Virus record (IMG/VR): IMGVR_UViG_3300025582_000026
Location: 1 to 26,013 of that record
Reading direction: 5' to 3' (one strand)
DNA from: a virus
Length of the DNA stretch: 26,013 nt
Below are positions 1 to 26,013 of this stretch, piece by piece. The notes below the pieces were generated by a model. The model saw nothing but the letters and a program-made list of their open reading frames with translations. It did no database searches and was not told the origin of the DNA. The number at the start of each line of letters is the position of its first letter. Within the stretch, counting starts at the first letter, position 1. The translations under genes and the position numbers were made by a program.

Positions 1-904
1 CTTGATAATTGCCGATGGCCTGCCCAACTGATAACCCGAATTGTTTCTCAAACTGTGTTGCAGCTAAGTCTGCCGCCTGTTGACGATAGGAGTTGTCAGC
101 AGAACGTTGTGATTGATCAGCATTAAAACTTTGATTCCATTGATTGTTCTGGTTATCTATTTGTGATTGAGCTTGTTGGAATTGGCGGTCTTGGTTCATC
201 TGAGTTATATAATTCTGCAAGTATTGGCTTTCCACGCTTGCGTTTGCCCCTGCCACATCTGAGTTATAAGCATTGCCAATATCCGTTACATTCCTCGCGT
301 TCTCTGTCATAGCGCCTGTTTCAGCTTGGTCTATAGCCCCATACTGATTTTGATACCCCAAGTTGTTCATCAACTCACCCTGACCACCGATACCAGAAGC
401 CCCTGCTCCACCCCCACGTTGCGCCATGTACTCGCCGAAACTTCGAGCAGTTTGCTTTGCTGTGACTCCTGCCTGCATTTTATCTTTTTGATAGAGAGGT
501 TCAATCTTCGCTTTTTCTGCCGATAGATTAGATAGTGAAGCATTTTTGCTCTTGTCTAGTCCTGCCATAGTTGAGGCTAGTTGCGCATCTCTAAGTGATT
601 TGAGTTGATCTTGATAAGTAGTATTTGCCGTGACTTGTGGATTTACGGTTGATACCTTTGGTGCGCTAGATCTGCTATATCCGCTAGATACCTTTTGCCC
701 TGTTGCATTGCTCCATAGTGCGCCATCTCCGCTATTTGAGCCACTTTTATAGTAGTCAGTAATACCTTGCGCTTTAGCATCAGCATTGAAAGGATTTCTT
801 GCTGTTCCTGGCGCGTTATATGTCCCTGCTGCTACTGCTTGCCCTTTATCGTTGTAGTCTGTCCATCCGTTAGGTCCGTTGTCGTATTTGCGTGTTGTTG
901 CCAT
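1..904 (-). CDS. Internal virion / ejection-like structural protein, 3' end outside window
   Basis: Reads leftward from an ATG at 904, with GAAAGGATGG upstream, and runs off the left edge without a stop, giving 301 visible residues. The protein is very rich in Gln, Asn, Ser, Ala and Gly, has no signal peptide or membrane segment, and has a Gly-rich turn near residues 165-175 followed by long Gln/Asn-rich stretches likely to form helices or coiled coils. Composition and position after the tailspike resemble internal (ejection) proteins of short-tailed phages. No catalytic motif is visible, so the role is inferred from context and composition only. It is cut off from the acyltransferase cassette upstream by a hairpin terminator at 932-961. 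Confidence 0.6.
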   Translation of the reverse strand, partial: MATTRKYDNGPNGWTDYNDKGQAVAAGTYNAPGTARNPFNADAKAQGITDYYKSGSNSGDGALWSNATGQKVSSGYSRSSAPKVSTVNPQVTANTTYQDQLKSLRDAQLASTMAGLDKSKNASLSNLSAEKAKIEPLYQKDKMQAGVTAKQTARSFGEYMAQRGGGAGASGIGGQGELMNNLGYQNQYGAIDQAETGAMTENARNVTDIGNAYNSDVAGANASVESQYLQNYITQMNQDRQFQQAQSQIDNQNNQWNQSFNADQSQRSADNSYRQQAADLAATQFEKQFGLSVGQAIGNYQ

Positions 905-931
905 TGTGCCACCATCCTTTCAGGATAGAAT

Positions 932-961
932 AAAAGAGAAGCCCCGAAAGGCCCCTCTTTT
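932..961 (-). terminator. Intrinsic terminator after the acyltransferase cassette
   Basis: AAAAGAG (932-938) pairs with CTCTTTT (955-961), with an inner GCC/GGC pairing and two A-C mismatches between. Read on the minus strand the hairpin ends in CTCTTTTATTC. It sits between the end of the PglD-like gene and the next structural gene. The plus-strand reading also ends in a T run, so it may work in both directions. Confidence 0.55.
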
Positions 962-999
962 TGGTTTATTTAGTTCGTCTCTTGCGTCTTTAACGAAGG

Positions 1000-1662
1000 T
1001 TAAATAAATGGTTCTGCTTTCTTAATTGGTTTTGCGGGTACTCCTACTACAACAGTATTAGGCTCAACGTCCCTTACTACTGCTGCGCAAGCTCCAATTA
1101 TTGCACCCCTGCCTATTGTTTTACCTTGAATGATCACGGCGTTAGTCCCAATATCAACACCATCTTCTATGGTTACATTTCCGCTAATGTTTGCACCTGG
1201 CGCGATAGTGACATAATCCCCGATGACAACATCATGTCCTATGGTTGCGTTGAGGTTAATGTGGACATGGTCTCCTATTTCAATTTGAGTAGTTAGTATT
1301 ACCCCTGCGCAAATAATGCACCCCTCACCCCATTTCACAAATTGTGATTTTTGTACTGTATTATGATCCACTGAAGTAAACTTAACGTGGTTTGCCTCTA
1401 GTTCTCGTGTTACCTTAGCCCGTGCTCGTGGATCGCCAATTGCAACTACAACATATACATCTTGATGCGAATATAGCCAGCTCTTCGGACCAAGTACAGG
1501 CAAATTACATAACGTTTCACCATACATTTCGGTGTCGTCAGTAACAAAACCTATTACTTTTTCGAACTGATTTTCACTAATTAACCACGCAACTTCTCTA
1601 GCAAATCCACCTGTACCGACTATTACAATCTTTTCGGCTTCTATAGAGTTTACCAAGCGCAT
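1000..1662 (-). CDS. PglD/NeuD-like sugar O-acyltransferase
   Basis: About 220 residues. The N-terminal 100 residues look like the PglD_N Rossmann-type domain, with an IVIVGTGGFAREV glycine motif near residues 12-24. The C-terminal half is a left-handed parallel beta-helix made of hexapeptide repeats (IGDHVHI, IGDYVTI, IEDGVDI, IGRGAII) and ends in VVGVPAKPI. A histidine in the ATIGHD segment is the expected catalytic base. The family transfers acyl groups from acyl-CoA to sugars or amino-sugars. In a phage the likely role is changing the host surface glycan, but the substrate is unknown. The frame opens with GTG-ATG; I chose the ATG at 1662. It is the second gene of a two-gene cassette. Confidence 0.85.
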   Translation of the reverse strand: MRLVNSIEAEKIVIVGTGGFAREVAWLISENQFEKVIGFVTDDTEMYGETLCNLPVLGPKSWLYSHQDVYVVVAIGDPRARAKVTRELEANHVKFTSVDHNTVQKSQFVKWGEGCIICAGVILTTQIEIGDHVHINLNATIGHDVVIGDYVTIAPGANISGNVTIEDGVDIGTNAVIIQGKTIGRGAIIGACAAVVRDVEPNTVVVGVPAKPIKKAEPFI

Positions 1663-1756
1663 CACTACTTTCTGTACTTTGTGTTAATATTCTAGAAAGT
1701 ATTGAAAAGTCCTGCATTGTGCTAATATTGTGTAATTAAACGCATAATCGGTCTAC

Positions 1757-1779
1757 TACAAACTAAGCTTTAGTTTGTA
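1757..1779 (-). repeat. Perfect 10-bp inverted repeat at the end of an acyltransferase gene
   Basis: TACAAACTAA (1757-1766) and TTAGTTTGTA (1770-1779) flank a 3-nt loop GCT. The structure overlaps the last codons and stop of the upstream acyltransferase. It lacks a T run, so it may protect a 3' end or weakly terminate rather than act as a full intrinsic terminator. Confidence 0.5.
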
Positions 1780-2386
1780 TATCCCTTATCACCCTAGCTG
1801 GAACTCCGCCAATGATAACATTACTTGGGAATTTTCCCTTCACTACTGCACCTGTCGCAACAACCGAATTATCCCCGATTTGGGTTCCTCTTAGGATTGT
1901 GACGTTATTCCCAATCCATACGTTTTTGCCAATAGTAATAGTCTCAAATAAGCCATCAGATTTACGTCTCATAGTAGGATCTATTGGGTGACCGTCAAAA
2001 TCCATTAGTACAACATTGTGTCCTATTAGGCAATCATCACCAACAACGATTCTCTCCTTACAGCAAATGAAAAGATTGTTGTTGGTTGCAACATTATCAC
2101 CTATTACGATTTTCGAATCAGCGTATCTCGATTGAAGTTCGATAAGCCCTTTGTGATAGTATCCACCTAATGGAGCACCAAAAGCGCAAGATTTACCTAT
2201 AGTCACTTTGCCTTTACCTGTAATCTTTAGTTTTTGATATGCCAACATTGACCAAACACTACCCTTTATTTCCAGTTGTTTGTGGGCTTTAATCATATTA
2301 GGCAAAAATAGATTGCCTATTTGTCTTAGCACTCTTTGCGAAGAACGCACCGATTTCTTGGCGAATCCGATAGAATACTTAATCAT
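1763..2386 (-). CDS. Left-handed beta-helix O-acetyltransferase (WcaF/NodL-like)
   Basis: About 207 residues from the ATG at 2386, preceded by AAAGGGAT; an in-frame ATG at 2404 lies upstream of that site and is less likely. The N-terminal 45 residues are basic. From about residue 60 there are hexapeptide repeats (VTIGKS, IVIGDN, IVVGDD, ITIGKN, VWIGNN), a DFDGHPID segment carrying the likely catalytic histidine, and a closing IIGGVPARVIR typical of the LacA/NodL/WcaF group. Such enzymes O-acetylate sugars from acetyl-CoA in the cytoplasm. It is the first gene of a cassette with its own promoter between tailspike and virion genes, which suggests lysogenic conversion of the host surface. Substrate not determinable. 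Confidence 0.85.
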   Translation of the reverse strand: MIKYSIGFAKKSVRSSQRVLRQIGNLFLPNMIKAHKQLEIKGSVWSMLAYQKLKITGKGKVTIGKSCAFGAPLGGYYHKGLIELQSRYADSKIVIGDNVATNNNLFICCKERIVVGDDCLIGHNVVLMDFDGHPIDPTMRRKSDGLFETITIGKNVWIGNNVTILRGTQIGDNSVVATGAVVKGKFPSNVIIGGVPARVIRDIQTKA

Positions 2387-2425
2387 CTTATAATCCCTTT
2401 CCATACAGCTTTCTATTTCAGCTAT

Positions 2426-2431
2426 ATTATA
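2426..2431 (-). promoter_or_regulatory. Promoter -10 of the acyltransferase cassette
   Basis: The minus strand reads TATAAT about 40 nt before the acyltransferase start. No good -35 box is visible (the best is TTCACT at a long spacing), so activity depends mainly on the perfect -10. The 2405-2595 gap otherwise contains only AT-rich sequence. Confidence 0.4.
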
Positions 2432-2595
2432 CTACATCTTCTGTGGCTTTAGTGAAGATTAAGTTATTATAGATTAAACCTCTTTTGTTGCACGTAATGC
2501 GTCGGTAGTTCCATACTAATTAAATAAGATTTTATTTATTTGCTTTTTTATAATCTTTATCTGGAACGCATGAATAAAAGAATCCTTTGGTACAA

Positions 2596-4413
2596 TTACG
2601 ATGCTGTCCATGCCCCTATAATATTCACAACTTCCCACGTTGCATTTCCTATCGCTCTTATTTTTAGTAGTCCTCCAACTTGTCTACATACATAAGGAGT
2701 TAAGTGTATGTTATCCCCACTATATAATAAGAGATTAACCCCTGCTGTTGTTTGACACTTAAAGGTAATTTCAGCCCCTATAAAAGCATTTGAACTAGGT
2801 ATATATATATTCGATAGTCCTGTTAAAACATAAACAATGCCATTTACCTTTTTGCCATCGGAAAGAGTACCGCTGTGTGTTGGGCTTATACACTCTATAG
2901 CACTTTGAATAGTTACATCATTGGACGCATTTAATACTGACATATAACCTGATGTAGTAGTATACCCACTTGCCGCAAACCCATAAAAATGTATGTTTTT
3001 CAGTGTACCACCTGGTGCATAGTATACGATTGGAGTGAGCAATAATTTAACTGTCCTATTGTCAACAACCGAGCAGTTAAAAGCAAACACATTTCCAAGT
3101 TCATAAGTTTCTGCAGTTTCTTCACCAATATAAAAGCCACATAATCTAGTTTCTCCAATTACTGTATCATTTAAAACCGCAGGATTAATAATCTGCACAT
3201 TATTAAATGTAACCCGTTGACCATTATTGGTCCATCTGGTAACCTTTACACCATTCCAGCCACTATTATAGGCCTTGCAATTTGAAAATGTAACATGCCC
3301 AGTTGGCGTTGTTAGTAAGTTGTTGGACACTGCAAATCCGATTAAATCATTTCTGGATATGCAATCACTTATATTGACGCTAACAGTTGCCCCGTTGGGT
3401 ACTACAGTTATGCCACCCCCACTGTTGCCGGATGTCGTAACATTAGAAATATATATATTTTCGATCACACCGGTTGATAAATCGGGTTCAACATCAATCC
3501 CAAACTGTGGGGATGTTCCATTTGTATTGCTATATACACCGCCTAATACAAATATATTTTTACCCATACAAATAGATAATCCTTGCCTTCTGTTATTATC
3601 CGCATAGCAATTACTTAGCAAAATGTTTTCACTCGCTCCTGTAAATCTATCCCCTATATAGAAACCATCTCCACCTGAATCAATAGAGTGTAAATCATAA
3701 ATACTTACATTTTTGGAAGTTCTTAATATAACTCCATTTCTTTGTTCTCCTGTATATTCCGCCTTAAGCATCTGTATTATTGCGTGATTTCCATAAATAG
3801 TAACATTGCTTACGTTGTTGATATTTACAAGACAGTCATTTATACCAAAACCTGTTAATGCCTTTATGACTGTATCGGGTGACATTGTTATGATAGTGTT
3901 ACTCTTAACAAAGATAGGGTTGAAATTAAATATTCCCCCTAAAAATAAAATATTTCTGGAATCGTCTAGTATTGTTTGCATTTCTGCGGTTGTTAGAATC
4001 GGAAAGGGGTGTACTATTGTCGCATTCTCAGCCTGATACGCACTAAACCTATCCTTTATATCCCCTACAGCATCCGATAATTTCAAGTCAGTAATGCTGC
4101 CGTTACCTATCGTCAGAGGAGATTGGCTGTCAACATAGGATTTATTAGATGCCTGTGTTGCTGTCGTTGGAGTAGGAACAATAGGAGAAACTGAGAATGT
4201 TTTTACTCCTGCAATAGTTTGATCGCCTGTTTTCTTCATGTTGGCTGCATCTAGTACGTTTAACTCTGGAATCATTGTTTCAACTAAAAATGTCTTTGTG
4301 TCTGCTCCTGTCTTGTCAAACAACACTTTAACGGCTGTCGCTTGGTCCTTGGTCAGATCAGCTAAACCTTGTATGTTCTCTACGCTATATCCGGGTTGAG
4401 TGAGGGCCATCAT
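2596..4413 (-). CDS. Tailspike / tail fibre with right-handed beta-helix
   Basis: 605 residues, ATG at 4413 preceded by AAGGAAGTGAT (a second ATG follows directly). Residues 1-130 form a virion-anchoring head with a QTIAGVKTF segment and QASNKSYVDSQ, typical of phage fibre N-termini. From about residue 135 to 450 there is a long run of short beta-strand turns rich in Asn and Ser (NVTIYGN, NVSIYDL, NILLSNC, NIYISNV, VNISDC, VTFSNC), as in pectate-lyase-fold tailspikes that bind or cleave surface polysaccharide. The C-terminal 120 residues are probably a trimerisation or capping domain. Acidic catalytic residues cannot be assigned by eye. It follows the propeller tail gene and precedes the acyltransferases, a logical pairing of receptor binding and receptor modification. 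Confidence 0.85.
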   Translation of the reverse strand: MMALTQPGYSVENIQGLADLTKDQATAVKVLFDKTGADTKTFLVETMIPELNVLDAANMKKTGDQTIAGVKTFSVSPIVPTPTTATQASNKSYVDSQSPLTIGNGSITDLKLSDAVGDIKDRFSAYQAENATIVHPFPILTTAEMQTILDDSRNILFLGGIFNFNPIFVKSNTIITMSPDTVIKALTGFGINDCLVNINNVSNVTIYGNHAIIQMLKAEYTGEQRNGVILRTSKNVSIYDLHSIDSGGDGFYIGDRFTGASENILLSNCYADNNRRQGLSICMGKNIFVLGGVYSNTNGTSPQFGIDVEPDLSTGVIENIYISNVTTSGNSGGGITVVPNGATVSVNISDCISRNDLIGFAVSNNLLTTPTGHVTFSNCKAYNSGWNGVKVTRWTNNGQRVTFNNVQIINPAVLNDTVIGETRLCGFYIGEETAETYELGNVFAFNCSVVDNRTVKLLLTPIVYYAPGGTLKNIHFYGFAASGYTTTSGYMSVLNASNDVTIQSAIECISPTHSGTLSDGKKVNGIVYVLTGLSNIYIPSSNAFIGAEITFKCQTTAGVNLLLYSGDNIHLTPYVCRQVGGLLKIRAIGNATWEVVNIIGAWTAS

Positions 4414-4422
4414 ATCACTTCC

Positions 4423-6195
4423 TTATTTCGTTTCTCCCTGAGTTTCAGCTTGGATCTTAATTGAATTAATTACGCATGGTTCGTGTAGCTCTTTATTTTC
4501 TAACACGAATTGGATATAGACGTATTTCTTAGCCCTAATCTTCCTTCTAAACGCTTGAGGATTTCTATTAGTAGAAAAGCTAAAGGCATCAAAATTAAGA
4601 TCGTTAAAATCAAGTAAGCGATATTCGATTACCTTATTAACCATCTTGAATTCATTGAGTCGATTGGTTTTATAGTAAATATCAAGTGATGTTTGAGAGT
4701 ATGGGAGAATGGATGCAAACAATACCTTGGAGTTCTTAACTAACTCCATAACGTCCCAATCCCTGAACCCTAGCATGAGTTGTGCTGTGATTGCTACTCC
4801 GTTATCATCTAAGCCCTCAAAACGCTCTACAGTGCCTTGAGAACCATAGTATATTTTACCGTCAATGTCGAGAAAGCATGTTCCAGACACATTATTGTAT
4901 TTATACATTGTGTCGTTTCCATAGTTCCAAATATAGACGTTTTCACCAACATTCAGCCAGTATTCTTTCTCTCGTTGGTTATCGAAGGTGATTGCTGTTG
5001 ATAGATTTAATTCTACTAGGGATTCTCTCAGTCTATCGCTTATAGGGTCTGCGTTTCGCTCATCCTCTGTGTTTGTACTGCTCCATAGCCATAGTGACTG
5101 TTGATGTAAGCATAACGGGAAGTTCTTGACGATTTGCACAGCACCATAGGCAATATTGCCAACTTTTTCAGATAGATCATAGACAGGATAATCCCATGCT
5201 TGAGCTGTTAAATTCCATTCTGCATATGAATAATGCGTTCTATCCTCTTTGAAGATGATTTGCCGAGAGTATTGTGGAACTATATCAGTTATCGCGAACT
5301 CGTTTGAGCCTACGAGAGTATAGTTTATTACAGGGAAATAGTTTGCCTTGAGTGTTCCAGACCAACTTCTTCTGTTCTTTGCGTTTGGATTACCCCATAA
5401 AAAAATGGCAGTATCATTGCCAGGACCGTTTATCATTGCGAATCTATTCTTTTTGACTAAATCAGCATTGCCAGCTTCTACTTTTGTCCAGCCTAGAATG
5501 ACTTTCGCTTCATCAGCAGGTGCCACGCTAAAGGTAACTATGCCTGTTGAGCGAACGACCGTGAAATCTGTTGTCTCAGTCTTTGTTACTCCGTTGATTG
5601 TGCAAGTCATTGTATCAGAATCTATCGCCGATTCAACTAGTTGATAAGCTGTTGCGATTCCATCGGCGAAAAACTCCTGCTTCTTCTTTCCGGTGAGCAA
5701 GTTGATAGCATCGAACGGCGTACCACCTCCGGCAGGGGGTGTTCCGATTGCTACCGTAGGGATATAAGGATCTACATCTTGGAATGTCGTGCCATCGTAT
5801 TGTTTGTACTCTGTGCCATTAAGGAAGTAGAGTTTTGATTCGAAGTAGAATATGGTTGTTTTGGCATCGGTCATTGTGCCGATGCTCTTGTATCCGGAAC
5901 AACTAACTACAGCAGAACCATCTATTCCTGCTACTGCATATACCTTTGTAAATTCGCTTTCAGCAGTAACGGTTGCGATTACAGATATACTTGCTGTTGC
6001 GAATATACACACTTTGCTATCTGCTGTAACTGTTGCGCCAGATTGCACCGAAGCAGAAGCAAATATAAGTACCTTGCTATCCGCAACAACTACCGCACTT
6101 GATGAAATGGCAGCAGAGGCGAATATTGCTACTTTGCTGCTTGCGCTTACGCTTGCTGTACAGGTGATTGCGGCTGAGCCGTTTAATATTGCCAT
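4423..6195 (-). CDS. Tail nozzle / tubular protein B-like beta-propeller with added N-terminal 20-residue repeats
   Basis: 590 residues, ATG at 6195 with AAGGGGTGACAGC upstream. Residues 1-105 are low-complexity: about three 20-residue units of the form SKVxIFASAxIxxxAxVxAD, then a degenerate fourth. From about residue 110 the protein resembles propeller tail proteins of short-tailed phages (T7 gp12 / P22 gp10 type), with FYFESKLYFLNG, YKQYDG, a GTPPAGGGTPF linker and an LLTGKKKQEF segment, then strands such as IFLWGNP, RQIIFKEDRTHYSYAEW, LWLWSS, YWLNVGENVYIWNYG, ending in a beta-rich domain. It probably forms the distal tail tube. The first propeller blade seems to be missing here and encoded separately at 6598-6891. 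Confidence 0.8.
   Translation of the reverse strand: MAILNGSAAITCTASVSASSKVAIFASAAISSSAVVVADSKVLIFASASVQSGATVTADSKVCIFATASISVIATVTAESEFTKVYAVAGIDGSAVVSCSGYKSIGTMTDAKTTIFYFESKLYFLNGTEYKQYDGTTFQDVDPYIPTVAIGTPPAGGGTPFDAINLLTGKKKQEFFADGIATAYQLVESAIDSDTMTCTINGVTKTETTDFTVVRSTGIVTFSVAPADEAKVILGWTKVEAGNADLVKKNRFAMINGPGNDTAIFLWGNPNAKNRRSWSGTLKANYFPVINYTLVGSNEFAITDIVPQYSRQIIFKEDRTHYSYAEWNLTAQAWDYPVYDLSEKVGNIAYGAVQIVKNFPLCLHQQSLWLWSSTNTEDERNADPISDRLRESLVELNLSTAITFDNQREKEYWLNVGENVYIWNYGNDTMYKYNNVSGTCFLDIDGKIYYGSQGTVERFEGLDDNGVAITAQLMLGFRDWDVMELVKNSKVLFASILPYSQTSLDIYYKTNRLNEFKMVNKVIEYRLLDFNDLNFDAFSFSTNRNPQAFRRKIRAKKYVYIQFVLENKELHEPCVINSIKIQAETQGETK
5951..6170 (-). repeat. 60-bp (20-residue) tandem repeats in the tail protein
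   Basis: Three clear units and one decayed unit, each coding for SKVxIFASA-type sequence with alternating Ala/Ser/Val. The DNA repeats recognisably (GCGAATAT, ACTTTGCTATC elements recur every 60 bp). The pattern suggests recent tandem duplication. Confidence 0.75.
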
Positions 6196-6208
6196 GCTGT
6201 CACCCCTT

Positions 6209-6598
6209 TTATGCTAGAGTTACAGTTAATTGTGAAGCACTCACGACAAACTGATTGCCTGCTATAATCGCTCTTGCTGTTGCTAGTGGCGCGAAATAGA
6301 GGAGATTTCCTACTGTAAGAGCATCCCTGATCCCAACATGGGTAACATTGCCAAGGTAATCTACCGTTGCCACCGGAAAAGATATATCTGCCGTGTTTTG
6401 TGTTACTCCATCTGTAGGAGCATCGAACACTACTGATTGTCTGGCATAATTGCCTTGTGCTATCTCTACGCCTGCATCTGCATCTGTTGGGTCTGTGGAA
6501 TAAAGCGCTAAGTATACCGTAGCTGGGACTGTGTATTGTGTGTTCCTCAAAGTTCCGTTTACTAAAGCTGTTTCTAAGTAATTGCTCATTTGTGACAT
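6209..6598 (-). CDS. Small virion protein, beta-rich (tail-fibre-associated family)
   Basis: 129 residues. The start ATG at 6598 overlaps the stop of the upstream ORF as TAATG, and AAGGGGGAATTATA provides the binding site. The sequence includes VPATVYLALYSTDPTDADAGVEI and GNYARQSVVFDAP, a pattern common in small phage structural proteins, followed by repeated beta-strand segments. It contains no enzyme motif. It lies between two ORFs that look like halves of one propeller gene, so it probably arrived as part of an insertion. Role inferred only: accessory virion protein. Confidence 0.65.
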   Translation of the reverse strand: MSQMSNYLETALVNGTLRNTQYTVPATVYLALYSTDPTDADAGVEIAQGNYARQSVVFDAPTDGVTQNTADISFPVATVDYLGNVTHVGIRDALTVGNLLYFAPLATARAIIAGNQFVVSASQLTVTLA

Positions 6599-6891
6599 TA
6601 TAATTCCCCCTTGTTAAATTCAAATATTTTACCGTTATTGACTACTATAAAAACATCTTTGCCACTAATTGCACCTTCCCACATGCCCTGTACATTCTTG
6701 ACATTACCGAAGTTAATCCTCGTTTTATGTCCTGTGCGCTTTTGGGGTTTGTGGTTTTGGGTTATTCTGAAATTCACTTGAGTTGTGCTTTCGCCGAGTT
6801 TTATCTCTGTTTCTCCAACTGCTTCATTAATACCGAGGTACTTTGATATTTCTATAGGCTCAGAAGGTTTGTTTGACTTGAAGGTTGCCAT
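6598..6891 (-). CDS. N-terminal fragment of the tail nozzle / propeller protein
   Basis: 97 residues, ATG at 6891 directly after the stop of the adaptor gene, with GGGGTGATTAA upstream. It contains NFRITQNHKPQKRTGHKT and NVQGMWEGAISGKDVFIVVNNGKIFEF. This is the usual beginning of propeller-type tail proteins, where a strand reading 'kxyfivannGkly' is followed at once by the next blade. Here a stop codon follows GEL, and the matching next blade (TTIFYFESKLYFLNG) is found only in the 4423-6195 gene. Either two proteins assemble into one propeller, or the gene was broken by insertion. Confidence 0.7.
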   Translation of the reverse strand: MATFKSNKPSEPIEISKYLGINEAVGETEIKLGESTTQVNFRITQNHKPQKRTGHKTRINFGNVKNVQGMWEGAISGKDVFIVVNNGKIFEFNKGEL

Positions 6892-7830
6892 TTAATCACC
6901 CCACGATCGTATGCCGTAGAAATCAGTTATCTCAGACTCAGAGACTGGACTTGCTTTCGAGTTTTCTATTTTTAATTCGGAAAACTTGCTTTCAAAAAAC
7001 ATAACGAGTTCTTTGTTCTCGAATGGAGCCAAGCGCGCCCCAATGTAATAAACAACAGCTTGAGCAGTAATATCGTCAATTTCTAAAACACTATCAATCG
7101 TTGTTAATGGAGTGGGTACTGGTTTGTATACAACCCTAATGTTTCCCTCGAAGTTGTAGCTGATATATAGATCCTTGTGTCCTTCCCATTTGTATGGGTA
7201 GTGGTCAGTGTAACCAGTAGCTTTTTCCTCTATGATTTGATCGCGACTTTGAAAGTTGGATGGCATGGTGATCTTCACCCATGCGCTATAATCCGGTATA
7301 CGATCTGCTGCAAATGGGTATGAAAAAAGACACCTGTTAGAGTGTCGGTAGTGAGTTAAGCCATCAAATGTGAGTCTTATGTCATTACTGCTAGACAGAG
7401 GGGTTATAAGACCCTTGTAGGCTGTAGGAGAGGTTACTGTGTTAGGTATTTCAATGGTGACTAGTGCCACCCATGTCCCACCTTGATTCTCTTCTACCTT
7501 GGCTGTCCCTTCTCCGTCTGCTTCGAAATAATAAGCCTTTGCTCCTGCTATTCCTTCTGCACTAGGATAATATTGAGGTGTGCCGATGAAGTCTGTTATT
7601 TCGAAGTTAGAGAAGAGTCCAAGAAGGTTTGGTGCTGGTTTGTTAGCGAACTCGAATGTGTTGTATAGCTTTCCTATCTTGTGCAGCTCTTTTTGTGCCA
7701 TATCTGCCAACAAGATTGACTTGCCCATCATGTCAATGACTTCTGACTCAGGAATCAATACTCCATCATCTGAGTATTCATCTAGTAATGCGCGCGCCTT
7801 TAGGAATAGGTTTCTTACCGTTTCTGCCAT
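6892..7830 (-). CDS. Head-tail adaptor / tail tubular protein A-like
   Basis: 312 residues, ATG at 7830 with AGGTGG about 10 nt upstream, overlapping the 3' end of the preceding ORF by 53 nt. The N-terminal 60 residues are helical (VRNLFLKARALLDEYSDDGVLIPESEVIDMMGKSILLADMAQKEL, in pieces), as in connector adaptors that dock below the portal. Residues 90-200 form a beta-rich insert with a GTWVALVTIEIP segment and Ig-like strands. The C-terminal helices (DDITAQAVVYYIGARLAPF) look like a second half of the adaptor. Gene order (coat, small protein, this, nozzle) fits a podovirus adaptor. Family assignment by fold pattern only. Confidence 0.65.
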   Translation of the reverse strand: MAETVRNLFLKARALLDEYSDDGVLIPESEVIDMMGKSILLADMAQKELHKIGKLYNTFEFANKPAPNLLGLFSNFEITDFIGTPQYYPSAEGIAGAKAYYFEADGEGTAKVEENQGGTWVALVTIEIPNTVTSPTAYKGLITPLSSSNDIRLTFDGLTHYRHSNRCLFSYPFAADRIPDYSAWVKITMPSNFQSRDQIIEEKATGYTDHYPYKWEGHKDLYISYNFEGNIRVVYKPVPTPLTTIDSVLEIDDITAQAVVYYIGARLAPFENKELVMFFESKFSELKIENSKASPVSESEITDFYGIRSWGD

Positions 7831-8029
7831 TGTTCTTCACCACCTCAGGCTTAGTTATGTTAATCGCTTTAACTGACTTTTCACATCTGATAAAGTTCTT
7901 GTTTTTCGCCATCCATTCAATGAGTTTAGGGTCCTCAGTTTCGTATTCTCCGCTTGCATCGAGTACAAACATTAGCTTTTGTTTTTCATAGTCGATAATG
8001 TGACAATTTGGAAGATATGTGTATTTCAT
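7778..8029 (-). CDS. Small head-completion-type protein
   Basis: 83 residues, ATG at 8029 with an excellent AAGGAGGGCTT site. It has a beta-rich first half (MKYTYLPNCHIID, KLMFVLDASGEYET), an LIEWMAKNKNFIRCEK segment and a basic, disordered tail ending GKKPIPKGARITR. Similar small proteins with a helix-extension 'kniiek' element followed by a basic tail are found between coat and adaptor genes in Bacillota phages. Exact role unknown. It overlaps the next gene by 53 nt, so the two are translationally linked. Confidence 0.65.
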   Translation of the reverse strand: MKYTYLPNCHIIDYEKQKLMFVLDASGEYETEDPKLIEWMAKNKNFIRCEKSVKAINITKPEVVKNNGRNGKKPIPKGARITR

Positions 8030-8045
8030 AAGCCCTCCTTATAAA

Positions 8046-8070
8046 AGAAAAGGGAGGTTTTACCCTCCCC
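8046..8070 (-). terminator. Intrinsic terminator after the decoration-protein gene
   Basis: GGGAGG (8052-8057) pairs with CCTCCC (8064-8069) across a 6-nt loop. On the minus strand the stem is followed by CTTTTCTTTTAT. It lies 7 nt after the stop of the decoration-like gene, so it probably separates abundant head-protein transcripts from tail transcripts, allowing only partial readthrough. Confidence 0.75.
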
Positions 8071-8076
8071 TATTGA

Positions 8077-8409
8077 CTAGAGCTGTATTACACCAATTGT
8101 GGTTGTGGTCACTACACTTGCTGTGATAGTGATCTTTCCTGTTGCTTTGTTAGCAAATTTTGCGGATTCTAGTGGTCCGATAATTACCTTGGATGCTTGC
8201 GGAACAGCTATGACATAATCAGCTACGCCAGCGATTCCGTTACCTTTAACTACTGTGATTGTATTGACTGCTCCGGCTTGAGCATTATCTACAAAGATAC
8301 ACATGCGTTCATCTTTGCCAACTACTACTGTTTGAGTTAATGCGATTGCTACAGGAGCGAACGCCACACTTGCGTTAGTTACACCGAGGGTTTTTGCTAC
8401 ATCTGCCAT
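8077..8409 (-). CDS. Capsid decoration / head fibre-like protein
   Basis: 110 residues, ATG at 8409, with GAAAGGATTG upstream, the same leader used by the coat gene. The sequence is Val/Ala/Thr-rich with strands such as ALTQTVVVG, MCIFVDNA, NTITVVKG and ITITASVVTTTT, suggesting a single beta-sandwich. Position immediately after the major coat protein, small size and composition match head decoration proteins. It ends shortly before a strong terminator. Function inferred from context. Confidence 0.6.
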   Translation of the reverse strand: MADVAKTLGVTNASVAFAPVAIALTQTVVVGKDERMCIFVDNAQAGAVNTITVVKGNGIAGVADYVIAVPQASKVIIGPLESAKFANKATGKITITASVVTTTTIGVIQL

Positions 8410-8431
8410 TAAAAATCAATCCTTTCAAATG

Positions 8432-8447
8432 AGGGGGATCGCTCCCC
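8432..8447 (-). repeat. GC hairpin between coat and decoration genes
   Basis: GGGGGA and TCCCCC flank a 4-nt loop TCGC in the 50-bp gap between the coat stop and the next start. There is no T run on the minus strand, so it is more likely an RNA-processing or stability element that affects coat mRNA than a terminator. Confidence 0.5.
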
Positions 8448-8459
8448 CATTAAGTTTTC

Positions 8460-9302
8460 TTATACTTCTACGCCTGGAATAGCATCAAAGAGAATTAACT
8501 CTTTAGGTCTAATAATCTTCGATCCGAATACCTGGAGACTCTTGACTGCATCACCGAACCTACGCTCGGGACGATATGCAACATTCTCTGTGAGCTGTGA
8601 AGCGTAAGCGATTGCGCCCTTAGTACGAGCTAGGCACTTATACTTCGTTGCGTTCAGAACAATGTTGTTGGATTCCCAAATCTCGATGCCATAGAGTTTC
8701 TTGGCAACTTCTCCCATATCGATGGTCTTGGAGTTGTCGGTATCCTTGGCAATACGAGCGAGTACGAACTTGGTGTAGATGGCAGGTGCCACTTCGAGAT
8801 AGATCGTTTCTCCGTTAGGAACATTGGCTTCTTTAAAGCGTTGGCGAATGTTAGCGAGGTATGAGATTACATTCAAGGAAGTAACAGGAGCCGTGAAGCC
8901 ATCCAGCGTTTGAGCTGCTGCAATTTGTGCATAGAGTCCGAAGATATAGGAGTCAACATCGTCAGCCATCTTAATGCCGAGTTTGCGTTGTCCCTCAGAC
9001 ATTAGACCTTCGTTGGCTTGGGCCTTGTCAACATCATCAATTGCAATGTGGCAATACTTTGCTTGGTCAATGTCGAGCCATTGTGCAGCATCGTTGAGTT
9101 GATCAGGTGCGTTAATATCTGCGTTTCTAGTATAGTCATAGGACACAACGTCTCCAACGGTTAGAATCTTAACCCGGTCACCGTGGGATTTAATTAATCC
9201 TTCATATTCAGAAGTGCAGTGGTTAGCCGCTACCATTACTTTGTCGCGCTCTTTAAGGATACCTGTGGACCAGATCTCAGGAATAAAATTTAAAATACTC
9301 AT
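8460..9302 (-). CDS. Major capsid protein, P22 coat-like (HK97 fold)
   Basis: 280 residues, ATG at 9302, GAAAGGATTG upstream. It opens with the typical FIPEIWSTGILKERDKVMVAANHC segment of P22-type coat proteins. It also has DVVSYDYTRNADI, a DDVDKAQANEGLMSEGQRKLGIKMADDVDSYIF spine-helix region (in pieces), a central domain around residues 140-220 and a C-terminal RTKGAIAYASQLTENVAYRPERRFGDAV P-domain strand. It forms the icosahedral shell with the scaffold encoded directly upstream. Length is shorter than P22 gp5 but usual for Bacillota relatives. Confidence 0.9.
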   Translation of the reverse strand: MSILNFIPEIWSTGILKERDKVMVAANHCTSEYEGLIKSHGDRVKILTVGDVVSYDYTRNADINAPDQLNDAAQWLDIDQAKYCHIAIDDVDKAQANEGLMSEGQRKLGIKMADDVDSYIFGLYAQIAAAQTLDGFTAPVTSLNVISYLANIRQRFKEANVPNGETIYLEVAPAIYTKFVLARIAKDTDNSKTIDMGEVAKKLYGIEIWESNNIVLNATKYKCLARTKGAIAYASQLTENVAYRPERRFGDAVKSLQVFGSKIIRPKELILFDAIPGVEV

Positions 9303-9322
9303 TAATAATCAATCCTTTCAAT

Positions 9323-10084
9323 TTACCATTTACCCATGGATTTTTTAAGACTCTCATAGTTCTTGGACATCCAACTTTGATTACCCCTGTTGCTCTCAAA
9401 AGTGTCCTTGCTAATAAAGTCACTTGGCACACTTCCTTGCCCTGTAATGGAACCTGTAGAGCTTGTGGCGTTGTTGCTATTCGCTGTTTGAATCTGTGCT
9501 TTACGCTCAAACTCTGCGATTTGTGCTTTTAATGTTTTGTTCTCATGCGTTCGGTAGGCATCGACTAAACTTCTACCTTTGTTTACATCGTCCCAAACTT
9601 CTTGTGGCACTTCCGTAACACCGGGATAGTTCTCAGCGAATGCGCGATAATCATTTTGCTGTGCTTCTTGCTTTGTTCTCTCAGCTTTCTCCGCTTTGCT
9701 TTCTTCGCGGAACTTACGAGATTCAACAAGTTCATTGATGACTTCTTCCGGTAGTTCGCGATTAGCAAGGGATTCTCTGATCTCCTGCTCTTTCACGGCC
9801 TCTTTGTATTCGCGTTCATTGGTGATCGGTTTGTCATTCCAGGTATAGCCCATTTCGGCGTATACGCTATCTCTAGTGGTTTGTGTAGACTTGGCTGTTT
9901 CTTCTTTGAGACGATGGGCGAATGCTTGAGTTTGGCTTATATCCTGTTGTTGCGGTTCTGGCGTTACTTCCTGCACCTGTTCAGCTTGTACTTCGCTCGT
10001 AGGTTCGGTTGTAGCATCAGTATTTGGAGTGGCGATCTCCACAACTTCCTCAGTTGTATTAGCAGCCATATTATCTTCGGGCAT
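9323..10084 (-). CDS. Capsid scaffolding protein
   Basis: 253 residues, ATG at 10084 preceded by GAAAGGAATG. The N-terminal 55 residues are acidic and low in complexity (TTEEVVEIATPNTDATTE). Residues 60-190 are charged and predicted helical coiled coil (REYKEAVKEQEIRESLANRE, ESKAEKAERTKQEAQQ), and the C-terminus has a basic LKKSMGKW end. This layout and its position directly upstream of the coat gene are typical of scaffolds, which template procapsid assembly and are then released. An in-phase shadow ORF at 9277-9510 is not real. Confidence 0.85.
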   Translation of the reverse strand: MPEDNMAANTTEEVVEIATPNTDATTEPTSEVQAEQVQEVTPEPQQQDISQTQAFAHRLKEETAKSTQTTRDSVYAEMGYTWNDKPITNEREYKEAVKEQEIRESLANRELPEEVINELVESRKFREESKAEKAERTKQEAQQNDYRAFAENYPGVTEVPQEVWDDVNKGRSLVDAYRTHENKTLKAQIAEFERKAQIQTANSNNATSSTGSITGQGSVPSDFISKDTFESNRGNQSWMSKNYESLKKSMGKW

Positions 10085-10179
10085 TTAATTCATTCCTTTC
10101 ACATGACGGAGGGCGATTCACCGTCCATTTGCAGCCCATATTTAGACATAATAAAAAGTCCTATTGGCCCATTGGGAAC

Positions 10180-10404
10180 TTAAACTGTTTCATAGTGTTC
10201 AATTGTAATCTTGGGGTATGTCTTGAGCTCTAGGTTATCATTATAGGCTTTCTTGTAATACTCCATCTTCGCCTTAACGTTACTGGCAGGATTTACGATC
10301 ATTTCAGGCTTTGGAAGATCCGGCATAGTAATCAATACCCTTATACCTTTGTTGTTTAGGATGGCGTATTCCATTGCCTCTGTAAATTTTTCAAGTTTAG
10401 TCAT
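10180..10404 (-). CDS. Small hypothetical protein between portal and scaffold
   Basis: 74 residues, ATG at 10404 with GAAAGGAATG upstream, matching the leader of the scaffold and coat genes. It has a helical N-terminus (KLEKFTEAMEYAILNNKG), a short strand (RVLITMPDL) and a YYKKAYNDNLEL helix, and no Cys, membrane or catalytic motif. Similar small ORFs occur between portal and scaffold genes, but I do not recognise the family. It is followed by a possible weak terminator (AAGTTCC...GGACTTTTTATT on the minus strand near 10155-10183). Confidence 0.65.
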   Translation of the reverse strand: MTKLEKFTEAMEYAILNNKGIRVLITMPDLPKPEMIVNPASNVKAKMEYYKKAYNDNLELKTYPKITIEHYETV

Positions 10405-10420
10405 TAATAAAACATTCCTT

Positions 10421-12160
10421 TCATTGTCCCATCATGGGTTGTGGTTGTTGTGGCATCTCTTGTTGTGGCATACCCTGTTGTGGTAGTGGTTGCGGTTGCT
10501 GCCCCTCTTGCATCATCTGTTTTACCTGTTGTTCCATTACATCGGGTGGTAACAACTTCAATTGTTCTTGAACATCTATAGGCAATGAGTCAACATATCT
10601 TGCCATTAACTCAAATAGAAGCTGTTTGTCTGTGTCTCCTGCTTGAAGATCATCGAGTAATTCTGATTGCTTGGGTATAATCCCACTCGGCAATCTATCG
10701 ACATATTGAACAGGGGTTAGGAGTTGTTTATCGAACATAGAATCAAGCGTTTGCAGGGTTGTTATCTCCCCCCACTGATTAGAGGGTCCAATGTCGATCT
10801 TAAGTCTAAACCCTACGTCCTTATGCTCTGCTCCATTGAACATCTTAACCCTAGTTACACCATTCTCCTTAACCGTCAACTTGCGAGGAACAGTGTATTT
10901 CGATGTCCAAAAGTCAATCCAGATTTGCCCAACATCTTCGATGTATTGGTAGAATCTACGCTTAATCGTAGAGAGTGGAATAGCTGCGGCTTTCTGCAAT
11001 GAGATAATGCCTGCTGCTGTCTTAGTAATTGAGTTATCTCCAAGGGCTGTTTCGTTTGCCCCCTGTAGTTCTTTAGTCCAAGTAATTGTACTCTCTAGCA
11101 TCTTGTAAGCATCCGTTGAAGCATTGCCAGGGTTAATGAATCCTGCTGCACCTGTGATCTCTCCATTAACTCCTATAGCTGTTCCTATCTCTGTTGACCA
11201 TGCAGAAATCTTTGTCTTGTCATAGATGGGCTTACCTATGGCATTGAACATAGCATTGAGTTGAAGTAAGGCGGCTTGCTTGTTGATGTACTTTTGATTA
11301 GGGATAATCCCATTGACTTCATTCGTGCCGTGGCAACTATTCTTTCGTTTCTTCCAGTTCATTAGAGCTACAGGATAGCCCTTAATCCCTAGATCCCACT
11401 CTTTACGAACGGTTACAGCTTTGCAGACTTCTTTGCCATAGACGGTTCCGTCCTTCTTCCATAGCTTAAGCAGGACTATCGTCTTATTACTTTGATCTAA
11501 CTCTATCCTTGCGCTATCCCCTGCTTGATCTTGTGTGTCTTGGTCAGGCGCAATGAGAAGAAGATCGGATGCGCTAACTCCATTGGCTTTAGCTTTCTTC
11601 CTCACATCTTCAACCATTTGTCTAAATGCTAAGATAATGTAAGGTTGAGTTTGTACCTTTGCGCTGTTTGGATTACCTGGGAAGTAGTTTACATTGTCTA
11701 TTAACTCTCCGTTTATATCCCCCATTATTCCGTCACCAGCGTTGATTGATTCATCCCAATACCAAAAAGAAACCATATCACCTGAGAGTGCAGCATCTAA
11801 TAGCCCATCCTCATTCATGCTATCCATTTTGACACGTTCCCAAGTTGTCTCAGAATATTCGCTTAGGATCTCAGCAACTTCTATTAGCTTTGTTTCTGCA
11901 TCATCTTCTGTCTCTTCGTCAATGCCATCAACGTGGTAGTTCATCTTCAATTGGCTATCCATAACTTGAGATACCTTATAATCGACTATTCTAGCTATTA
12001 CGTTATGTTGTGGTGTGGGAAGTCCGTTGGACTTTACCCCTTCCCATTGTCTATCTTCATAAAATCTAGAGGCTTTATTGACTGTAGCAAGTAGATTGAT
12101 CTTCCGTTTATAATCTAAGCCTCTTTGATAATCCAACCAGCTATCAGTTATTAGTTCCAA
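10421..12160 (-). CDS. Portal protein
   Basis: 579 residues. The start is TTG at 12160, immediately after the stop of the upstream gene, with AGGGGGTGACATAA as binding site; no ATG is better placed. The protein has the portal pattern: N-terminal helices with ASRFYEDRQWEG, then PQHNVIARIVDYKVSQVMD, an acidic wing region, a NWKKRKNSCHGTNEVNGIIPNQKYINKQAALLQLN clip/stem region (in pieces) and an ITKTAAGIISLQKAAAIPLSTIKRRFYQYIEDV helical segment. The C-terminal 35 residues are Pro/Gln/Met repeats (PQQEMPQQ), a flexible tail. It forms the dodecameric DNA gate that binds TerL. Confidence 0.9.
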   Translation of the reverse strand: MELITDSWLDYQRGLDYKRKINLLATVNKASRFYEDRQWEGVKSNGLPTPQHNVIARIVDYKVSQVMDSQLKMNYHVDGIDEETEDDAETKLIEVAEILSEYSETTWERVKMDSMNEDGLLDAALSGDMVSFWYWDESINAGDGIMGDINGELIDNVNYFPGNPNSAKVQTQPYIILAFRQMVEDVRKKAKANGVSASDLLLIAPDQDTQDQAGDSARIELDQSNKTIVLLKLWKKDGTVYGKEVCKAVTVRKEWDLGIKGYPVALMNWKKRKNSCHGTNEVNGIIPNQKYINKQAALLQLNAMFNAIGKPIYDKTKISAWSTEIGTAIGVNGEITGAAGFINPGNASTDAYKMLESTITWTKELQGANETALGDNSITKTAAGIISLQKAAAIPLSTIKRRFYQYIEDVGQIWIDFWTSKYTVPRKLTVKENGVTRVKMFNGAEHKDVGFRLKIDIGPSNQWGEITTLQTLDSMFDKQLLTPVQYVDRLPSGIIPKQSELLDDLQAGDTDKQLLFELMARYVDSLPIDVQEQLKLLPPDVMEQQVKQMMQEGQQPQPLPQQGMPQQEMPQQPQPMMGQ

Positions 12161-12406
12161 TTATGTCACCCCCTCATCGTCATCGTAGAATAAGATCCCC
12201 TTTGCTGTGTCCATGTAGTTATCTTTCACCTTCGCTTGATCCCTTTGCTCTATGTACTCTTTAAGGGATGTAGCAGGCGTTTTAACAGGTTCTATTGTCT
12301 TTGCTCCATTACTTATGCTTAGACCATCTTTAAGCCCTCTACGGTATACATAGAAGGACATAAAGAAAGCGACTATAAAAGCCACCAGCGTTAATGCTAT
12401 ATCCAT
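12161..12406 (-). CDS. Small membrane-anchored protein
   Basis: 81 residues, ATG at 12406 with AAGAAGGTGAATAA upstream. One membrane helix spans about residues 3-20 (LTLVAFIVAFFMSFYVY), followed by a basic YRRGLKDG stop-transfer segment and a charged soluble domain ending FYDDDEGVT. The stop is directly followed by the TTG start of the portal gene, so the two are coupled. Function not recognised; similar single-pass ORFs occur between terminase and portal genes. Confidence 0.7.
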   Translation of the reverse strand: MDIALTLVAFIVAFFMSFYVYRRGLKDGLSISNGAKTIEPVKTPATSLKEYIEQRDQAKVKDNYMDTAKGILFYDDDEGVT

Positions 12407-12418
12407 TTATTCACCTTC

Positions 12419-12550
12419 TTAATTAGATTTTACAAAGGCTTTGTATACTTTTAAAAACTGACTCATAGAAAACAGTTCGTCCTTCGTATCCACATAAATT
12501 ACCGTCCTTCTATCATCAACTAGGATTACAACCTTTTTTAGATTTAGCAT
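12419..12550 (-). CDS. Small protein between TerL and portal (43 aa)
   Basis: ATG at 12550, with TAGGAGGGACGCG upstream overlapping the TerL stop; an adjacent in-frame GTG at 12553 is an alternative start. The 43 residues begin MLNLKKVVILVDDRRTVIYV, a beta-hairpin-like start, then DELFSMSQFLKVYKAFVK, an amphipathic helix. It exactly fills the gap between its neighbours and has an excellent binding site, which supports expression. No family recognised. Confidence 0.6.
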   Translation of the reverse strand: MLNLKKVVILVDDRRTVIYVDTKDELFSMSQFLKVYKAFVKSN

Positions 12551-12562
12551 CACGCGTCCCTC

Positions 12563-13888
12563 CTAGTAATCCATATACGATCTGTCAACACTACCCCCAT
12601 ACATACCGTCAACCTTTGGCCGTTCGCTGGGGAAGTTGATAATACTTCTCTTTGCTTTCTCATCCTCCCAATACATGGTGGAATCATCAACAAGAGCATA
12701 ACGAACCATATCTATAGAATGATTGTCTTTATCGGGATAACCTGCTTTCCAGTTGCCATTGGCATCCTTCGCCAGCTCATACGCCAGGAACTCTCTTGCT
12801 GTTTCAGAACATCTGCTATCATCTATAATGATTTGGTTAAGATCCTGCAAGAACTTAATACCATACTCGATTGAGTCCGGTCCCTTCTTCACTCCGCGCA
12901 CTCTTAGGCCATATTGATTCAACTCGCTTATTGACTTAGGTTCTGCCGAATCTGCTATGATCGACTCGTTGCGTTTGTTTTCTTCTCTAATGAGGTTATA
13001 CGCTGAATGATTAGATAAGCCAACTTTGTATATCTCGAAGTAGATGTAGAGTGTTTTGTGTTTGCGGTCATAGTGCATAGTACCATAGCTGAAAGCATCA
13101 ATAGCAAAGCCAAAATCCATACCACGCCTTACATTATAGAAGTCCTCTATCTCGGCATCGCTTATCTTGCGACACATTACATTATCAAAGACTTCTCCAC
13201 CTGTTCCAGTGATAACCCCAAGATACTCATGGTCATAAGCTAAAGGCTTAACCCTCTTCAACTCTTCTGCCTCTAAGATGAATTGATTGCCTAGCCATTC
13301 CCTCGGTACGCTCAGGTAGTCGCTCTTATGGACTAATCTATCATCCCTAGTGAGCTGTACCTCTGCATTTACCCAGTTATTCGCGCTCTTAGGTGGGTTA
13401 TAGCTGTAGAACACAACAAAGTCATTGCCACCACGCATTAAACTCTGATTGATCATGCGGATCTCTTCCATGCCACCAAATTCATCCAATTCTTCAAACC
13501 AAAGGAACTTGCAATATCCCTTTGCGAATGTGATTGACTTGATCTTTTTGGGTTTATCTGCTCCACGGAAGATCACCTTTTGCCCTGTTGGGATATATGT
13601 CAATGACAAAGGACTTATACTCCTGTGCCAGTATGCATCTACACCAAGTATTTCTATAGCCCAGCATAGCTGTTCATAGACACTATCTTTGAGAGTGTCC
13701 TTTACCTTCCGCATTGCTACAGCATTAGCCAGGGGATCTTTCATAACTCCTAATATTATCTCTTCTGCTACAAAAGATGATTTAGTAGATCCACGACCCC
13801 CACCCAACATAATGTGGGTATACTCTTTATTTTTTATAGCTTTATGAACAGGATAGAAACTAGGTGTTATTGCTGTTGATAATCTCAT
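12563..13888 (-). CDS. terL: Terminase large subunit (PBSX/Terminase_3 type)
   Basis: 441 residues from the ATG at 13888, which follows CGAGGGGTGGAATT; an upstream in-frame ATG at 13909 covers that site and is less likely. The ATPase half has Walker A GGGRGSTKSS (about residues 30-38), Walker B FLWFEE (128-133) and a coupling segment VFYSYNPP. The nuclease half has MDFGFAIDAFSYG, IADSAEPKS and a final DNHSIDMVRYAL with acidic metal ligands. It packages DNA into proheads through the portal and cleaves concatemers. It is separated from terS by a 200-bp repeat-rich gap. Confidence 0.95.
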   Translation of the reverse strand: MRLSTAITPSFYPVHKAIKNKEYTHIMLGGGRGSTKSSFVAEEIILGVMKDPLANAVAMRKVKDTLKDSVYEQLCWAIEILGVDAYWHRSISPLSLTYIPTGQKVIFRGADKPKKIKSITFAKGYCKFLWFEELDEFGGMEEIRMINQSLMRGGNDFVVFYSYNPPKSANNWVNAEVQLTRDDRLVHKSDYLSVPREWLGNQFILEAEELKRVKPLAYDHEYLGVITGTGGEVFDNVMCRKISDAEIEDFYNVRRGMDFGFAIDAFSYGTMHYDRKHKTLYIYFEIYKVGLSNHSAYNLIREENKRNESIIADSAEPKSISELNQYGLRVRGVKKGPDSIEYGIKFLQDLNQIIIDDSRCSETAREFLAYELAKDANGNWKAGYPDKDNHSIDMVRYALVDDSTMYWEDEKAKRSIINFPSERPKVDGMYGGSVDRSYMDY

Positions 13889-14106
13889 AATTCCACCCCT
13901 CGTGGACATTTTACTATATTTGTTGTTGTAGTCGGGTGATGATTGGCATATTTATATATAAAGTCCATCACTCATGGACAAGTTACTGTTTGTTTAGGAT
14001 CTATATATAGTAAAACAACCGTTTATTAATGTCCTAATCTATGTTAGTTAAACAGTAATAAGGTTGTTTATTATCGTTTGTTTAGATCATGCCCATGTAA
14101 ACAGCG
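13889..14106. repeat. Repeat-rich gap between terS and terL
   Basis: This gap holds GTTTGTTTAG twice (13988-13997 and 14076-14085), TTACTGTTT (13983-13991) inverted as AAACAGTAA (14050-14058), AAACAACC (14013-14020) inverted as GGTTGTTT (14062-14069), and GTCCAT/ATGGAC around CACTC near 13963-13979. No gene fits it. It could be a packaging site, a regulatory region, or both. Confidence 0.6.
13949..13980 (-). promoter_or_regulatory. Possible promoter upstream of terL
   Basis: The minus strand reads TTGTCC, a 17-bp spacer, then TATATA, followed by ATATG. The -35 and -10 matches are moderate. The -35 sits in a GTCCAT/ATGGAC inverted repeat and next to a TGGACAAGTT half-site shared with the 22.1-22.4 kb operators, so it may be controlled. 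Confidence 0.35.
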
Positions 14107-14628
14107 TTAATCTATATCATCTAGTATCTGTACGGCTACTGATCCAGATAGATTTACATTATTAGTAAATAGTTTGAGATGCTTGCCAAGATTGACCAAC
14201 GCGTCATCTCTGCCATATAGCTTGAACTTGAACTGTCCATCTTTACCGATACTTATTTCTGATATGTTCTTGGTATTGATTGTGCGGCTGTCTTTTAGAT
14301 CGGCAATGGTTTTGTATTCATAGATGGGTTTGTTATCCTCTATTCCTACCTGTACCTTCTCTGTGCGGAAGTCTAAGTAGTTGGATATATCATCGTCAGC
14401 AATGCTGGCAATCTCTTTAAGCACATGATCAGCAGTTATACCTGTTCGCTTGGCTCTCTCGCTCATTGCTATCTGGATTGCTTCTTGTATCCTAGTTTTT
14501 CCTATCAACTCAGGTCCTATCTTACCCGCGTTCCTTGCGGAGTATCCTGCACGAATAGCACTAGCACTAGCGTTCAGGTCTATCATATATTCATTTATAA
14601 ATGCCTGTTGCTTTGGTGTTAATGCCAT
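14107..14628 (-). CDS. terS: Terminase small subunit (Terminase_2 family)
   Basis: 173 residues from the ATG at 14628, preceded by AAAGGAGGTCTTCACA; a longer reading frame to 14721 overlaps another gene and lacks a binding site. It begins MALTPKQQAFINEY and continues with a helix-turn-helix, SASAIRAGYSARNAGKIGPELI, the Terminase_2 signature. The middle contains a helical oligomerisation region (DHVLKEIASIADDDISNYLDF) and a C-terminal GRDDALVNLGKHLKLF, typical of the family. It recognises the packaging site and regulates TerL. Confidence 0.92.
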   Translation of the reverse strand: MALTPKQQAFINEYMIDLNASASAIRAGYSARNAGKIGPELIGKTRIQEAIQIAMSERAKRTGITADHVLKEIASIADDDISNYLDFRTEKVQVGIEDNKPIYEYKTIADLKDSRTINTKNISEISIGKDGQFKFKLYGRDDALVNLGKHLKLFTNNVNLSGSVAVQILDDID

Positions 14629-14645
14629 TGTGAAGACCTCCTTTA

Positions 14646-14759
14646 CTAACTCTTGTTTTTGCACACTGTACATTTTGAGACTAACCAATACGTTTCGTGT
14701 TCCTTGCCGCATGTAATGCACTCTACTACCATTTTTCTAGTTGGCTGTGTAGCTGCCAT
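14646..14759 (-). CDS. Zinc-ribbon mini-protein (37 aa)
   Basis: ATG at 14759 with GGGAGGTGAAAGCACA upstream. The 37 residues include VECITCGKEHETYWLVSKC and a following TVCKNK, a CxxC...CxxC zinc ribbon. It ends just before the TerS binding site, so it occupies the gap between the 14775 gene and terS. Possible roles include binding nucleic acid or protein, but none can be shown. Confidence 0.6.
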   Translation of the reverse strand: MAATQPTRKMVVECITCGKEHETYWLVSKCTVCKNKS

Positions 14760-14774
14760 TGTGCTTTCACCTCC

Positions 14775-14996
14775 CTATTTACTCCAAGGGTCTCCTGGAT
14801 ATCTTTTATCATTATTAGATACCCATTCTTCTTCACCGTTTTCATCTTCGCCCAAAGAATCAATAACGTTTATAGAAATAGGCATACATCTAGTTAGCCA
14901 TGAATGTACAGCATCATCAATATAAATATCTCCCTTTAATGCTTCGCTTTTAGCCGCACATAATATTTTCCCGTTTTCCCTTACCCTTAATGACAT
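14775..14996 (-). CDS. Conserved small phage protein (73 aa)
   Basis: ATG at 14996, AGGAGATAACGCACA upstream. It begins MSLRVRENGKILCAAKSEAL and continues KGDIYIDDAVHSWLTRCMPI, a pattern ('GKILCAA...GDxYIDDxxHxxL') recurrent in small ORFs near phage terminase genes. The second half is acidic (LGEDENGEEEW) and ends YPGDPWSK. No catalytic motif is visible and the function is unknown. Confidence 0.7.
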   Translation of the reverse strand: MSLRVRENGKILCAAKSEALKGDIYIDDAVHSWLTRCMPISINVIDSLGEDENGEEEWVSNNDKRYPGDPWSK

Positions 14997-15025
14997 TGTG
15001 CGTTATCTCCTCATCTTTGCATCAA

Positions 15026-15082
15026 TCACAATAAAATAATACCCAGCAATATTAATCGCATTATCCATGGATCAGCCTTCAT
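15026..15082 (-). CDS. Possible 18-residue membrane peptide
   Basis: ATG at 15082 with a perfect AGGAGGACAAA site. It reads MKADPWIMRLILLGIILL, one short hydrophobic helix. The strong binding site supports translation, but length and lack of homology information keep confidence low. A second frame from 15068 (21 residues, ending 15003) overlaps it and could be used instead. Confidence 0.35.
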   Translation of the reverse strand: MKADPWIMRLILLGIILL

Positions 15083-15116
15083 TTTGTCCTCCTAAAATAT
15101 AAATGAGGGTCTTTTC

Positions 15117-15308
15117 TTATGCTATATACACCCCTCTGTTACTTTTCATTTCCCTATCCCAATAATCATGCTCTCTTTCCTTCTTGGCCTCTTCCTTGCT
15201 GTTACATCCGTTCCCTGTCCAGTCCTCGCATGATCCGCAGTTTATCTTATTGTATCCCTCATATCCTGGTGCTACTTTCCACTTCTTACAGAACCTATCA
15301 TCAAGCAT
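15117..15308 (-). CDS. Cys-rich small protein (63 aa)
   Basis: ATG at 15308, TGAGGCGTAACGATA upstream. The protein contains CKKW (Cys7), NCGSCEDWTGNGC and charged helices (EEAKKEREHDYWDRE). The cysteine pattern CxxC...C suggests a metal-binding knuckle. It lies in a cluster of small late genes; I do not recognise the family. Confidence 0.6.
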   Translation of the reverse strand: MLDDRFCKKWKVAPGYEGYNKINCGSCEDWTGNGCNSKEEAKKEREHDYWDREMKSNRGVYIA

Positions 15309-15313
15309 TATCG

Positions 15314-15412
15314 TTACGCCTCACTTATATATTTTACTATAGTTTGGAGTGCCGTTATCTGTGCTGCAATGGCCTTTACTTTGGTATATTTACGCAAAGA
15401 AAAAGCACTCAT
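15314..15412 (-). CDS. Possible small helical protein (32 aa) coupled to HNH gene
   Basis: ATG at 15412 overlaps the TGA stop of the HNH second half as ATGA, a typical coupling arrangement. The 32 residues form one basic amphipathic helix (LRKYTKVKAIAAQITALQ). No separate binding site is visible, so expression would need reinitiation. The overlap also implies that the second HNH reading frame is translated. Confidence 0.4.
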   Translation of the reverse strand: MSAFSLRKYTKVKAIAAQITALQTIVKYISEA

Positions 15413-16073
15413 ACGAATGCTAGTTGTTGTACATTGTTTTTATATTTCAAATAGCCAAGCACTTTCTTTTCTCGTTGCTTGCTATAGAAAGGTTGTTTTG
15501 GATACCATTCAAAGAAGTTATTCGCATGTTTCGATGTGTTGCATTGCTTACATGCGCAAATTATATTTGAAATAGTATACTCACCACCAAGTGATAAAGG
15601 ATAAAAATGTTCCTGTGCTAAAGGTTTTTTTCTCCGCAGTATGCACACGAATTTCCAAAGAATAGCTTTATGTCATTCCATTGTGTTTCCGTTAAGGTAT
15701 GTGGCAATTCCCTCAGCATTGCTCTGCGGTTATGGCTGCTTATGTTTGTCTTATCTTTGTTATTCATAAAATACACTCTGTGATTCTCGGCAACTTTTTG
15801 TATGTTCTGTTTTCTCCATAATTTATAATGTTCGCTTATGGATTTTTTATTATTATCTCGGTATATTTTCTTTTGTGCATGTATAGTTTCTTTGTTTTCC
15901 TTTAGATATTCTCTCCTGCGAGCGTTACCCGATTCACTGTTTCTCTTTCTCGTAGCGTTAACTTGTGCCCTGAAGCATATTAGGCATGCTCCCCTAGGCC
16001 CTCGCTTGTACTTGGGGAAATACTCTGCCGTTGCTTGTTTTACTTCTCCGCACTTAATGCAAGCTTTAACCAT
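15409..16073 (-). CDS. HNH endonuclease split by a -1 frameshift
   Basis: The first frame starts at ATG 16073 (AGGAGGTTTTATTT upstream) and stops at 15618. It carries zinc-ribbon cysteines at 5, 8, 30 and 33, a basic middle, and NSCAYCGEKNL just before the stop. A -1 shift at 15624-15630 gives CAYCGEKKPLAQEHFYPLSLGG and then ICACKQCNTSK, a complete HNH (Cys2, His, Asn, CxxC) core, in the frame ending at 15409. The joined protein is about 221 residues. Options: programmed shift, a real mutation, or a homopolymer sequencing error. HNH proteins next to terminase genes often assist DNA cleavage in packaging. Confidence 0.8.
15624..15630 (-). other. A AAA AAC slippery heptamer in the HNH gene
   Basis: In the zero frame the codons are GAA AAA AAC CTT TAG, so A AAA AAC is in the exact phase for tandem -1 slippage, one codon before the stop. 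The next -1 codons, CCT TTA GCA CAG, start the expected HNH continuation. GGAG lies immediately upstream. No strong downstream stem is obvious. Confidence 0.6.
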
Positions 16074-16119
16074 AAATAAAACCTCCTGTCGTTTCTATCC
16101 TGATTATTTCTAGAAGGAA

Positions 16120-16175
16120 GGCAACTCAGGAAAGTTACCTTGTCAATGTGGGTAATTAGTCCACATCTATCCTAG
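16120..16175 (-). promoter_or_regulatory. Hairpin-rich leader of the HNH/late transcript
   Basis: On the minus strand, after the 16.18 kb promoter, ATGTGG pairs with CCACAT across about 9 nt. Then AAGGTAACT pairs with AGTTGCCTT around TTCCTG (9 bp with one G-T pair). Neither is followed by a T run. They could slow transcription or bind a regulator before the HNH gene. Confidence 0.4.
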
Positions 16176-16179
16176 TTAT

Positions 16180-16208
16180 ATTATACCATATTTAAGGCAT
16201 TTTGTCTT
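16180..16208 (-). promoter_or_regulatory. Strong promoter for the late/HNH transcript
   Basis: The minus strand reads AAGACA, a 17-bp spacer, then TGG-TATAAT: a perfect extended -10 and a 4-of-6 -35. It overlaps the last codons of the gene at 16192-16536 and points to the HNH, TerS and later genes. Confidence 0.6.
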
Positions 16209-16536
16209 GGTATCTCAGAATACTTTGAATGGCCGAGACCTGCACCTCGGCTGACCTCATGCACGATTTTGCCGTGTCGTATTGCACTCTGGCAAGATCG
16301 CGATAGAAGCGTAAGTTGGCAACTTCATCGTCACCCCTGGCTAAATCATTAATGAGTGTCGCGGGCATCTTCTGATCCTTCAGCCTCATTATGATTTTAG
16401 CTAATGCCTTTTTATATTTGCGCTCTGACTCTGCTTTATCTTGCGCCAACTCTTTTAGATATTTTGCATCTGCTTTGAGTTGTTGTCCCGCGTTCCATAA
16501 TGCACGATTTAAGTCAGTAAGTTCTATTGCACTCAC
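16192..16536 (-). CDS. Conserved phage coiled-coil protein (114 aa)
   Basis: The first start codon in frame is GTG at 16536, with AAAGAGG unusually close; no better start lies downstream within 25 residues. The protein is almost entirely helical and charged (LNRALWNAGQQLKADAKYLK, ERKYKKALAKIIMRLKDQ), with a PATLINDLARGDDEVANLRF segment, then QYDTAKSCMRSAEVQV. Similar helical proteins with an 'A-T-x-I-x-D-L-A-x-G' segment occur near late regulators in Bacillota prophages. No known activity. Starts 14 nt after the tRNA gene. Confidence 0.65.
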   Translation of the reverse strand: MSAIELTDLNRALWNAGQQLKADAKYLKELAQDKAESERKYKKALAKIIMRLKDQKMPATLINDLARGDDEVANLRFYRDLARVQYDTAKSCMRSAEVQVSAIQSILRYQDKMP

Positions 16537-16549
16537 CCTCTTTATTAAT

Positions 16550-16624
16550 TGGATCCAACTGTATGACTCGAACGCACATCTGATTCGTTACAAATGAACC
16601 GTTTTACCATTAAGCTAAGTTGGC
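16550..16624 (-). tRNA. tRNA-Thr(UGU) with encoded CCA and several mismatched pairs
   Basis: On the minus strand a full cloverleaf can be drawn: acceptor GCCAACT with AGTTGGA, D-arm GCTT-AATGGTA-AAAC, anticodon arm GTTCA-TTTGTAA-CGAAT with anticodon TGT, a 5-nt variable loop, T-arm GTGCG-TTCGAGT-CATAC, then T and CCA. Total 75 nt. Four pairs are not Watson-Crick or wobble: G1-A72, C11-A24, A31-C39 and C52-A62. It is a threonine tRNA in type, but may be poorly functional or decayed. It begins 7 nt after a terminator hairpin. Confidence 0.75.
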
Positions 16625-16626
16625 AG

Positions 16627-16658
16627 AAGAAAAAGCGCATCCATTAAGACGCGCTTTT
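16627..16658 (-). terminator. Intrinsic terminator in front of the tRNA gene
   Basis: AAAAGCGC (16631-16638) and GCGCTTTT (16651-16658) form a perfect 8-bp stem with a 12-nt loop. The minus-strand transcript ends GCGCTTTTTCTTC. It would end transcription coming from the 16.86 kb promoter, just before the tRNA. Confidence 0.7.
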
Positions 16659-16752
16659 GTTATATTATGTGCGCTGTTGATACTCTCCTATCAATGCACG
16701 TCCACATAGCAACATAAGTTAGCATTTAGTAAATTTGGTGTGTGGGTAGCTA

Positions 16753-16786
16753 ATCACCCTGCACGGCTCTCAGGTATCACCCTGCA
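16753..16786 (-). repeat. 11-bp direct repeats inside the candidate RNA
   Basis: TGCAGGGTGAT occurs at 16753-16763 and 16776-16786, 23 bp apart. Each copy forms the 5' arm of a short hairpin on the minus strand. Confidence 0.65.
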
Positions 16787-16862
16787 TTTCTCGTTTCGAG
16801 TGGTTCATTACAACTCCTGGGGAAGATAGAGGAACGGATTTCTCCGCACCTCTACTCTATAT

Positions 16863-16871
16863 AATATACCA
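16863..16871 (-). promoter_or_regulatory. Extended -10 promoter behind the late activator gene
   Basis: The minus strand reads TGGTATATT, an extended -10 with one mismatch. The sequence 17 nt upstream is not a good -35 (ATGTTA). It begins 22 nt after the stop of the ArpU/RinA-like gene. Confidence 0.4.
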
Positions 16872-16893
16872 GTTTTAACCTGTTTAACATGTC

Positions 16894-17433
16894 CTAATAC
16901 TGTCCTATCTCCCTTATGCTCCGTTTATCTCTCTTATCGTTCTCAGCTTTCAATACATCTTCTATGCCAAATAGATTAATAGCAATGTGTCTCAGACCCT
17001 TATTGTGTAGTTTGTAACAATACCTCTCGTCATAGCCTATCAACTCTGCAATGTGTGTCCAAGGTTCTCTATTGCTGTTTATATATCTTCCTTCCAGTAT
17101 TACTCTCTCAGGCTGTGGCAATCCTTCCATAGCCTTTTCTATTCTCTCGGCTATATGCTTTGCTTTTGTGTAATCCGTTCTATCCTGTTGGTGCTGTTTG
17201 TCTCCTGCCAGCTTTGCTCCTAGTTCCATCTTGGGCACGGAGCTATGCCCTATATGCTCTCCATATTGTGGTGTCATTGATGTTGTGTATCTATCCTCTA
17301 TATCTTCTTTTAGGTTCTTGACATACTGTTCTTGGCTTCTGAATCCCTCTAGATAAAATTTAGTTAAGCGCAGTGCGTCTTGTTTGGCATCCTTAGCAAT
17401 ATTTCTGCTTATTCTTTCCGCTATCTCTTCCAT
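16894..17433 (-). CDS. ArpU/RinA-like late transcription activator
   Basis: 179 residues, ATG at 17433, GAGAGGGTAACGC upstream, overlapping the preceding small gene by 13 nt. The first 60 residues are helical and charged. Residues 107-152 form a sigma-70 region 4-like helix-turn-helix: LPQPERVILEGRYI, then REPWTHIAELIGYDERYCYKLHNKGLRHI (in pieces). This pattern and its place at the early/late boundary match RinA and ArpU family regulators, which turn on packaging and morphogenesis operons. Its targets are probably the promoters at 16.18 kb or 13.95 kb, which I infer only from order. Confidence 0.8.
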   Translation of the reverse strand: MEEIAERISRNIAKDAKQDALRLTKFYLEGFRSQEQYVKNLKEDIEDRYTTSMTPQYGEHIGHSSVPKMELGAKLAGDKQHQQDRTDYTKAKHIAERIEKAMEGLPQPERVILEGRYINSNREPWTHIAELIGYDERYCYKLHNKGLRHIAINLFGIEDVLKAENDKRDKRSIREIGQY

Positions 17434-17591
17434 GCGTTACCCTCTCTATCTTTTATGATCGTTGGCTTTGCTAATATAGCTATACCTAGTACATATATTG
17501 CATCCGTCATATTATGTGTTACAAAAAACATTAAGCTTATTAAGAGGGATATTATTGATAAGGCTGCGGCTGTTTCGTTTAATCTACTCAT
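17421..17591 (-). CDS. Small two-helix membrane protein (56 aa)
   Basis: ATG at 17591 with AGGGAGGAAAACGA upstream. Two hydrophobic segments are seen, ALSIISLLISLMFFV (residues 10-24) and AIYVLGIAILAKP (31-43), with a positive C-terminal tail. It overlaps both neighbours by a few nucleotides, fitting an operon. It might be a holin-like or superinfection-exclusion protein, but no family evidence supports either. Confidence 0.55.
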   Translation of the reverse strand: MSRLNETAAALSIISLLISLMFFVTHNMTDAIYVLGIAILAKPTIIKDREGNAWKR

Positions 17592-17923
17592 TCGTTTTCC
17601 TCCCTATTAATACTTTTTTCCTTATCGAATCCCTCTGGATATCTGCGTTTTAGCTTATCTATGTTACCCTGCGCTACTTCATCAAGTGTTATCCCTGACC
17701 ACTCAGCTATCCTGGCTATATACCACAACACATCCCCCAACTCTCCTCTGATCTTATCCTTATCTAGTGGATGCCCATGAAACAAATGCTTTTTAATGAT
17801 GTCCTGCACTTCTCCAGCCTCTCCCCCAATGCCTAGGCCAAAATTAGCCAATGCTTCTTGTCCTGATGTGTGGTTGTCTGTTCTTCCTGTTGCAATTTGA
17901 TATAGGTTCATTTCATTATCCAT
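17588..17923 (-). CDS. MazG-like nucleotide pyrophosphohydrolase
   Basis: 111 residues from the ATG at 17923, with AAGGGGATATGCTCAA upstream (an ATG at 17944 is also in frame). The fold signature is clear: GGEAGEVQDIIKKHLFHGH with E35xxE38 and later GELGDVLWYIARIAEW with E61xxD64, the metal-binding residues of all-alpha NTP pyrophosphatases, then EVAQGNIDKLKRRYPEGF. Such enzymes hydrolyse NTPs or alarmones such as ppGpp, cleaning the nucleotide pool and modifying host stress responses during infection. Its stop overlaps the next start. Confidence 0.9.
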   Translation of the reverse strand: MDNEMNLYQIATGRTDNHTSGQEALANFGLGIGGEAGEVQDIIKKHLFHGHPLDKDKIRGELGDVLWYIARIAEWSGITLDEVAQGNIDKLKRRYPEGFDKEKSINREENE

Positions 17924-18029
17924 TTGAGCATATCCCCTTCCCATTCTTACTCTGTGGACACTCCGAACATGGAAGTTGGTCTATGTGGCAATACCTAAAG
18001 CTGCACTCAAAACACTCAATTTTTATCAT
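17916..18029 (-). CDS. Zinc-binding mini-protein (37 aa)
   Basis: ATG at 18029 with AGGAGGTAGCAAA, overlapping the HNH stop (ATGA). It reads MIKIECFECSFRYC then HIDQLPCSECPQSK and GIC. Cysteines 6, 9, 14, 21, 24 and 34 form CxxC knuckles. Near-perfect binding site and tight overlaps support a real gene, too short to appear in most ORF calls. Function unknown. Confidence 0.6.
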   Translation of the reverse strand: MIKIECFECSFRYCHIDQLPCSECPQSKNGKGICSNG

Positions 18030-18478
18030 TTTGCTACCTCCTGTTGTTCTATTGCGGTCCTATTGTTGTATCTCTGTGTGATTTCTTGGCTCTTTCTACT
18101 GTTTTTCCAATATGTCGGATATAGTTTAGTTAGATGCTCCACCCACTTGATTCTTCCTGCACTACTTTGATGTGGTGCTTCTGGATCGCTTCTGTGACAC
18201 CATCCACATAATAAAACCAAGTTCTCAGCATCGTCTTTTCCTCCGGCTGAACGCAATATCGCATGATGATGCTCAACCCCGTATGTCTCTCCACACTCTT
18301 GGCATTGATTGCGGTCCCTCCTGTCTACTTCTGCACATGCTGTTTGATATTGTGTAAACTTTGTGAGTTGTGTTAGCTTTTTCGCATCATACCGTTCTTT
18401 TCTCCTAGTATTTCTTTTCTTATTGCGTTGTGTTGTCGCTCGCTTAAACTCCGTTCTCTTTAATGCGATAGGACACAC
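18026..18478 (-). CDS. HNH endonuclease
   Basis: 150 residues starting at GTG 18478; no ATG is available nearby and the AAAAGG upstream is close, so the exact start is uncertain. The first 40 residues are Lys/Arg-rich. The HNH core is CQECGETYGVEHHHAI (C59, C62, H70-H72), N86 in DAENLVLL and CGWCHRSDP (C91, C94, H95). The complete metal and catalytic set suggests an active nuclease. It may act in DNA processing or as a homing-like element; nothing around it shows an insertion. Follows the DUF1064 gene closely. Confidence 0.85.
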   Translation of the reverse strand: MCPIALKRTEFKRATTQRNKKRNTRRKERYDAKKLTQLTKFTQYQTACAEVDRRDRNQCQECGETYGVEHHHAILRSAGGKDDAENLVLLCGWCHRSDPEAPHQSSAGRIKWVEHLTKLYPTYWKNSRKSQEITQRYNNRTAIEQQEVAK

Positions 18479-18499
18479 CCCTTTTCGCTTATTGTTGTC

Positions 18500-18835
18500 T
18501 TATACTATCTTTAGTATTAAATCGTACTTAGCTTCTAATATCTTCCGTTTAATCTTAAATACGTTCGTTTCCATTCCTTTTGAATCTTCTATCTCTATAT
18601 GTCCGTCCATATACTCAACCTTGAAATCCGCTATATATTTGATTGCTCTGATCTTCTTACCATCCTTACGCCTATACCCTTCCTGCAAAATAAACTCAGG
18701 TTGTAGAGATAACGACTTAATCATTCCTACTAATTTCATATTCCTCAGCTCTATATACCTAACGCTCTCTCTATTACTAGCAAAGGTTATGCCGTCTACT
18801 ATTGTTTGCTTTGCGTGGTATTTGTTTACTGCCAC
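18500..18835 (-). CDS. DUF1064 family PD-(D/E)XK-like nuclease
   Basis: 111 residues, GTG start at 18835 with AGAGG nine nucleotides upstream. It begins MAVNKYHAKQTIVDGITFASNRESVRYIELR and has the family middle LQPEFILQEGYRRKDGKKIRAIKYIADF (in pieces). Likely catalytic residues are D70, then E83-D84-x-K86 in EIEDSKG, followed by TNVFKIKRKILEAKY. DUF1064 proteins are widespread in phages of Bacillota and are proposed to be small nucleases or resolvase-like proteins. Activity not demonstrated here. Confidence 0.88.
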   Translation of the reverse strand: MAVNKYHAKQTIVDGITFASNRESVRYIELRNMKLVGMIKSLSLQPEFILQEGYRRKDGKKIRAIKYIADFKVEYMDGHIEIEDSKGMETNVFKIKRKILEAKYDLILKIV

Positions 18836-18921
18836 CTCTAAGCACCTCTTTCTATCTCTCTGACATAATTCTACCCCTACTTAATTCTATCCCCTTAGAA
18901 CGCCCTTCCATGCCCTCTATG

Positions 18922-19125
18922 CTACATTCCCATATTTCTTACAGCTTGCCATTCTGCTGTGGATTTCCTATTTCTCTTTAATCCATCCAAAACACCTTCT
19001 GCATAAAACTTCTTTGCTGTCAGTTCAACCCACATATTGACTGTTTCCTGTGCTTGCTCGATTGTTATTGCTCCACTTAGAAGTAAGTGCATTGTTCCTT
19101 TAACTGCAAAAGAATTGTTGTTCAT
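18922..19125 (-). CDS. Hypothetical helical protein (67 aa)
   Basis: The ATG at 19125 overlaps the upstream stop (ATGA); a GTG at 19134 three codons earlier is also possible. The protein is one long helical region (AITIEQAQETVNMWVELTAKKFYAEGVLDGLKRN, in pieces) with an aromatic W. The LSGAITIEQAQETVNMWVEL segment hints at a protein-protein contact. It sits between DUF1599 and DUF1064 genes; no family recognised. Confidence 0.6.
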   Translation of the reverse strand: MNNNSFAVKGTMHLLLSGAITIEQAQETVNMWVELTAKKFYAEGVLDGLKRNRKSTAEWQAVRNMGM

Positions 19126-19409
19126 GGCATCCACGGTCCTTCCTCTTCTTTATTTTGTCTATATAAAAGCTCAAGAGTGGCATATCCTATAATGTCTCTG
19201 ATCGTGTCCTCTATGGCTTCGTCCTTAACGTGTGATGGGTTTGCATCTAGTTGCTTAATCCGGCTCAGTTTGTCAGCTATGCGAATATAGAATCCTGTTG
19301 GTCCGTACTCTTCTCTTAATTTGTCGTAACTGTTGCCATAGTCAATGTTCTTCCTCATAAGTAGTTCAGCGATTGGTTCCAGTATTTTTTTATATCTCAT
19401 GCTGCTCAT
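19122..19409 (-). CDS. Nmad1/DUF1599 nucleotide-modification-associated protein
   Basis: 95 residues, ATG at 19409 overlapping the previous stop, with AAAGAGG upstream. It has the DUF1599 pattern: KNIDYGNSYDKLREEYGPTG, FYIRIADKLSRIKQLD and DEAIEDTIRDIIGYATLELLY. The family is associated with phage base or nucleotide modification and also found as a small partner protein; the reaction is not proven. Nearby MazG and radical SAM genes fit a nucleotide-pool theme. Confidence 0.85.
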   Translation of the reverse strand: MSSMRYKKILEPIAELLMRKNIDYGNSYDKLREEYGPTGFYIRIADKLSRIKQLDANPSHVKDEAIEDTIRDIIGYATLELLYRQNKEEEGPWMP

Positions 19410-19918
19410 GCTGTAACCTCTTTCTTGTATTTTTCTCTAACTTGTCTCGTTGCTCGTCCATATCCGTCCTTCATAACCCTGCCTATAGCACTACGGTTCA
19501 TGGTTGGTATTGTCATAGCATCGTTTATGTTCCACTTGCCCTGCTTAATCCTCCCTCGAAATGTCTCGTACCTTACTCCATTTTGAATTGCCGCCTCTAT
19601 TTGTTGCATAGGGTATATTCTGTTTGCTTTCCCTACTTTCGCCATAGCCTTATGCCTATCTACCAAAGGTTCTGTTGCTGCTCTCATCGGATCCCACCCT
19701 ACACTTATTCTTTTTCTCAGTGTTGCGTACTTGATTCCATTGTGTTCAGCTAGGATCTTCCACGGTTGTATGTTCATTCTCTTTTTTGGTCGCTCGGTTG
19801 TTGCTCTCTGCATGGTCCATGCTAGATTCCTTATTCTGCGTTCTAATGTACACTTTTTTATACCATTTTGTTCTGCTATTTTATAAGACTCCGGCGTGAT
19901 ATAAAATTCGTATGCCAA
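19406..19918 (-). CDS. HTH-repeat protein, paralog A (170 aa)
   Basis: The start is TTG at 19918, directly after the stop of the upstream ORF, with GGGGGGAAATGTAA. The protein holds three copies of a motif reading NGIxxxTxxxRixxxxW(d)xxrAaTxP (AEQNGIKKCTLERRIRNLAW, AEHNGIKYATLRKRISVGWD, AIQNGVRYETFRGRIKQGKW). Each copy looks like a small helix-turn-helix. The C-terminus is basic. It is probably DNA-binding. A homolog of the same design lies at 20371-20793. Confidence 0.7.
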   Translation of the reverse strand: MAYEFYITPESYKIAEQNGIKKCTLERRIRNLAWTMQRATTERPKKRMNIQPWKILAEHNGIKYATLRKRISVGWDPMRAATEPLVDRHKAMAKVGKANRIYPMQQIEAAIQNGVRYETFRGRIKQGKWNINDAMTIPTMNRSAIGRVMKDGYGRATRQVREKYKKEVTA

Positions 19919-20132
19919 TTACATTTCCCCCCATGCTGAAACTATTGTCTTTACTGCTGTGTCTGTTCTTAGGTACTCGAGTCCCTCTGTTCCCAAGCTA
20001 CCGGGGATATAGGCATCTGTTAATCTGTAGACCATGATTTTATCCTTGCTATTGTCGTGGTAGATATTGTTTATCTTTGCATCGAGTTCAGCATTTGTTT
20101 TGCGACATACTATTGTTGATGGTGCAACTCAT
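19919..20132 (-). pseudogene. Frameshifted small gene between HTH protein and paralog A
   Basis: An ATG at 20132 overlaps the HTH gene stop (ATGA), but its frame stops after 14 codons. Removing one A in AACAATAG (about 20110-20117) would join MSCTINI to VCRKTNAELDAKINNIYH, DNSKDKIMVYRLTDAYIPGS and TEGLEYLRTDTAVKTIVSAWGEM, about 70 residues ending at 19919. Without the repair only a 38-residue ORF from 20035 remains. Likely a frameshifted gene or a sequence error. Function unknown. Confidence 0.5.
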
Positions 20133-20299
20133 TTCTCTCTGACTCCATTCCTTAGCCATAGAAGGTGTGAATTTATTGTTTGTCGTGACATTCCCAATAA
20201 GTCTCCTAGGGCTTTCTTTGTTCCTGCTGCCGCTATCGCTATGTTGTATTTCTCCATTGTTGGGTACCTTCGGCGCAGTTGTTCAGTCTTTCCTGTCAT
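20129..20299 (-). CDS. Small HTH protein (56 aa)
   Basis: ATG at 20299 overlapping the preceding TGA, with AAGGGGGTTAGGAA upstream. The protein has a clear helix-turn-helix in residues 24-50 (AAAGTKKALGDLLGMSRQTI then NSHLLWLR) with a basic N-terminus (LRRRYPTMEKY). Likely a small DNA-binding regulator or a sigma/homeodomain-like HTH. Flanked by other small genes in one operon. Confidence 0.6.
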   Translation of the reverse strand: MTGKTEQLRRRYPTMEKYNIAIAAAGTKKALGDLLGMSRQTINSHLLWLRNGVREK

Positions 20300-20367
20300 T
20301 TCCTAACCCCCTTCGGCAATACTTTTATTATCTTTTTCACAATCAGATCAAACTCTTTTGTTGTCAC
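20296..20367 (-). CDS. Possible 23-residue ORF linking paralog B and HTH gene
   Basis: GTG at 20367, three nucleotides after the paralog B stop, with GGGAG eight nucleotides upstream. It reads TTKEFDLIVKKIIKVLPKG and ends in ATGA overlap with the HTH start. May serve translational coupling rather than make a stable protein. Confidence 0.4.
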   Translation of the reverse strand: MTTKEFDLIVKKIIKVLPKGVRK

Positions 20368-20370
20368 GTC

Positions 20371-20793
20371 TTAACTCCCTTTCATTGGCCTTGTCGCTGC
20401 CTCCACTAATCCCCATCGTCTAGACATTCTCTTGCAAAAGGTTTTAACACTAATCCCATTTGATACAGCTAAATCCTCGTATTCCTTCGGGTACTTCCGT
20501 TTTGCTATTGCCATATTATTTATGAGTGTTGCTTTGTCCATGACAGGCATCGAACTTGCTTTCTCCATACTCATTCCTGTGCTTACTCTGTGGGAGAATA
20601 TGCTTGATGAAATATTGTTTTCCTTCGCTATGTCTCGCCATTCCTGATTGGTGTTTAGAGGGCGTGGTGTGGTTGTTGTGGCCTTGATGATGTCCCATCC
20701 ATACGTTCGCACCCTATTTGTTAATAAGTGGGCTGTTATGCCGTTCTGTTGTGCTGTGTTGTAGTTATCAGGAGTGATGTAAAAGGAATCCAT
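20371..20793 (-). CDS. HTH-repeat protein, paralog B (140 aa)
   Basis: ATG at 20793, preceded by TAGGAGGGGCAGGCC. The repeat motif seen in paralog A recurs: QQNGITAHLLTNRVRTYGWD, AKENNISSSIFSHRVSTGMS and AVSNGISVKTFCKRMSRRWG, with A(T/S)xxP after each. Opening MDSFYITPDNYNTAQQNGI matches paralog A's FYITPESYKIAEQNGI. The two arose by duplication and diverged. Probably DNA-binding, perhaps a copy-number or specificity set. Exact role unknown. Confidence 0.7.
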   Translation of the reverse strand: MDSFYITPDNYNTAQQNGITAHLLTNRVRTYGWDIIKATTTTPRPLNTNQEWRDIAKENNISSSIFSHRVSTGMSMEKASSMPVMDKATLINNMAIAKRKYPKEYEDLAVSNGISVKTFCKRMSRRWGLVEAATRPMKGS

Positions 20794-20805
20794 GGCCTGC
20801 CCCTC

Positions 20806-21081
20806 CTATAGGTAAAATTTATCGTATCTATGTGGGTCGTTTTTTCCAGTTAGTAGTTTTTTGCCATTAGTTTCCTGTGCCATTGAGCGAAATAAGGACG
20901 GCATTGGAAGAAATGGACTCTCTGTTGTGGCTATTATTCTTCGCGCTGCTGTCATTACCACTTCGAACGTCAAATCGTTAAGAGCTTCCCAGTATACTTC
21001 CATTCTCTGCGGAGAGGGTTTTGTATCAGTGGTAATTGACGTGATGTAAGAATAGAATTTCGCAAACTCAGACTTTTCCAT
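20806..21081 (-). CDS. G39P-like helicase loader
   Basis: 91 residues, ATG at 21081, overlapping the replication protein gene by 14 nt with AGGAGGTAGAAGGAA upstream. EFAKFYSYITSITTDTKPSP, MEVYWEALNDLTFEVVMTAA and RRIIATTESPFLPMPSLFRS match the layout of small phage helicase loaders (G39P / Loader family), in which an 'I.T...FPP....' tail follows helices. It would bring the host replicative helicase to the origin bound by the neighbouring initiator. Assigned by pattern plus gene order. Confidence 0.7.
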   Translation of the reverse strand: MEKSEFAKFYSYITSITTDTKPSPQRMEVYWEALNDLTFEVVMTAARRIIATTESPFLPMPSLFRSMAQETNGKKLLTGKNDPHRYDKFYL

Positions 21082-21910
21082 TTCCTTCTACCTCCTCATG
21101 CATTGCTAACCATTTTGCGGTTATTTGATCTTGTAGGCTTAATCCGGGTGTAGTAGACTTGCTCCAATCAATATTTCTTTTTGGTATGTCTTCAGTTGGG
21201 ATATAATTTATAAAATCTTCAAAGCGTTTCTGTGGTCCTAGAAATGTAGATGCTTGCAGTGTGAATTGCTGATCTTGTCCATTTCTTGATAATGCATAAT
21301 TTTTTGATGCTGTGATTAAATCGTCAGGGTTTGTCCTATTTTTAATTAAAGTGTTCCATGTTTTGAGTGCTGCGGTCTTTGCTGTTTTCTTAGGATACAG
21401 ATTCCAGAATTCTTCAAAAATATATATATTATTATCCTTTATGGAATTATCTTTTATAGAAGGATCAATAATGGAAGTATCTTTGTTGGGCGATTCTGTC
21501 CTAACCCTTGGGCGATTCTGTCCTAAGGGTTGGGCGATTCTGTCCTTAGGGTTAGGCGATTCTGTCATAAGGTCATAGTCTTGCAATCCGTCAAGTTTTG
21601 CTGTAGGAGATATGTAAGAGAAGTTTCCTTTCTTCCCTTTTCTGACGTTTGTAAGCGTTCGTAGTAATAGGAAGTCTTTTCCGTATAGTTCAATTTTTCG
21701 CTTTAGGTTTCGCTTGCTACCCACTATCGGAATCTGTTCGAGAAGGTACGTGTAATTGATCCACATGAACTTTATACCGCTAAAATCCTTAAACTCCATA
21801 GTTGCCGAAGAATACATATCCTTGATAGTTCTAAGGATAAAAGCATCTTCTATGCTAAGTTTGTTCTCGATCAACTTCTCTTGCTGAAACCCAAGTATGG
21901 TGTATTTCAT
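21068..21910 (-). CDS. Phage replication initiator / replisome organiser
   Basis: 280 residues, ATG at 21910 overlapping the upstream TGA. The N-terminal 100 residues look like a winged helix (LSIEDAFILRTIKDMYSSATM, WINYTYLLEQIP, KRNLKRKIELYG). Residues 105-155 are a low-complexity linker coded by iterons and 15-bp repeats (TESPN, DRIAQPLG, QNRPRVR, TESPNK). The C-terminal part has EFWNLYPKKTAKTAALKTWNTLIKN, DLITASKNYAL and TLQASTFLGPQKRFEDF, typical of initiators of Bacillota phages. It would bind the origin within its own gene and cooperate with the helicase loader at 20806. Confidence 0.85.
   Translation of the reverse strand: MKYTILGFQQEKLIENKLSIEDAFILRTIKDMYSSATMEFKDFSGIKFMWINYTYLLEQIPIVGSKRNLKRKIELYGKDFLLLRTLTNVRKGKKGNFSYISPTAKLDGLQDYDLMTESPNPKDRIAQPLGQNRPRVRTESPNKDTSIIDPSIKDNSIKDNNIYIFEEFWNLYPKKTAKTAALKTWNTLIKNRTNPDDLITASKNYALSRNGQDQQFTLQASTFLGPQKRFEDFINYIPTEDIPKRNIDWSKSTTPGLSLQDQITAKWLAMHEEVEGNGKV
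21411..21576. other. Putative phage replication origin (iterons plus AT-rich tract)
   Basis: Four 22-bp iterons (21489-21576) adjoin an AT-rich tract, 21411-21487, in which 21416-21435 is entirely A and T. The tract also holds three imperfect 15-bp tandem repeats at 21439-21453, 21454-21468 and 21469-21483. The arrangement inside the initiator gene copies the lambda origin layout: iterons for the initiator, AT-rich DNA for unwinding. Confidence 0.75.
21489..21576 (+). repeat. Four 22-bp iterons
   Basis: GGCGATTCTGTC occurs at 21489, 21511, 21533 and 21555, each exactly 22 bp apart, with variable 10-nt spacers (CTAACCCTTG, CTAAGGGTTG, CTTAGGGTTA). Because 22 is not a multiple of three, the encoded peptide changes frame from copy to copy (TESPN, DRIAQP, QNRP, TESPN). 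This argues for selection on DNA, not protein. Confidence 0.92.
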
Positions 21911-22068
21911 ACTTTTGTACCTGAATTAACCGCTATCTGACTAACTTTCTTCGCCCAAAACCTTTCCATGATTGCTCGCTGTGCCTCTGGATTAGCCTTA
22001 CGCCATGCTCTTTTTAGTTCTGCTGATCTAGCCCTCTTTTGAGCTGGTGTCTTCTTAATTTCTGTCAT
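21907..22068 (-). CDS. Small basic protein (53 aa) at the start of the replication operon
   Basis: ATG at 22068 with a very good GTTGGAGGAATTAATAT site. It reads MTEIKKTPAQKRARSAELKR then AWRKANPEAQRAIMERFWAK, a basic helical protein that ends in an ATGA overlap with the initiator gene. The A-x-x-R-S-A-E-L-K-R-A-W-R repeat suggests nucleic-acid contact. Family not recognised. It is the first gene after the control region and its promoter. Confidence 0.65.
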   Translation of the reverse strand: MTEIKKTPAQKRARSAELKRAWRKANPEAQRAIMERFWAKKVSQIAVNSGTKV

Positions 22069-22101
22069 ATATTAATTCCTCCAACATTTTTAAATTAACT
22101 G

Positions 22102-22118
22102 TTGCACAAGTTGTGCAA
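22102..22118. promoter_or_regulatory. Palindromic operator O1
   Basis: TTGCACAAGTTGTGCAA is a perfect 8+1+8 inverted repeat. It lies 10 nt after the TATAAT -10 of the replication operon and before its first gene, a place where a bound protein would block transcription. It resembles the operator at 22369-22383. Confidence 0.75.
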
Positions 22119-22127
22119 GTGTGGTAT

Positions 22128-22133
22128 ATTATA
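22128..22133 (-). promoter_or_regulatory. -10 box of the replication operon promoter
   Basis: The minus strand reads GG-TATAAT-ATACC, a perfect -10. No clear -35 at 16-18 nt is visible, so an activator or partial -35 may be needed. Operator O1 lies directly downstream. Confidence 0.5.
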
Positions 22134-22241
22134 CCTAGGCAGAACAAATAAACCCATTTAATTTGGGACTTGTTTTCCTCAGCTACTTCAATAGCTACAG
22201 TTCGTTAGCACGGACAATTTACTTTGGTATTCGTATCACTC

Positions 22242-22294
22242 GGCATACTCTGGACTTATCAATACTGGTAATATTGATTGGCCGGGAGTGTGCC
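22242..22294. repeat. Composite stem-loop in the control region
   Basis: GGCATACTC (22242-22250) pairs with GAGTGTGCC (22286-22294), 9 bp with one G-T. A 7x7 internal loop follows, then ATCAATA (22258-22264) pairs with TATTGAT (22272-22278) around a 7-nt loop. No coding gene or T run is attached. It could work as RNA or DNA. Confidence 0.6.
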
Positions 22295-22368
22295 AAATCC
22301 TATTTTATGTGGTAATTTAATCAGCCCCTTTCTTGGCATATTATTCCTTCTTTAAGTATAGCATACCT

Positions 22369-22383
22369 TGGACAAGTTGTCCA
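22369..22383. promoter_or_regulatory. Palindromic operator O2
   Basis: TGGACAAGTTGTCCA is a perfect 7+1+7 inverted repeat, sharing the ACAAGTTGT centre with O1. It lies about 30 nt upstream of the -35 of the plus-strand regulator promoter. Confidence 0.7.
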
Positions 22384-22411
22384 TATTATTTAATGTATAT
22401 TTATGTGTAGT

Positions 22412-22440
22412 TTGTGCATACTATACTTATCTGATATAAT
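22412..22440 (+). promoter_or_regulatory. Promoter of the ribbon-helix-helix gene
   Basis: TTGTGC, 17-bp spacer, then TGA-TATAAT (extended -10), followed 18 nt later by the ATG with TTAGGAGTG as binding site. This is the strongest plus-strand promoter in the window. Confidence 0.75.
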
Positions 22441-22458
22441 TTAGTTAGGAGTGATGAA

Positions 22459-22635
22459 ATGTCGAGAAAAAACCCAAAAGAGAATTTCGAGAGATTCCCT
22501 ATAATGATGCCACCCAGTCAATCGGCTAAAATTGAGGATTATCGGGCTGAGTTTAGGCCAGTTCCATCAAAAGGGGAGGCTATTCGTGATTTAATTGATA
22601 TGGGTCTAGAAGTATACTGGGAAAAGAAGAAGTAG
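22459..22635 (+). CDS. Small ribbon-helix-helix regulator (58 aa)
   Basis: The only convincing plus-strand gene. ATG at 22459 with TTAGGAGTGATGAA upstream. It reads MSRKNPKENFERFPIMMPPS (strand), then QSAKIEDYRAEF (helix) and SKGEAIRDLIDMGLEVYWEK, where S..EAIRDLI..GL is the typical second RHH helix. Such proteins form dimers that bind paired short operators. It is probably the regulator of the divergent replication operon or of itself through O1 and O2. Antitoxin-like alternatives exist, but no toxin gene is adjacent. Short length, below usual ORF cutoffs. Confidence 0.75.
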   Translation: MSRKNPKENFERFPIMMPPSQSAKIEDYRAEFRPVPSKGEAIRDLIDMGLEVYWEKKK

Positions 22636-22661
22636 GGGAGTCACACCGTGGCCCCTTTTTT
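22635..22661 (+). terminator. Intrinsic terminator of the RHH gene
   Basis: GGGG at 22635 pairs with CCCC at 22652, with an inner CAC/GTG, then six Ts at 22656-22661. It starts within the stop codon. Confidence 0.8.
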
Positions 22662-22734
22662 ATTTGCTCAAGATTTTTACTATGCAAATGTATTTTTTAT
22701 AGGTGCGCCAGGCAGCTTGTTCTGCTTTATCCAT
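22660..22734 (-). CDS. Possible 24-residue ORF after the radical SAM gene
   Basis: ATG at 22734 follows GTGGGGTGAAATC at the end of the radical SAM gene. The ORF reads MDKAEQAAWRTYKKYICIVK and then ILSK. It might be a truncated remnant of a longer protein or a real peptide; it converges on the RHH gene. Confidence 0.35.
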   Translation of the reverse strand: MDKAEQAAWRTYKKYICIVKILSK

Positions 22735-22738
22735 GATT

Positions 22739-23617
22739 TCACCCCACTTCTTTCTGCTTTTTAAGATAATCAGGCCATGCAACAGTCTTAAATACTGCTT
22801 TCATATTTACCCATCTAGTAAATTTTCTTTGATATGAGCTTGCCCTATCGAATGGCATAACGAACGGATCAACGCCTAATGACTTGAGCATTTCAACCCT
22901 GTATAAATCTTCATCTTCTGTTGTGTCCCATCCGATCAGCACATAAAACATTAATCTGTACGGCAACATGTATTTCTTGAGTATTGCTATTCCTGCTAAT
23001 ACTTCCTGTTCTGTCTCCATAGAGTCCCATGCGAATCTAATTTGTTTCCACGGTTTAACTTTAGACAAGAGTTTGGCTTTTTCATCATCTATGAGCCGAA
23101 TATCTAGCCCTTGGCTAAAGTCCGTTTTTATCTTGTGTTTGATGACTTGGTTGAGAATTAAATTAAAATGTTCACTATCTCCTGTTAAGTTGTTGTCCAT
23201 AATCATTAGATGCTCTTGACCTCTCCAGAATTGGTGAATGTCTGCTACTGGGTGAAGTTTACCCTCCTTCTTTGGCACGATGCAGAACCCGCATTCTCTG
23301 ATACATCCTCTTGTCGTGAATCCCATAGCGTAATCTGTGCCGTATAGAGAGTAATCAGGGTACGTTGTTTCTATTTCTCTAGGTAGCTTTATGTCTATGT
23401 CGTGGCCACTTCCCCCTTGGACAACTTCACAATCAGAGGGAAAGTAACTATACTCGTCTGTTGCCTTGAAAATCTTAGAAGAATATATTTTATCGGGATG
23501 GTCGAATAATGGAGCGTACATCTTTACTTCGTCACCCTGTGCCTTGTGATGTGTTGATAGCTTCATTAATGCAAGGTTAGGTATTTTGCTATCTACATCA
23601 ACTAGCCCTATATTCAT
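22739..23617 (-). CDS. Radical SAM protein with B12-binding-like N-terminus
   Basis: 292 residues from the ATG at 23617, with AAAGGGGCAAGCAC upstream; the longer frame to 23713 lacks a good start. Residues 1-85 (MNIGLVDVDSKIPNLALMKL, DEVKMYAP) resemble a cobalamin-binding Rossmann domain found in B12-radical SAM enzymes, without a confirmed DxHxxG motif. The 4Fe-4S cluster motif is RGCIRECGFC (C105, C109, C112), followed by MIMDNNLTGD and FSQGLDIRLID core strands. The enzyme cleaves S-adenosylmethionine to make a radical. Substrate unknown; a base or protein modification role is possible given SSB, DUF1599 and MazG neighbours. Confidence 0.85.
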   Translation of the reverse strand: MNIGLVDVDSKIPNLALMKLSTHHKAQGDEVKMYAPLFDHPDKIYSSKIFKATDEYSYFPSDCEVVQGGSGHDIDIKLPREIETTYPDYSLYGTDYAMGFTTRGCIRECGFCIVPKKEGKLHPVADIHQFWRGQEHLMIMDNNLTGDSEHFNLILNQVIKHKIKTDFSQGLDIRLIDDEKAKLLSKVKPWKQIRFAWDSMETEQEVLAGIAILKKYMLPYRLMFYVLIGWDTTEDEDLYRVEMLKSLGVDPFVMPFDRASSYQRKFTRWVNMKAVFKTVAWPDYLKKQKEVG

Positions 23618-23663
23618 GTGCTTGCCCCTTTCAAATATAGATCGTCCACATGATGGTTTTAGC

Positions 23664-23681
23664 GAAAGGGGGTTGCCCCCC
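23664..23681 (-). terminator. Hairpin between mini-protein and radical SAM gene
   Basis: GGGGG (23668-23672) pairs with CCCCC (23676-23680 or one on) around a 3-nt loop; the minus strand continues TTTCGCT. Weak T run, so perhaps a partial terminator limiting radical SAM expression. Confidence 0.35.
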
Positions 23682-23688
23682 ATGTGTA

Positions 23689-23883
23689 CTAAATATTTTC
23701 CAATGGACACCACTCAGGGAAAAGGTGTTTTTGAGTTGCCTCATCGTATTCAAGTCTCAATAATCTCGGATTGTATTTTCTGGATATTACTGCCTTACAT
23801 CTGCACTCCGCTATACTATTCGCTCTTTCTACGTTTGGGCAGTTGAAGCAACTTGTAACAACTGTTTGATAAATCTTGTCCAT
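23689..23883 (-). CDS. Cys-rich small protein (64 aa)
   Basis: ATG at 23883, TTTTAGGAGGTAATACC upstream. It has SCFNCPNVERANSIAECRCK and later FPEWCPLENI, a CxxC, CxC and WC set that suggests zinc or iron-sulfur binding. Directly precedes the radical SAM gene, so the two could work together (for example as substrate or carrier), but this is only inferred from order. Confidence 0.65.
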   Translation of the reverse strand: MDKIYQTVVTSCFNCPNVERANSIAECRCKAVISRKYNPRLLRLEYDEATQKHLFPEWCPLENI

Positions 23884-23894
23884 GGTATTACCTC

Positions 23895-24278
23895 CTAAAA
23901 TGGTATGTCGCTGCCTAGGTCTAGCTCCCCTGCTTGGATTGTTGTATTACTCTGCTGTTCACCCTTCGGGCTGAGAAATTGAATATCATCAGCGATAACA
24001 TCAGTTGAATATTTCTTAATCCCTTCTTTATCCGTGTATGAGCTGAGTTGGAGAGATACACTAACCGCAGCCTGTTTGCCTTTTCCAAGATAATTTGCAA
24101 CAAGTTCACCGAGTTGTTTAAACGCTTTGCATTGGATGAAGTCTGCTTCTCGTTCTCCTTGAGCGTTCTTAAATCTTCGATCAACTGCCAACGTGAAGGT
24201 GGTCACGGCCACCCCTGATTTTCCGTAACGTAATTCGGGGTCACGAACGATTCTTCCAACCAATACTATTTGGTTCAA
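23895..24278 (-). CDS. ssb: Single-stranded DNA-binding protein
   Basis: 127 residues, ATG at 24278, two nucleotides after the upstream stop. It has the OB-fold SSB signature MNQIVLVGRIVRDPELRYGK, VAVTTFTLAVDRRFKNAQGE, DFIQCKAFKQLGELVANYLGKG and a short disordered tail ending DLGSDIPF, the acidic C-terminal peptide that recruits replication and repair proteins. Acts in phage replication and recombination with the ERF protein two genes upstream. Confidence 0.95.
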   Translation of the reverse strand: MNQIVLVGRIVRDPELRYGKSGVAVTTFTLAVDRRFKNAQGEREADFIQCKAFKQLGELVANYLGKGKQAAVSVSLQLSSYTDKEGIKKYSTDVIADDIQFLSPKGEQQSNTTIQAGELDLGSDIPF

Positions 24279-24279
24279 A

Positions 24280-24462
24280 TTAATAACCTTCTTCCACTAT
24301 TTTTCCTAACGATGTTACCATTTCCCTAAGCAATTTATTTTCTAATTCAAGTTCCTGAATTCTACTAATAGATGTTTTATTCAGCCACTCTACGAGCTCT
24401 ATAGCATGTTTTGTAGATAAAAAACCCTTCTTATGGCTCGCTAGTAAGATGCGGTACTTCAT
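24280..24462 (-). CDS. Small coiled-coil protein (60 aa)
   Basis: ATG at 24462 overlaps the ERF stop (ATGA). It begins MKYRILLASHKKGFLSTKHA and continues ELVEWLNKTSISRIQELELE, then NKLLREMVTSLGKI, with a leucine heptad pattern suggesting dimer formation. Between ERF and SSB genes, so probably part of the recombination operon. Function unknown. Confidence 0.6.
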   Translation of the reverse strand: MKYRILLASHKKGFLSTKHAIELVEWLNKTSISRIQELELENKLLREMVTSLGKIVEEGY

Positions 24463-25055
24463 GCCCCTACCTCATATTTCTTTTGGCAGATCATACAGAG
24501 CGCGTGGCCATATTTCTTTTCGCTAAATGTCGCTATTGCTTGGTTGATTGTGTTGCCGCATCCTGGGGTTGAACATTTTAAGTTAGCTGGATTAGATGAT
24601 GGTCTTACTGCATCCGCTTGAGTCAATGGTTGTCGTGGCGTAGTCTCTGCCTTATCCCTATTGCCTGTGGCGTGGTTGGCATCGTCATCTTCCTCACTCG
24701 CTATACCTAAGATAGCTGAGAGAGCATATCTACGTCCGTAGGTGATCGCGCTACCTGCGCCCTGTGCTGTGACTTTATCTGCTTTGAGTACAAGTGGTTC
24801 CCCCTCTATCCATTCTCCGCTAGAGTGCATTAAAAGCGTAGTGATAACGATGTGTTCACCGTCCCCTGAGGGACTCTGCAAGCAACTCAAACCATGTATG
24901 TGCATTAGTTCCTTAGTAGTGTTGATTACCTCGCTCAGAGGGGCGTACTTACTCTTAAAGAATGGATTATTTGCTATGTTCTTAGGGTTTGTTACCTCTC
25001 CTTGGAACTTGCATAGTGCCATTGCTATATTTGCGATTGATTCAGATTTTTTCAT
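24459..25055 (-). CDS. erf: ERF-family single-strand annealing protein
   Basis: 198 residues from ATG 25055 (AAAGGACTATTTAAT upstream; earlier ATGs are in frame but overlap DUF1351). The ERF core has FQGEVTNPKNIANNPFFKSK, YAPLSEVINTTKELMHIHGL, the SAITYGRRYALSAILGIA signature (102-119) and an EEDDDAN acidic end. Residues 158-192 add a zinc-ribbon-like tail (C161, C166, C187, C190). ERF proteins anneal complementary single strands during phage recombination and genome circularisation. Works with SSB. Confidence 0.93.
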   Translation of the reverse strand: MKKSESIANIAMALCKFQGEVTNPKNIANNPFFKSKYAPLSEVINTTKELMHIHGLSCLQSPSGDGEHIVITTLLMHSSGEWIEGEPLVLKADKVTAQGAGSAITYGRRYALSAILGIASEEDDDANHATGNRDKAETTPRQPLTQADAVRPSSNPANLKCSTPGCGNTINQAIATFSEKKYGHALCMICQKKYEVGA

Positions 25056-25056
25056 A

Positions 25057-26013
25057 TTAAATAGTCCTTTCATATTTAATTTCATAGGCTTGCATAAATT
25101 CTTCTAACGCTTCTAGCAGATCAGGCGTAACCCATGCCTTAAAGCTAATTTCTACCTCTTGAGGCTGAACAACTTCGGGGATTATCTCCGGCACAACTTC
25201 TTCTGCAATTTCCATCACTGCCACTGGCTCAGGTTCAATTACTGTCTCTACTATCGGCTCAATAACTTCTGGAACAATGGCTATTTCCTCAGCGTGTTTC
25301 CTGTCTGCCTCTTCCTTGAGTAGTCTTGCAGCTTCAACCCTTTCAGCTCTAAGTGTTGCTTGTTCCTCTGCATAAACTCTCGACTGTTCTCGCTTCTCTT
25401 CCTGCGCCTTGTTATATGACTCTTGCTTGGCTTTCTGATCATCTAGTCTAGTTTTCTCCTGTAGTGCTGCACCAAGATTCAGCCCTTTCAGGTAAACTTC
25501 TCTGACCTGCATTTCAAAATCTGACTGTAGGCCGGATATTATCAATAGATCGCTTCTCGTCTTATCGAGGACTAAGATAATATCTTCCTTAATGCTTTTC
25601 ATCTTCTCAGCAATGGTGAGCCACTTATCGATCCAAACCTTTTCAATTGGCACAAGTTCAACTAATTCTCCGATAGTTTCGTTATAAAAGGCGATAATCT
25701 CAGCTTTCTTCTCAGCTTTCACCTTTTGCTCATAGGTTTTTACTTGGATGTCAATCGCTATGATAGGCTTATCAATCAGGTTGACGATTTCTTTAACCTT
25801 GGTGTCAAAATCATTATAGGGTTTCATGCAATCTACTTTGATTTCCTTGCGCCGTTCCTCTATTGCTTCTTTGAACTTTCTGAGCGTTGCTCTGTCCGTC
25901 TTGGCTGTTTTGATTTCGGTATCCGTGTAGGTTAAGTTGTTGTAATGCCCCAGTTTTTCAGTAAGTTCAGCTATTAATTCAGCGTTGTTGAACTTGATTA
26001 GCTCTGGTATTTG
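25057..26013 (-). CDS. DUF1351 recombination-associated protein, 5' end outside window
   Basis: The frame is open to the right edge, giving 318 visible residues; the internal ATG at 25827 is not the start. The visible beginning, QIPELIKFNNAELIAELTEK, then YTDTEIKTAKTDRATLRKFK, EERRKEIKVDCMKPYNDF, is the DUF1351 pattern. The middle is a long charged helix (QEEKREQSRVYAEEQATLRA) and the tail has acidic Glu/Pro/Val repeats (VIEPIVETVIEPEPV), ending in a CTD. DUF1351 proteins sit beside ERF/RecT genes and probably assist recombination. Stop TAA is adjacent to the ERF start. Confidence 0.8.
   Translation of the reverse strand, partial: QIPELIKFNNAELIAELTEKLGHYNNLTYTDTEIKTAKTDRATLRKFKEAIEERRKEIKVDCMKPYNDFDTKVKEIVNLIDKPIIAIDIQVKTYEQKVKAEKKAEIIAFYNETIGELVELVPIEKVWIDKWLTIAEKMKSIKEDIILVLDKTRSDLLIISGLQSDFEMQVREVYLKGLNLGAALQEKTRLDDQKAKQESYNKAQEEKREQSRVYAEEQATLRAERVEAARLLKEEADRKHAEEIAIVPEVIEPIVETVIEPEPVAVMEIAEEVVPEIIPEVVQPQEVEISFKAWVTPDLLEALEEFMQAYEIKYERTI

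Follow-up and report, generated by a model that had tools for sequence, protein, structure and literature searches.

A probable late-operon leader with a built-in terminator beside a RinA/Alt/Ltr/ArpU-like activator gene in a phage genome

The window, which is the whole stretch of 26,013 nucleotides of viral DNA analysed here, carries on its minus strand a non-coding segment of 247 nt. A gene for a late transcription activator lies on one side of this segment, and a tRNA-Thr gene followed by the first late gene lies on the other. The features of the locus are as follows.

16894-17433, minus strand: late transcription activator gene, RinA/Alt/Ltr/ArpU-like, 179 aa (phrog_36, E 2e-17; phrog_248, E 6e-12)
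16887-16908, minus strand: two adjacent imperfect 11-bp repeats, ATAGGACAGTA TTAGGACATGT, candidate sites for activator binding that end about 29 bp before the -10
16871-16863, minus strand: extended -10 of the late promoter, TGGTATATT, assigned from sequence and aligned with the TGNTATAAT-type boxes of relatives
16855-16858, minus strand: predicted transcription start region, from the spacing to the -10
16826-16855, minus strand: 5' leader hairpin, GUAGAGGUGCGGA-GAAA-UCCGUUCCUCUAU, from the fold
16808-16770, minus strand: 12-codon ORF, MNHSKREMQGDT, with the Shine-Dalgarno sequence AGGAG at 16818-16814
16776-16786, minus strand: direct repeat, copy 1, TGCAGGGTGAT, exact 11-bp match
16753-16763, minus strand: direct repeat, copy 2, TGCAGGGTGAT, exact 11-bp match
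16744-16759, minus strand: hairpin GGGUG-AUUAGC-UACCC, predicted in the window and L029 copies
16666-16708, minus strand: hairpin UAUGUGGACGUGCAUUGAUA-GGAGAG-UAUCAACAGCGCACAUA, predicted in the window and L029 copies
16658-16625, minus strand: intrinsic terminator at the leader end, AAAAGCGCGTC-TTAATG-GATGCGCTTTTTCTTCT, from pairing probability and a hairpin plus U-tract search
16627-16792, minus strand: RNA core common to the window and L029, with the terminator at its end
16550-16624, minus strand: tRNA-Thr (UGU) with encoded CCA, downstream of the terminator
16192-16536, minus strand: first late gene, phrog_1389 family (phrog_1389, E 3e-21)

A sequence-only reading of this locus had described a candidate small RNA bounded by an extended -10 and an intrinsic terminator, and both bounds are present on the minus strand. 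The three small hairpins that it noted are all predicted, its 11-bp direct repeat is exact in both copies, the 12-codon ORF with AGGAG lies inside the segment, and the neighbours are those it named, the activator (phrog_36/phrog_248) and tRNA-Thr. Its statement that it knows no RNA family to match the segment agrees with Rfam, where tRNA was the sole match at the gathering threshold and nothing of weight for the leader RNA appeared at a relaxed threshold. The anatomy of the locus, its position and its recurrence in relatives are read directly from the sequence. Among the related phages used for comparison, L002 was found via the first late gene and L029 via an exact-pattern scan for the repeat pair; L045, L046 and L048 were added by an activator search.

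The calculated minimum free energy of the 247-nt segment is -75.9 kcal/mol, compared with -58.4 +/- 4.4 kcal/mol for shuffled sequences (z -4.0), and none of 200 shuffles is as stable. Folded within the whole leader, most of the terminator stem pairs with a probability near 1; the 47-nt region that contains the terminator has a folding energy of -16.7 kcal/mol. The terminator was found by a search for a hairpin with a U-tract and was missed by a simple consensus scan. Both the fold and the terminator exceed chance expectation. One explanation for such a leader is a protein-independent, riboswitch-like attenuator, in which the RNA toggles between terminator and antiterminator folds; a 7-nt alternative pairing, GACGUGC with GCGCGUC, does exist. 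However, this pairing has a probability of 0 in the ensemble, against a value near 1 for the terminator stem, and the leaders of L048, BM13 and 98201 are short, with little room for a second fold. An antiterminator fold in the leader was rejected on the ensemble pairing probabilities, and an attenuator of this type is highly improbable.

The 5' leader hairpin has counterparts in L002 and in L048, where a U-tract follows the hairpin. Comparison of the window with L048 gives one compensatory pair in this hairpin, G-C to A-U, identified by eye in too few sequences for a test. A likeness of the direct repeat to a T-box or k-turn was too weak and was dropped. The 12-codon ORF was rejected as a coding gene, since it is not conserved and is absent from L029. 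Its Shine-Dalgarno sequence and ATG follow the order seen in L048 and L002 for the Shine-Dalgarno sequence and start codon of the first late gene. Given this order and the absence from L029, the ORF is probably what remains of the Shine-Dalgarno sequence and start codon of a first late gene that formerly stood here.

The activator gene lies directly upstream of the late promoter, with the gene end at 16894 and the -10 at 16868, and homologues occupy the same place in L029, L045, L046, L048 and L002. Activator searches of 344 and 341 genomes returned no close relative. Relatives of the activator match DUF722, DUF1492 or Sigma70_r4, and the similarity to sigma-70 region 4 is weak. Neither the window regulator (phrog_36/phrog_248) nor its relatives match the Q family; the regulator may act in a similar way to the lambda system but does not belong to it. 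Activators of this superfamily adjoin the late promoter on its upstream side and bind direct repeats (PMC13123087). For example, repeat binding and promoter activation by Ltr of phi13 have been shown by experiment, the phi13 late genes depend on promoter P23, and promoter activity and particle formation are lost when the TATA box or the regulator is mutated (PMC13123087). Late control by RinA/Alt/Ltr/ArpU proteins is presented in the same work as activation of initiation (PMC13123087).

Upstream of the -10, at a distance of about 29 bp, an 11-bp and 22-bp periodicity is common to five related late promoters. The mean self-match of the five promoters is 0.43 at lag 11, a value reached by none of 5000 shuffles at this lag; the p value is about 2e-4 with all lags allowed, for -10 boxes chosen by eye beforehand. 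An extended -10 of the TGNTATAAT type, or a near match, directly follows the activator gene in L045, L046, L029, L048 and L002, and the -10 box of L029 is without the TG.

The RNA of L029 is 98.2% identical to that of the window over 171 nt, from 16792 to the terminator end; the core itself is counted as 165 nt (16792-16627). The flanks are divergent, with protein identities of 58% for the activator and 34% for the first late gene, and the rest of L029 is 82-99% identical to the window in patches. A nearby shared coding segment of 94% identity would lead one to expect more than the three differences seen in the 171 nt (P about 0.01). One of the three falls in the terminator stem and leaves a G-U pair there, in a comparison of two sequences only. 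A third copy of the core was not found by pattern scans and blastn in viral contigs, GTDB genomes, phages and plasmids. The repeat-pair pattern occurs at 31 loci in viral contigs, with L029 as the sole homologue; many of the others are collagen-like or other repetitive coding sequences. The terminase is 65-76% identical to prophage terminases in Paenibacillus, Bacillus and Heyndrickxia. The leader RNA is unclassified, and its sequence is so far represented in two phages, the window and L029.

The near identity of the core amid divergent flanks, with fewer differences than coding DNA nearby, is what would be seen if the segment were a trans-acting phage small RNA (a moron RNA), that is, a portable core and terminator driven by the late promoter, which pairs with or binds a phage or host partner. 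The stable fold and the variable content of the slot between the promoter and the first late gene also speak for this explanation. However, with a single other copy of the core, recent exchange explains the identity equally well; the identity fits purifying selection or recent exchange, and neither is favoured. No promoter is seen within the conserved core block. Complementarity between the core and the rest of the window is limited to matches of 11-12 nt at two places, and antisense pairing to phage transcripts was rejected on matches of this length. Furthermore, where other phages have terminated leaders of 30-60 nt, the recurring part is the terminator and not an RNA of this length. A trans-acting small RNA is thus clearly unlikely.

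The slot between the late promoter and the first late gene differs in content among the related phages. Nothing extra is present in L002 and L048, an opposite-strand gene is found in L046, a tRNA-Ile follows a terminator in L045, L029 has the RNA core, and the window has the RNA core together with tRNA-Thr. Leader tRNA genes occur in TP901-1, PLgT-1, 53801, phiEf11, phiFL1A, L045 and the window. In these different Gram-positive phages, the tRNAs lie between the late activator and the first late gene, and they cover Lys, Ala, Met, Asn, Ile and Thr. The tRNA-Thr of the window has a low score (38 bits), with a G1:A72 mismatch and one T-stem mismatch identified by eye, and may be degenerate. A 3' fragment of an L029-type phrog_1389 first late gene is kept in the window near 15378-15310 (minus strand). 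The survival of this fragment suggests that the start of an L029-type gene was replaced by a block that brought in tRNA-Thr, the HNH genes and the phrog_1389 gene now in place; the end of the RNA core coincides with the joint of this block.

A codon other than AUG may serve as the start of the first late gene. In the alignment, the start is ATA in the window (16527-16525, minus strand), L029 (2958) and L046 (1883), ATT in L045 (3844), where an in-frame TGA lies three codons upstream, and ATG in L002 (3001). The aligned starts lie 8-10 nt after a GAGG Shine-Dalgarno sequence, which the GTG start given in the ORF list would overlap. A promoter-like sequence, AAGACA-17-TATAAT with TG before the -10, is located where the first late gene ends, ahead of the HNH gene (16208-16180, minus strand). 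The endonuclease VII/HNH gene itself (15409-16073, minus strand) seems to be split into two overlapping frames, one of 151 aa and one of 79 aa, which correspond to consecutive portions of phrog_1035. Between late genes of the window, a terminator-like hairpin in the sense direction lies at 8070-8051 (minus strand).

The order of promoter and then terminator recurs well beyond the window, in many temperate phages of Gram-positive hosts. A layout of repeats, extended -10, variable leader, usually a terminator, and first late gene is found in 13 of 15 lineages with activators of the RinA/Alt/Ltr/ArpU type. A terminator between the activator gene and the first late gene is present in 10 of the 12 scored lineages, compared with 1.1 expected (P about 2e-11), for lineages picked by the analyst, with related terminators collapsed by judgement and the TP901-1 and phi11 leaders inspected before the enrichment test. 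Scoring covered the region from the activator stop to the next gene and required a U-tract and a hairpin energy of -9 kcal/mol or lower, and the expectation was derived from dinucleotide shuffles. Among control intergenic gaps in the same phages, a terminator is present in 1 of 27. The zrk29-2 sequence is without annotation, and its first late gene was not placed.

A terminator stands between the late promoter and the first late gene in the window, L029, L045 and L046, and in L048 the first hairpin bears a U-tract. The leaders of EJ-1, phi13 and phiFL1A likewise contain a terminator; in phi13, a terminator-like hairpin separates P23 from the gene that follows. In phiEf11, which belongs to the phiFL1A lineage, the hairpin is present and its tail fails the rule, and in L002 and bIL286 there is no terminator between the activator gene and the first late gene. 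A promoter-like sequence lies downstream of the leader terminator in phiFL1A. In the lineages examined, the terminator is downstream of the promoter, and the gap from it to the gene is often just 19-50 nt. In L029, the gap to the first late gene measures only about 25 nt, too short to hold a second promoter. Because the promoter lies before the terminator, late transcripts must meet the terminator. A search of the open-licence literature gave no description of terminators after these late promoters.

A terminator that consistently lies between the early and late operons could be a passive insulator, which stops early read-through from the activator gene and is leaky to late transcription, with the leader RNA itself idle. 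Additional terminator-like sites in some late operons suggest that leaky terminators are tolerated. However, a site upstream of the late promoter would suit an insulator better than the downstream one that the terminator occupies in the lineages examined; moreover, the conservation of the core with L029 is above that of its coding neighbours. We regard the insulator as possible but doubtful.

In bacteriophage lambda, the late promoter pR' lies right after the late regulator gene and is followed by a non-coding leader of about 200 nt and the terminator tR' before the late genes. The 6S RNA is made by default, and the late genes are reached by read-through. The window shares this arrangement of a late promoter after the regulator gene, a non-coding leader and a terminator before the late genes; unlike in lambda, the regulator is of the RinA/Alt/ArpU type and not Q, and the likeness is one of layout. 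The pR' region of Stx phages is also covered in the literature (PMC6266700). Since a terminator lies between the late promoter and the late genes, we read the segment as a late-operon leader similar to pR'-tR'. The segment is probably such a leader with a built-in terminator, rather than a stand-alone small RNA gene. The small RNA proposed in the sequence-only reading holds to the extent that the segment looks like a separate non-coding RNA that has a promoter and a terminator of its own; however, the promoter is that of the phage late genes, and the RNA heads the late operon.

On the leader reading, the activator encoded upstream would bind the 11-bp repeats beside an extended -10 promoter that has no -35 box, and transcription would start near 16857. 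The first ~230 nt would be non-coding and end at the terminator at 16658-16625, where stopped transcripts would constitute a small RNA, like lambda 6S from pR'-tR'. Transcripts that read through would carry tRNA-Thr and the late genes, and some read-through into coding genes, which the sequence-only reading had named as refuting its small RNA, is expected. The terminator would thereby guard the entry to the late operon, blocking early or basal transcription, and would be overcome by strong late transcription or by a modified polymerase. The 165-nt core would be a lineage-specific elaboration of the leader.

Closer parallels to this late-operon leader are found in phages with related activators. 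TP901-1, with the order alt, promoter, tRNA, terminator and terS, also has repeats, an extended -10 and a leader tRNA, and its terminator is 23 nt before terS; however, there is no sequence similarity, and the tRNAs precede the terminator in TP901-1 and follow it in the window. The rinA-terS region of phi11/80alpha likewise has 11-bp repeats, 28 bp before the -10, and then a terminator 48 nt before terS, but its leader is only about 85 nt and lacks the RNA core and tRNA. The Ltr/P23 system of phi13 shares an activator-dependent late promoter, experimentally shown in phi13, and a terminator-like hairpin before the next gene, whereas its repeats are 18 bp and its leader is short, compared with the 11-bp repeats of the window (PMC13123087).

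Late operons contain further sense-strand terminator-like sites inside (phi11, TP901-1 and the window), so the terminator of the leader may be only one of a number of partial terminators. These internal sites fit both protein-aided antitermination and simple leakiness. A parallel to lambda Q, in which RinA/Alt/Ltr/ArpU proteins, alone or with a partner, also make RNA polymerase resistant to termination, is a tentative and rather unlikely extension. On this view, late genes of Gram-positive temperate phages would be controlled through processive antitermination at a terminator close to the promoter, and the elaborated leader RNA of the window may take part.

In summary, late transcripts must pass a terminator in almost all of the lineages covered, among them well-studied phages of Staphylococcus and Lactococcus. 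A terminator past the late promoter raises the question of whether RinA/Alt/Ltr/ArpU activators also control termination. A terminated leader would also offer a simple origin for small RNAs that are seen in this position in prophages.

Follow-up and report, generated by a model that had tools for sequence, protein, structure and literature searches.

A putative lambda-like replication origin inside a phage initiator gene, with iterons that covary with the predicted recognition helix across the initiator family

The stretch of viral DNA analyzed here (the window; 26,013 nucleotides of IMG/VR record IMGVR_UViG_3300025582_000026) carries on its minus strand a replication initiator gene, P0001 (21068..21910), that encodes a protein of 280 amino acids. 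The assignment comes from PHROG profiles: phrog_270, 'replication initiation protein', matches residues 52-239 with an E-value of 5e-19 and spans most of the protein, placing it in that family, and further matches are to phrog_26426 and phrog_1701 (DnaD-like helicase loader). A search of the protein against Pfam and NCBIfam returned no family, and the C-terminal domain PF09524 (Phg_2220_C) is likewise absent (0 Pfam families). An AlphaFold model built on an alignment of 53 sequences predicts with confidence (pLDDT about 95) that residues 1-110 (21581..21910, minus strand) form a winged-helix DNA-binding domain, with helices at residues 20-33, 53-59 and 66-78, strand at 40-50 and a wing of strand at 82-102. 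On the basis of the model and the covariation described below, residues 66-78 (21677..21715, minus strand) are the predicted recognition helix. Comparison with the PDB using Foldseek gave matches with weak E-values (best 0.07); those of high probability are winged helices, among them YodB, PadR and DnaD-N. Residues 111-155 (21446..21580, minus strand) are predicted to form a disordered linker peptide (pLDDT about 46-66), which is followed by a helical C-terminal domain (FEEFWNLYPKK..., 21191..21445, minus strand) matched by phrog_26426, phrog_9327 and phrog_1701.

Downstream of the initiator gene, a gene for a 91-amino-acid protein (20806-21081) matches phrog_10105, which has no function assigned in PHROG. 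Pfam gives no support for its being a G39P-type loader, and no lambda P-like helicase loader gene was identified, this adjacent gene being without a Pfam match. A 53-amino-acid open reading frame (21907-22068, minus strand; NPEAQRAIMERFWAKK) overlaps the initiator start, and a similar sequence lies directly upstream of the initiator in the relative L005. Upstream of the initiator operon, two similar 16-bp palindromes, 266 bp apart, at 22102-22117 (TTGCACAAGTTGTGCA) and 22368-22383 (TTGGACAAGTTGTCCA), flank a stretch of non-coding DNA; they are possible operators for a small protein (22459-22635, plus strand) that weakly matches a PHROG 'transcriptional repressor'. A Radical SAM domain protein (22739-23713, minus strand; phrog_9298, E 3e-84) is encoded between the initiator region and the SSB/Erf recombination genes, an unusual presence in a replication cluster, and a tRNA-Thr (tgt) gene (16550-16624, minus strand) lies inside the phage contig.

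The linker residues 111-155 are encoded by an array of iterons and by most of a set of 15-bp repeats. The array comprises four 22-bp iterons (21485..21572, minus strand), which we propose to be initiator binding sites on the basis of TRF, an exact-core search and synonymous constraint. TRF places the repeat at 21485-21572 with a period of 22, 4.0 copies and 87% matches. The core GACAGAATCGCC is identical in all four iterons (21489-21500, 21511-21522, 21533-21544 and 21555-21566, minus strand), and exact copies of GGCGATTCTGTC occur four times only in the whole window, at 21489, 21511, 21533 and 21555, with spacings of 22, 22 and 22. Likewise, the period-22 self-match score is 49.6, whereas shuffling the codons of the gene 2000 times gave at most 13.2. 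The original prediction of four exact cores at 22-bp spacing is thus borne out by both searches, and the spacing is strict within this gene. Along the array, successive cores are read in frames 0, 1, 2 and 0, so that three frames are used, and the encoded peptides are TESPN, DRIAQP, QNRP and TESPN; translation agrees with the earlier description of a rotating frame with these peptides as by-products. Tandem repeats therefore lie inside the initiator coding sequence, as in a lambda-type architecture, an assignment made from the repeats and their position and with binding as a prediction. As a single strand, the array has an ordinary hairpin potential (z -1.57), a search of the region for structured RNA using Rfam found none (its sole match is the tRNA at 16553-16624), and GC skew, a measure that carries no information in a one-direction phage fragment, has no sharp switch at the site.

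The array abuts an AT-rich putative DNA-unwinding element (21408..21484, minus strand). No 50- or 75-bp stretch anywhere in the 26 kb is less stable than the segment starting at 21408, and the AT content is 80% over 21411-21484, compared with 59% for the window, so that an easily melted AT-rich region lies next to the repeats, as in the lambda-type architecture. Within it are three 15-bp repeats (21431-21481, minus strand), GATACTTCCATTATT, GATCCTTCTATAAAA and GATAATTCCATAAAG, with a period-15 score of 16.2 against a null threshold of 9.8. The AT-richness and the three tandem repeats that had been predicted are therefore real, the repeats being imperfect copies. Because the 15-bp repeats of the window are in frame, they cannot separate selection on the DNA from selection on the peptide; the period is 16, and so frame-breaking, in L019, L083, L085, L086, L096 and L107. 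In 39 array-bearing genes, the mean AT content is 76.5% in the 60 bp that follow the array and 68.2% elsewhere in the gene, the former being higher in 35 of the 39; the array itself is more GC-rich.

We compared the gene with about 150 distinct relatives, mostly from clostridial prophages and phage contigs. A first set of 88 distinct genes came from viral contigs, GTDB genomes, a phage collection and clostridial genomes, and 61 more were added later; a class-level genome search yielded few new members. An array with 21-23 bp spacing is found at the same place in about half of the relatives, with a different sequence and a different peptide, and the core sequence has been swapped wholesale between family members. 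When all periods from 10 to 60 bp were scanned in the linkers of the relatives, peaks were observed at 21-23, at the doubles 42-45 and at 15, the period-15 signal sitting just 3' of the 21-23-bp array. Spacings of 22 and 23 bp often alternate, and some arrays have a 21-bp, in-frame spacing. Given the peaks at 21-23 and 42-45 and the 22/23 alternation, the spacing is about two helical turns and is independent of the codon frame. The strict 22 bp of the original prediction thus gives way across relatives to 21, 22 or 23 bp. In roughly half of the distant relatives, no array was detected in the gene; these include L151, L240 and L242, which have a standard helix of the same class and whose iterons may lie elsewhere. 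A clear 21-23 bp array is likewise missing from a group of genes with large proteins or a standard helix (L037, L078, L091, L110, L113, L151, L240 and L242). In a Fusobacterium-type gene (L015:3393-3572), the 22-bp array is immediately preceded by a 54-bp tandem expansion, in frame, that the closely related L014 lacks.

Synonymous change is very rare within the array. Between the window and L005, it was observed at 37 of 91 positions outside the array and 1 of 23 inside (p 4e-4); between the window and L006, at 52 of 81 outside and 0 of 9 inside (p 2e-4); and between L006 and L011, at 41 of 65 shared N-domain residues and 0 of 17 in the array (p=9e-7), these being pairwise tests, not all of them independent, with sequences in common, and some other pairs giving no significant difference. 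The array DNA is therefore under selection, the synonymous collapse being direct evidence, and it is the DNA rather than the peptide that is conserved. This is as originally claimed: synonymous sites are frozen in the array, and core sequence and peptide differ among relatives. The comparison of homologs proposed with that claim, which asked if spacing is kept while the peptide varies, gave the same picture, in that the 21-23 bp spacing is kept, the core and the peptide are replaced and synonymous change is suppressed. These data bear directly on the idea that what repeats is the protein, slippage having expanded a linker peptide. Such linkers are disordered and repeat-prone and some relatives have 21-bp in-frame arrays, as that idea would have it, but a period of 22 rotates the frame and yields differing peptides, many relatives alternate 22 and 23 bp, and the array is frozen at synonymous sites. 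We consider it extremely unlikely, and as the sole explanation of the window array a peptide-level repeat is refuted by the frame rotation and the synonymous constraint. If the origin reading is right, the same DNA has to satisfy two constraints simultaneously, as origin and as coding sequence.

The iterons of the relatives have dyad symmetry around an A-rich centre, often near-perfect (combined p 3e-8, centre included). Examples are TTGGGACAAAATGTCCCAA in L042, CGGATTTAAATCCG in L083 and L089, CGGTAAAAATACCG in L025 and CGACTCAAAAGTCG in L092. The window iteron, TTAGGACAGAATCGCCCAA, is alone only a weak dyad (p 0.81); it aligns with that of L042, and from this sequence alignment it reads as a decayed dyad.

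We tested for covariation between iteron similarity and residue identity, column by column in 34 genes, with the rest of the domain controlled and without use of the structural model. The columns that covary most with the iteron are 70, 67 and 74, and columns 71 and 68 likewise give high values. Block 64-73 has a partial r of 0.44 (0 of 5000 permutations), and the best 8-column block, 65-72, has a partial r of 0.51, in tests that control overall identity and, incompletely, phylogeny. The covariation peak, residues 64-74, coincides with the recognition helix that AlphaFold places at 66-78. Read by eye, the helices and half-sites fall into classes: D[TS]xYRR with CGGAT/A, DRxYR with CGGT, [NK]DxLRR with CGACT, AxLRRR with AACT, RNLKRK with GGACA and RNLMRK with TGACA. 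In a tree made without the helix, L094, with D and CGACT, has as its sister L095, with A and GAACT, and the same pairing is repeated by L092 (D) and by L096 and L077 (A). Likewise, the window has K70 and GGACA, compared with M70 and TGACA in L006 and L011; helix and iteron both differ between the window and L006 despite 81% identity, and L006 and L011 are only 67% identical, yet have M70 and the iteron in common.

Rules drawn from these classes were written before most of the hold-out genes were fetched, a few loci having been collected earlier. A rule is matched by 14 hold-out genes, 10 of which have an array and can be scored; the G765/G788 type of gene, which has a D..YR helix and lacks an array, falls outside the scoring. 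The predicted half-site is exact in 7 of the 10 (L142, L146, L149, L171, L189, L196 and L173), a count to which shared descent contributes. It is partly correct in L187 (CGGTT, where CGGTA was predicted) and in L241 (GATTTAAATCC kept, CG missing), and it fails in L239. A CGGA[AT]...TCC dyad is present in 10 of 15 arrays with D..Y[RK] helices and in 0 of 21 others (p 1.2e-5), a comparison made post hoc and by hand to which shared descent likewise contributes. The predicted binding of the iterons by the N-terminal domain thus gains support from covariation centered on a predicted recognition helix, and the binding itself stays a prediction from sequence and model. Some other phage or host protein, such as a repressor, a partition protein or a DnaA-like factor, could occupy the array in place of its predicted partner, the initiator; but the iteron sequence tracks a recognition helix encoded in the same gene, and we regard this explanation as very improbable.

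As judged from sequence comparisons, C-terminal domains are swapped freely among relatives. The window and L005 proteins are 92% identical in the N-domain and have the array in common, and their C-domains are unrelated; between L042 and L077, identity is 37% in the N-domain and 79% in the C-domain. The Phg_2220_C domain (PF09524) is present in 19 of 53 members. The window/L005 junction lies within the AT-rich repeats, where it would be expected to lie if recombination keeps N-domain and iterons together as a unit. We propose that the C-terminal helical domain is an exchangeable module that contacts the helicase or its loader. Taken together, we somewhat favor the view that a readable code links the recognition helix of the winged helix to the iteron half-site, and that the array moves together with the N-domain as a single specificity cassette, to which interchangeable helicase-recruiting C-domains are joined, so that origin specificity and incompatibility groups of uncharacterized phages would be predictable from sequence. 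If this is right, it offers a family-wide way of locating origins from sequence. To our knowledge, few origins have been mapped in phages of anaerobic Gram-positive bacteria. The natural near-swap pairs (L094/L095 and window/L006) would then allow direct tests of initiator-iteron specificity and of phage-prophage replication interference.

We conclude, with a probability of about 0.86, that the gene encodes a lambda-O-like phage initiator whose N-terminal winged helix binds four iterons in its own gene as the origin. We infer origin firing from the architecture, and the steps would be as follows. The N-terminal winged helix would bind the four iterons within its own coding sequence, each iteron, as a dyad (decayed here), probably being taken by two subunits. 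With iterons about two helical turns apart, bound proteins would be brought into line, wrapping or bending the DNA. Strain from the bound initiators could then open the adjacent AT-rich repeats, after which the C-terminal domain would recruit the replicative helicase or its loader. An unlikely alternative keeps initiator binding and makes the array mainly an autoregulatory or a copy-control/incompatibility site, with replication starting elsewhere. Repeats bound by plasmid initiators often double as control sites, and firing at the array is our deduction; against this, the array abuts AT-rich repeats at the melting minimum of the window, and it lies inside the gene, downstream of the promoter region, as in the lambda ori.

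The proposed origin resembles ori-lambda, in which the origin lies in the middle of the initiator gene O with repeats and an adjacent AT-rich melting region. Lambda has four iterons (six in Stx phages), imperfect 19-bp inverted repeats with A stretches that are bound by O (PMC7466680). The lambda iteron starts are annotated at 39034, 39054, 39078 and 39101, spacings of 20, 24 and 23, compared with 21-23 in the window family. Unlike in lambda, the AT-rich element is built of 15/16-bp repeats, and the iteron sequence differs. Direct homology to lambda O was not detected (N-domain hhalign probability 0.1, E 0.43). The term lambda-type therefore holds for the architecture and likely the mechanism, but not for sequence kinship, the N-domain profile having no match to lambda O. 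The SfV and mEp460 replication proteins (phrog_270) are distant relatives from named phages, with 26% identity over residues 49-232 and an hhalign probability of 77% on the winged helix. The closest published case that we found, in a search that took in little of the subscription literature and so leaves an earlier mention of the family possible, is fhv_0043 of Francisella phage KIRK, a Phg_2220_C replication protein with an internal lambda-like putative origin made of four repeats, an AT-rich region and a KDNNK peptide repeat (PMC7924643). The KDNNK repeat resembles the KDNSI repeats of the window protein; KIRK is a single sequence description from a Gram-negative host, and the likeness is one of architecture. 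JZEJJABK_CDS0057 of Fusobacterium phage phiFN37, annotated only as a hypothetical protein, has the same N-domain (49% over the aligned N-domain) and, like the window, a 22-bp array and 15-bp repeats in the same place, but its iteron core is ACCAAAACTCAAAATGAGT and its C-domain is another one. Thus, the arrangement of a lambda-like origin inside an initiator gene is already known and the initiator family is distinct; what is added here is a spacing rule for the whole family, the constraint at the level of the DNA and the proposed helix-iteron code.
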